Source: Linnemannia elongata (Eukaryota > Mortierellomycota > Mortierellomycetes > Mortierellales > Mortierellaceae). Taken from it: a DNA stretch of 64,000 nucleotides. Shown here in pieces: positions 1 through 64,000 of this stretch (position 1 is its first letter; each line of letters begins with the position of its first letter). The stretch lies in contig JAXBDG010000002.1 in the NCBI GenBank assembly GCA_036320915.1, positions 3,748,001-3,812,000 on the forward strand, read 5' to 3'. A model generated the notes under the pieces. It did no database searches. It was not told where the DNA came from and saw only the letters and a list, made by a program, of their open reading frames with translations. Position numbers and translations under genes: made by a program.

Positions 1-108
1 GAACTGTATAATAAAAAAAATGAGAAGGGGACTGAGACTGACTGCTTTCCATCATCCCACCATGTTCCACCGGATCGCAACTCCTTTATTGTCTTAGTTA
101 CACCCCAG
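1..108 (+). other. Intronic sequence 5' of the first visible cullin-4 exon
   Basis: There is no coding similarity, and the stretch ends in a pyrimidine-rich AG acceptor (ccccag). It is probably the 3' part of an intron whose upstream exon is outside the window. Confidence 0.6.
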
Positions 109-2965
109 TTGCCCAAGGACTATGAGCTTGAGACCTGGAAAGTCCTACAAGAGGCTGTCAGAGCTATTCAGGAGTCCAGACCTGTCCCAACATCCCTTGA
201 GGAGCTGTACAAGACTTGCGAGAATCTCTGTCACCAAAAATATGCCGATTCAACTTACAACAGACTGAAGGCGGAGGTCGACAGCCATGTCAGGACAGTG
301 GTTGAGAGCCTCAGCGCCGACCAGACGGAGAAGGAGCCCTTTCTGGAGCATGTCCACAGGGCGTGGACGGATCACTGCCGGCAGCTGATCATGATCCGCA
401 GCATCTTCCTCTACTTGGACCGGACATTTGTCTTGCAGACCTTGGGAGTCTCAAGTATTTGGGAGATGGGCTTGGAACTCTGGCGGACGTTGGTGATGAG
501 CCAGCCTGAGATTCGTAGCAAGGTCATTGGAGGCATTCTCAGTTTGGTCGATATGGACAGGACGGGCGACGCTGTCTCCCAGCCCTTGATACTGTCCATG
601 CTGCGGATGCTATCCGACATTCACTTGTACACGTCATTGTTCGAGACGCCCTTTTTGCAGGCGTCGTGGTCATTTTACCACGTCGAGGGAGGCGAGTATG
701 CGACCAAGCTGACTGTGCCGGAGTACTTGCGTCATGTCAATAAGCGATTGAAGGAGGAGACTCACCGTTTTGAGGGTTACCTTGACAAGTCGACCAGGCG
801 AGGACTCATCAGCGCTGTCGAAGGAGAGATGTTGCAGAGGTGGAGCGATAATCTTTTGCAGAAGGGATTTGAGGGTGTCATGGTTGCTCATAACCTGGCA
901 GATCTGAAGCTGTGGCACGACCTCTTGGCCAGGGTCAATGGCTTGGAGAAGCTGAGCTTCCACTTTGGAAACTACGTCAAGGTAATTACCTGTCTCTTGT
1001 CGACTCTAGCCAAAATTTAGCCGTTCATGGAAATCTTATCTAACGGAAGCGATGATGCACTCTCTCACTCGAATAGAAAACTGGAAAGGCACTGGTTATT
1101 GACCCAACAAAAGACGATACGATGGTCGAAGATCTGTTGACGTTCAAACAAGGAGTTGACGAGGTTGTGAGCAAGTGTTTCAACAGCTCGGATCTGTTCC
1201 TCAACGTGCTCAAGGAGTGTTTCGAGGCATTCGTGAACATTCGACAAAACAAGCCGGCAGAGTTAGTCGCCAAGTACCTGGATCTCCGACTGCGCAGTGG
1301 CAACAAGGTACACAATTGCAAGCGCCTGGCTTGGATGTATTCGTTATGCACGCACATGACCGTGTCCCTTCCTCCACTACAGACATACGGTTTGATTAAT
1401 GCATTTCTTTAATTTCTGCAAAATATATTACATAGGAATTGTCGGATCAGGACCTGGAGTCGACGCTGGATCGTGTTCTCATCCTTTTCCGTTATATCCA
1501 AGGAAAGGATGTCTTTGAGGCCTTTTACAAGCGTGATCTTGCCAAGCGGTTGTTGTTGAACAAGAGTGCATCCTTTGACGCAGAAAAAAGCATGCTGAGC
1601 AAGCTGAAAGCAGGTATGATTGGATCCGCTTTTTCGCATATTTGATTCAGAAACTGAACGATACACGTTTTAGAGCATCAGTCTAACCATCTCATTTCCT
1701 ATTGATTTTGTTGTACGACAGAGTGCGGAGCAGGATTCACAACAAAGTTAGAGGGCATGTTCAAGGATATGGACACCTCCAAAGACATCATGGTCAATTT
1801 TAGGGTAAGTAATGGATCAGAGGAGAACGTTTGTTAAGGAAGAGGCTGACTGACGGGTTTACAAGGGTTGAGTACGCGAACTGACTTGGCGTCTTTGCAA
1901 CTTGCTATTAGGCCAGCAAAATGCACAACAAGATCGGTCATCTGGATCTTAATGTCAACGTCTTGACTCAGGGTAACTGGCCGACCTACCCTCCAGCCGA
2001 GGCAAATATTCCAGACCAGGTATGTCTTGTGTTTGCTTGAGCGGACTTTTGACGGATGTGCAAGGATGTGCAGTGTACGAAGCTAGTTAATTAACTTCAA
2101 GTAATTCATTTTCTGTCCTAACTGTAGATCTCGCAATGCCAGGAAATATTCAAAGAGTTCTATCTCTCCAAGCATAAGGGCAAGCGGCTCAACTGGCAAA
2201 ACTCGCTCGGACACAGTGTCGTCAAGGCCAACTTCCCATTGGTAATTTCCGCATTTTGACCCTTTTTGTTGTGACCGCAAGACTCGGACTGCTGCTATCT
2301 GTCGTTGGAGGTAATGGCTAACAGCTCCAACCTTCTCATTTCTTCTGGCAAATAGGGCACCAAGGAGCTGCAGCTCAGCTTGTTCCAAGCGATTATTGTA
2401 CTACTTTTCAATGACACTGGCGATTCATCTCTGTCGTACAAGGACATCAGACAACAGTCCAATATCGGTATATTATCCGCCTGTGTGAACTGAGGTTGTA
2501 AACAAGACCTTGTCTTTCTTAATCTCATCATGCCTCTAATATCATTTATTGTCCTTTAAAATAATAGAGCAAAAGGAGTTGAGCAGGACATTGCAGTCGT
2601 TGGCGTGTGGAAAGTACAGAGTGCTGGTGAAGAGCCCAAAGTCGAAGGATGTATCTGAGACGGATGAGTTCAAGTTCAACAAGGACTTTACGGCATCCCT
2701 GACGAGGATCAAGATCAACTCGATTCAGCTCAAGGAGACTAAGGAGGAGAACGCGTCCACCAACGAGCGCATCTTCCAGGACCGCCAGTTCCAGGTTGAT
2801 GCTGCCATTGTTCGCATCATGAAGACCCGGAAGCAGCTTTCACACACACTTCTGATTAGTGAGCTCTTTGATCAACTCAAGTTTGCCATCAAGGTATATT
2901 TTTGTTTTGTTTTGTTAGGGACAGTTTATGTTGGATATCTGATGTCGTATCTGAACTAGTCATGG

Positions 2966-2999
<34 letters not shown>

Positions 3000-3149
3000 A
3001 AATGCTCAGTGGCTAACAAAACGTTTCTTTCTGCTCCTTCTTGACATATATAGCCAACGGACCTGAAGAAGCGCATTGAGAGTTTGATTGACCGTGATTA
3101 CCTGGAACGCGACAAGAATGACCAGAGTCTGTACAAATACGTAGCATAA
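109..3149 (+). CDS. CUL4: Cullin-4 (CRL4 ubiquitin ligase scaffold), 5' end missing
   Basis: Scaffold of cullin-RING ligase 4, which holds a DDB1-type adaptor at its N-terminus and RBX1/E2 at its C-terminus. It acts mainly in the nucleus on replication and chromatin substrates. Exons: 109-981, 1077-1307, 1436-1613, 1722-1804, 1912-2019, 2128-2241, 2356-2467, 2568-2893, 3054-3149, giving 706 residues. Recognisable CUL4 blocks are [18 protein letters not shown] near the start, [28 protein letters not shown] and [10 protein letters not shown]. The C-terminus has the Nedd8 motif IVRIMKTRK followed by the winged-helix end [18 protein letters not shown] and a terminal YVA. The first exon follows an acceptor (..ccccag) at 108 and has no start codon, so the true N-terminus lies upstream of the window. 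Intron 8 holds a 32-nt T run. AATAAA at 3235 is a likely poly(A) signal. CUL4 is preferred over CUL3 by near-colinear similarity to animal CUL4A/B. Confidence 0.95.
2967..2998 (+). repeat. T32 homopolymer in cullin-4 intron 8
   Basis: Uninterrupted T run inside the last intron, about 55 nt before the acceptor. Length may be polymorphic or affected by assembly error. Confidence 0.9.
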
Positions 3150-3300
3150 ACAAAAGAGCCTTTTTTTTCGTTTTTCCATTTCCTCCTTCCTCCTCGTGCT
3201 TGCTTGTTGTAGACGAACGACTTTTGTGAATTGGAATAAAAAATAAGAACATCGCTCTATTCTATTCATCTACTTGTCCACTTTCTAAGGAAACGATATT

Positions 3301-5192
3301 CTATTTCTTGACAGGAGCAACAATCTTGGCGGCGTTGGTTTCGTCGCGGTTACCCTTGAGGAAGGGCATCAGATCACTTCCTCCAGTGCCCTTCATACCC
3401 GCTCCTTCCTCCTCCTCCTCCTCCTTTGCCTTCTCCTCTGTTTTGGATTTTTCTCCAACCACCTTGGTAACAGCAGGAGGTTGATCCTCGACCTTGACAC
3501 GGTAATCCTCCCATCCCTCAGGAGGTCCACGCTTGGCCTGTGTCAAGATGTAGCGTGTGACGATCTGGATGTGGTTATCGCGGAACAACTTGATGCAGTG
3601 CACACAGGCATCATAGATTCTGATCAGCTCCTTCACATCCTGTCCCTCAGGGTCGTTCGCAGTCTTTGACAGGACATAGGGACGCAAGTTGGCTGTTTGA
3701 GCGAGGTGATCCAAGAAGGCCCGGTGTGGCGCGGGCATGAACCCACGCATCTTCAACAACAACGCATTGGGTGCTGATTTGGTACCAGAGTTGTTATCGA
3801 GGTCGTGGTGGGTCACTCCGAAAAAGTAATCGAGGGCGGGGAAGACGGAGGATTGACCAGCGGTGGCGCCCATGTAATAGCGACGTTCGTTGTTGTTGAC
3901 GCCATTGTATTGAAGGCCGTTGAAGAGACCGATGCTGGCGGTTCCTTCAGAGCCGGCGAGATATTTGCGGATTTTCCAGTAGAAGACTGCTGGGTCGCAG
4001 TTCTCGAACATTCTTGCTATTTGTGAGGGGTGTTGGATGGGTATGTGTGTGTATGTGTCATAGAGCATGAAAAATGTTAATTTTTTAAGTGCTTTGGATG
4101 TGGGCCTGTACTGTACATTCGATCGATTCGACCAAACAAAAAAAAAAAAAAAAGAGAACTTACGCAGGATCTTGCTAATTTTGTCGAGTTGAACATGGGC
4201 AAGGTGAAGGTTCTCAATAACGGTCTGTATGTTATCCTCTCGAACAGCGTGGATGGCGTCGATGAGGGCCTTGAAGGCAGGACCGGCGGCGATCTCGATA
4301 GCGGTTGAGACAATGTCGAACCAGTCCTCATCCTTTGTTCCTGTCATTGTCACCAATGTCTCCAGGTTTCTATTGGTGCCATAAAAGAAAGAAAGAAAAA
4401 AAAAAAAAAAAAAAAAAACGTGTGAGAAGTGAGAGGGGGTCCCACGTTGAGAGATATGGTATTGAGCAAATGCTGTATCAGGTGTGAATGATTTCTGATT
4501 ATTTCCGCCACAGTCAACCCGCCGTTTGAGGGGGAAAAAAAGGAAGGGAGGGGAGGGGAGAGGAGATTGACGTTACTCGAGTTCGAAGGGTCCTTTGGGG
4601 TCTTTGAGTTTCCAGTTCCAGAGATCGTTGCTGGCGTAGGTCAGGACTGGAGCGATGTCAAGGATGTCGGAGACGGCTACCCAGGGCACAGCCAGGGGCT
4701 CAGGGATGTGCTAAAAGACGGAGAGGAAGGGAAAAGAGCGGACATCAATTGGACGTCCTGCTGATTGACTGTCCATCGCCACCACAGTGAGCGAGTGAAG
4801 GAAAAAAAAATGAAAAGAAACAAGCGTACCTGAGAAACATCAAGCCCAGAACCCCAGATGTAACTGTGAGCAACAAAGCTGAGGACAACATAGGCGCGTT
4901 GACGTTCACGCAAGGATGTCAACTGTGTGACATCCAAGACAGGCCACTGATCAACCTTGGCCCGGAGCTGACGGGAATCGATGAGATGGTTCAATTGGTC
5001 CATGGTCTCTTCCCAGGGCTGGAAGTAAGCTTGAGGCAGGCGGGGCAAAGGTTGGTCGTGAGGAACGAATCCAGTGACAGGCGAGATATCGTAGTCCTCG
5101 AGGACTGGGACTGGGAGCGGGCCAGCATTGGGCTTGGTCTTGTCCTCTTGGAGGTAGAGGGTAGGGGTTGCAGAGGTCGTAGTGGCTAGCAT
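3301..5192 (-). CDS. IDO: Indoleamine 2,3-dioxygenase
   Basis: Haem dioxygenase that opens the indole ring of tryptophan to N-formylkynurenine, the first step of the kynurenine route to NAD+. Exons in transcript order: 5192-4830, 4710-4577, 4369-4164, 4016-3301, giving 472 aa. Family marks are the N-terminal helical domain (YDISPVTGFVPHDQPLPRLP), NLETLVTMTGTKDEDWF, the GATAGQSSVFPALDYFFG block, MRGFMPAPHRAFL, and NHIQIVTRYI. The His of that last block aligns with the proximal haem ligand (His346 in human IDO1). The C-terminus adds about 70 residues, K/E-rich with a run of seven Glu, of a kind seen in fungal IDOs and absent from mammalian ones. The start ATG at 5192 is chosen over an upstream in-frame ATG at 5330 because it matches fungal N-termini. 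The gene converges on cullin-4, with 151 bp between stop codons. Tryptophan 2,3-dioxygenase is excluded by the motifs. Confidence 0.93.
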
Positions 5193-7371
5193 TGTTTTCT
5201 TTTGGTGTGCGGAATAAAAAATCCGAGATGCGAAGGGATTGCAAAGGGGGAGGCTGGGTTTTGAAGGAAGGGTGGGAAATGAAAAGAAGAAAGACTTAAG
5301 GAAATAAAAGGGAGGGAAAGTTGATAACAAGGAGGACAGACTTTATTTGTTTATTTGAGATTGCGGTTGTGGGAGGAAGTCAATTGCTGACGTGCAGGAG
5401 AGCAATCAGGGACGGCGTTTGTGGATGATAGAAGGATAGAGAACATGAAGGTAGCATCATTAGTCATGATCGCGGCGGTGGTCAATTGAAGGAAATTGAA
5501 TAAAATGGGCGAGGCGCGAAAGAAAAAAAAAAAAAAGGATGGTTGTATGCGGAGGAGAGATGTGGGTCAGAGTGAAAGCATGGGCGTGGGCGTGAGCATG
5601 TTTGTTGTTTGTGTGTGTGAAACTGGATCGATAAGGTTATTATTCCTTTTTGTGTTTTGTTGGCATACAACAATAGAAGTAGCGTAGAAAAGACCCGAGC
5701 AAGTCGATTAATGACTGTTTCTATCTGCTGCGGTGACGACGTCAATGAAGGAAAAAAAAATGGACATGAATGGAGCTTGTTTGAGGAGAAACGTGTGGCC
5801 AATTGCAGGCTAGGCCTTTTTGAGGAACCATCGAGAAGCTCTATTGCCGATGATACCGAGGCGGTTGCCTTTTCCTTGTTGGTAAAGTTGCCGAGATGTA
5901 AACAAGAAAAGATAGGCAAAGGGAGAGACGGGCGAGTAAGGCTCGTCGAGGCCGGAATGACGCGTTCCTGCAGCTTGGGATGAAGCAGTCGGAGAGAGGA
6001 TGACTGTGTTTAGGTGTGCTTCTTTTTTTTTGCCAGTCTTTGTTGCAGAAGTCATTCTCATTGGCGAGAAAGAGGAGTATCTACACTTTTTTCCGTAGGC
6101 GTAGGCGATTGATACATCAGCTCCAGAGACGCGTGTGGAACAGGCTTAAATTATGTCTGATCTATTGGAGCTGTTTTTATATTATATGAATGGATCAAGG
6201 TAGCATATGCCATGCCATGCCTTCCTGTCTTCCCTGTGCAGTGCAGTGTAGTGCAGGGCAATTGCTCTCTTTGGTTGGATATTTCTCGACTTGCCCTGCA
6301 CCCTGCCTGCCTGAGCCAATTTCTTTGTTTCTTCTTGCTTGGCCCAGAATTGTATCCCAGCCGGACCACATCGTTCTCCTGTTGTCCCACTCCAACAGCA
6401 CAGAAATAAAATAAGTGCTGTAAGTTGAGTTGTATGTTGGTGTTGGTGTTGTTGTTATTATTGTTATTTACCTCGTGTTGCTCTCCCGCACCCTGCCTTT
6501 TCATTTTTCTGTTCTCTCTCACTCCCCTCTCTCCTTCTCTCGCTCTCACTCTCTCACTCTCTCTCCCTCTTTTTCTCATCACCCTTTCTCGCTCACTCAC
6601 TCAACTCTCTCACCTCCACTCAAACGCCGCTTACTCTCTCCTCCTGTTGACCCATTTCACACCTCCCTTCAGACTCTTCCTTCTTTCTTGCTTCTTCCGT
6701 TCTATTCTACATCCTTTCTTCCTTCTCCACCATCACGGCAAGCTCGCTCGCTCACCCATCAACACGCTTCTCTCTCTCTTCCTTCTTTCCTCGTTCACAT
6801 TCGATCCCCTTTCCTCTTCCATTCACAGGCTGCATGTAAGACCCACTCCCGGTCGCGTGTGTTTGCTTGCTCTTCTTTCTTTCCTTCCCTCCCCTCCCCT
6901 TATTCTCTCTCCTGGCTTTCTTGCTCCAGTCCACACTTTCCTTCTTGTCCAACCCCACCCCCCTGGTTGACTGGCTAGCAGACAAAAAGACACAAAGAAA
7001 CAGATTCTCGCAAAGTGAGTTCTCAATCCACCGTTGTTGGCTTCAACCTTCCTGGCAAAACGACAAACGATCTTGGCAAAGATCACTTACCCACGCACAC
7101 ACCACACGCTCTGCATTCGACACTCCTTCCTCCTCCAGCCTCTAAGATCGTCTAATTCCTCCCTTCAGCACACCATGTACTGCCAACAACGCGTCCTTTG
7201 CCTGCTCGCTCTTGCTTGACATAGTAACCACATTGGATTCTAATCAGACTTGTTTCTCTCACCCATGTAGTCTAATTCTCCACGAGGAGCATTTGGAGGC
7301 AATCTCGGAAAAGTTCACAGAAGGACGGACACGGGCTACTTTTTCAGTTAGGAGAAGCATTGACAAACATC
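5193..7371. other. Divergent intergenic region between IDO and the RAMA-PHD-SET gene
   Basis: About 2.2 kb without a gene I can support. The stretch 6480-6960 is strongly C/T-rich on the plus strand and looks like a pyrimidine-rich promoter and leader of the gene to the right. A GTAAG donor near 6837 and a TAG acceptor near 7270 could bound a 5'-UTR intron. The open frames at 6425-6978 are low-complexity Leu/Ser/Pro products of the CT tracts. Confidence 0.55.
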
Positions 7372-10300
7372 ATGCCACCTCAGAGGATGCAACTGGATCA
7401 GACCAACAACTCAACTGCTTTTACACAGCCGGAGCAGCGTCCACGGCGGTCAACAATCCACTCCACGACTCGTTCACATGGTCCCTATCGTGAGCAGCGG
7501 CAGAGAATCAACTCGGACTTGGAGGTGGATCAGGACGACGAGAAGCTCTTGCCACTCCATACCTCATTCTCCTCTTCAAGCAACAGCCAGCCTCACAGGT
7601 TGCACGACTCGGATGGAGCCGCCTCGGACCAATGGAATCAACACCGACCTTCAGGACAACCCGCAGGAGACTCTCAGGATACAACTCCAGTTTCGTCTCC
7701 CATCCATAGAACTACAGGAAGCACGGGTAAGCGATCTCTGCAGCGCCCACCTCCTCCTCGACTCCCAGGACACGGTCGTTCTCAGAGCGACATCAACCTC
7801 GAGTCGATTTCTTCAGGATTCAATCGCTCAGTGCCCTCACCCCTGGCAAGTCCGATCACTGCGACAGCCAACTCACTGACAGCCCTGACAATCTCCTCAT
7901 CGGGACCGTACGGTGTTTCCGGTCGAGACCTTTCCAAGATCACGGTCCCTAGAGAACGGAGAGCAACAAAAACAGTGCGACCGTATTCGGTTTGCTCGAC
8001 AGAGTCTCTGTTGACCCAGGACCGTATGAAGAATGGTTTCGGAGTATCACATAGTACGATCCACTTGGGTCAATTGTCAGACTCGGAGATCTCAGGCGCG
8101 CACGACCACGGAACAAGGGGGCGTGGCTCAAAGGGTAAGCGATCCCACGTGCAGCCGCCTCCCTCGCCCTCGCTCCCAACCACCAGTCACTCGTCGTCCG
8201 CCATCAAAAAGTCTGCCGGCCTCAAGTCGCCAACGATGAAACCAGCCTCTCAGCTTCGTGTTACACTATACAACCTTGTGTCTAACGGCTATCTCCCCGC
8301 AGAAACGCTGGTCGTCTTCCGGGAGCATAGTGCCGTAATCACGGCCAAAGGAACTCTGATCCCTCAGATGAAGGAGCCCGATGCGATGGCAATCTACCCT
8401 TGGCTCCAGGATGAGTATGAGACACCGAGTGCCTGGGCGACAGCGATGGTCAAGGGAGGCAGGACAGGGAAGGTGGCAGTCAACGGCTGGTCGGCGATTA
8501 AAGTTCCCATTCACCAAGATACCGAGCTCTCCAAGAAGTACGAGGGACTGGGAGTAGCGGAAGCCTCGCTGGATATCTTCAGAAAGAAGTATCTGGCTGA
8601 GATGACAGATGACGGAACTCTGGCGGCTGCAGACGATGCCTCATCAGGACGAGGAGACAGAGGTATGAATGGTTCCTTGTTTTGCATCGGATACCATGTG
8701 TTGTATTCCTTCGTGGTCATTGAGTTTAGTTGCTAACCATTTTTATTATTTGTGCGACGTACTTAGATGCAGATTCCTTGGATAGGAAGAAACGGAAACG
8801 ACCTTTGGCACGCTCTGGAGAGGCGGCAGGACTGCGGGTCACAACTACTGGAACCCGTGGTTACAAAGGCAAGACCGAGCCTACTCGACCAAGAAAGAGA
8901 ACCGTTTCCGACCTCTCAGGGATGGTCTCGTCAGACCTGCTCCAGGATCGTCAATTGCGTTGGGAAGCGGCTGGAGTCCTCTTCTCGATGCAGGATGACC
9001 TAATGTCCCCTACGTATGATGGATTTGAGCGACGGAGGACTCCCTATCAGCATCGGTGGAGTCGACATGTAGGCATTATACCACTGGAAAGTCTTGAGAA
9101 GCGACGTCAGGAACAGGAGTCAAAGCGGACATGTTCTTCAGTATCTCGATTGTCCGCTTTGAGAACTCTGAGACCGTTGTCGTTGGTCCCGGTTGCCATC
9201 CCTTTACACTTGACATCTTCCATGGCGCACATGGAGTTTTGTGTTCTCTGTGGTGGCTCTGGTTTGACAGCAGGATCGCATAGACGCCATTCCAACCAGA
9301 GCAATACGAGCCACCAATGGTCAAGTGCAGAGTCGACTGAGCCAGGAATGGGTGACATCAAGGCTGATCGGGATGTAATGAGACGCTGTTTTGATTGCGG
9401 AGAATGTTACCACATGGACTGTCTTCCATCTGATTCCCCTGGAGATCGCGACTCGTCCGTACTGGATGACTCCTGGCGATGTCCTCGTTGCACGACATGC
9501 CAGATTTGTGAAAAGTCTGTCCATGAACAACCGCCAGCCTCAGTATCTGTCGGCGCCCTATCATCGGACACTACACCGCCGATGGAGACTGACTCGATCA
9601 AGGCCTTGGTATGCGACCGCTGCCATGAGTTCACCCATCTTCAATGTCAGGTGGTCGTCGAGCCAGCCCTCAAACCAGCGTTACGGTCCCCTGCCAACCG
9701 GCACACTCAGGAGTGGATGTGTCTAACCTGCAGAGAATGCGTAGAGTGTGGACATCGCGTCGACCGAGCTACTGGACAGGCAGGAGAAGACGACAACGTG
9801 GCCTCAGCAACGGACAGGCATACCCAAGGACCGGCAACGGCAGAGGGGCGATGGTCTCATGGTTCTGCCCTTTGCCCCTCCTGCACGGTACTTGCGGAAA
9901 AGGGTAACGTCTGCCCTCTCTGCTGTACCATCTACCAGGACGACGATTACGAGACCCCGATGATCTTTTGCGACGGCTGTTCTCATTGGGTCCATGTCGC
10001 TTGTGACAAGGGCCTTGAAGACCGTGACTATGAAGAGCTCGGAGAGGACTCTAAGCAGTACTTTTGCCCGTCATGTATACCCACGCCGATACCATCGCCG
10101 GCGCTTTCCTCTTCGTCATCCATCCTGTCGACCGCACACTCGAACGATGAGAGCTCTTGGACTGGTACTTGCGGTCACGGATTGTTCGGCACCGCGAGCT
10201 GTGATGACTGCAGCAAGGAGATGCAGTCCTACAACGAGGACGATTGGCACATCAGGAGCAGTAAGAAAAAGGACGACATCCTAGATCTTCTGAAAGCGGC

Positions 10301-13300
10301 TAAGGAGATATCGGACTCAGAGTCTCGTAATACGTCGCCCTACACCTCCTATACCCCCATGTTTCCGACTACGCACTCCAGGACAATGTCCGCTTCCTTA
10401 GAGTCGGTGGCGGAGGTAGCAGCAGCCGAGGCTTTACTTACGATCTTTAGTGGAGCCAGCACACCCATCAGTTCGACACCCTATACATCGTATCCTCCGT
10501 CGCCATATGAGCCAAGTTTCAATGGACCTTACGACCGTCACTACTCCGTCATCAACAGCCCTAACGATCACGCACCACTGATGGGATCCATGGCTTTTAC
10601 GCCGTCTTCTGATCAAGAGTCGACTGGATCCTCACGCGACCGCTATGGCTTTCCGCAGGAGGACTACTTCAACAGTCGGCCATACTCTCGTCCCTCGATT
10701 CCTTATCACCATATCGGACAAGAACTGGAGTTCGCATCGGCACAGTCGAAGCAGTTTTCACAGCAGGAGTATGTCACGGAGCCGGGGGATGTTGTTATGG
10801 AGGAAGGACGTGCTGGACTGCAATCTCCCCGTGCGAGTGAGGAGCGGGACCTCAAAGCACTGCCGATGTCGTCAAACAAGAGTGGGACGCATCCTGACCT
10901 TTATCGACCGCTTGTACCCTCTCACCACAACTTTCAACGACATTCTTCGTCAGAGTCTGTACCAACGACGGAGAGTCTAGCCGATATTGTCGACACGCGG
11001 ACATGTCTGCTCTGTCATCGTGGGCCAAGTTTAGGCGGTGGTTCTGCTGCCAGTGACTACTCGGTATTGGGGCGATTGCTTCCACTCACTCTGAAGAGTT
11101 ACGGCCATTCTCGACAAGGCACGGACTCGAGTAAATCGACTGGTTGGATACATTCCAACTGCGCCCTATGGTCTACGGGCGTGACATTGGAGGCAACAGG
11201 AGGCGGCATGGAGAATGTCTCTCGCGTTGTCAGCCAGAGCCTTGGCGTCGTAAGTAATTAATCTCCCTTTCTTCATTGCTTATCGTGACGATACTCCATG
11301 CTGATAATCGTTTACGTGCATTTTGGAATTTAAGTGCTGTAGTTCTTGTGGACGACCAGGAGCAACGATCAAGTGCAAGACATCGGCCTCTAAGGTCACT
11401 GACAATCCGAACGCGTGTACAGCAACATTTCATTACACTTGTGTGAACCATCTGGATCAGCCACAACATCAAGGGCAGGCAGTCAACAATGCTGTTGTCA
11501 TGGATCACAAGCAGCGGACGATATTGTGCTCAATGCACTACCGAGAGATCTCGACACTAAACGACCTGCGATCAGCTGCTTTCGCACTTCAGTCATCCGA
11601 ACCATCCTCCGACAGTTCTGCTCCTTCCGCCTATTCAAACTCGTTTGTGCCACCTGTTACTCTACGTACGGCATGGACTGGGCCTTTCTGGATCAAGAAC
11701 TCGTCATTGGCATTGCAGGATGCCGATACCTCTGAATCGGTCTTACAGGAGACAAGCATCGGTGGTTTCAGGATTGGAGGACTCACCATTCACACCCTTG
11801 GCAAGTTCGACTCGCCCGAGTCAGTGTACAGCGAGACAGGACTGGCGAACGATGTGGATCTGGAAGCCTGTTATGAGATGGTCTCTGACAAGCCCTTGGC
11901 GGACCTGGGGTCTCGAGATCGAGTCTTGGCGTTACCTCTGGGATTCAAGTGCTCCAGAAGGATTGTTTTGAGCGGACGCCGTTTTTGTGTTGCAACGGCG
12001 GAGGTTGTCCAACGCCTGCGACAGCCTAAAGGTTCTGTTGAGACAACGGTATCCACTGAGACTGGCGACTTGGCGCACTCTAGTTCGGACGAGTTGGAAA
12101 CTGCATGGAAGATCCTGCTGGTATTCTCTGGCTATGGTCCACCTCAAGATTGCGAGTTTTTTGCAGATTCAATGCAAGGTATTTGATTGATTATAGATAG
12201 GTGAATTGTGTCGCCGAACATTGTTAGATGTTCTCATCACTAACATAGCGCTATCAAACTTTACTACATACTGTAGATGCGGTGGACAAGATCTTCAGTT
12301 TCTCCAGCAGTAACCTGGATAATGAGCATCAACCATCGCAACAGTATGGGCTCTACCTTCATTCTGCAGACTCGTTCTTTGGGATTGACCATCCTTTGGT
12401 CCGCAATTTGATCCGAGCAATGAAAGGCGAAAAGGAAGTCGCTTCAAGGATGTGGACCCGGTACCGACAAGTCCAACGGACGGTCGACAGACAATGCTGC
12501 AAGGAAGGGTGCGGCAACCAGTCACGGCGTCATCAAAGCAGAGATTCTCGGGAAGACGACAACGGTGATTGGGAATCAACAACTGCCGCCAGGGTTCGAT
12601 TGAGAACGGGCAGTTTGTTGTTGAGGAAGAAAGTCTCTCGTATCGGAATTGCTCGCGGCAGAGACCCTTCGTCGTCGGATGCGGACGTAGCCGAGCAGAA
12701 GGATGTGGACAAAAAGGAAACTGCCCTGGTACCTGGGCTCCTACAGGAACTCATCAAAGCATCCACCTCAACATCTTCCAACACCAGCCCTGATGGTATC
12801 GCGCTTACTGGATCGAACAAAGTGGCCCTCACCAAGTCGCAACAGCAACAGCAACAGCAGCAACAGGACTCACTACTTGAACGCGAGGACGAGAAGGCCT
12901 TACCTGCTCTTGAGATGAGTATGGATCAGCTTCAAATCTTGCGCACGGACCAAATGAAGAACGTCGCCCTCTTTTGGAATGGTCGGAAGATGGTGTCATC
13001 TCAGATCAGAGCCGCCTTGACCCCCGTGGCCCAACCCTCTCAAAGTCCAGAGCGGCAGTCCCTCGCAGTTTCAGATGGACAGGGCAACAAGGATGACAAT
13101 GAGCTTTCAGCTCAGACTCCTGAGGACATGGAGGTCGACGGCACTACCCAAATGCCATTATACCCTGGCGGCCCCCAAGGAAAAGTATCCTCCAGCACAG
13201 CGATGCCGTCAAAACTCCTTCAAGAGGCACACGCGGATGTGCGCGTTTACACGTCACGCTCATTCAAGCCAGATGAAGTGATCATGGAGTACACAGGAGA

Positions 13301-13598
13301 GGTAGTCCACCCTTCAATTGCTGTCCGTCGCCAAGAGTCGTACCAGAGCCAAGGCCGGAGCTGCTACATGATGTGGTGCGAGTTCCAGGATGCAGTAATC
13401 GACGCCACTATGCAAGGTGGGCTGGCGCGATACATCAGGAATGAGCATCGACACCCTCGCAAGCAGGATAACCCTCAACAAGAGCGCACCGTTTATGCCA
13501 GGACCATCTCTGGGCCGGGACTACAAGGACCGAAAGTCGTCATCTGTGCAGCTGGACCATTGGAACCCGGAACTGAACTCATTCTTCGATACTGCTAG
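7372..13598 (+). CDS. RAMA / PHD cluster / extended PHD / FYRN-FYRC / degenerate SET protein, trithorax (MLL)-like
   Basis: Exons 7372-8662, 8767-11249, 11335-12178 and 12277-13598 give about 1,979 aa. Order: a Ser/Pro/Arg-rich N-terminus; a RAMA-like domain (about residues 288-380) with ETPSAWATAMVKGG then NGWSAIKV, closely like the RAMA of animal MPND; a basic stretch RKKRKR (about 436), a probable NLS; a cysteine-rich PHD cluster (about 588-870) including CPLC..FCDGCSHWVHVACD..YFCPSC; an extended PHD (about 1175-1330), TCLLCHRG..WIHSNCALW..CSSCG..HYTC..CSMHY; FYRN (GGLTIHTLGKF, about 1405); FYRC (FFGIDHPLVRNLIRAM, about 1565-1605); a polyQ run; and a SET domain (about 1859-1979, EVIMEYTGEVV..VIDAT..GLARYI). 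PHDs, ePHD, FYRN/FYRC and SET follow the MLL/Trx order. The SET lacks the NHSCxPN motif and the post-SET cysteines and stops at ILRYC, so it is probably inactive. Expected in the nucleus as a chromatin reader. The first ATG is 7372. Confidence 0.88.
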
Positions 13599-14261
13599 TT
13601 AACAATTCGTCTATAAATATACCCTTCTGTTCAACCAGCAACAGCTTGAATGCCCAACTGCCTCTTTTCGATGAAATTCGAATATCAACCTTCGTTAGTT
13701 TTCGAAGCCCCGGATACTGTGGCGTCAGTTTAGACCTATCGGCATTTTTTTTTTTTTTTGCAGTCATTCATGCTAGAACTAAATGTTGATAACTTTGATG
13801 GTGAAAGCCATGTCATGACTACTGTTGATGGCATCCAATGCTGGCCACGGGATGTGGAAGGGTTGGCATTTCTTCAACGCCTTGTTTTAACAATGCTTTC
13901 AATCTTCTTTACTTCTAGTCTGACCAGTTTTTAGTACGGCGTCTCGAAAACTTCAGGCTCGTGGGGGGGTTTTTTTCCCTGGCTCATTAATCCAGCAGGC
14001 ATATGGTTGAGTTTTTCCGTGGTTGTAAGTCTCAATTGGCCAGTTGAATATCATCAGAAACGAGGTGGTTAAGCGAGGTGGGTGAAGTTGTTGTTGTATG
14101 TGCATAGGGACATGATGCGACAAGTGGCTAAAAAAAGGGTTCAGACATTTAAAGGTCTACAAGAAAATGATGGGACAAAAAGTTTTATTATATGTTTTTG
14201 TTTAAGGTAGTGGTGGTGTCGAGAGGAAAGGGAAAGAGGAAGGTATTAGGTAGGACTAGTA
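13599..14261. other. Convergent 3' region between the RAMA-PHD-SET gene and CHK1
   Basis: About 660 bp holding the 3' UTRs of the two convergent genes. An AATATA/ATAAAT-rich stretch just after 13610 could serve polyadenylation of the plus-strand gene. Nothing else recognised. Confidence 0.6.
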
Positions 14262-17216
14262 TTAGGGGTTCATCTGCAGATGAATTGGGTTCTCGGCGTC
14301 CAGTAGGGTTGAAACCAGTGCCTTGAACATTCGCTTCCACTCAAGAGGATCGCCCTACAAGCAAGGAAATGGAATGCGACAATGATGAAGGGATGTTAAA
14401 TTCGGTCCGCAGCCATGATGAGAGGATACAGTTCAGCAACATTCAGATGTTCAAAAGTGAAGACAGACTTACTCGGCTCTTGACAAACATAACCAGCTGG
14501 CTGTCGGTGCCATATGGCACCACTTTGACTTCTCCTGTCAAGAAACATCTTCTCTGATCCGTCGTTGAGATGGCGATCTAAGAAGGGTGGGTCGAAATCA
14601 AAAGCAAGCGAGCGACCATTAGTATACCTACTCGTACAACACTTTCCAAGTTCTCATAGACTAGACTCCAGACAGCCACTTCCTATACCTTCTGAAGATT
14701 GGCATGTACGGTGTGGGCGACAAGGTTGCTGACCATAGCATCAGCCAGAGAGTCGATGATAAAGTCTGGATCCGACTCTGAGAAGAAGCGGGTCAACCGT
14801 TCAGATGAAAAGACCTCCAAGAAGGTCGCCTCCGTGAATTGTGTAGCCTATAGTGTACAAGGATTTAGAATGGAAAAGTCAATGGTTGCGTCAATCATTG
14901 GCATGGGGTATGCCTACTGGCCATTTTAGGATCGAAATAACATCCTGCAGAGATTTCGTTACTTACAGGTTGCGATAATTCCAACGCCTCATCTTGCCAT
15001 GAGATGGCAATTCGAGCGCCCAGAGAACTGTCTGAGGCTCGTTCGTTATTGCGGGCTGGTTGAGACGATGCATAGTTCCGTACATCAAATGCCATGCTCT
15101 GGCTTTGAAGGAAGCGTCCAGTGTTCAATGGTTGTGAATAGGCAACACTAAAGTTGAGACATAAAACAACATTCGAGGTTGAGTGAGCTTTGGAAACAAA
15201 TGTCAACCAAGGCAGCCACATGGTTACTCAAAGGTTTAGAGCAGCGAGGCTTACACTGGTGAGCAATTCGAGGCATCGTTGACGTTCTCCATAAGCAAAC
15301 TGGCCAGCTGAACCGGATCGTTGACAAGACCTAAACATTATAGAGGACGAGTAAGTCGTTAGCAGGCTGCATGGGGGCTGTGTGACACCAATGGCGAAAG
15401 CTATATCATCCAGTGTTTACCATCCGTCAATAGGGCATTCGGTCTATCGTCGAAAGAAAAAGGTAGCTCTAGTTAATAAGCTGAAAGCTTGGCGCAACGA
15501 ACCATGGGTAAACCGAGATCAGAAATAGTAGACGAACCTGTTGTACCACTCGTCCTTGAGGATATGTTTGATACTGTATCGCTTGGTAGGGTTTATCCGA
15601 AGCATGCCTAGGAGTAATTCTGTGTAACATCAAATCGAGGCACAAAAAAGGTTGGTGGTCGTTCAAATGCTCTATGAAAGTGCGTCGAGAATGAAGTGCC
15701 GCATGAGGGCCCACGAATCATAAACTTACTCCGTACAGGTCCCTGCAATCTATTCCAAGGTTCATGCTTAGGGTTCTCGCGACTTTCTTGATACGACCGG
15801 AATTCGTCACTGTCAGCCGATGGCAGCTCCCACGGTGTGTCTAATAATGGGAATGGATATGTCAGTATTACTGATACTATACACATTAGAGGCTTGCGGA
15901 CCAAATTGTAACTCCAAGCAATGTACTTACTTCCGATCATCATCACATAGAGAATAATACCGCAAGACCAGATATCAACCGCGTCGCCACTGTACTCTTC
16001 CTCCAGGACCTATGCGAAGTTGAGAAGGTAAGGTCGATGTCAGCACAAAGATCGCCAGAAGGATGTGCTCTTTGTCAAAGAATCTGCTCTCATAATCGTG
16101 AAGTAGACTTGATCCACGCGCCATATACCTCTGGCGCAACATAAGGCGCGCTTCCACAAGGCGTCTCCAATGGCCGACTTCTTCCTCCGTGACGGAATAC
16201 AGTCGCCAGTCCAAAATCAGAAATCTTTAGAGTTCCTACAAGATATTATGGCAAGAGAGTGAATGAGTCGTTGGCACTCCTTTCTTTGTTTCTGAGAACG
16301 CACCCGGTTGCCGTGTGTTGTCCTTTGTTATCCTTTGTTATCCTTTGTTCTCCTGATCAATACCTGAAGAGTCCAACAAGATATTTTCGGGCTTAAGATC
16401 CCGATGTGAGATGCCTCTGCTATGCATGTATCGCTGTAATGAGAGAAAGAAAGTTAGAGTGAGTATCAATTTTAATTTCCTTAGTTTTACTGGCGAAACC
16501 CGAATGAGAGCTGATCCATGTTGGTGCTCCACGTACCACTCCAGAGATCAGTTGCAAAAAGTATAGATGTGCAAGGTCTTCCTGAATGCCGCGATCCGGT
16601 TCTAAGAAGAAGTACATGATAGCAGATAGGCACCAATGTTAACAACCCTGGTTCGCGGTTTTCTTTTGTCACTACAAACTGACACTTCCATATCCATGAA
16701 CGTGAGTAAGCGGAGGTGAATATTACCGATTTTGTCGAACAGCTCTCCTGCAGCGGCATACTCGACAAAGATGTAGATGCACTCGGGCTCCTCCTTGGAC
16801 TCGAGAAACTTTGAGATGTTGCGATGCTGCAGTCCACGATGAATGGTAAGCTCCTTCTGGATGGATTTGGCAAGGCCTGTTTCCGAGTCCTTGGGTATAA
16901 TTTTGACTGCCGCCTTGACCGCTGTCTTCCTGTGTGTTGCAAGGCGGACACTATTGTGATATAAACAAGGGTGTTGTCAGCGAGGGTTGTCGTGTGTCAC
17001 TTTGTTTTGTTAGTGCAATGAGGAGTGCCTTGGACGAGTCAAGTGAATGCGCCACAAAAACGAGCTTGAGAATGAGAAATGCAGTGAAAGAGAGACGTAC
17101 ACGGCGTAGGCACCGACGCCGAGGGTGTCGCCGAGTTCGTAGTCGCCTATTTGCTCTGCCCTGGCGACAGTCTGTGAAGCTTCCGGGAGAGTGGGCGCTG
17201 ACAAATGCTTGTACAT
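14262..17216 (-). CDS. CHK1: Checkpoint serine/threonine kinase Chk1
   Basis: Effector kinase of the ATR/Rad3 DNA-damage and replication checkpoint. Fourteen exons in transcript order: 17216-17101, 16950-16727, 16601-16537, 16433-16364, 16235-16129, 16009-15931, 15840-15730, 15619-15538, 15443-15421, 15330-15255, 15147-14967, 14847-14689, 14577-14473, 14354-14262; 496 aa, close to human CHK1 (476). Kinase signs are the glycine loop [12 protein letters not shown], the VAIK-type lysine in [24 protein letters not shown] (GGELFDRIEPD in CHK1), the catalytic loop [17 protein letters not shown] and the Chk1-type activation segment [10 protein letters not shown]. The C-terminal KA1-like domain begins [10 protein letters not shown] and includes [11 protein letters not shown], matching the CHK1 tail. 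Oddities are a 23-nt exon 9 and alanine in place of the third glycine of the P-loop. The start is the ATG at 17216, about 24 codons before the kinase fold. Confidence 0.93.
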
Positions 17217-18212
17217 GAGGGCGTGTGAGTATGTGAATGAGTGATGAGTGACTGAGTGACCGAGTGTATATGGAAGCGGAGGGAAGAAAAGAAAAGAGGG
17301 AGCGGGGATAGAGAGAGACAGAGACAAAAGAGTTAAGCGAGTCGCCAGGTGCATGAGCGGGACCTGAATCCAAACAAGTGCAACGATGAACAAGAAGGAC
17401 GGGCAAAGTGGCTTGACTCAGCGCCACTAAATTTCTTATTTTCATGGTCCATACTGTTCCTGATTCGTTTGTCAACCAAGGCTGAACAGGGGAACAAGGG
17501 CTCGTTTCTGCCTCTTGACCTTCTTATGGGGAGACATCGCGGGCATGCTTCACAGAGAGTGCGATTGAAAGCAGCAAACAAGAGTCATCGAACCACCGCC
17601 AAGTAGTCAGTTCAACATCATTCATCGCCTTTGCACCTCTGCAAATAGCTAGTTCAACATCGAACATTACCTTGGCACCCATGGCACCTTGGAAGGATCG
17701 CTCTGGATGCAAAACTAGGACATATGAGTCGGTTTTAGATCGAGGGTATGAGTTGCTTGTTGTAGGTGTGACGAGACAAACACAGTGGAGAGAGGGAGAC
17801 ATCAAAAACGTAGTGCTAGCATTCTGAGGACATCGAATGATGTATGTGGAGAGTGACGAGGGGCAAGGGGGAGAGTGCAAACTAGGGGTGTGAGCGAGTG
17901 GAAAAGAAAGGTAAAAAAAGGTGGCATGCATGAACGCGCATTAGGATTCCCTTCTCTCTCCTTCGCCACTTATGTAAACGAAGAGAAGCAGGAGGATGAC
18001 CAGGCTCGATCGAACCTTGTTCCCCGTCTTGTCACATTCACTGGCCACTTTTGTGGCCTGTTTGTCCCATCTGGTGCTCTTCGCTCCCTTCGTTTTCTTG
18101 TGTATTATTGCTAATCGATTCGTGGTGCGCACTTTCTAGGACAAACTGGTATCGTTGGCCGAGAATCGAGCAATTGAGAGGAACTTAAAAGCGGGAAAGA
18201 CAAAGAGAGAAC

Positions 18213-18265
<53 letters not shown>

Positions 18266-19071
18266 AGGGAGGGAGGGAGGGAGAGAGGGAAGGACGCATG
18301 GTATGAATGGGCTTTGTGTTTGCTCCTTCCTTTGACCTGATTGTGGAGAAGAAGTGAGCATATTCAGACCTAGACATAACTGAACATGTTTGTGACACGG
18401 TAGACCATCCCACGGGACACATCTCGTTTTTGTTTGTGCTTCCAGACTTTGACGGACGGCAACCCCTCCCTCCCTCACATTTTTACCCCTGCTTGCATAT
18501 GAAAACGTACACTTCAAAAAAAAATAAAAGTGAAGTTAGGGATGGATGGATGAAGGATGAAGGAATAACAAAGACAATGAGAAAAGGGAATGAACGTGGG
18601 AGGGATGAGTTCTGGTGTGAAGGTTGACGGAGTGAGCTGTGAGGGAGTGAGTGCAGTGAGTGAGTGAATACTTTGGGCTAAGATGAGTGTGGCCTGACTG
18701 CCTAGTCCGTCTTTAAAGAATGGCTCTCCTCCTGGCTCTTCGCACTTTGTTTGTCCTTCACCTTCCTCGACTTCCTCTCCCTTTCCCACTCTCCCTTTTT
18801 GACACCCCTCTCTTTCTTTTTTACTTTTCCTTTTCTTTCTTCCCATTACTTCTTCAAAAGAAAACACCTCCTCCATCCTTACAGGCTCGTCCATTCCGTT
18901 CCACTCTGCTTCTCTTGGAGGCATTCGACCAACAACCAGAGACACTTTCGCTCACTTCTACCGCCGGTTTCACTCTCACCAAAGGGACAACTCAAGCTTC
19001 AACCAAGAACAAGGAGACACACAAGCACCACTCCAACTCGCCCAAGCACCAACCACCCTCATTATCTGCCT
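17217..19071. other. Divergent intergenic region between CHK1 and the MARCH-type E3 gene
   Basis: About 1.85 kb with no supported gene. It includes a GA/GGGA microsatellite (18215-18291) and, from about 18720, a plus-strand pyrimidine-rich leader in front of the RING-CH gene. The open frame through 18751-19071 is continuous with that gene but is low-complexity and precedes the preferred ATG. Confidence 0.55.
18215..18291. repeat. (GA)n followed by (GGGA)n microsatellite
   Basis: About 22 GA dinucleotides run into about seven GGGA units. It lies in the CHK1/MARCH intergenic region. Confidence 0.95.
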
Positions 19072-21592
19072 ATGACAAAGTCGACAGACCAAGAAGCAGG
19101 AACAGCCTCCGCATCGACATCAAATGCGATACCGTCGTCATCGTCATCGACTGCTGAGGGTGCGGGTTCAGCTTACCCTTTGCTCGCAAACAAGGCCCAG
19201 TGCTGTCGGATCTGTCTGGATGATGACCCCCATGGACTTTACTCCCCTTGTCGGTGCCGCGGCTCGATCAAGTTTGTTCACAGCCACTGCCTCACCCGCT
19301 GGTATGTCTGTCAAAGTGTTGATGTGCACTGAAAGTGGCGTGAGGACTTGTCATCTAAAAATGAGACGATAGGATCAGGGCAGGAACCTCTTTCTCTCAC
19401 CATGTGATACAACATCTTCAACAACAAATGCCAAACACAGAGCAACCGAACAAGCGAGACCAACTGGAGAACAGAAACAGCACGCTCAATGCATTTATAA
19501 CCCCCTACATGCAAACTTACACCCAGACAGGACACTGGAACGGAGATCCGCTGAAGGAACAGGGCTAGGCTATTACGACAAGGGAGCTGGTGCAAGGACC
19601 CCCCTTGTCAGTACTTACTGATCGCACATTTTACTAAACCTTTGTCGTCTCCCCTTTTTTGGTGTCTCCTTGTTGTAGGAGGAAGAGTTTGATGGCCCAC
19701 GGTCGAGACGAATCAGCTAACTCGTGCACCATGTGCGGATTCAACTATGTCCTCAAGAAGCGAGCTCGCTTCTATGAACTCATCTCATATCGAGGTAAAC
19801 CCATCGTCCTTTCTTACTGACTTCCAGCTGAACGACACCAGCAACTCGTGAATGTGTTTTCTTTCAATTGCTATACATGTGATGGCAAAGTAAAATTGGC
19901 CGGCAAACGCAACTCTAACCTTTTTTTTTCTCTTTTTTCTTTTTCTCCACTCGTTTCTCCATTCGATCACATCGTTCATTCAATTACTCCTCAACCTCCG
20001 ACCCGCCTTTATCTCGTCAACCGTCCGAAAACAAAGGAATCAGGATTGCGATCACAGTACTGGTTGTCTTGGCGATGCTCTTCCCCTCAGGATACTTGAT
20101 GAAAGTATGTGTGCTCCTCTCCGGATACAGAGAAAGCAACCCAGGAACAAGCCCTGCACAGTACTTGGGCTCACTCCGCAACATCACCTCCAATATGGAA
20201 CACATGTCCGTCTTCCCTGTCTGCAAGGTCAACTCTCTTGGTCAGCGAACTCGTCTTCGTGTCAATCTGATGGCTTCTACTACGAAGTCTGCTGCTGCTT
20301 CTGCTTCAATTCTTGATTCTGTCCCTGGACTTGATGGTGGACAATCATCTGCGCCTGCTGCAGCGGCGACGACTTCGATATCTGGAGCACCCTTGGCCTC
20401 GCCCTCTCACTTTGTGAACCTTTTCCCAGGCCCTTATGCTCCTCACCTCTCAAACTCCAACGTCTTCACAACCAGCAATGACGTCCATGGCAACGGTAAC
20501 AATAACAATGGCCAAGGATCTACCCGAGTGTCAGGATCATCCACTCAGCAAGGAAGCGAATCCAATAAGCAGAGAATGGGACAAGGATCGTCTTCTTGGG
20601 CATGGATTGCAGCCGGAATCGATATCATGGGTTCCAGCCAATTCGCCGCCATGCTGCTCTACCCCTTTGTCAACGACCGGATCTGGTACTTTCTGCTTTG
20701 CCGCTTGCAGCACCTTCATCTTGGCTTTTTCCTCCTGGGATCTGCGAGCAACGTCTACATGGCTTGCAAAATGCTGTCAGACATGTACGATCTTGTTATT
20801 ACACCTCCACATTCTCGGACCATCAAGAAGCTCTTTATGGCGCAGACGTCGATCTTTGTTGTCTGGTTCTGGTTCTCGTACAACTTGATGGCGTTTCGTG
20901 TCTCAACGACTGAGGAGGAATTCATGAGCGAGTTGCCACTTTGGGCGTTGAGGTGGATCAATGTCGGCGTCGCCATTGTTGATCTCAGCTACAGGTAAGA
21001 GAAGGAACCACTGATAGAGCGACCCTGCTTTGTGTTTACAACTGCTATGAAAGACGCGAAGTGCAATAAGTAATTGGCTAACAAGGACGTGTTTCATTTT
21101 GCTGCTTATAGGAGGGTTTACAACCGCCTGGGAAGACTCAAGGTCGAGGAAGAACTACTGGACATCTCGGACGTCGAAAAGGTCGAACAGATGCAACAAA
21201 CCGCCTGGCTGCACCAACAACAACGATTTCTCCAATTCGGCCAGGAACAGACCCAGTACCTCTTGGACCAATTCAAGTCTCTTGAAGTCCGGCAATCGAT
21301 CGTTAACGGTGCCACTGCTGCTGTGGATGCTGTCTCGGATGTCTATGTCTATTCCAAGACTAGCATCCCTTCCTTCCCACCAATCCCCAATTCGATCGCT
21401 TCTGCAGTCAGAGAGAACTCGCCGACAATGTCGTTTTCGAGCTTTCTGGCTGCTTATGAGGAGGCGCGGTATCCCTTTGTTGGTGCGACTGCTGCCGCTG
21501 CCGAGGCTGCTGATATTGTCAATGGTCAGCAGCAAGATGAAACGACAAACACTTCCTTAGGAGAGCTGGCTGAAGGTGCACCCATTCGCTAG
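19072..21592 (+). CDS. RING-CH (MARCH-type) multi-pass membrane E3 ubiquitin ligase
   Basis: Predicted membrane-bound ubiquitin ligase. Exons 19072-19301, 19679-19794, 20037-20994 and 21112-21592 give 594 aa. The N-terminus is Ser/Thr/Ala-rich. A C4HC3 RING-CH finger follows at about residues 43-100: CCRICLDDD, CRCRGSIKFVH, HCLTRW, then CTMCGFNY; intron 1 splits its Trp codon. After it comes a hydrophobic helix (IRIAITVLVVLAMLF), a hydrophilic region of about 150 residues, and three or four further hydrophobic segments (around DIMGSSQFAAMLLYPF, YFLLCRLQHLHLGFFLLG, SIFVVWFWFSYNLMAF and INVGVAIVDL). The tail is Ala/Gln-rich with coiled-coil character. The RING-CH class is secure, but the target and organelle are not; ER/endosome is usual for the family. 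The ATG at 19072 is chosen because upstream in-frame sequence is low-complexity leader. Confidence 0.82.
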
Positions 21593-21920
21593 CGTTGTTG
21601 TCTGACTCCCATTGCAAAACTTATATCCTTTCTTTTTCTATTCCTGCTCGATATTTTTTAATCAGTGCGTACTTTCTCTCCCCAAGACGAGCCTCATGTA
21701 ACATATCTCTTTACCAAAACTTGTAAAATAAATACTGTTCTGTTCACTATCACTCCATGCATCCATGCTAATCCGTCAATTTGGCATTTAGTTTACGTCA
21801 AGTCGACTTCAGCTATATTGCAAATCCAATATGTGAATTGTTCCGCTGTTTACGTGTAGAGGAGATAGGAGAGGATGAAGAAGGGAGAGGGTAGGTGAAG
21901 GAGTGTTGTCCTGGATGTTC
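21593..21920. other. Convergent 3' region between the MARCH-type gene and VMA4
   Basis: About 330 bp of 3' UTR sequence. AAATAAATA near 21725 could be a plus-strand poly(A) signal. Nothing else seen. Confidence 0.5.
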
Positions 21921-23654
21921 TTAGTTGAAGAACCTGCGGTTAGGCGACTGTCCGAAAAGCATGTCTCTGACAAGGGGAAGCATCTATTTTACCAGAACGC
22001 AGTGAAGCGAAAATGAAGAAGGTCAGTCTATGTCAAGTCTTTCCCAGAGTACAAATTGAGGCACTCTTTCTCCCGCGTTCATGCTGCCATAGAATGTCGG
22101 TATGCTTCAAGGTGCCAGTGCTGGCCTATGCTCCTGTCGTTTCATGATTGCTTACATCTTCTTCGAGGATGGCGAGACGGGCCTCGGGGGTATTGTTGCA
22201 CTTGGTGCGTCCACCGTTTCCAGCGACAATCACTCCTCCAGCACTAGTTGAGAGCAAAACAAAGAGTGTAAAAGGAGAAACATCACGTTAGTTGGTGGTG
22301 CTCTTCACTTGGCCGCGACATCCTCCATATGTTGTGAACCCAAAAAGGGATGAAAGATGTGAAAGGGACGTACCCGTCGGCGGGGAGATGGTCGTCCAAG
22401 AACTGAACATCAATGGCCTGCTTAGTGGCCTCCAAGTAGCGGGCCTTGACATCAGGCAACAACTTGTCGATGAGAGCCTTGTCAGCCTTGCGGTATTGAA
22501 TAGTGACCTCGGACTCCAAAAGGCGGAAGAAGGCCTATCCAAATAGCAACTGACGGTTAGTTGACAGCTACAGGTAAGGAAAAACGTGCGTGGTGCATGT
22601 TCCTGTATGCAGTTATTATCATGTTGTTGCCACCCAGGGTGTGGGTAATACCTGGAGAATAGAGTCGCTCAAGAACTTCTCGTAGCGAGTGGGGTCCTTG
22701 GTAACTGTCAAGAGCTGAGTCCTGGATTCTGCGAAAAGGTCGTCGAGCATCTGCTGACGGGTCAAAAGCAAAGTCATACGCGACTTGTTGATGTTGTTGG
22801 ATTGGGCACTAAAATAATCATAGTAAATAAGGAGGTCAAGTTCAGTGGTCTCGTTTCCGTCCTCATGATAGTCCTGTAAGAAAAAAAAATAAGGGTGGAT
22901 AAAAATATGATCATGCATTCGGTCCATCGACACTTGTCGCCGAAAGATCTATTTCTCCATCCTCGACTCACATGCGGCGCTGGACATCGGCCTGCTTGAC
23001 CTTGCGCTGGAAAGCAGCATCGATGTTGATAGCTTCCTGACGAACAAGCTTGGCCTATTATTGAGAGTCCATTTGAAGGAAATTGAACGTCTTCTTGTCA
23101 GGTACAATTGCGGGGTTTCGTCATGACGGTTCTCCGGTTTGCGCGTTTATCGAGGCGAGCATCGTTCTTGTGTGTTGCATGGAGATAGGCATTGGTTGTT
23201 TACCTTCTCAATGTTGAACTCCTCATCAGCCTAATGATAAACGCAAGAAAAAACCGATAGACTGTTAGCGCTTCCTCCAACTATGTCTTTTCAAACGATA
23301 TACCTTTTGTTCCTGACCAGTCCTTAAAGTCGATCAGATAGCACAAGAGACGACAAACTGCCCAGTCTATTGGCGCGTGGGAGGAGGAGGCACAATCCGA
23401 CGTACCTTGACCTTGATCTCGCGTGCCTTCTCCAAAGCCTCCTGCTTGATGAAAGCGACCTATATGGCGTGGAAAACGAAGGAGATATCCTGTGAGTTTC
23501 TGTCGACTTTTGCTTCTAGAACAGCACCGCTGCTTCTTTGTGTCATTGTTCATTTTGAAAGGCGATGTGAGGACGTGTCGCTAGTCGTTAGCTTTACCAT
23601 CTTTCTCATTTCGGAGAAGACCTCCTCGTCGTTAAGAGCTTTGTTGAAGGACAT
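21921..23654 (-). CDS. VMA4: V-type proton ATPase subunit E
   Basis: Subunit E of the peripheral stalk of the V1 sector, which ties the catalytic head to the membrane sector of the vacuolar proton pump. Eight exons in transcript order: 23654-23598, 23459-23406, 23230-23204, 23054-22972, 22808-22652, 22534-22374, 22243-22156, 21983-21921, giving 229 aa, the normal family length (about 226-233). The start MSFNKALNDEEVFSEMRKM, the long charged helix (KQEALEKAREIKVKADEEFN), the QRRIAQSNNINKSRM block, and the C-terminal GGVIVAGNGGRTKCNNT and LPLVRDMLFG segments are diagnostic. A 27-nt exon encodes only nine residues. It lies head to head with the RNF10-like gene across about 960 bp. Confidence 0.96.
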
Positions 23655-24612
23655 TGTGTTGCTAAGAGCAAGAACATGATGTTCGAGGTGTAGAAGAGGA
23701 ATTAAGTCAGTCGAGTTGGATATGTGTGTGAGAGAGAGATCTGGCTCCTGTGAGCGAGTGGCGTAATAAAAGTGAGCCTCTGGTGAATGCAGCAACGAGT
23801 TGAGCAAGAAGAAGAGTGTTGAGGACGAGTATTTACAATGTAGGAGTGAAGTAGAGGTATGTGGTTGAGAGAGTGAAGAGGAGAGTTTGAATGCAAACGA
23901 CGCACCAAAAAAAAAAAAAAAGGGAAGTAGAAGGTGACCGCACACTCCACTTTTCTGCATCACCTCAAAAGATCAACCTCACTGACTGAGAGAGACACAG
24001 GGCAAAGAGGGGCGCGCTCGGTCACCAGGCAAAGGCCCACCAAGCCAGACGTCACCGTCATTTGTTAAGGGGTTTCAGCTCGTACTGTGGTTTCTCGCTG
24101 CGTCGACTCTTTCGTGCCAAGGTATCCTTGCATAGTTGGTAGGGCGACAGTCGTTGCGCTGCACGTATCCCAATAACATGGATAGAAAAGATACGCCCTC
24201 CAACACCAAAAAAGACTACCCATACGAATAAATCATTGTTACAGTCCTTGACGAGAAAGAAGAGGACTTGACGATGTCGCCTTATCTTGGTTGCTTCTTG
24301 CCACAGTGTGTTTTCGCGGGGTGGGAAGAATCCGTCGACGCTCCTGCCGATGAGGGTCTTTAGATCACGTGCAGCCTGCGCTTTTTTTTCCTTGTATGAA
24401 GTGTACTTCAGCTAAGAGTCAAGTCCCCTCCTTTCTCCCTTGCATTCGATTGAAAGAACTGGAGCCAACCTCTCTGGTCCGGTCCACCACACCCCTCTTT
24501 ACTTCACACCCCACTTCCCCATTCCCCATTCAACCATACACCCCTCCCCTTTACAGCAGCATAAAAAGACTTCCTTCGCTTGGAACCTACACCTCATAGA
24601 AGCATAACCAGG
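23655..24612. other. Bidirectional promoter region between VMA4 and the RNF10-like gene
   Basis: About 960 bp without coding similarity. The right end is C/T-rich toward the RNF10-like start. No motif beyond that was assigned. Confidence 0.55.
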
Positions 24613-24860
24613 ATGAACGTCAATGCGGCGTCCTTCTCCCCTCAGGGCACTGGAAACGACAAGCCCTCTGGAAACTCCAACTTTCGATCGAACCTCTCAA
24701 GCTCCCTTGCCAACGACGGTAAAAAGTCAAACCAACGCACCCCTGCTCCCTCAAACCAGTCAAAGTCCTTCCCAGCAGAGCAGCAGCAGCGTAGGTTTTT
24801 TTTTCATTCAACAACAATAACTACCACACAAGCAGCCTCCACTCTTAACCAACTCGTTAT

Positions 24861-24892
<32 letters not shown>

Positions 24893-27535
24893 GGGCTTTC
24901 AAAATCGTTCAAGCAACGTATTTGGGCTAATCATTTATTTGCCTTGTGCTCCCTCTTTCATGACTTGTTTCTACTGCGCCAGGTTCTCTTCCGGGCCGGG
25001 GCAAGAACCAGCGACAGAGTAGCTCAAAACGGAGTGGACACGACCGGGAGTCACAACCTCGGTCAGGAGGAGGAGGTACAACAGGAGGGGCGGGCCATAA
25101 CGTTCGGGCCTCGTCTTCTTCCTGGGGGAACGACTCCTTGGCTATCTCAATGAGTCAGCTCAGCATGAACGACAAGTCCGGTGGAGCTGGAAGAGGTAAC
25201 AACAAGAAGAACCAAGTCTCACTGAACCACTTGCTCAACTTTTCGTTCCCTGTGCGTGAGGAGCCCCAGAACACGGCCCCTGTCCGCCGTCGCCGCAATG
25301 CCAATTACCAGCCGTTCAACAAGGAAAAGTTCATCAATGCAAAGTAAGTGTCCTGCTTAATATTATTAATGCTCCCATGCTGACGGCAAAATGATAAATG
25401 CGGGTTACTCCAGAATCGCATTTTTGTATCCACGCGCACATTGCAGGCGGTTATTTGAAATCGGCGGTTATGACAAACATTCTTGCGGATATAGTGACCT
25501 AACACAACCTCTCTGTTTTTTTTTCTTTCTTGCAATGGATTAGTTTCCGATTCCTGATGAATCCCCGCAGCGACTATGCTGTCTACACTATGGATGCGGA
25601 TGCGCCGGTGCATTGGGAGGATATTGAGCAGGTTTTAATTGCGGTGCCGCAGTCGTGCCCAATCTGTCTGCAGCCCCCCGTTGCAGCCCGAATCACCAAA
25701 TGCGGACATGTCTACTGCTTCTCTTGCGTGCTTCGTTATCTGTCTTTGAACGAGTCCAACAAAGCCTGGCGCAAGTGCCCCATCTGCTGGGATGCCATCT
25801 ACGAGAAGGACCTCAAGAGTGTCCGATCTGCCTTGGAGGATCAGCAAATTTACGATCAAGGCGAGAAGGAGATCGCCAAGCAGATTGCTTCCAAACAGGA
25901 TGTCCAGTTGGAGATGCGACTGATCCAGCGCACCCTGGTAAGAACCCTATACTTTTTGACATGCAAGTCCGGTTCGCCATACTTTGCCATGATTCTTTCT
26001 TGTAGAATCATCCTAACCTCGTGTGTTCATTGGACAAATCATGATATTAGAACTCTACAGTAGCTCTACCACGTTCACATACGTTCCCGCTGGCAAAGGA
26101 CGTGCTACCAGAGGAACTTCAGGGTCAGCCACCATTGGACTTTGTCCCTGACGCAATCCTCTTCAGTCGGTTCATGATCACCACCCTCGACAGGATTGTC
26201 GCAGAGTTGGAGCGTGACGTCCGTTCTATCGAGTTCAGCATGGAGGAAGCCAGGAGTTATGACCCCAATCACCACTCGGAGGAGATGGTGTTTTTCGAGA
26301 TGGCGATGAGCAAGATCCAGGAGAAGAAGGACAAGATCAGGGACGACGCCAAGTTCTTCCCTAAGCTGGCACTGGATCGGGAAAGGATTTTGCGACGACA
26401 TTTCGACCATGCTGCTAGCGAGGTTCTTGCTGCAGCTTCTACCGCCTCTGGGGATGAGGAGTCAACAACACCTGCCAGACCGGCTTTGTCGTTTGTAGAA
26501 TCGGGACCTGAAGCCTACGAGATTGGACATGGAGCACCTAACAAGGCTGCAGCTGCAGAGGAATCGGATGCACATCACGGCAGTGAGCTGGAATCCGACA
26601 CGAATGCACCTCAGGAAGTAGCACCAAAGCACCATGCATCGGGTAGAGCCCCCAATCAGCTAACGACGATGTACTACTTTTACCAAGCCTCAAACGGCCA
26701 CCACCTTTACCTCCAACCACTCGACATTCGCATCCTAAAGCAGCATTTCGATACATACGACAAATTTCCAGACACTATCACAGTCAAGGTTTTGGGCATT
26801 GAGGAGACCAGCTTGACGGAGGAGGTGCGGAAGAAATGTAAATACTTGGGCCATCTTCCGTTAGGCTGCGAGGTCTCATTTTTGGACGTTGCACTAGAGA
26901 CCATCGTAGGCGATGAGGGTGTCAAGCCCTTTGAGAACGAGCTGAGAATGCGCCGAGCTAAGCGCAAGGAGAAGGAGGTCCGAGAGGAGCGGGAGCGAGT
27001 GGAGCGCGAGCACAAGTTGAACCCACCCAAGGCGAGACGGAATGAGGAACTTTTCGTCAACGACCCTTTCTTCCATGTCCCGACTGGAGCCGGTGGAGGA
27101 TCGCAAGCCAACCGGCGTGATTCTGAAGCTGATCTGCAGGAGGCCCTGCGATTGTCAGCACAGACGCAGGCGGAAGAGATGCCAACTTTGAGCGAGGCCC
27201 ATGCTCGGTCTACCCGGCGGCCGTCCATCCCGACCGCCCCAGGAACCGCCACGAGACCTATACCTACGAATGGTGGAGCCGCCAACCAGTCACTGGCTGG
27301 AGCGACGGGTCCGCTGTCGGACACTTGGGGGAGCAGTTATGAGTCCAATGGGAGCAGCCAGGCGACGGGTCCATCGACTGTTTGGGGCACCCCCTCAGTG
27401 CCCGTCAGTCGACACCACGACGAATATGACGATTACTACGAGGACGAGATGGACTATGAACCCGATATTGTCGTGAAGCGAGGCAAGAAGAAAGTGACAG
27501 TACTTATGTCGAACAACAGTCGACGCAGCAGGTGA
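24613..27535 (+). CDS. RNF10-like RING finger protein
   Basis: Exons 24613-24790, 24983-25343, 25544-25937 and 26051-27535 give 805 aa. Family hallmarks are LNHLLNFSF before an Arg-rich stretch, FNKEKFINANFRFLMNPRSDYAVY, and HWEDIEQVLIAVPQSCPICL leading into a C3HC4 RING (about residues 217-262): CPIC, CGHVYCFSC, CPICW. Then come KDLKSVRSAL and a later YYFYQASNGHHLYLQPLDIRIL block, all in RNF10 order. Animal RNF10 is a cytoplasmic E3 reported to ubiquitinate 40S ribosomal proteins of stalled initiation complexes; the same role here is inference. The N-terminus is Ser/Gln/Gly-rich, and the C-terminus is charged then low-complexity. Intron 1 contains a T run of about 26 nt. The first ATG in the frame is at 24613; the frame extends upstream only through a TTG. 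Confidence 0.87.
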
Positions 27536-28267
27536 TCAAGCAAGGAGTCAAGAGTCGGGTCCTGCCCTTCCCTACCTTATCCTTTCCAGCCTGTCTTTTC
27601 CATCCCTGTCTATTTGCAGGAATTGATATGCGCGCATGGGCCTTTCTCTGAAGGCCTCAAGTTTTTTCTTTTTTTTTCTCGTGATACCGCTCCTCCGTAT
27701 CGATGAAGTCAACAATACACGTTTTGAAATATTTGTGTACACCGTCGACATGCTGTGGTTCGATTCCTATACATGTCATGCCACACCTTGTTCCTCGTCT
27801 TGTTTTCCTATGCTCCTTTTTGTTTCTTTTCTGTATTCTGTCTTTTACTGTGTTAACTTATTCGCACGGCAGGAAAAAAAAACGTGTGAGTAACACAAGG
27901 GAGGACAGAAACCATTGGCTGTCCTCACACTCATCAAACCAGATGGGCATGATAGGGGAATCTAAGATGCATAGAACAGGTCTGGTTCCATCTAAGGTCT
28001 CCAGGTTGCATGAAACTTGTTTGTGGGACGGGAGAGAGATGAAAGCAGGATGCCGAAAAGGGTCACTCCGTCATCCATGATTTTGCCACCGTTTTTTTTT
28101 AATAGAATTTTATTATCCTCCGAACTGACTGAGATATATAAAATGAATGGGCCTTGCGCCCATTTTTGTTTCTTCTTCGTTCTTTTATTCCACATCATCA
28201 GCACATCTTCTTAGCCCAACCATACAACAACAAGCTACATCTCAAGCAACGTTCAATACATCATAAC
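27536..28267. other. Intergenic region between the RNF10-like gene and the Q-rich orphan
   Basis: About 730 bp, holding the 3' UTR of the left gene and the promoter and leader of the right gene. Nothing else recognised. Confidence 0.5.
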
Positions 28268-29757
28268 ATGGATACACTCATCTATCCTCCTGCTGCACCA
28301 ATCCCCCTGATCCTACCAAGGAGCCTCTCCTTCCAAGCGGGTAGCAGTGACCTTTACAAAGGGTCATCCAGAACTCGCAAGTCCTCCTTCACCACAGACC
28401 AAGGATCATCACCACCATCCACTTCCCCCTTATCAATTGGCGCCTCCACACACCAGCAAGAACCACTCCGCCGCCAGTCCACATTCACCTTCCCTGCCAG
28501 CACCAGCCTCCCCGTAACTTACACCTTCCTCCCTCCATCATCCTCAAAAAGCAATCCTTCACCAACTTTAGTCCGTAGCCAGATCCGTCGCCAGCGCCGC
28601 CGCCACTCTGTCACAGGCGGAGGCTTCGCCTGGACGACTACCTCAACAACCCTCCCCCCGCGCCATGCACTCCACATGCCCATTATGAAGATCTCACCAC
28701 TGGTCCGGCGTCGAGAGCAGCACCAGCGAAATATTCATCGGTTGATGCATGAAGGCCGAGAGGTCGAAGTGATGCGTCGAAGGGGAGTTGCGACTGTGAT
28801 GGATACCAGTGAGGAAGGGGATGAAGAGGAGGAAGAAGGGATGGCGGGCGTTGTTTTCACGGGTACCTCGATTCAGCAACAGCAACAGACCCAATCTGCG
28901 CTCGATGTAAGTTGTTTTCTTCCGTCAATCTCGCACCGCCTATCGCCCACGACCTGTCCACTGACCCGTCTTTCGTTTTTGCATGAATTTTTTTGGCGCT
29001 CTCTGGGAAAGAGTGGGAAAAGGGGAAAATTGATTTTGGTAACGATTCGGCATTACCACTTCTGTAAGCTCACTCTCACTCTCTCTTTCACTCACTCGTG
29101 GAAAAATAATAGGAACGTGCTCAGATGCAGGCCAAGCAGGAGTTTGCATTGCTCGTGGCCGAAAGCTCCAAAGCCTACCAAGAGATTCTCCAGCAACAAC
29201 AGCATCAACGCAATTTAGCGGCCGCTGCAGCTGCAGAGGAGCAGCGCCGTAGGAACTCGTGGCCCAAGCAGCAGCAGTTGCAAGTGACAGGAGGAGGAGG
29301 AATCTCTTACGCGAATCAACCCCTGACCTTTCAACAGCAGCAACATCAACAACAGGCGTATCTTCAGCAACAGCAAAAGCAGCAACAGAGATTGATCCAA
29401 TTGCAACAAGAACAACAACGCCAACAACATCATCAGCGTCAACTCCAGTTCCAGGAACAGAAGCAGTTCCTCCTGCAGCAACAGCAACAACTCCAGCAGC
29501 AGATACAGCAACAGCAGTTCTACAAGCAACGAATGCATGCAACGAGCAGCCCCTCTCTCAACTTACAGGCGAGGTTCTCTCCCCCACAGCAGCAGCAGGT
29601 GCTGCACGTCCAAGGGACGCAAACCCCTCAAGAACGTGGCGCCAATGCGATCAGCATGGCGAAGACCATGAACCAAAACAATGCGGCTACCACTGCTTCT
29701 AACTGGAATTACACTGCCCAACATGCTACCAGCACCGGACGTCTCTCTCTGTATTAG
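28268..29757 (+). CDS. Glutamine-rich protein of unknown function
   Basis: Exons 28268-28906 and 29113-29757 give 427 aa. I do not recognise a domain. The first half is Ser/Pro/Thr-rich with an Arg cluster (RSQIRRQRRRHS), then a charged region (PLVRRREQHQRNIHRLMHEGREVEVMRRRG) and an acidic patch of Glu/Asp. Exon 2 opens with a short helical stretch (ERAQMQAKQEFALLVAES) and becomes very Gln-rich, with CAA/CAG runs between about 29190 and 29540, and ends in a short Asn/Thr/Ala tail. GTAAGT and AATAG sites bound the 206-nt intron and keep the frame. Such composition suits a transcription or RNA-associated regulator with prion-like segments, but that is only inference. Lengths of the Q tracts may vary between strains. 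Confidence 0.72.
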
Positions 29758-31510
29758 TTTCCTTGCTCCACGTTGTTGCCCCATTCCTCCTCCCCACTTC
29801 TCCTCAATCGACTCTGTATATATCTATCCCCACCTGATCTGTATCCTTTATGTCCATGTATCATAGAACTCTTTCCGCTTTTTTTTTTCTTGTCCCCAAG
29901 TCATCGCTCTCATTCTGCGCAGAAAAATAAAAATGTATTCATCTTTACAACCATTTCAAGAAACATATCCGTTGAAGATCCGTCTTCCGGTCAACTGACA
30001 CAGCAAAGTGAGCAAAATGTATGACCACGAAAGGGCCGGATCCGGCAATTCAGAAATTGCCTGGATGTAACCTATCACCCATAGATCAGCTGGTCGGTGA
30101 ATTTTGTGTTTTATTGGCCTGGGTGCTACCCTCGGAGATAATTGAGTAGGTCTGGGGAGATGGTATGGTGGCGAAGGTGCACATCAGAAGGAGGCAATTC
30201 ATCTGTCTGGGTTGTTCAATCGCTTCTGGATACATAATGATCAAGAATCACACATTCAGGAACAACGGCACAAAAAACGAGGGCGAGAGTGGGTGGAGAA
30301 GGTTGTTTGAGTAAGGTGACGTGCGTTTTTGTTAGTAGGGTCGGGTTGAGGTAACTATATGTAGGCGTTCCTGGGCTATTCAATTGGGATATAGTTGACG
30401 AGTCCAAAGAGTATTGTTGTTCTGTGTGACGAAAGATATGTGACGATTGCCATTCTCTGTTGTTTGATGACGATGAGCACACAATCCCACGCTCGCTTTG
30501 TGAAGCAAACAGGTTTGTACTCAGCTCAAAAGTTATCAGCTCACCCACGACGCGTCTTTGGCGCGTATCACGAGCTGCGACTATTTTTTCACGCGTCTAC
30601 TCCTAATCCCATCTCAAAGATATAAACTGATCCATTCACCACAACCCTCCCCCCATACCTCTCGTTTTTTTGCAATTAAAATATTCTTACATTCTATTAT
30701 GTGCGCTCCTCAACTTTTCTTTCTCCTAAAAGCGATGATGAAGCATGATTGCATACTAATCTATTTAGGCCTCTTTCTTGGCATAGCTCCATAACTAACA
30801 CGAGTTTCCTACTATCATCGAAAAATAAAAAATAAAAATATTATACAGAAAAGAGTAGGACAGCTGAAACAAGAGAATTTCTTGAATTTTATGTTGCGAG
30901 AGAAAAGCAAAAGTAGCTTCTCCACGACATGACAAAAACAAAGAAGGATTGTCAACTCTCTCTCTCTCTCTCTCTCTCAAAAAAACAAACGTTTGTCAAA
31001 GGAAACTGGGTCACAAGAGTGGTATCCTCATAGTTACACATTTGCATGGACGAAAGAAAATATAGTCATCCACGCAACTCGAAATCCAATATGAGATCCA
31101 AGTTTATTCTTTCAGAATCCGAAAAGGAAAAGTAAGACGATAAAAACGCGTCTCTAATCCCTTGGTGTTGGTGTGCTGATGTCCAATGCTCTTTTTTTTA
31201 CTGTGTTGCTGTACAGTCCTGCTGAAGGAAACATTGCTATCACTTTCAACTTGGAGTGCAGTCAGAACCCGAAGTCTCTGCTGCACATATTCTGAACCAA
31301 CGGCTGTAAGTCTACCCTTCATCTCTCCTTGTTTTTCATTCACACAAAACAATACAAGAGCTCATCATGCCAAAGAGAATAAGCGTTGAGGAAGGGAAGA
31401 AATGAGGCATACATTTTATTTCGAAAGGGCTGTCTGCGCTCCATTGGCGAAATGATCAGCGAAAAAGAACTATAACAAGAGCCGTTAAATACACAAGCGC
31501 ATCTAGCAAC

Positions 31511-31729
31511 TCAAAGCGGATCAAAAAAAGGCCCAACGTCGTCGGTATTAGTAATGGATCCAGCATAGGTGATGACAGCTGTTAAACCAATAACGCCATT
31601 TGCGAGGTTGCGAAGTTCGTCTTTTTATCCCACCTCTCTGTACGCGCTTCAATCAAATGACCATCTCGACCTATAGCATCTATCGCCATGAAGCGAGACA
31701 AGGAATCGGTTGGTTCTTGTTCAAAGTAT
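31511..31729 (-). CDS. Possible C-terminal exons of an unrecognised minus-strand gene
   Basis: On the minus strand a strong pyrimidine acceptor (..ccattcttctcag) precedes an exon 31729-31671 that reads YFEQEPTDSLSRFMAIDAI. A 50-nt GT..AG interval (31670-31621) joins it in frame to 31620-31511, which reads DELRNLANGVIGLTAVITYA, continues for 15 further residues and ends at a stop codon. AATAAA follows at 31420-31415, as expected for a 3' end. An additional exon-like piece at 32127-32059 reads GVVMTKAQLQVFYRLWRNRH after an AAG acceptor, but I could not connect the phases. No family was recognised. Without conservation or RNA evidence this could be chance. Confidence 0.28.
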
Positions 31730-31967
31730 CTGAGAAGAATGGGAAGAATGAGTACCACAGCAAAAGTATGATCACCGAGAAAGATAGAAGTGATGAGAGA
31801 AAAGGTGAATGGTGTGAGGTGAAATAAATGAACGAGTACAATCATCGAAGACACAACAGGACAATAGGGCGCGGGAATGGAGTGTCAACAATTGGTGGCG
31901 ATCTCGAAACAGACAGCCGGGCAGTGGAAACATCTTTCCCGCTCAATAGAATGGCGGTAAGGGATGC

Positions 31968-31968
<1 letters not shown>

Positions 31969-32023
<55 letters not shown>
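31969..32023 (+). repeat. A55 homopolymer
   Basis: Fifty-five consecutive A, the longest of many A/T runs in the window. On the minus strand it is a T run. No flanking target-site duplication or retroelement body was noticed. Confidence 0.95.
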
Positions 32024-32027
<4 letters not shown>

Positions 32028-35000
32028 GGATTTTGCATGAACATTTAGGTATATACACGGTAGCGATGTCTGTTCCGCCATAAACGATAAAAAACTTGCA
32101 ATTGAGCCTTGGTCATTACCACGCCATCTTGCAGGAACGAAACGAGGCAGGTACCGAAGACCCCTATTTACTTGCATATTTGCATTGTCCACGCTAGCTC
32201 ACTCTCGCATGGACAAGCGATGGGGGAGAGCAGGAAGAGGGTATTTCCTTTATTCTTGCGCCAGTCACCTCACACATGAGGGGCAGAATACGGTTTGGAA
32301 CGCGGGAGGAAACGAGGGGGAAAGACCAAAAAATGAGCGAGCTGCTCTTCATCAGTCTAGCCTCAGTATTCTTACTCTTGTCTGAACCTTGTCGAAACTC
32401 TTTTTTATCCGACCTACCCTTCTCCTTCTCCTCTTTATGCGTTGTCATCATGCTCTTCCGTTTGCCCAAATGACGAAGCTCTTCTATCCTGTCGCGCCCT
32501 GATGGGTGGAGAAGGTGAAGGAGAGGAAAAGAACACTTGTTCTCCATGCGCTGCTTCAAGAAAACCCTGTCTGTTGGAGAGCCCTGTTTTTTTTCCTCTG
32601 CTTGTCTAGCGCCCTGTTATGGTCTTGTTCATTGCCCACAACACGAAGTACGATGACGAGAAGAAGGGGTGAGTCCCCCCTTCTTTACGTCTCCGCCTGC
32701 CTGCACCGTCGCTGAGCGATGGTACAAAAAACCCACAGAAAAGAAAAGGAGTGGAAGTTCGCGAGATACGATATTGCAATTAAACCTCGTTTCACAAGTG
32801 TTCGCTCTAATTACGGTCCGCTAGAAAGCCAGTGGCTGTTGAAAAAATGGTCTGCAAAAGAATAGGAGGGATGACAAAAAGTGAGTGAAAACAAAGAAAA
32901 GGGGACCGAGCCAAGGTACGAAGGCAAAGAGTACCGTGATAGCTAATTAGCAATACCCTGTTTTTGTCGTCACCCACAATACCTTTTGTTTGTTTAATGC
33001 CGAAATTATTATTCATGCTTGCGTGCAATGCTAATAAAGTGAAAGGGAGAGTGGGAGGGCGGTTAGGTACCTTAAGCTGGATATCTTTAAACAATTGCTT
33101 ATGCATTGGTCTGGTTGTTTGGGCTAATGTAGTCAGTCAGCCCATCGGAGCGTGAGTGTGTATGCATGTGTGCCCTCTTGCAACTGAAGTAGGTTCCCCG
33201 ACCCAGACACACTTGCAAGAGAAGTGTTGGACACTATGCACCAGAGCCAGGCGCCTTTAACCCCCATCTGACTCTTTCTATTTCTCTTTTTTTTGTGCAA
33301 CCATCCGTTTAATTGACTACATGGCAACAGAGGAGGAAGATGAAGAAAAGAAAAACAACAACCGTTATAATAAGAATAGGCTGAAAGTAGGTGAGAATGA
33401 GTCGTGAATGGGGATCAAAGGTTCTGGCGTTGAAGAGGACGGATAATGTTCCTGAACGACGAACAAATTGAACGAATTATCCGGTTGCCACCAAAGACGT
33501 TCTTCCTTTCTTTCATTTTTCCAATACGGGTTCCCTTCTTTGATGTGAAGGGTACCTTCCTCTTTTCGCCCAATGAATTGGATAGACACTATTAGTGTGT
33601 GGGACAAATGCGACTTTGTTGCATGGTCGCCATTATTTGTTTATCGCTATCCTATCTTGTAGCCTTTTGCTTACGCTTGCGCTTATGACTGTAAGTGTTT
33701 GTGTGTGTTTGTGTGTGCTGATATTGTTGCTGACTGAGTTGATATTCGTGTGCCGTTGTTAATAAATTGAAGGTCGCACAATCCAGAAGGGCGTTGGGGT
33801 ACAGAGAGGCAAAATAGATAGACAGAGGAGAGTGAGAAGGACCGGTCAGAAATGAAAGAACATGTCAAAGATGAGAGCTCAAAAACTGGCATTGCAGCAG
33901 CAGATGGGCATTGGAAAGGAGAGAAAGAAAGAAAGTAAGAAAAGAACAAGTTGGGAATTGTAAGGGAAGAAAGAGAAAAAAGAAGAAAAGAACGAGAGAT
34001 GATGGCGATGATGGTAAGCTCAACTTGACCTGTGCTTGGCGCAAGCAGTAAAAGGACCCGAACAGAAAAAAGAAGGAACTACGTATTTTCTTCAGTAATG
34101 AAATGAAATGAAAAAAAAAGAGAAACAAACGATCATTGATAGGCCGCATTTAAAGAAGGTCACTCAGGTCAGGTCATTATTCTCAGGTCCGAGTGGTGGA
34201 GGTGTGTTGGTTGGTTGGTAGTCGGGTTGGTTGGTTAGTTGGTTTGAAGTAGAGACTGCGGGTCAATTCCTTTTTGTTGTTGTTGTTGTTGTTGTTCTGC
34301 TGTTTTAATTGTCTTTCACTCCTTCCGTCCCTCTCTTTCTTTCTTCCTTTCTTCTCTCTTCTTTACACTCGTGTCCTCCTCCCACGACCACCCCTTCCTT
34401 CCCTACCCCTTCCTTCCTCCTTTCCTTTATTCATCACCCCACTCCACCTCCTTCTGCTCTATATTATTCACATACAACCCTCACCCTATTGTTCCTTATT
34501 ACATATCATATTTTCCCGCCTCTTTCCTCTTGTTTATTTATCCTTCCCTCGCCTTTCCTTTCCTCCTCTCCTTGCAGTCTCTCTATAGTGGCCACGACCC
34601 TCCCCTCCTTTTTGTTCCATCCACTCTCTCTCTCTCTCTCTCTATCTTTCTCTATCTTTCTATCATCATCCCTTTGTAAAGTCTCACTCATTGTTGATAG
34701 TCTCAGTCATTGTTGATTGCTTCTGTTCCTGAATATCAAAAACCTACAACGTACGTCCTGTCTCCTGTGGTTTATCACTCCCCCCCTTTCCCTCCCTCCC
34801 CTTCCCACTTGTGCCGTTCACTCACCCCCTTGTTCATATATTCATTCAACCCTCTTTTCCCGCTCTTGTTCATATTAACCACCAAAACCCCCCTTTCCTT
34901 TTTCTTTCTTTCTTTTTCTCTCACACTCGTTCTTTCTTCACTCATTCCTCAAACGACATTCCACCCCTCGGACCCCCTCCCCTTGTCCTGACGACATCCC

Positions 35001-35434
35001 TTCTCTCTTTCTGTCTGTTCATCACATACTCTCACACACACTTGAATGCCGATCCAATAGCACCAAAAAGCAATTACACTCATTCGACCACACTTCTTCT
35101 TCTCTGGACTAGAACTGCGAGCAGCCTTTTCTTTATTTCCACCGCTCTACTACTTTCTTTGTGCTCGTTGTTTGTCTTGAACACACACACACCACAACAC
35201 CCACCTCACCATTTTCGTCCAATTGTTTTTTCCCCGCCAAAAAACCAACAAGAACAACAACAACAACAGCGACGACTACCTCAAACGTCCAATTGCATCC
35301 AGTCAAGGACACTCTAATCAAAACGGACAGACGGCCCTTCTTTTTCAAGATCAGATACCTCTTCACGACTACCCAGTACCCACCACCACCTCTCCCTTCT
35401 CTTTCCTTCTCTTAACCCTATTCATATCCGACCA

Positions 35435-38188
35435 ATGACCCGCTCCCCTCATCAATCATATACTCGCAGTCGCTCGAGCTGGCTGGCAAAGACCCTGTTC
35501 TCGGCCACCCTCCTCGCAGCTGGAGCCCAGGCCGCCTGTGTCTCCCTCGCGAACTCTGTCGCCTGCCCCTCCTTCTCCGCCTACAGTATCGACAATACCA
35601 CCATGGTTACGAGATTAAGGGACTACGGCATCATCCTCCAGCCCTTTGCCACCCAGGCTGAGTTCGACAATGTCATCAACAATGCCACAGCATTCCAGCC
35701 AGAGTCAGCCTGCTCGACCTACAACACAACTGTCCGGATCCCCTATCAGAATTCAGTCCTCTGCACAATCGCTGTCAACGACGACGCATCGGTCAGCTGC
35801 AACACGAACGTCAAGAACCCCATCAACACTGCGTTGTGTATCACTTCCTGCACGACTTTCGAGACAGGATTCGCCTCGCTGGCAAAACAGCTCTGCCCCA
35901 ATAATGCCGCTTGGGAAACTGGCAACCTTAATGCCCTGAAAACAGTTTGCAGTGGCAGCGACCCAAACAACTGGCAAGGACTTCAGAGCAAAGCTACCGA
36001 TTGCATAAATTCGGCTGTGAACGAGGCCGCCTTCTGTGGTAAGTGTCATGGTCCGGGAGTGTGATAACTTACCACCAAATATGACAAAAATATAAAAAAA
36101 AAAAAAAAGAAGTGTATTGGATATAGGAGACTAAGAGGCCAGGTGTATCTAGAAAGACACACATTCCTCAAACCCACTATTTTTGCGTTCTTTTTTTACA
36201 TATCAATGTTTCTCATGGTCGATGGTACTTGTCCGCCCAATTGCCCTGTTTCTCATGACCTCCTCACGACCACCACCACCACCACGAGTGAAAAAAGTAC
36301 AGCATAATGGATGGCGAAGGAAGGAAAAAAAAAAGGAAACAAAACAAAACAGCGACACACTGACCAAGTGTACCACTTTCTTTGTGTACCTCCTCGAGTC
36401 GAGTCGAGTCGACCCCCCTCCCCTTCTCTCTCTCTCTCTCTCTCTCTTTCCATGTTCCCCTTATTTTTCTTTATCTGGTGTTATCATAGGGGATGGGTTA
36501 TTTAGTAGGTGGGGGTGCGCCGTGCGTATGCAAGATGGTCGAGGTGCGGTGGTTTTTTACTGCCATCATGTTTTTTTTTATTACTATTATTATTATTATT
36601 AGCGATGGACGGTGGTGCCTGAATTTTCGGATGTTTGGAAATTGAGATATTAATGAGGGCGACGTCCAAACAGACGAGGGCTGGGTGTCTGAAATGCATG
36701 AGAGGGATCAAAGCAGACCTCGCTTGCCAAGGGGTCGGTTATGAAGAAGACAAGGAGGAGAAAGAGGGGGGGGTAATAGAGGTAACAGAGGAAAGGACAC
36801 ACAGAGCCTTGAAGGAGGCAGTGGAGGCGACAGATATGATTTCGTTGTGATTCATATTTTTTTGAGGCGCTCTCATTCCTTGTGTCTTTCTGTCGGTGTA
36901 TGAGGCGGAGGCAAAAAAAAAAAACTGGAGGGAGAGAGCGAGTGTGTGTGTGTGTGTGTGGGTGCGTTGTTGAAAGGAGCAGTGATGACAACAACAACAA
37001 GAAAGATGGGCGCGCTCACAGAGGACAAAACCCAACAAAGATCCACATGGCCAGTCAGCCTTTTGTTTGTGCTCACATAAAAAAAACCCCGGGAGATATC
37101 TCAACTAACTGCTCATTTTTTGTTGTGACATTCTAGGCTTGGCTAATTTGCAGGACAAGTGCGCTTTCTGCAACACCAACTCGACCGCAACTTGCTGCAG
37201 TGACGCAGGAACGGTCTGCCCTAAACCTACTACCACCGGCAACGCAGGAACATCGACCTCATTCATCATCCCACCCACCAACCAGGCCACTCCAACAGGA
37301 CAACCTACATCTGATGGGCCAACTAGCCTTCTCGGACCTATCATTGGAGGGTCTGTCGGTGCTCTTGTGCTCGCGGGTCTCGTCCTCTTTTTGTGCGTCC
37401 GTCGGTCCAGAAAGCATTCAGGGGGCAAGGGCGACAAATTGTCCCGTCAGATGTCCAACTCAAGCGGTCGCTACAACATCTCGGCACCCAAGGTTCAGGA
37501 GCAAGGATTCGCAGCAGCTATGGCTCCTTCGCAACCCATCCCCATGAACAACTTGATCTCTTCTGGAGCCTCGGACCGATCATCGATTGGAGCCGCTGTC
37601 GCCGCCGCAGGAGCAGGAGCCGCCGCAGGAGGAGCCATGGGAGCAGCAGCAGGCGGACGGGATGCCACAGGAAAGCAATCGTATTGCCAGGCCCTGTACC
37701 CTTACCAAGCCTCGATGGCAGACGAGCTGGACTTGACACCTGGCGATATTGTGAACGTGCAGCGGGTCTTTGATGACGGTTGGGCAGTCGGAGTCAACAT
37801 GAACACTTCGAACGAAGGCGCTTTCCCTGTCGTCTGTGTCATGTTTGTGGACGAGAGCGCGTTAGAAGACGACTTTGAGGACGTCAACATGCACTCAATG
37901 ACACCCATGACATTGAGGGAGGAGGATGAAGGTAGACGGTCACCCTCTGGGCGGAATTCACCCCGGTCTTCGTTGCCCTCTCGGTCATCGTCGCCCGTTC
38001 ATCTGCCTCGACGCAACTCTTCCATTCGGGAAAGCACAGTGATCATTCCAGGAACCAACCCCATGACCAGTAGTCCTCTTGCCGGTGGTAATGTCCCCGG
38101 CGGCCGGATGACGCCCCCAGTCCGTGATACCATGCTGAGCGATGCCAGCTCCATTAACCGCTGGTGGGAAGGCGAGAATGCCAAGTAG
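35435..38188 (+). CDS. Secreted/single-pass membrane protein with cytosolic SH3 domain
   Basis: Exons 35435-36038 and 37137-38188 give 551 aa. After a basic start, a hydrophobic signal (TLFSATLLAAGAQA, about residues 20-33) leads into a Cys-rich ectodomain with several NxT/NxS sites, then a Pro/Thr-rich stalk. A single TM helix follows (LLGPIIGGSVGALVLAGLVL), then a CVRRSRKH stop-transfer. The cytosolic part has an Ala/Gly-rich linker and an SH3 domain (CQALYPYQASMADELDL, DIVNVQRVFDDGWAVGVN, EGAFPVVCV), ending in a Ser/Pro-rich tail. The architecture resembles fungal surface proteins with SH3 domains such as Fus1-like or Sho1-like sensors, though neither is a clear orthologue. The only intron is about 1.1 kb, long for this locus. 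If retained, translation stops at 36064 and yields a soluble ectodomain. Confidence 0.84.
36039..37136 (+). other. Unusually long intron (1.1 kb) of the SH3-protein gene
   Basis: GTAAGT donor at 36039 and TTCTAG acceptor ending at 37136. It holds simple repeats: (CT)n near 36430, (GT)n near 36940, and a GAGTC triplet repeat near 36395. No nested gene was recognised on either strand. Confidence 0.75.
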
Positions 38189-41100
38189 ATAGTATTTATT
38201 TTTTTTTCGCAACAAGAATAATGGAACAGGAAAACTTTATCATGCTCTGAATCTGGAGCAAAAAATTAGCAAGTAAATAAGCAGTTATCATAAGCAGATC
38301 ACCACCCAAAACCCCCTCCCCCCACCCACCTACCCTACTATGTATTTCGTTTATTAGGACCCTATTCTTTCAGTACCATCCTCCCCTAAAAATACAGATT
38401 CTAATGCATTCATTCAAACCTACAGTTTTTGTCAAGAATATCAAATGTAGAGGGGTGACTCGCTGCGGTTTTTGCACATGCAAAAAGAAGGAATGGGAAG
38501 GGAGTTAAGGGAGCTACGGATGAGCGAGTTGTCAGGAGCGATTACGAGATAGGTCGGCAGATTTGAGAGATATGGCGCGGACAAACCCCCCACAAAGTGC
38601 AGTAACAGAAGAGATATGGGGAATGCAGGGATCGATCTTGGTTAAAAGGGAGAGCCGATGAAGCGAACAAAAATAAGTGAAGCGCGAAGGGAGGAAGGAA
38701 GGAGAGAAAGGAAGGAAAGGAAGTGAAGGAAGGAAAGGAAAGCTAACAAACAACAAACAAACAAACGAAGGGATGTGCGAAAGGAAAAAAGGAGGGAACG
38801 TAAGGGAGGGAAAAGAAAGAGCGGGAAGATGTATAGAAATAACAAAGTAGGGGAGGCAGAGTCACAACAAGCGAGGACCAGGGGGTCCGTGATGTCCGTG
38901 CTCATCGTGTTGCTGACTTTTTTTTCTTTGCTCTAAGTCTATCACACCTTTTGTTGCTTTTGTTCGATCGCATGTTGTCCCTGTGTCGCGCGCTAAAGGT
39001 GAATAGGGTTTGCATGAACAAAGTAAAAGTAAAAACGCAAGCAAGATGGAAGGGAAAGATCGAAGCGAACGCCGGGATGGTGAGAGTAAGAGAGCGACGC
39101 ACAGGCGACACAGAGATAGAACAGGACCATAGGTTCAACTGATTCGGGAGGCGGCTCATTATCGGCACATAAAGCGGCAAGGTTGTTTGAACTAGAGACG
39201 AAGAAAATGCTCAAGTAACGCGCTGTTCTCTTTTTATTCTCCTAGGACGTAACATTACTATGCTTTGCTTTGCCATGTCCTGCCCTGGTCGTTTGTTCTC
39301 CATTCCTCAGAAAGATAGATGCAGGAAGAAGAAGTAAACCCAACCCCTCGCATCGAACAAAATCAATGGCCTGACCTGACCTTGCAGAAGCACGGACGTA
39401 GGTCGGCCATGCCTCTCCACCCTCCTACCCTATCATGCATTTCCCCATGCATCCCTCCATACCCATGAGATGCATATCAAAATCACATTCTACCACCCCC
39501 TTTGCCCTTGATTTTCAGCCGCACTCAGACTTGCCGCCCATGCCTTCTCCTTCACAAAGAAAATATTTACACGCCTGGGCCCTGTTGTTATTCTTGGTAT
39601 CTCTCTCATACTTCTTGTGTATTGTACTGTATTGTACTGTACTGTACTGTACTTGTCTTGCGTTCACCGACTGACTGAACACGACCACCGGGTCACCAGA
39701 CCCACCGACTCCGTTGCCACCCTACCCTCCAGAGCCTTCGTACTTTTTGTGGCCCCTCATTACGACATATTCGGCGTTTGGATATCCGAAACCTTGCATT
39801 GTGCGCCATGACCAGCTTGTTTTTCTTGTGCTGGCATAGGTACACAAATCGAAGAAGGACAAAAAAAAGATTCATGCATCTTTTTTTTTGTTTTGGTCGA
39901 AGATCCGTGATCGAAGATTGGACAGAAACGAATAATAAGGGGTGCGGGCTTAGACCTGGGGCATGAAAAGGAAGGGGGTTGAGAAGGGGGTAGGATTTTT
40001 TTAGGATAGATTGGGATCTGCATGAGCAGTGGCATAGGCGTGTGGCATATGCCATGGATATGGCAGGTGAGGAAGCAAGGGTGTTAGGAAGGGGGTGGAA
40101 GAACACGGAGAGAGAATGAGAAGGAAAGGAACTGTAGGGACGTGATATGGGACATGGGGCAATATTGCCAATTTGGACATGGGTCACTCGTGATTTATGC
40201 CATAGGATGAGGATGTGAAAGGAAGACGATGTGTTTTTTGCGAGGAGAAACAGAAGGGAAGGGAAGAGACGGGGGTGGATATTGGACGGGCCATGTGCGA
40301 GACAGCGTAAGGAGAGAGAAAGAAGAGATAAGGGAGGCGAAGAGAGAAAGTATATCGGCCATATGGTGATGGATGGTGCAGAGAAGGAGAACGAGAGAGA
40401 GAGAAACTTTCAACGATCTGTCTCCTTTTCTCCGTCGTTGCTGTTCCCTCGGGCAGGAGACAGTAAGGACACACGGACATATGGACATCATAGGATAGAA
40501 TGAGATGATTCACAAACGGGCATGGTCTCCTCCGCTCCTCCCTCCCCTTCCACCCTCTCTCCCTCACTCCTAGTTTTCGCTTCACCAGACTTCTCTCCTG
40601 TGTTTCTACCAAGAACAAAAACACCCAAAAACATATAATGGTGCTATCCCCCCCCCTTTCCCCGATCCCGTGTTACCTATTGGTGCTGCCATATGCCGAT
40701 ATTTTTTCAAGAGAACAAATGTCGCGATTCCTAGGCATAAAAAAAAAAAAAAAGGTGAACGCGGAGGCAGCTTTTATATGCCTTTTCTGTTCTGTTTACT
40801 AATTGTCCTTTATTCTATTAGTTTCGTAGTTTGTAGTAATGGCTTGTGCATGCTTTTTCACCATGCAGATCCTCCTTCAATCATTGCCTTTTTCTGCTTC
40901 CGATTTTTTTTCTCCTCATCTTGCATGTTCTCGGACGACCTGACGAAGGCTTCTAGGTCTCATAGATTTCTCTTTTCTCTCTCTCGCTCTAACTCAATCA
41001 AAAAAAAAAAGGGCACAAAGGCTACATCTCTTGGGTGTCTCGTTATTTCTCCGTTCACCAACAAGCACCGAACTGGGTTTGTCGGGTGTCAGCCTACGCA

Positions 41101-41427
41101 TAAAAACGATAAACTTTCTTTGAAAAATAACCAGTTTTGGGCACAACCTTTTTTCTTTTACATCTTGGGTACCAATGTGCTCGTATCCCCCATTCCCATC
41201 CACTTGCCCTATTTTGTTGTGTCTTTATTTTCCGCGCCTGCTATCAGAGTCAAGTGCAAGAGCAGCTCTTTCTCTCTCTTACACACACAAACAAACAAAC
41301 AAACTCAACGACGCACAAAAAAACTCAAAGAAAAAGAGGTTGGCGCATTTATGTATCGGATGTTGCTGTTGGATGACGACAAAATACATAAAGACAAAAA
41401 GAGCACCATGTCTTCATCCATGCTAGG

Positions 41428-41460
<33 letters not shown>

Positions 41461-44400
41461 TATGTCTTGGAAACTAAAGAGGCGAAAACATTCAAAAGAC
41501 TAGACTCTTTCACCATTTCATCGTCATCGTCGACTTTTCTTTTCTCTAGCCAACCAGTCGCCAGGGGGCTTCATCATAGGTTGAGGTAAGTTGAATTAAG
41601 CAATAATGAGACTACGGATGATGTTTGATAATGCAATTTACCTCTTTATCTATGAGCATAAAGACACAAAGACACAAAGAAACAACGACAAGGGAAGGAA
41701 AGTCTACAAAGAAACAAGTCTGGATTTTAAGCGAGAGGGCCGAGATGGGGTGAGAAAGCTGCGAAAGTGGAAGAGCAAAGTATGCTAGGGTAAGCAGCGC
41801 CGAGCATGTCAACCCATCGAACCTTGTTACACTTGAGTTGCTTTAGTACCCCCACCCATTGTTAAAAAATTGTGCTGTGTTCAGTTGGTCTCTGGAAAAA
41901 TAAAATAAAAAAATGGCGGGGTTCGGTGTTTCCTTAGTGTTTTTGCGAAATGGGAAGTGGGATCAGCGCAACTTTGACGAGAGCAAGAGGGGGAGTAGAA
42001 CAAAGAGGGGGTTAAAAGGATTTCCAGGCTTGCTCAAGATAGGAGAAAGTGGATGAAGGTTTGCCTTTTTTTCTCTATGCTGATTTCTCCTTCATGGATG
42101 ATGACACGAAGACGAAAGAGAGGTAGGACAGAGTAGTAGTAAACCGTGAAGGACGCGATGGTGGGATGGAGCATAGGAAAGAAAAGTCAAATGGTATAGG
42201 AAACGAAATCTCCCAAAAAAAAAAAGGGTTGTCTTTGAACAGCAAACAGCAAACAAACAATCATCATCATCAAAGGCGCAATTGGACATTCCTCGTTTCT
42301 CTTTGTTTGCTCATCGAAGAACGGTAGGTGATGATGACGATGAGTCTTTTCTCCCTTCCTTTCACGGTGTTCGGGCATATTGATAGTGACTTTGTGTGTT
42401 TGTTTTGAGTTGATGTACCTTTCCCTGTTTGCGTTTGTTTGTGGTGTTTGTGTTTGTGTTTGTTCCTCCACAAATATGTGTAGAGTATGCGATTGCATAG
42501 ACTATGCTTATTTTTGAACCATGGTTACATACAAGGAGGACAGCATCCTTTTACTGCTCTTTATTCCTTTGCCCCTAACAACACAACTCACTCTTGACCA
42601 CTTTGCCCATCTCCTTTTTTTTCTCATCACCCTTTTGTCGTCGTCTTGGCGAAGACTGATAACGCAGTTCGTGATGTTTATCCTTTGCACAGGATCGACA
42701 CGTAACATAATTCAATCATCATTGATCCAACACAAATAAAGAAATCAGTCAAGTCACATCATCAGACGTACATGCCAGACACCAGCCCAACCCTGCACAC
42801 TCCCTACAGCAGCACTTTATTTTGGGGGCAAAGAAGAGACAGAGAGAGAGAGTGAGTGAGAGTGAAGGAGAAAAGGGAGGGAAATGTTGTCTGTCGGTCA
42901 TGGCATGTGTGGGCCTAGCCTCTTGACTGACCCATTTTAGGTCAAGCGAGCAATATCCGAATGACGATGTTGAACAGCACCAATGCTGCACTGTGCAGAG
43001 CGTTTTTTGTCTCTGATCGGTCGGTCGTGTCCGTCAGTCAGCCAAACAGTCGGACCATGGAGGCATTTCAACCAACAGTGCTCAAGTAGAAAAAAAAGAC
43101 CCCCCAACAACAACGAGAGCCAATGCCACATTAAACAGAGAAAAGGAGCTTGGAGAGAAACCATGCTGTAGATATCTAACTCTTCGCCTGTCTGTCGGCC
43201 TGGCATATTCGACTTGGAAGTTCGACCGTGAGTGAAGTGAGCCATTGAAGGACGACTGAGCAAACATATACATATGAGCGATCTCTTCAATAAAAAAAAA
43301 ATAAAATAAGCAGAGCAAGCAAAGTGCTTCAAGGTTAAACGAAATAGAAGCAAAAGCGACGCAAAGAGAAACAACAAACAACCATTGACCGACAGACATC
43401 GCTGTCACCACATCCACCCATGTTGACCTAAGAATAATTCAAAGAGTAAACAAAGGCGTACTGTACACGCGCATGTCCTTTCCCTCCTCTTCTCGTACAA
43501 TCCCTTTGAGTTGTGAATTAGATGCGAGTGTAAATTCGATGGGATCTGTGGGTTTGAGAGTGAGGTGTGTATGTGTGTGTGATGTACGTGTGTGTAGATG
43601 GGGTGGATGTCAATAGCATGAGAGGGCATTGGATGGCAGAGGAAAGGTATGTTTGTTGTGGTATGTGAGAATTCTAACAGCAAAAGGGTGGAAAAGATAT
43701 CTCCGTTCTGTCGTTGCGTGTGTTGGCCAGTCTGTCAGTCGGATCTATGCTCCTTGCTCAAAGAAAGAAATAGTGAATAGGTGGTCCCATGGCCCATGGT
43801 GTCGCCCATTGGATCCAAACTCTAAACAACAGAGTACTTTGTCTGATTGTTTGTTTGTATGTTTTGTTTGCATTGACGATTGATTGCCACCCTTGAGGGG
43901 GTCACTTTTACCCTTTGGCCTTTTTTCTCTACCCTCTCTTTTTTTTTTTTTCTTCTTGCATCTCATTTCCACCCTCCATCACCCATCAACTCCACAACCA
44001 TCACCACCCCATTGAGTACCCATCACCTTTCTTGTTTTCTTCAAAGTCATCTCTTCTCTATGTGCTTTCTTCCATCTTCTGTCCCTTTTAGAACCCCCTG
44101 GTCAAGAAATACAATCCCGCCCCCCTTCTAAATCCTCCATCCCAGTTAGTCAGTCAGTCAGTCAGTCAGTGACACCTCGTTCTCTTTCTTTGATCCCCGT
44201 CCTTTTCTTTACTTTCGTTGTTACTCAAAGCACCTTTTTTTTTTTTTTTTTTGTTCAAACCCCTCCTTTTTTTGTTTCCCTTGTGCTTGTGCGTGTGCTT
44301 GTTGTGCTTGCTTTGTGTGTCAATCCCACAAAACAAGAGTAGTTCTACCTTCTCCTCCTCCCTTTCACCCTCTCCTCCTCCTTCTTTCTTCCTTCTTCTT

Positions 44401-45306
44401 CTCCTCATTGCCCTCCTCCTCGTTTATCTGCCCCCCTCTTTGTTACCATTTTCACTTTCTTTTCTTTCGTCTTCAATTGCAGTCTGCAACATCCTCACTC
44501 ACTCTCTCTCAGCACTCCTGTTTTTCTTCTCTCTCGTTCCCAGCCATAATATACACAGTCTCTCTCTCTCTCCTACCTTTTCGCTTTCTTTTCGTTTCTT
44601 CCCGTTCCCGTACATCGGCCACAGAAAACTCTACGCATCCCGACCCAACAGCAACAAGCACACACACACCTACACAGACAGTACCCGTTTCGTTCTCATT
44701 AGCAACAAAAGAAAAGAGAAGCAGCTATCAGCTCAAAAGCGCAATTACAATTGACCAGACCAGTACCAGCGACAAAATAACGAAAAACGCTCTCTACTCT
44801 GTTGTCTTTTGGGCAATTTTTCTATTTCTAGGCTATCATCATTGGCTTTGCATTTCTTTTTTTCTTTTTCCTCTTTTCTTTTCCTTCTTTCTTTTTGGTG
44901 CCTTTTTTCTTTTTTATTTTATTTTATTTTATTTATTTTATTATATTTTACTCCTTTTCTCCTTCCAACCCATTCACTCTTTTCTTTGCTTTATCTCATT
45001 TATCGTCTCTCTCCTTACGACCCACCCTTCTCTCGCTCTTTTCTTCCTTCCTTCCTTCCTTCCTTCCTTCCTTTCCTTCTCTTTATCCCTCTTCTCTCTT
45101 CTCCCTTTCTTCCTTTTCTGTTCGACTTGAACTGATAACCGCAATACCGAACAACCATCCGCCACACCACCAACGAACACCACTCAGCAACGACTACAAA
45201 ACCAACCTTTCTCCACACTCCCTCTTCTTCTTTCCCCACCAAGTTCTGCTCACAGACCCTCCTCTCACTACTGCAACAACCACACACACACAGTAACAAA
45301 AGCAGC
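38189..45306. other. 7.1-kb region without a supported gene
   Basis: Both strands show only short or low-complexity frames. Simple repeats include a TACTG array near 39620-39655, an A32 run near 41428, a GTCA array at 44150-44170 and a CCTT array near 45040-45075. From about 43900 to 45306 the plus strand is intensely pyrimidine-rich and probably forms the promoter and leader of the orphan gene at 45307. The rest may hold regulatory or non-coding RNA sequence that I cannot see. Confidence 0.5.
45040..45075 (+). repeat. (CCTT)n microsatellite in a pyrimidine-rich leader
   Basis: About eight CTTC/CCTT units lie in the C/T-rich stretch before the 45307 gene. Confidence 0.9.
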
Positions 45307-46938
45307 ATGCAAGTAGAACGACAGGACAGAACCACGAAGATGCACTCCAAAACCATGGTCGCCTCCCATCCCAAAACAACCAACTCGCCCTCAAAACAAC
45401 AACAACAACAGCAACAACAACAACAACAACAACAGAAGAACAGCAAAGACCAACACAACCCTCTCCTCTGCCTCACAAGCAGCGGTTCCAGCGACGACGA
45501 GTGCGTATCGGACACCAAATCTACAAGAACTTTCACTGTTGCCACCAATACTGCTGCTGTCAGCAATATCGATCGACGCAGTTCAGGCCAAAAGTCAGTA
45601 GGAGGAGCAGCAGCGAACATGAACACCAACACCAGGCGGAGACCTTTGTCTGTAATCGATCAACAAACCCCTTCTGCGGCATCAAAACGTACAACACAAG
45701 CAACAGCAGCATCCTTGCCAAAACAAAACAAACAAGCTCAGCAACAACAATCGTCTATTCGTGTCACCACAACGGTCACCATGACACAGTCCGCCGTCTC
45801 CACCCCCACAACAACAAGAACTGCCAGTCCAAGGTCCACCTCGTCCTCCCCTATTTACTCCTCGTCCTCCTCCTCCACATCAGGGTCTGTTGGCAGTGAA
45901 CAGGATGTTACCAGTCCAACAATAGCATCAACATTAACAAACTGGAAGCGCCCACGGACACAGGGCAAGCGTCTGTCCAACTCGCACATCACCACAACAA
46001 GAACTGGCTCTCGTCGGTCAGCTGCATCCAAAGCAGCAGCAGCTGCTGCTGCTACGTCTCCGATCAGTTCGAATCCAGAGGAGAGTGATACGTTGTCAGG
46101 TGCCGAAAGCGATAGCCACACCCTCTCGGACTCGAGGGTTCCAGAAATTTCGTTTGTCGACATGTCGAACGACGAGGGCAGTGAGGCCGAATACGACGCC
46201 GCGTCGGAGAGGGGGTTTGATGAGGATCGCGATTACTCGCGTGGTGAAGTCTTGGACTCTGGCAGGATACAAGCAACAGCAGACGCAGCAGGCAACAACC
46301 AGAACAACAAGCATAGCACAGCAGCAACCATTCGGCCGGCAGTCACACATCTGGACACCTTGGGCGCCACACGGGGTCGATACTTGCACCAATACCATCC
46401 TCACCATCCTCTCGCCAAGGCAGCAGCCGGCGGTAGTTCGGGCATCAATGGCGGTCGTCATACGCACACCAGGAACTTTTCGTCGCCGTCATTACTGGAC
46501 TCGTTCATGTCACCCGAACCGATGCTATCGCCGATCCAGTCTTACTTTTCTGACCCCAATTCCCCCGTCTCGTCCTACTCGTTACCGCGGCACGACCATT
46601 ACGCGCGTTTGTCGATTGATCCGTACAGCACTGAGGACCCTGCTGGGGCATCGATCTCGTTGATGGATGGATACCATGGGTTTGCGACACACCCCTGGAG
46701 CGAGCAGAGCACCACACCTTCACGAGCATTGTCGCATCGGTGGACGCGGCGGTCGAGTCACCCAGAGACCTATTCGCAAGCTGATGCTGCGGCCGAGGCG
46801 GTCAATGGTGGTGGTGCCGCGACGGATGGTGACAAGAGCGCATCTTCAGCGGCCTCGACAGCTACTGTCACTGCGGCTGCACAGGCTGCGGCTGCGGCGG
46901 CTGCTGCTGCCAGCATGGGCATGTGCCAAGTCCGCTAA
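45307..46938 (+). CDS. Low-complexity Q/S/T-rich orphan protein
   Basis: A single-exon frame of 543 aa starts at an ATG in the context agcATGcaag. I recognise no domain. A polyQ run (CAA/CAG, about 45397-45434) is followed by long Ser/Thr/Ala-rich stretches, a central acidic segment (EISFVDMSNDEGSEAEYDAA), a Ser/Pro/Tyr region (PEPMLSPIQSYFSDPNSPVS) and a C-terminal Ala-rich tract. Ser-Pro sites are common, so phosphorylation is plausible. The frame stays open through low-complexity and more complex sequence alike, and codon choice matches neighbours, so it is probably real. The predicted leader is exceptionally pyrimidine-rich. A signalling or transcription-linked disordered protein is the only guess I can offer. 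Confidence 0.68.
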   Translation: MQVERQDRTTKMHSKTMVASHPKTTNSPSKQQQQQQQQQQQQQKNSKDQHNPLLCLTSSGSSDDECVSDTKSTRTFTVATNTAAVSNIDRRSSGQKSVGGAAANMNTNTRRRPLSVIDQQTPSAASKRTTQATAASLPKQNKQAQQQQSSIRVTTTVTMTQSAVSTPTTTRTASPRSTSSSPIYSSSSSSTSGSVGSEQDVTSPTIASTLTNWKRPRTQGKRLSNSHITTTRTGSRRSAASKAAAAAAATSPISSNPEESDTLSGAESDSHTLSDSRVPEISFVDMSNDEGSEAEYDAASERGFDEDRDYSRGEVLDSGRIQATADAAGNNQNNKHSTAATIRPAVTHLDTLGATRGRYLHQYHPHHPLAKAAAGGSSGINGGRHTHTRNFSSPSLLDSFMSPEPMLSPIQSYFSDPNSPVSSYSLPRHDHYARLSIDPYSTEDPAGASISLMDGYHGFATHPWSEQSTTPSRALSHRWTRRSSHPETYSQADAAAEAVNGGGAATDGDKSASSAASTATVTAAAQAAAAAAAAASMGMCQVR

Positions 46939-48110
46939 GCATTCCTTTTTTTTTTTTTTCTTTTCTTTTTTTTTTTTTTTTTTTTTTTTTTCCTTTTTTC
47001 TTTGTTGTTGTTTGCACAAGTAGGGCTTGGTGGAATAGCAAGATATGGCCTTGCTTTGCTATATCTTTTCTCCCAATTGTTTCCCATGTCTGTCATGTCC
47101 TCCCCCCCTCCCTACCTTTTTATTCTACAAATTGAAATAAAAAAAAACATAATCAACAACAACCGTCATGACCTGCTAGCCCTCTCTGTTCCCCCCTAGA
47201 TGTTTAGGATCAAGAGCAAAACATCCAGCTGCATTCCTCCCCATCTTTTTTTCCTTTCTTTTTTCGCATGTTTCTTTTTTTGACATTTGCGTAGCATGAT
47301 TACATGTGCAAAGTTGCGATAGCGTGAAGGACTAATGGACCATGGTCTTGTAAACCTGTGAAACGTCCGTCCTATTCACCAAGAGTGGGGGCCTCCTCGG
47401 AATTTTCCAAAGTCAAGAACAGCGTGAGGTGATTGAACAAGTGAAAGACAGGGGGAAGGCAGGCGGTATTTGGCGAGGGATGAAACGAAGATGGTCGTAA
47501 AAAAAGAGAGGGGGCTATAGAAATGGCAAAGGAACATAAAGGAAAAAAAGAAAAAAAAAGGAAAAAAAAAAGAAAATGAAAGTAGTAAGCGAGTAAGACA
47601 AAAAAAGGGAGGTGTGACAAAAGGGTCTAGAGAAGGAGGGCAAGTAAGCAAAGGTGGAAGTAAGGAAAGGAATGGGCGAATGTGTCAGAAGTGTGGAGTG
47701 GATGGTGTGACAAAGGTTGCTGCTGCCTTTGTCTGTTATGAAAAGTAAAGGTATGGTAGTGAGAGGACGGAGAAAGAACGAAGAGAAGGGAGGGAAGAGA
47801 TAAAGCTGGAGTGAGAATAGCAACAACGGACAAGTCTACCTCTGGTCTATTTACAACTCACAAGGCATCATTGGAGGTGCTGTTGTAAGACGATAGTATA
47901 GAAGCAAAGGAAGTACGATGAGATCTGCAAGAGAAGGAAAAGAGAAAGAGAGAGCCATGCACGACTTTATTTTTTTGACAGTCAAAAGGTATAGAAAAGA
48001 GTCATCGGCATCTTTCGACCCATCAGACACACACATCAGACACACATCAGAAATTATCAAAGGCTGCATCGATTGTTGATTGGAGCCAATGGAATTGGGT
48101 TCTGGCCCCA

Positions 48111-48153
<43 letters not shown>

Positions 48154-48361
48154 CCTTTGGTCCCTTCCTTCTTTCCCTTCTTTGCCACCTCTCCTTTTTC
48201 TTTTTTCTTTTCCTTCTTTCTTACCTTTCTTCTCTTTCTCTTCACCAACATCGACCAACCGACCGACCAACCGACCGACCAACCGACCGACAACTACAAC
48301 GGCAACCAGCAACCATTAACACACAGGAGGACACAACTCATACACCCATATACCTATAGCG
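46939..48361. other. Intergenic region between the Q/S/T-rich orphan and sideroflexin
   Basis: About 1.4 kb. T-rich 3' UTR at 46945-46992, a purine-rich stretch at 47400-47830, a T run at 48112-48153, and a short GACCAACC tandem repeat at 48252-48291 directly before the sideroflexin start. No gene supported. Confidence 0.55.
48252..48291 (+). repeat. 12-bp tandem repeat in the sideroflexin leader
   Basis: Three copies of a GACCAACCGACC-type unit lie about 70 bp before the ATG, probably within the 5' UTR. Confidence 0.85.
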
Positions 48362-50479
48362 ATGACTACCTTGGAACAGACACAAGTCCCTACAGGAATG
48401 CCTTCCTACGGCACAATCCCTACTTCCCCTTCTCAACACCGCATCGATCTGTGTAAGTCTCATTTCCTTCCTCCCCTCCATTCATTCTCTTCACCCACCC
48501 ACCTCCATCAACCACTTACGGAACGATAGTTTGGATGATGGAAGCAGCCAAGGAAACAAGGATGAGCAAAGGGACAAGATGGAAGGAAAAAAAAAGTCCG
48601 AAAACAAACCTGCAATGTCATTCCTCCCCTTCCCAACCCTTCCCCTTACCCTTACAAAACACAACCAGTAGTAGTTAACAGACAAGAAAATAAGAAACAG
48701 GACTAATACAACTATGAACAGCGACGTACCATTTCTGCACAAAGAAAGCAACAACACAACCAACAGCAGCACCATCTGACGCCACTCCCATTAACCCTTT
48801 CTCCCTCTCCCACTTATCAATTGCCATATAGCTAAGCCAAGGTTCGATCAGTCGACATACTTGGGTCGTGTCCGGCACTTTGTACAGGTCACCTCACCTC
48901 TGAACCTATTTGTCACCAGCAAGGGCCTTGAGGATGCCAAGACTCTGATCAACGACTACAACTCTGGAAAGATCCCTGCCAATACTGATCCCGCCCGCCT
49001 TTGGCGCGCCAAAGAAGGTACTTTTTGATGGACCATTGGAGGACAAGAGGGATGATCTTTACTGTACATTGAGTTTTAGGGGATGAGTTATGTGGGAGTC
49101 AAGGTGTGCTTGGCTGTACCTTCTTTTTCTTTTCTGCTGTTGAGTGGAGCAATGGCCGAAAAAAAAAAAAAAAAAGTGGGCGTTTTTCTTTTTTTCGTCG
49201 AGGTCCCTGGCGTTTTGTTTGTTTTTTAAATTGGGGCAAAGAAAAATTCCGTGTGGGCTTGTTTCGTTTTCTTGGCTGGGGTAGAAAAAAAAATCCGCAG
49301 AGTCCGTGGGACAAAACAGGGGGGAATAGGTACATAACCAGTTTTTTGCTGCAGGCCGTCACAAATGAATTATCTCCGCAACATCATTATCCCCTTCTCT
49401 GCTCCCATTGTCCGGAGTTCATATTTTTTTTTTGTTTGTGCTGAGGTGGAGGCCATGTATAGCATATTCGAGACAAGGATCTACACAAGTACATTTTCTA
49501 ACTGGTCACTCTCTTCTCTGAACCCACTACTACTGCGCTGATATGCTACACCGGACATCGATCATCAAAAAACAACACAATGGACGAAAACAGTATGCGA
49601 CTCGACCTTGCATCCAGATACAGGAAAGCCTATCTTCTTGCCCTTCAGGATGGCTTGCTTTGTGCCCACAAACTTGCTGGTCGCCGCAGGAATGTTGATG
49701 CCCAACCCTACCGTCAAGTCAATCATGTTCTGGCAGTGGGCCAACCAGTCCGTCAACGTCGCCTTCAACTACGCCAACGCGAACAAGACCATCGAGATGG
49801 ATATGAAGGAGACTGCTGGTACGTCCTTTTTTTTTTCTCTTTTGGTTGTCCTTGAGAAAGTGTATGTCGTTATGTGTCGTTTTAGCTTTCAAAATCAATT
49901 GACCTTTTGCTTTCCCATCCCATCTTTATAATAGTGGCGTATATGTCGGCAGTGACGACATCGTGCTTTTTGGCTGTGGGCTTGAACCAGTTGGTCCCCA
50001 GGATGACATCCATCTCGCCAGGTCTGCGCACAATCTTGGGCCGCTTGGTCCCATTCACCGCCGTCGCAGCCGCAGGAACCGTCAACGTTTTCTTGATGCG
50101 CGGCAAGGAGATCAGCGAGGGCATCGATGTCTACGACAGCGAAGGAAACTCGGTCGGCAAGTCCCAAAAGGCTGGACTTTCCGCCATCACCCAGGTCGCC
50201 ATCTCGCGTATCTTGACCAACTTCCCTGTCTTGACGATTCCTCCTTTGGTCTTGTCGCAATGGGAACGGACGGCCTGGTCGCAGCAGTACCCCAAGGCGG
50301 TTATTCCTATCAACTTGGCGGTGATTTCGTTGTGTCTGATGACCGCGTTGCCTTTGGCTATTGCGGCGTTCCCTCAGTATGCGAATGTCGATGTCAAGAC
50401 GCTCGAGGAGCGGTTCTGGAACTTGAAGGATTCGAAGGGCGAGCCTATCAAGACCTTGACCTACAACAAGGGTCTCTAG
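48362..50479 (+). CDS. Sideroflexin (mitochondrial inner-membrane carrier)
   Basis: Exons 48362-48452, 48832-49017, 49594-49818 and 49935-50479 give 348 aa. Family signs are PRFDQSTYLGRVRHFVQVTSP near the N-terminus, the WRAKE then CDSTLHPDTGKP block (HPDTG is the sideroflexin signature), MFWQWANQSVNVAFNYANAN, a ring of hydrophobic helices, AAGTVNVFLMRGKEISEGI, SAITQVAISRILTNFP, and a C-terminal TYNKGL. Sideroflexins sit in the mitochondrial inner membrane; animal SFXN1 carries serine into mitochondria for one-carbon metabolism, and fungal Fsf1 is the counterpart. The substrate here is not shown by sequence. Exon 3 is placed after the CAG at 49593 because it restores the xxDSxxHPDTG spacing. 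The 576-nt intron 2 contains a 43-nt exon-like piece that would shift the frame. Confidence 0.93.
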
Positions 50480-50894
50480 AGAGGTAGCGAGCGTGTTTGT
50501 CTTCGGGGGATAACAAGTTACAGGATACCCTGGATGTCTCTTTTTTTTCATTATTGTAATTATTTGTTGTTGTTTTTTTCACTTTTTTGGTTTTGTTTTT
50601 TTTTTGTGTGTGTGGTTAGTTTCACACACACACACCCTTCCTCTCCCCTCCACCTTTATAGACAAAATGTCATGTTCAATAGCTATTTCTTTACTAAAGC
50701 TTTTTCATGCATATCATTCATATTTTTTTCGAAATGTCGCTTCTTGAACTACTTTGATACCTTTCCATGTCGCAGAGGGAAAAGTGGGAACAAAAAAAAA
50801 AAAAAAAAAAAAAATCGAATTTTTTGTATGGGATTGAATCATGGTTTATTAAATGCACCGAATAGTCTGAAAAAAAAAAAGAAAGTAGAAAGTA
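50480..50894. other. Convergent 3' region between sideroflexin and the sugar transporter
   Basis: About 415 bp, T-rich on the left and with A runs on the right. Consistent with two 3' UTRs. Confidence 0.55.
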
Positions 50895-53428
50895 TTAAAG
50901 GCGCCGGCTGAGGTACGCAGCAACAAGAGCCATAATACCTCCGAACCGCAGTACCCACCCCACCGGTTCAGGATCCTTCGCAGCCGCCCAGTGCATCCAT
51001 CCCAGATCCCCACTTCCAGGTGGTGGCGGTGTAGTAGGTGGAGGGAGGGTTGGATCTGAAGGTTGGTCCGAACGAGCAGCATTACCAATCACTGCAAACA
51101 AACAGCTTGCAATGATCGCGTCCACGAACTGCGGGAACACAATGTACATGTTGTGGACACCCAGAACCAATCCTGCGTCGAGTTGAGGACCCTTCTGTCG
51201 TTGGCGTGGTAGTTGCGGGTGGGTCTGTTTCGGCTGAGTCTCTTCAATGTCCATGTCATCCGTCGCAGTGAGTAGCGACCCATTTCCACCATTACCTCTG
51301 GTGCTGCTGTTCCCATTCTCGTCTCCTTGAACAGTACCTAGATCGCTACTGCGATCATGGTCCTCAGGACTGTCATGGCTTCCAAAACGACCTCCTTTGA
51401 TCACAGCGCCATATCCACTACCCTCGCCGCCATCCTCCTCCTCCTCGTCTTCAGCCTCCTCTTCCATGATGCGGTCCTTCATGTCACTAATAATCTCGCC
51501 AACCATCGCAAATGGGACCCACATAGCCACCGCCCAAGGAACACCACAGAGCGCGATCACAGCAGTCGCCGCCCACAGATCATCAACGAACCAAGTGGCG
51601 CCCATACAGACCGCAAACCAAACCAGCGACATGGTCCAAATGTTCTTGAGCGTGAATGGGTTCTTTGGCCACCTTTCCTGTCCAATCTCCTGTGGGGTCA
51701 ACTTTGGGATCAAGATTCCCGAAAAGACAGCGACCCCGGCCCAGCAAAGCAAAGCAAATGATCCGGCACGCTCCGTCACTGTTGGGTCGTCACCAGGGTA
51801 GCTCGGGTTCCCGCCTTCATCGTCGTGGCTGTTGTCGTAGCGGTGAATGATCTCGCCTACCCATGTGGTCGAGTAAAATAGGAATGGGAACCAACCCATC
51901 CATGCGAAAAATTGCACATTACAGATCCGTTGGATCTCACCTGGCAGCGTCCTGAAGGCCCTCCAAATGTTCCCGATCGTACTCCACACCGACCTATCGA
52001 CCATTCATGGGATGTAAAGGTTTAGTATCGTGGGGGAAGGTGGCAAATCATCACCAGGGTCATACAAGCACTCATGTACTTCTCAGCATTCCTGCTTACC
52101 GCTTGTTATCGTCTTCAGTAGGCTTGTAGGGAACCTCCTTGACGCTCAGACAACAAATACCCAAACACGAGATGAAAAAGATCATTGCCAGGTTGGCCAA
52201 AATCTTGATCTGTGTATCGCCCAGGACTGGAGCAAAGTACATGGCCAGATTCAAGTTGCCTGCAAAAAAACCGACCACAGAACCCAAGTTGTTCATCCAT
52301 CCTGACCAGGCATTTCCGACCTCCTGCTGGTCTGTTGGTGGGATGTCCATGATGAGGGAGCGACAACTCGCTTGTACTGCGTTGATCGAAAAATCCAAAC
52401 AGTAGAACCCAACGACAGCCAGTCCAATTGTCCAAGCTTTGACCTATCAGGAATTCATCATGATGGGAGGAAGGAAGAAGATACGTGAGTATAGCGTCAC
52501 TTTTCAGCACGTACGTCCATCATGCGCGCGAAAATATTCAAGAGTGCCCAATCAAAAAATAAAAAAAAAAACCAGAAAGGAAAACCTTACAGCGCTCTCA
52601 ACATCAGTATCATCATCGCCCACGGTGGCTCTGCCACCTCTACTTCTAGTTCCAACAAAAGCCTGAGCAATCTCCTTAGCATAGGCGACCATATACATCG
52701 AACAGACTGTCAATACAGCCCCAATCAAAATAAAAGGCCGTCTCCTGCCGAGTTTCCAATCCAAAGAATCACTAAACACACCGACGACGGGCTGGATAAT
52801 CAGCCCAGAGAGGGGTCCTGCGAGCCAGACGAGTGGGGTGAGTGTCTTTGGGATCCCGAGTGAGAGGAGGTAGGGTGTTCCATACCCTAACTCTACCGTC
52901 CCTATTGAAACGAGAGGGAGAAAGTGGGGAAAGGGGGGGTGAAAAACAAAGAGAGCAACAAAGTGTGAGAAGGTTGCGCTGATGATGACACAATTATTAT
53001 TATTATTATTTTTTTGTGGAGAAGGTTGAAGAAGCAACGCACACACAAACAAAACAGACACAAACAAATATGAGGGCCCTCCACCCTGCTGTTTACTGCT
53101 TCTGTTATTTCCTTCTTCTCATTCAAGGTTGAGACAGGCGTGTTTGCAATAGGATGATGTGGGAATGTAAAAGTGCCACCACAACAACAACATAACATAA
53201 CAACTTACATGTGAATTGTACACCAAGCATACACACGGTCATTCGTGCGATATCGATGGTAGACAACCATCGTTTAAAGTTGGACGAACGTCGTCGAGAT
53301 AATTGATGCGTCGGTCTCGGGGTTGCAATTGCTGTAGATGTCGTTGTGGGAGGACGGTGCAGGAGCGAGTCTTGTTCTGTGGGGCCGAAGGATGTACTCC
53401 GCCTCTTGGTGTGCTGAGATGTAGCCAT
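50895..53428 (-). CDS. SUT/SLC45-like sugar:proton symporter (GPH/MFS)
   Basis: Exons in transcript order: 53428-53209, 52901-52591, 52443-52100, 51993-50895, giving 657 aa. Hallmarks of the sucrose-transporter/SLC45 family are a first-helix segment ending VELGYGTPYLLSLGIP, then WLAGPLSGLIIQPVVGVFSD, and the loop LGRRRPFILIGA. Further helices include DFSINAVQASCRSLIMD and WMGWFPFLFYSTTWVGE. About 12 membrane segments are visible. A long acidic, Gly/Ser-rich cytosolic loop (about 51200-51480 on the DNA) separates the last two or three. Fission yeast Sut1 (maltose/sucrose) is a characterised relative; the substrate here is unknown. The N-terminal Arg/Ser-rich tail precedes the first TM. The terminal helix ends in YLSRRL. 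Upstream lies the GT71 gene on the same strand. Confidence 0.88.
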
Positions 53429-53959
53429 AAGGAGTAAGCAACTGTCGCAGTAGGGGTGGTAGTATTAGTGGCTGTATTAATGAGTGTCTGCTAGTTGCTT
53501 GGTTGCCTGGTGAATGAGAAGAGTGAATGGAGAGTATGGCGTTGTCGCCGTGTAAGAAGTGAGGAGGGGGAGGAATGTGTGAGTTGTATGTGTGCGAATG
53601 TAAACAAGGAGAAGAAAAGAAGAGAAACAAAAAGAAGGGAGAGAAGACTCATCTCGGGTAGTTCTCTTTGAAGAAAGAAAGAAAAAAAGAAGAGGCGAGG
53701 CCTGACCCTGACCATGACTGACCCTGACCGCACCAAAGATTAGCCTTTGACGTAATGAATCAGACACATTAAAGAACTAAAGGGTCCATGCACACAGCAC
53801 CAATCAACAATCCACCACGAGACAATTGACAATAAAAATAACGATTCTTAATGAGGATATGAAAAGACAACAATTACAATAAGACAACTAACTATGGTAG
53901 GGGTGAAGAAGAGAAGGAAAGAAAGTAGGAAAGAAAGAAAGAAACAAGGAAGTGAAGAA
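53429..53959. other. Intergenic region between the sugar transporter and the GT71 gene
   Basis: About 530 bp: promoter and leader of the transporter and 3' end of the upstream gene, both read on the minus strand. Nothing further recognised. Confidence 0.5.
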
Positions 53960-56168
53960 CTACATAGAAGCCCAGTCGTGCTCCTTGGGATCAACTCCCT
54001 TCCCACCCCAGATCTTCGCCTCATCCTCCTTTCCAACTCGATCCATCTCTACAAAACTCTCCGTCAACCTCTTCTTCTCTTCCTCCAACAAATGCACTGA
54101 TCCACCATACATACAACTCTCATAGAAGATCCATTCCGGATCCTTCTCATCCTCTCCCCCCTCTTCCTCATCCTTCTCAACTTCATCCATACTCGCCTTC
54201 CTCAAATCCCAAAGCAATTCTCGCTGCAACTCCTTGTCCCTCACATTCCTCTCTCTGTGCAAAGACATTCCTCCACCAGCCATCCAATACTTGAAATCCA
54301 GAGTCCGTTGGACACCCTCGTTCTTGTTCCGCATCAAACCACCGTTCCACCACATGGGTTGGCCAAGGTAATCGAGATGCAGTTGCGCTCCACAAACCGA
54401 CTCCTTCTCAAGGACGGGTCGCTTCTTCTGGCGCTCAATCTCATCTCTATCCATCTGCCTCTCCACCTCACTCCTTCCATCTCCCTCCTGCTCCAAACGC
54501 GCCTCCAGCTTCTCAATCTCCTTGACCGGATCATCCCTCAACTCACCCACAACGCCACCATACGTCCTCATGAACGAATACGGCTCCTGGACCATCTCAA
54601 ACCCGACCCAGAACGTTTCCTTGTCGCCATAAAACACCTTATAACTATGCAGATCCCGTTCCCATTTGCTGTTCATCTTGCAGATCGCCAAGAGTCCATT
54701 CAAACGAGTCTTCTTGTTGATGACGACGACACCAGACTCCTGTTCGTGGGTGCTGATGCCCTTGAAGGACCGGAGTTGGTTGGGGAGGGTGGACATGATG
54801 GGCATCATGGAACGGATCCAGTCTGGACCGGAGTGCCAGTCGGGGAAGAGGGTTCTGTCGTAGAAGAATAGGCTTCCTGTTGCCTTGTATCCCGGGTCCT
54901 CAAACAACTTTGCCGGGTCCTGGTTTTTTTTGTCATTTTTGCACATGGAGGAAAAGAAAAAGGGTGAGATTTTTTGCTAGCTCGCTTCGTGAAAAATAGG
55001 GGAGGCGAAAATGAAGGATGGAACAATGCAACAAAAGGAGCCAGTCTACTCACCTGCAGGAAGTAGGCGTCAGAGTCGACGAGCATGGCCTCCTCAAACC
55101 TTGAAGCCAACAACGAGAACGCCTTGATTGACCACCCACCCAGCTTCATATAATCATTATCCAAAAACTCTGTAATATCCAACACCTCAATATCATTCGT
55201 CATCTCTCTCACATACTCCTGTCGCTCCCTCGAAAGATCTCCATCGCCCATATGGAACAACTGAATCGGTAAGTCAGGTTGTAACCTCCGAATGGCCTGG
55301 ATCGACGAGACAATAAACTTGAATTGGTTATTCCCCGCACACAACACGAACCCTTTACCCCTGTAAGAGTCTTGCAACGAGAAACTGGTCCGATGTTTGA
55401 GATGCAAGAACGGGTACAACCGCTTCTCCAACCGGAGAAAGAAATCGACATCTGCACGCTTGGGCGCCAACTCCTTCACAAAGACGCGTTCTTTCTCTCT
55501 GGAATCCTCACCAGGGAGGGAGTCATAGACAGGTCGGAGGAAATTAAAGAGCGATTTGTAGACGCGTTCGGCGCGGCTGGTACGAGCGAAATCGAGTTGG
55601 GACTTTTCGGTGACTATTTCGTGAACGCTGTATTCGGGCTTGAGGAGGTCGCTCATCATGTCGTAGCCCATTGCTGTGCGCAGCGCTGCAGAGTCGGCCG
55701 CCGTCCAGACCGGGATGTCGTACGGGATTGCCACATCGTGCGTCAAATACAACTCCTCTGGCACCTTTTTTTTTTTTTTTTTTTTTTTTGTTTTTATGTT
55801 GGATCGTCAATAGAAAAGTGGTGTGCGTTAGGACGATGGATGGGAGGGTTACTCCAAGCATAGAGTAATCAACTGAAAGCTCACAAACAAGCAAAATGTC
55901 GTACCTCAAAAGTTCGCAAAGGCGTCTCATCAACAACAGCAGCATACTGCTGGTTCAACGGATTTTGTTGCCGCTGCTGGTTAACATGCTGCTGCACAAG
56001 AACCTGTTCTGGCATCGACCCCACTCCTGTCCCAACAGTACCTCGGGTAGCAGCTCCATTATCATCGCCCGCGACCCTCCAGTACTGCTGACAGATCAAC
56101 AAAAATCCGACATTGACCGCCACCGCCGCTACAAGCTTCAGAATCGGGGATCGCTTGATGCTATGCAT
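53960..56168 (-). CDS. Mnn1-like alpha-mannosyltransferase (GT71)
   Basis: Exons in transcript order: 56168-55905, 55764-55054, 54919-53960, giving 644 aa. It is a type II membrane protein: short basic N-terminus (MHSIKRSP), one TM anchor (ILKLVAAVAVNVGFLLI), a Gln-rich stem, then the catalytic domain. Motifs of the Mnn1/GT71 family are KGFVLCAGNNQFKFIVSSI, PIQLFHMGDGDLS, MKLGGWSIKAFSLLASRFEE, the DxD-type LVDSDAYFLQ (Asp-Ser-Asp, about residue 314), LFEDPGYKATGSLFFYDRT, and EQESGVVVINK. It should act in the Golgi, adding mannose to N- or O-glycans. Intron 1 ends in an A-rich tract directly before AG, not a pyrimidine tract. The splice is supported because it brings VPEELYLTH into frame. Two upstream exons would not fit better. 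Confidence 0.88.
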
Positions 56169-57176
56169 GATCGACTTCTTGTCCTTGTGATTGGTGTTGT
56201 TGGCGAGGTGGTGTGAAAGGTGTTGGTATTGCCTGGCGTGCTGTTTTTGTTGTTCGTTGAAGACTGCCAGTTGTTGCTGTTGTTGTTGGTGTTGTCGTCT
56301 TCTACTCTGTCGTGGTTTGGGATCTTGGAAGAACGTAATGGTGGAAGCAGCCTCTGAAAGAAGGAGGGGTTAGAATGGCTATGAATTGAACGAAGGAAGG
56401 TATAGATTGTTCAAGAGAAAAGAAGAAATGAAGAGGGCAGGGAGAGGGTATATATTGACGATGTAAACTGAAAAGGAATGCGGGAAGAGAAAGTTGCAAA
56501 AGATAGACAATGGATAAAGAAAGTGAGAAAAGAAAAGGTGTAGATCAGGGACTATAAATCGAGAATGAAAATGTCACAGGAGACCTAGGCTGAGTTGAAC
56601 ATCACCCTTCCTTCGTTCCCTCCCTCTCCTCTCCTCTTCTATCACTCTTCATTTTGATGTCTCCTCGCCCCTTTGTTGGCTAGGAATGCCTTTTCCCTTC
56701 CCTTCCTTTTCGTCAACACTAAAGGGAGCGCATTCTTTCCCATCTTTTTATCTCCTTCCCTCCTCCGCCTTCCCTTTCTCCTTCTTTGCCACATACACAA
56801 CATAACATAAGATCATCAGCATAGACCAATCCCCCCTGGCAATGTCGCGGGAGATACACTCTTTCCTCCCCTCCCTCCCTCCAAGTTCATGAATCGATTA
56901 GTCAATAGGATTATGACCCAATGACTCTCTCTTCTCTCCATCCCTATCCACCATCCTTCATTCAACCCCCTTTCCTTGGACTAGCCCCCTTCTTTTCCTT
57001 TGTCTCTCACTCGATTCTCGTTTACACCGGCCAAAAACTCACTTTTAGTTGTCTTCCTTCCTCCCATTTGCACATCATTTTCCTTATTCGCTTCCTTTGT
57101 TGCGGCTCTATGGCGATTTTTATTTTATTTTATTTTTTATTTAGCGATGAAATAATGTTGTTATCCATGGTGGGTG
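56169..57176. other. Intergenic region between the GT71 and Tco89-like genes
   Basis: About 1 kb between two minus-strand genes. It is GT71 promoter and leader (purine-rich on plus, so pyrimidine-rich on minus) and the 3' UTR of the Tco89-like gene. No gene supported. Confidence 0.5.
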
Positions 57177-59753
57177 TTACCCATGGTGCTGTTGACGATA
57201 GTTTTGTTGTTGCTGGTGATGGTGCTGTTGCTGCTGCTGCTGTTGGTGGTGTTGTTGTTGCTGCTGTTGTTGTTGCTGTTGCTGCTGTTGTTGTTGTTGC
57301 TGATGGTGCAACTGCTGCAACTGGTGAATCTGTCGAAGCGTCATCTTGCCAGAGTCCCCACCTGAAGGACCAGCACCTCCAGGACCGTTCTGTAGCCCTA
57401 ACCCGACATGCCCCTGCTGCTGCTGCTGCTGCTGCTGTAGCTGTTGCATCCGTTGCTGCTGTCCCTGATGACCATTCAGCTGCTGGAGAGAACGGTGATG
57501 CTGCAGTGGTCGATGCTGTTGCTGGTCCAGCACAGGAGACTGGCCCTGAGACGAAGGGTGAGGAGACTGGGGCTGGGAGACCGAAGCCTTGTTGGCCGCC
57601 ACCACCGCAGCAGCAGCTTGCTGTTGGAGCTGTAAGGGCGACTTGCCACTCCGTGCCAGACATCTCAAAAGACTCTCCATCGAAGGATCAAGTGTCGTCC
57701 GAACACACTTGTACTCACGCTGAATCCGGTCCATCTCCTTCTGCATCCTTCCGCGGCGCGCCATCTCATCTTCATCCACATCCTGCAAATTCTCTCTCTG
57801 CAACCACAACTTTTGCTGAGTTCGAGAGAGTGTTCCTGTCTTGGATCCACCGCCAGCCATGTTGGACTGTGCCACTGCAGCGGCTGCAATCGCAGAGGCC
57901 GTCGCGGCTGAGCCCAGTCCAGTCGAAAACGGACCTGTGGCCTGTCCCGTGGCCGATGCAGGGGCAGGGGTAGCAGAAGACATGTCGGGCAGGTTCTCAT
58001 CCGAAGACGAAGTCGTCACAATCGTTGGGGGTATCAAATTCTTGGAGATAGTGGTCGACTTCGGTGCTGACGAACTCAATTGGGGTTGGGAGGGCGATGC
58101 AGGGTAAAACTTGGAGGTATAGCCGGTGCGCTGTTGGGGTGAGGTAGCGTTCGACTTGTCGTGTAAACTCTTGGGCGACCGTCGAATCTGTCCTGGTGAA
58201 CCTGTTTGGGGGTGGTGGAGGTCATCCTCGTTGGCTGCGTGGGAGGCCGATGTGGCAGCATTAGTTCCAGTGAGGAACTTGGAAACCAGCTCTACTGCCG
58301 GGGAGGGCTGTAACGTGGGTGACGATGCCGACAACTTTCCAGAAGCACTCTGGCTTCCTTGAGCACGAGAACTCTCAGAAGAAACAGTCGAAGGGGAGGT
58401 GTCTCCTGCAACAGCGCCTTGTTTAGGGGGGATGGCCATGACAGTGTGAGTTGTGACTTTTGTAAGGGAAGGAAGAGTGGTTGTCGAGGAACTTGGGTCG
58501 AGAAGCATTGACATGCGCTTGGACTTTGGCGAGGTCCTCGAGAGGGCACGGTGTCTAGGTTTGGGCGACTCGGATAGGTTTTGCGACTCGTGGATGCTGG
58601 CTGAACTCTTGTGTGTCGTGTGAGAATGTGATCCCTCGCCGCCGCCGCCCATGCCGTTCGATACCACCTCGGGAGGGTTGCTCTTGCTCTTTTCCAAAGC
58701 ATGACCTCGGCGCTCACTCGTACTCGTATGGGTTGACTGAGATGTTGGCTGGCGATCTCTGGCCTGCCCGTCTGCTGTTGCAGCTTGCTGTTGTTCCTGA
58801 TGCTGAGTTGATCCACTCTGTCTTGATTCCCCTTGACTTTGGTTCGACCGACTACGCTCCCGGACTCTTGTCTGCTCCTGCTCCTGATGAGCCTCCTCCG
58901 TGATAGTGGTTGACGGATCCTGTCCGGCAGCTTGGAGAGAGAGGTCTTGAATCGTTCGTGCCAGAGTAGAGTCAATCAAAGTCTTTGCGAGCGACTCGTC
59001 CTCCCTGCTAGATGCCGCCACAGGTCCATGTCGGTCTGAACCTCTTGCTCCTTTCTCGTCTCTTGAATCAATGTTGGAAGCAACTGCTACAGGGACAGCA
59101 GCTGAGGCAGCAGTGGAGGATGACGTCGGAGCTGCTGTTGATGCTGCATGGTATTGACTGTCGTGACCTTGTGAGCCACGGGAAGCATGGCGTTGATGTT
59201 GCTGCTGTTGCTGTTGCTGGCGATGATATTGGGCAATTTGTTCTGCTTCATCGTCACCCTCGGTCTCTTCTCCTGTGGTCTCTGGATCAGTTGCTGGCCC
59301 TTGAAGTTGCTGCCGGTGATTGCTGTTGTTGCTGCTATCTCTGACCTTATTATCATAATCCTCTGCCTCTACTAGGACGGTATCGTCTCCGACCTCGAAT
59401 TGAGCTTTGCGCCTACGGTGGTGGCCATGTCCGTCCGACTCTGCTTGGCCGTTCACCTGTCGGGAAGCACTGGCTCCTCCTCCTGTAGAAGAAGCGACTG
59501 GTTGCTTAACCGCCCCTGTCGAGTTGTCGGCGGTGGGAATAGTAGTATCGGGCTTGATATCCGTGTCCGTTAGTTCCGTTGGCATGGTAGTAGTGGAAGC
59601 CATTGTATCCTGACGAAGCGATCTGCGGGTCTTGTTGGAGTGTTGTTCGGAGGAGGAGGAGGAGGAGTGGGGAGTGTGGTGGAAGGATGAGTGATGATGA
59701 GAAGAGGAGGGAGGAAAGGTCGAGAGGGAGTTGTCAGGGACAGGGTCTTCCAT
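57177..59753 (-). CDS. TORC1 subunit Tco89-like protein
   Basis: A single frame of 858 aa. Tco89 is a fungal TORC1 accessory subunit that anchors the complex at the vacuole and helps amino-acid signalling. The diagnostic block is near residues 640-695: LSRTQQKLWLQRENLQ, then MDRIQREYKCVRTTLDPSMESLLRC, matching the TQQKL.LQR and REY..VR patterns of fungal Tco89 proteins. An upstream region (KPRHRALSRTSPKSKRMSMLLDP) is also of a type seen in that family. The rest is disordered, rich in Ser/Gln/His, and the last 80 residues are mostly Gln encoded by mixed CAA/CAG. The ATG at 59753 is the first; an internal Met 50 residues later is an alternative. The wide plus-strand frame over the same DNA (56921-57973) is the CAG/CTG complement and is not a gene. 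Confidence 0.75.
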   Translation of the reverse strand: MEDPVPDNSLSTFPPSSSHHHSSFHHTPHSSSSSSEQHSNKTRRSLRQDTMASTTTMPTELTDTDIKPDTTIPTADNSTGAVKQPVASSTGGGASASRQVNGQAESDGHGHHRRRKAQFEVGDDTVLVEAEDYDNKVRDSSNNSNHRQQLQGPATDPETTGEETEGDDEAEQIAQYHRQQQQQQQHQRHASRGSQGHDSQYHAASTAAPTSSSTAASAAVPVAVASNIDSRDEKGARGSDRHGPVAASSREDESLAKTLIDSTLARTIQDLSLQAAGQDPSTTITEEAHQEQEQTRVRERSRSNQSQGESRQSGSTQHQEQQQAATADGQARDRQPTSQSTHTSTSERRGHALEKSKSNPPEVVSNGMGGGGEGSHSHTTHKSSASIHESQNLSESPKPRHRALSRTSPKSKRMSMLLDPSSSTTTLPSLTKVTTHTVMAIPPKQGAVAGDTSPSTVSSESSRAQGSQSASGKLSASSPTLQPSPAVELVSKFLTGTNAATSASHAANEDDLHHPQTGSPGQIRRSPKSLHDKSNATSPQQRTGYTSKFYPASPSQPQLSSSAPKSTTISKNLIPPTIVTTSSSDENLPDMSSATPAPASATGQATGPFSTGLGSAATASAIAAAAVAQSNMAGGGSKTGTLSRTQQKLWLQRENLQDVDEDEMARRGRMQKEMDRIQREYKCVRTTLDPSMESLLRCLARSGKSPLQLQQQAAAAVVAANKASVSQPQSPHPSSQGQSPVLDQQQHRPLQHHRSLQQLNGHQGQQQRMQQLQQQQQQQQGHVGLGLQNGPGGAGPSGGDSGKMTLRQIHQLQQLHHQQQQQQQQQQQQQQQQQHHQQQQQQQHHHQQQQNYRQQHHG

Positions 59754-60650
59754 GGAATGATTGGACGCCTTTTTTTTTTTTTGATTAAGCTACTTTTTGG
59801 TTGTCCCCTCCGGAGGTAGGAAGGGAGTTTGTAGGTTGGTGTCGGTAGTGTGGAGAGTAAAGTGGAAAGTAGTTACGAGTAGAGAAAGAAGAGGTTTGGT
59901 TGGTTAGGAGTTGTGAGTGAGTGGGGAGGGGGAGGAAGAAGGGAAAAGAGAAGGAAAAGTGATTGTTGAAGGAGGAGATGGTGCGTTATTGTAAAAGGTA
60001 AGAGAAGAGAGAAGAGAGAGAGAGAAAGAAAATAAGGGCAGGACAGGACAGGTCAAGGTTCACATTTGTGCGTGTGAGTGTGTGCTGACACTGACAGGCA
60101 CAAAAGGGAGCGAGAGACAAGCGACGACCTCCTTGTCTCTCTCTCTCTCTGGTCGTCATTCATTCACACACTTCACATACACTCATCCTTCCACAGGTAC
60201 TCACACCGACGGACACAAAGGACAGCAGACGAACGGAGTTTTCTCTTGGTCTGGTGGCTTAGAATCATTCCCTTCTGTCCGTGTCCCACGAGGTTGTCTC
60301 TCGCCACTTTGATCTCTCTCTCTCTCTTTCTGTGTCTCGAAATCTGTCCACGAGGGAAACACAACACGACACGCGTTTCAATTATCGATATCCCATCATC
60401 ATTATTATCAATCGCATCCTCTGTTGACACTATCCTTCCCCCCCCTATCCCTATCACTACTATCTCTGCCTCCTTTCCCCAATTTGCCGCCCATCTATGG
60501 TCTAGCGTCCGCTTTCTTCTTTCTTTTCTTGCTTTTAGCCTTTTGTCCCGTTCTTATGACATACAGCACAAAAAAAAAAAGAGAGGCGCGTCGTTCATTC
60601 GCTCTTATGTTTTTACTTTTTATTTTCATCATCCTATCATCAACCGCCGT
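59754..60650. other. Leader of the Tco89-like gene and 3' region of the mucin-like gene
   Basis: About 900 bp between two minus-strand genes. Purine-rich on the plus strand at 59810-60050, meaning a pyrimidine-rich leader on the minus strand. Nothing else recognised. Confidence 0.55.
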
Positions 60651-61832
60651 TTAAGGGTTCCAGAACTGCTCCCTCTGCGCCAACGGTGCAGGCTTCTTAA
60701 TCCCCGTCGTAGTCATCCTTCCCCCTCCTCCTACTGAAGAAACTGTTGAACCAAAACTCGTCAATCCGACATGATAGTCCGTCTTCTGCTGCCTCTTCTT
60801 CCCCTTCCCTCCTCCTCCTCCTCCTCCTCCTCCTCCGCCTGCAATAGCCCCACTGGGATAGGCTCCCATACCCTCGAAATCCAACTCCGCTTGCGATCGA
60901 CGTCGGCTCCTGGCCCTCCTTCGAACCACCAGTGCTCCAACAACTAGTATAACTACGGCGGCGATAGACCCAAGGGAGGCAGTTAACATTGTCGTAGGCG
61001 ACATGCTGTTCTTGGCTGTTGACGGGGAAGACCTGTTAGGGTCATTGTTGGGGAGGATGCCGTTTTGTGGCCCTGGACCTGAATTAGAGTCGCCGAATAG
61101 ACCTGGTGCGGTTGTCAATGGGCTGTAGTGCGATGATGATGCGTCTGAGGGACTAGCTCCAGCGCCAACGCGTGCTTGTGAAGGAGCATGAGCGTTTTCT
61201 GTAGAAGGAGGAGAGTCATTCAAGCCTGGGGTGCCCGTGGCTTGAGGTGAAGGGGTCTCGGAAGATGGACTTTCATTAGGGGAGGGTGTAGGAGACGCGA
61301 CATGTGTCGATTTGGTAGATTTTTTGGTCGAGGTTGAAGAAGATGTTGATGCTGAAGAAGAAGAAGGAGAGGAAGAACGGGTAGAGAGGTTGACATCCAG
61401 AAGTACGTCTGGAATGATTGCGGGCGCGGCTTGGATAGTTGTTGACAGAGCGGGTATCGCCACGGCCGCTGCTTTTGTTGCTGCTCTCATCACCAATCGC
61501 CGTTGTGGTAGTGAGTGTTGTAAACTGAACTTGGATGATGAAATGGGTCGTAGGAGAGACGTGAGTTCGTGTCGAGGATCGAAGTGGATATGAGCCTGAT
61601 TGTAGAGGCGAGTGAAGAAGAGTGTACAAGAGAGGACAAGCATTGAGCAATAGATCGGGTTGTGAGATCTAATCCCATTGCCAATACTATTACCACTGCT
61701 TTGTGAAAGCCAGGGCAGCATCGTTGGTTGTGTTGTGTGGGTGTTTATGTGTGAGGAGAAATAGGTATAAGGATATGCAGGAGGGCGGATGGAAATGACC
61801 GAGGAGTGTAATGAGTAAGTGGATAGGATCAA
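60651..61832 (-). CDS. Mucin-like single-pass membrane protein
   Basis: A single-exon frame of up to 393 aa. I do not recognise a family. The probable start is either the ATG at about 61722 (MLPWLSQ) or the one preceding AATKAAAVAIPALSTTI, which would serve as signal peptide. A long Ser/Thr/Pro-rich segment follows, likely O-mannosylated. One TM helix (LTASLGSIAAVVILVVGALV) is followed by RRRARSRRR. The cytosolic tail has a run of about 12 Gly (from CCT repeats on the plus strand) and ends QREQFWNP. The layout resembles fungal wall-stress sensor or mucin-type proteins such as Wsc/Mid2/Msb2, but no Cys-rich head is visible. Cell-surface location is inference. Confidence 0.7.
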   Translation of the reverse strand: MILSTYSLHSSVISIRPPAYPYTYFSSHINTHTTQPTMLPWLSQSSGNSIGNGIRSHNPIYCSMLVLSCTLFFTRLYNQAHIHFDPRHELTSLLRPISSSKFSLQHSLPQRRLVMRAATKAAAVAIPALSTTIQAAPAIIPDVLLDVNLSTRSSSPSSSSASTSSSTSTKKSTKSTHVASPTPSPNESPSSETPSPQATGTPGLNDSPPSTENAHAPSQARVGAGASPSDASSSHYSPLTTAPGLFGDSNSGPGPQNGILPNNDPNRSSPSTAKNSMSPTTMLTASLGSIAAVVILVVGALVVRRRARSRRRSQAELDFEGMGAYPSGAIAGGGGGGGGGGGKGKKRQQKTDYHVGLTSFGSTVSSVGGGGRMTTTGIKKPAPLAQREQFWNP

Positions 61833-62055
61833 AAAGAGAGAAAGTGAGAGAAAGGGAGAGGTGGAGAGGCGAGCGTTGGTGTTGGTTTGTTTTGGTATCT
61901 CGTTAAGGCAGGGAAGAAGAGCGCTGGATAGGATGGGATAAGAAAGTGTTGCTGAGTTTTTGAGGTTGAACTACTAGTGTTTGGAGCCGGGGGGTTGTCG
62001 GTGTGGGAGTACAAAGAAGAGAAAACGAAGAAGACAAGAAGAGGCTGAGAGGAAC

Positions 62056-62086
<31 letters not shown>

Positions 62087-64000
62087 GAAAGAAGAAGAGA
62101 AGCGAGGGGGGGAGGTCGATGGTTTAAAAATAAGAAAGGACCGGTAGGCAAGGATGGCTCGAGACCCGTGGCAAAGTCATTCTCAGGCAAATAGTAATAA
62201 ACCATAAATCAAACTGGAAACAAGAGACAAGAGAGAAAGGAATGAAGGGCATGTGGGTGAGAGGAAGGGGGTTGTTTGGATCCAGACACTTTCAGAGAGC
62301 AAACAAATCGCATGGACACGCAGGCATAGAGAAGAACAACGATAGCAAACAAAGACATAAATCGAGAAAGGGTGAATGGTGCATGATGTGTGTATTAATA
62401 CTTGAGCATTGGCCTAGAAGGTAGAAAGCACACGACTGGTCTTCATTGTCTATCGTTGGGCCATTCGTCTGTCTCTTCTTTGTCAGTCTGGGTCCCTTTA
62501 GAGCCTCCTTGACGTGTCCCCGACTCATCAATACGCCCCCTTTTCTTCTTCCTGCGTCTCCTTGCCCGACAAAATAAAAAGAGCTCATTGTACTCCTTTG
62601 TCAGAAGTTTTGTTTTGCTCTCACTCGGACAAACTTTTTCGCCACGCCACTGCGCCATGTTGGTTGGTCCGTGAACAACGGCAAGCAACAACAAGGCATT
62701 AACCCTTCAATACACTTGATCGAAAAGAGATCGTTCTTTTAGATTACCTTGCTTTTGCGATTTGTTCGTCTCTTGCGCCACTATGCACTTTGGCTACTCT
62801 CCAGCCATTGTCGCCATGCAGCATAATCGTTATTTTTCTTCATGCCTGTTCTTGCCCTGAGCCCATCCCTTTTGTCCAGTACCTCCTATATCAAAATGCA
62901 AATGCTTAAATCATTTCGCGTTTCGGAATTGTAGAAACGGGGCAACGCAAATTGAAAAACACGCATTTGATAACCAACAGAAATCAGGAGGCGGAGTAGG
63001 TGAAGGTTATAAACAGGGGAGGGGGGCAAATCAACAACAAACAACAGAAGGCAACATTAGTCAACAGGAGTGAACCTAAAAGATGGGCAGAAGAAATGAT
63101 TGTGATTCAAAGTTTCCGGGGCCGAGTGGCATACCTGGTTTTACAACGCACTCATGGCCCTTGATAAACCAATAGCCGAAGAACAATAACGTAAAACTCA
63201 GCGGACATAATACAACATAAGCATGGCATTTGTATTGCATCATCCTACAATATCGCGATCTTGCTTGACCCGCCTTTCGCCTGTTGGTTATTTGTGCGTT
63301 TTTGTTATTTGTTCTCTTCTATTGCCGAACGCACCATGTATACCAGTTTAAAAAGATAAAAAGGATCCCCAATTTCTTTCCTTCTTTTCCTTTCCTTTCC
63401 TTTCGCATCGAAAAGGCATATTCATATACATATAAATCACAGAGCTGCATGTACTTTGCGCGGAAAAACCAACAGTCACCGTGTCCCATAAGGAGTGTTA
63501 GTTTTGTAACGACATGAATTTATACCGGCAGGACGTTCATAACGGTCAAGATACCCAAAAGGAACATTAGTTCGTAACGACATGACATCCATATCGGCAT
63601 GGTATGCATAAGAAGCAAGTGATTCGTAACGGCATGACATCCACAACGGTATGATGTTCTAAACCGCATGCTGTCCATTACAAACGGCGAGGACTTTAAC
63701 AAGGAATGTTCGTTCTCGATATAATCGTTTCCCTTTTGCCAATACTCTGGCGGGTACCAGGCGAAATGGGTGGCACTCTCTCTCTGTGTATTCAAACATG
63801 TCCTTCAATCTCATCTTCATACGCTTACCAGAGCCATGAGAGAGTCAAGCCATCATAGCTGATAAGAACGAAATAGTATGAACTGGAGACCCCTGCTTTT
63901 GTCCTCTAACGCGACAGCTACAGTCTGGAGAGACATGATTATTTTTGTCTATTGAGGGCGGCATTCAAGGAAAACTGGACCTTGGAGTGTCCTTTAGAAC
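61833..64000. other. Right-end region without a supported gene
   Basis: About 2.2 kb. The left part is the purine-rich leader of the mucin-like gene (minus strand). The middle (62250-63480) shows only short frames. The right end holds a degenerate tandem repeat (63493-63690) and overlapping short minus-strand frames (63659-63830) that may be a remnant or part of a gene beyond the window. Confidence 0.5.
63493..63690. repeat. Degenerate tandem repeat
   Basis: Three diverged units share the core TTcGTAACgaCATGA followed by a CCAtAtCGGcATG-like half, with cores starting at 63503, 63571 and 63623 (spacing about 68 and 52). Each unit is preceded by AAGgAaca. Not a simple microsatellite; the origin is unknown. 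Confidence 0.7.

Follow-up and report, generated by a model that had tools for sequence, protein, structure and literature searches.

The RAMA gene and its product

The window, that is, the whole stretch of 64,000 nucleotides of Linnemannia elongata DNA analysed here, holds a gene whose product begins with a RAMA domain and continues into an array of chromatin readers of the MLL/trithorax type (Table 1). Three GT-AG introns join the open frames noted in a first-pass annotation into a protein of 1979 amino acids, which shares 98% identity with P0011 from Linnemannia elongata (Mortierellomycota). By Pfam, the neighbours in the window are ordinary: a cullin frame at 109-1020 on the forward strand, and an indoleamine 2,3-dioxygenase frame at 3301-4356 on the reverse strand.

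Table 1. Features of the gene, in positions of the window; residues are those of the spliced protein.
Feature	Positions	Strand	Remarks
Exon 1: N-terminus (disordered-looking), RAMA domain	7372..8662	+	start codon ATG 7372; GT donor 8663; frame after splicing
Intron 1	8663-8766	+	between exons 1 and 2
Exon 2: basic patch, PHD1 to PHD3, linker, extended PHD (first half)	8767..11249	+	AG acceptor 8765-8766; GT donor 11250
Intron within extended PHD	11250-11334	+	between exons 2 and 3
Exon 3: extended PHD (remainder), FYRN-like region, start of FYRC-like region	11335..12178	+	junctions as in P0011, P0012, P0014
Intron within FYRC-like region	12179-12276	+	between exons 3 and 4
Exon 4	12277..13598	+	stop codon 13596-13598
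RAMA domain, residues 286-412	8227..8607	+	
RAMA core PWLQDEYETPSAWATAMVKGGRTGKVAVNGWSAIK, residues 343-377	8398..8502	+	T351, S353, W373 at MPND DNA-contact positions
Basic NLS-like patch RKKRKR, residues 437-442	8784..8801	+	from sequence; NLS role putative
PHD1-PHD2 cluster, residues 585-760	9228..9755	+	weak best matches: tandem PHDs of KMT2C, KMT2D
PHD3, residues 813-867	9912..10076	+	PF00628 34.6 bits; MLL1 PHD3 2kyu, E 3.6e-12
Extended PHD, residues 1172-1345	10989..11595	+	profile A5: KMT2D, E 9.9e-8
FYRN-like region, residues 1400-1480, FRIGGLTIHTLG	11758..12000	+	weak profile match, KMT2D and TBRG1 FYRN
FYRC-like region, residues 1481-1605, FFGIDHP...ASRMW	12001..12473	+	weak profile match, TBRG1 FYRC
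Tentative WDR5-binding (WIN-like) Arg motif TAARVRLRT	12582..12608	+	AAR-x-R pattern
Degenerate SET, residues 1858-1979	13230..13595	+	lacks NHSC and post-SET

Applied to the exons, Pfam finds RAMA, three PHD stretches and SET. Applied to the full-length protein, it places PHD and SET above their cut-offs and does not list RAMA.

The first-pass annotation had proposed that RAMA is fused here to the reader array. Such a fusion could, of course, be an artefact of annotation, with the RAMA exon being a gene of its own. This would agree with three models from Podila (P0006-P0008, 396-414 amino acids), which end shortly after the RAMA domain, and with the finding that no full-length Podila model was among the relatives found by similarity search. 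The deposited models speak against it. The exon joins of the window are common to three separately deposited models (P0011, P0012 and P0014); the first junction is identical in P0012 and P0014, and P0011 lacks two residues there. In addition, P0041, an assembly product of 1006 amino acids, has RAMA, the basic patch and PHDs within a single protein, and the frames from its source seem to be unspliced, because P0002 and P0040, of that same source, read into the intron. P0042 (1812 amino acids), where Pfam finds RAMA at 22.1 bits (below the cut-off), PHDs, an extended PHD and SET, carries both parts as well, as does P0043 from Coemansia. These shared junctions and joint occurrences confirm that RAMA and the MLL-type reader array are one gene and that the fusion is real; a separate RAMA gene is extremely improbable.

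The fusion recurs outside the phylum of the window. P0043, deposited as "Histone-lysine N-methyltransferase 2A", comes from Coemansia sp. RSA 1199, a member of Kickxellomycota, a second phylum reported to be rich in 6mA. Its RAMA domain is found at E 4.9e-14 with a profile made in this work (nominal 1000 sequences) and at E 0.0016 with Pfam; its PHD is found by Pfam at E 0.00023, both Pfam values being below cut-off. By eye, an extended-PHD-like and a FYRN-like stretch can be seen; with E values up to 10 allowed, the protein is not listed by the extended-PHD, FYR and SET profiles of this work. No SET lies within its annotated length, and the model may be truncated.

Elsewhere among the relatives, public names can mislead. 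Of P0019 and P0028, one is named RNA polymerase II subunit RPB7 and the other setd1a.

RAMA domain and chromatin readers

The predicted fold of the N-terminal domain is that of RAMA. With PF18755.6, exon 1 scores 26.5 bits and the domain 29.9 bits, against a curated cut-off of 35.2; the precomputed label PF18755.7 is assigned to P0001, the window's own frame. Conservation peaks in the RAMA core: among 12 segments compared, it has the highest mean identity to nine distant relatives, 95% (0.95, next to 0.85 for PHD3, 0.54 for SET and 0.34 for FYRC). Alignment to the MPND chain 7ydt puts the MPND contacts S113, S115 and W135 at T351, S353 and W373, the first serine having become threonine. This triad is kept in every one of the 42 sequences that have the motif, out of 44 scanned. 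The genome in which the window lies (51 Mb, 32 contigs) has a single RAMA match at E up to 1.

Two known proteins place RAMA in other settings. MPND, the animal RAMA-MPN protein, has an MPN/JAB domain; in the window protein, the Pfam scan lists no JAB at E up to 1. RAMA is also part of CcrM (structure 6pbd), at the C-terminus. CcrM, unlike the window protein, is a bacterial adenine methylase, and it is not known to carry chromatin domains.

Behind RAMA comes the basic patch, whose final four residues, KRKR, are invariant in an alignment of 16 Mortierellomycota sequences (A6). PF00628 then counts three stretches within exon 2. For PHD1-PHD2 the best matches are weak (KMT2C at E 0.033, KMT2D at E 0.14). 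PHD3 is of the MLL type, its nearest solved relative being PHD3 of MLL1. Thus the finger best placed for reading H3K4 methylation is closest to that of MLL1, in keeping with the earlier assignment of the array to the type that binds this mark. Against this reading, a cage glutamine of MLL1 PHD3 is replaced by phenylalanine in the alignment.

Two short stretches of the linker that leads from PHD3 to the extended PHD, DDILDLLKAAKEISDSES and AAEALLTIFSGASTP..., are strongly conserved (10272-10526, residues 933-1017), and they are largely invariant in the same 16 sequences. By eye, an AEALL-type remnant of them is seen in P0042 and in P0043. They are possible partner-binding motifs.

The extended PHD is recognised through KMT2D. 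The FYRN and FYRC matches that follow are weak and stand in the right order; an unrelated protein ranks between them, and Pfam has no match here in the exons or in the full-length protein. Further on, the AAR-x-R pattern occurs in all 14 aligned relatives that reach the region, within a tentative WIN-like motif for WDR5. Four other FYRC matches lie in the genome, at C11:548822-549043, C12:2953771-2953992, C31:751781-751990 and C23:695545-695739; the C11 and C12 loci (L027 and L028) look by eye like close paralogues.

The order PHD1-3, extended PHD, FYRN-like region, FYRC-like region, SET follows that of KMT2A/MLL1. In MLL1, a CXXC domain that senses unmethylated CpG lies N-terminal to the PHD cluster, as a sensor of DNA state. 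The window protein has RAMA there instead. It further differs from MLL1 in having no bromodomain by Pfam and in its degenerate SET. KMT2C and KMT2D (MLL3/4) are nearest to its SET and extended PHD, and weakly so to its tandem PHDs; unlike these much longer proteins, it has RAMA and a pseudo-SET. It also differs from the KMT2E/MLL5 and yeast Set3 type, which is not known to have extended PHD, FYR or RAMA, in having an extended PHD, a FYR-like region and RAMA. Among the literature matches listed, whose coverage leaves aside the main RAMA papers, there is no description of a fusion of RAMA with an MLL-type protein.

A degenerate SET and a separate Set1

Proteins of the MLL type were expected at the outset to bind or write H3K4 methylation. 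The binding half of that expectation agrees with PHD3. The writing half is unlikely to stand. One might argue for an active trithorax-type H3K4 methyltransferase from a SET that scores over its Pfam cut-off, is nearest in sequence to KMT2D/C, and retains the tyrosine at the end of ELTYDY. The NHS/NHC motif is replaced, however, and the CxCx4C post-SET is absent, in 18 of 18 proteins that show the DAT..GG motif (16 of the 28 relatives P0011-P0038, together with P0042 and the window protein). The other 12 of these relatives, which do not show the SET motif, are uninformative on the loss, their models being partial, shorter or ended differently. Sixteen of the 18 terminate with YC or YCS, whose tyrosine corresponds to the final one of ELTYDY in KMT2. 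Of the remaining two, P0042 continues past this position, and P0021, a model marked as partial, breaks off immediately ahead of it. Loss of the NHSC and post-SET motifs abolishes methylation by SET enzymes.

Moreover, the genome has a Set1 gene elsewhere. Its N-SET, at C11:180209-180499, is the sole N-SET match of the genome, and the Pfam scan finds none in the window protein. In this Set1, FINHCC is followed by a presumed intron stretch and then by PNC. With the motifs missing in all 18 proteins, and with N-SET and FINHCC present in a Set1 encoded elsewhere, H3K4 methylation by the window protein is unlikely, and the active-enzyme reading as a whole is very hard to credit. As the catalytic SET that defines a KMT2 methyltransferase was looked for and not found, the protein is most likely of KMT2 type by its readers and not a methyltransferase of that class. 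The degenerate SET, the Set1 elsewhere and the lack of SET in the Coemansia relative point instead to a reader and scaffold. It would be an MLL-type protein that seemingly gave up its methyltransferase yet kept its readers.

Two further SET stretches, at C29:1523693-1523983 and C29:1539381-1539671, lie about 16 kb apart, with equal scores and identical translations where shown. They are Set2-like by eye, and the pair looks like a local duplication.

Adenine methylation and the probable role of the protein

The genome encodes a 6mA writer, which fits the background of adenine methylation assumed from the start for early-diverging fungi. An AMT1/MTA1-type gene at C12:3304106-3304763 (L002, L004) shares the window's contig, at a distance of about 0.45 Mb; its joined exons score 244 bits with chains of the MTA1-MTA9 structure 7f4r, presumably from Tetrahymena, versus 122 bits with METTL3. 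A METTL4-like gene is also present, with 7cv6 ("Methyltransferase-like protein 2", 83.5 bits), which we take to be kin of METTL4, as its best match.

Published work places Mortierellomycota and Kickxellomycota among the phyla highest in 6mA, at 0.8-3.8% (PMC11258239). In lineages encoding AMT1, 6mA accumulates between nucleosomes bearing H3K4me3, according to a 2026 review (PMC13297926). That review also holds, and this speaks against a coupled reader, that H3K4me3 is possible without 6mA and that 6mA seems to work through nucleosome positioning and the blocking of transcription factors, not through dedicated readers. A comparative 6mA study calls the finding of potential readers key (PMC12695648).

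The directly observed architecture, predicted folds, loss of catalytic motifs, conservation, writer genes and lone RAMA match of the genome suggest to us a probable reading, in which the protein would be a non-catalytic chromatin reader and scaffold, derived from the KMT2/trithorax type, with RAMA as a DNA-docking module. Judging by its fold and conserved contact residues, RAMA would dock on double-stranded DNA near a nucleosome. PHD3, by its closeness to MLL1 PHD3, would read H3 tails methylated at K4. Partners might bind to the extended PHD, the FYR region and the pseudo-SET; the SET fold, having lost its motifs, presumably no longer methylates. The likely role would be to recognise promoter-proximal chromatin bearing adenine and H3K4 methylation together, and there to recruit or stabilise factors. 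Of the interpretation first offered, about half is supported: the fusion, the MLL1-like PHD3, the 6mA writer and the second phylum speak for it, and H3K4 writing has fallen away.

The gene is a conserved candidate in which a DNA-binding-type RAMA is tied to a reader of the H3K4me type, and its genome also encodes a 6mA writer. It offers a testable candidate 6mA reader in fungi, where, according to the 2026 review, no canonical one has been identified (PMC13297926). Whether 6mA is read, and together with histone marks, is directly testable in culturable Mortierella-type fungi.

How far 6mA itself matters divides the explanations. That the protein depends on it is possible rather than probable. 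In its fullest, and tentative, form, the idea is that a two-layer reader would need 6mA on linker DNA, seen by RAMA, together with methylated H3K4 on the nucleosome next to it, seen by PHD3. It would be the 6mA reader still missing in early-diverging fungi, and would have arisen when a domain of restriction-modification type was put at the place of MLL1's CpG sensor and the methyltransferase was let die. Reading by RAMA is here taken from a literature in conflict: one source names RAMA among 6mA-reading domains (PMC8885841), whereas in the MPND-DNA study the contacts of RAMA are to the backbone, no base is specifically contacted, and binding is unaffected by 6mA. That study suggests that partners may be needed. 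RAMA might instead be a 6mA-blind anchor on DNA or the nucleosome that steadies the H3K4me reader, adenine methylation having no part, and we give this serious weight, somewhat short of an even chance; the triad conserved here is the very one that contacts the backbone in MPND. However, the whole core of 35 residues is conserved, in our judgement seemingly more than backbone contact requires, and the fusion occurs so far, among the relatives found, only in two phyla, both rich in 6mA.

RAMA might also sense the unmethylated or hemimethylated state, as CXXC of MLL1 does with CpG, so that the protein would mark DNA free of 6mA. Its place ahead of the PHD cluster, which CXXC occupies in MLL1, and its membership of an adenine methylase, CcrM, fit this analogy, which we nevertheless find unlikely: in the review, H3K4me3 and 6mA tend to co-occur in AMT1 lineages (PMC13297926), and this speaks against 6mA being avoided by a reader of H3K4me.
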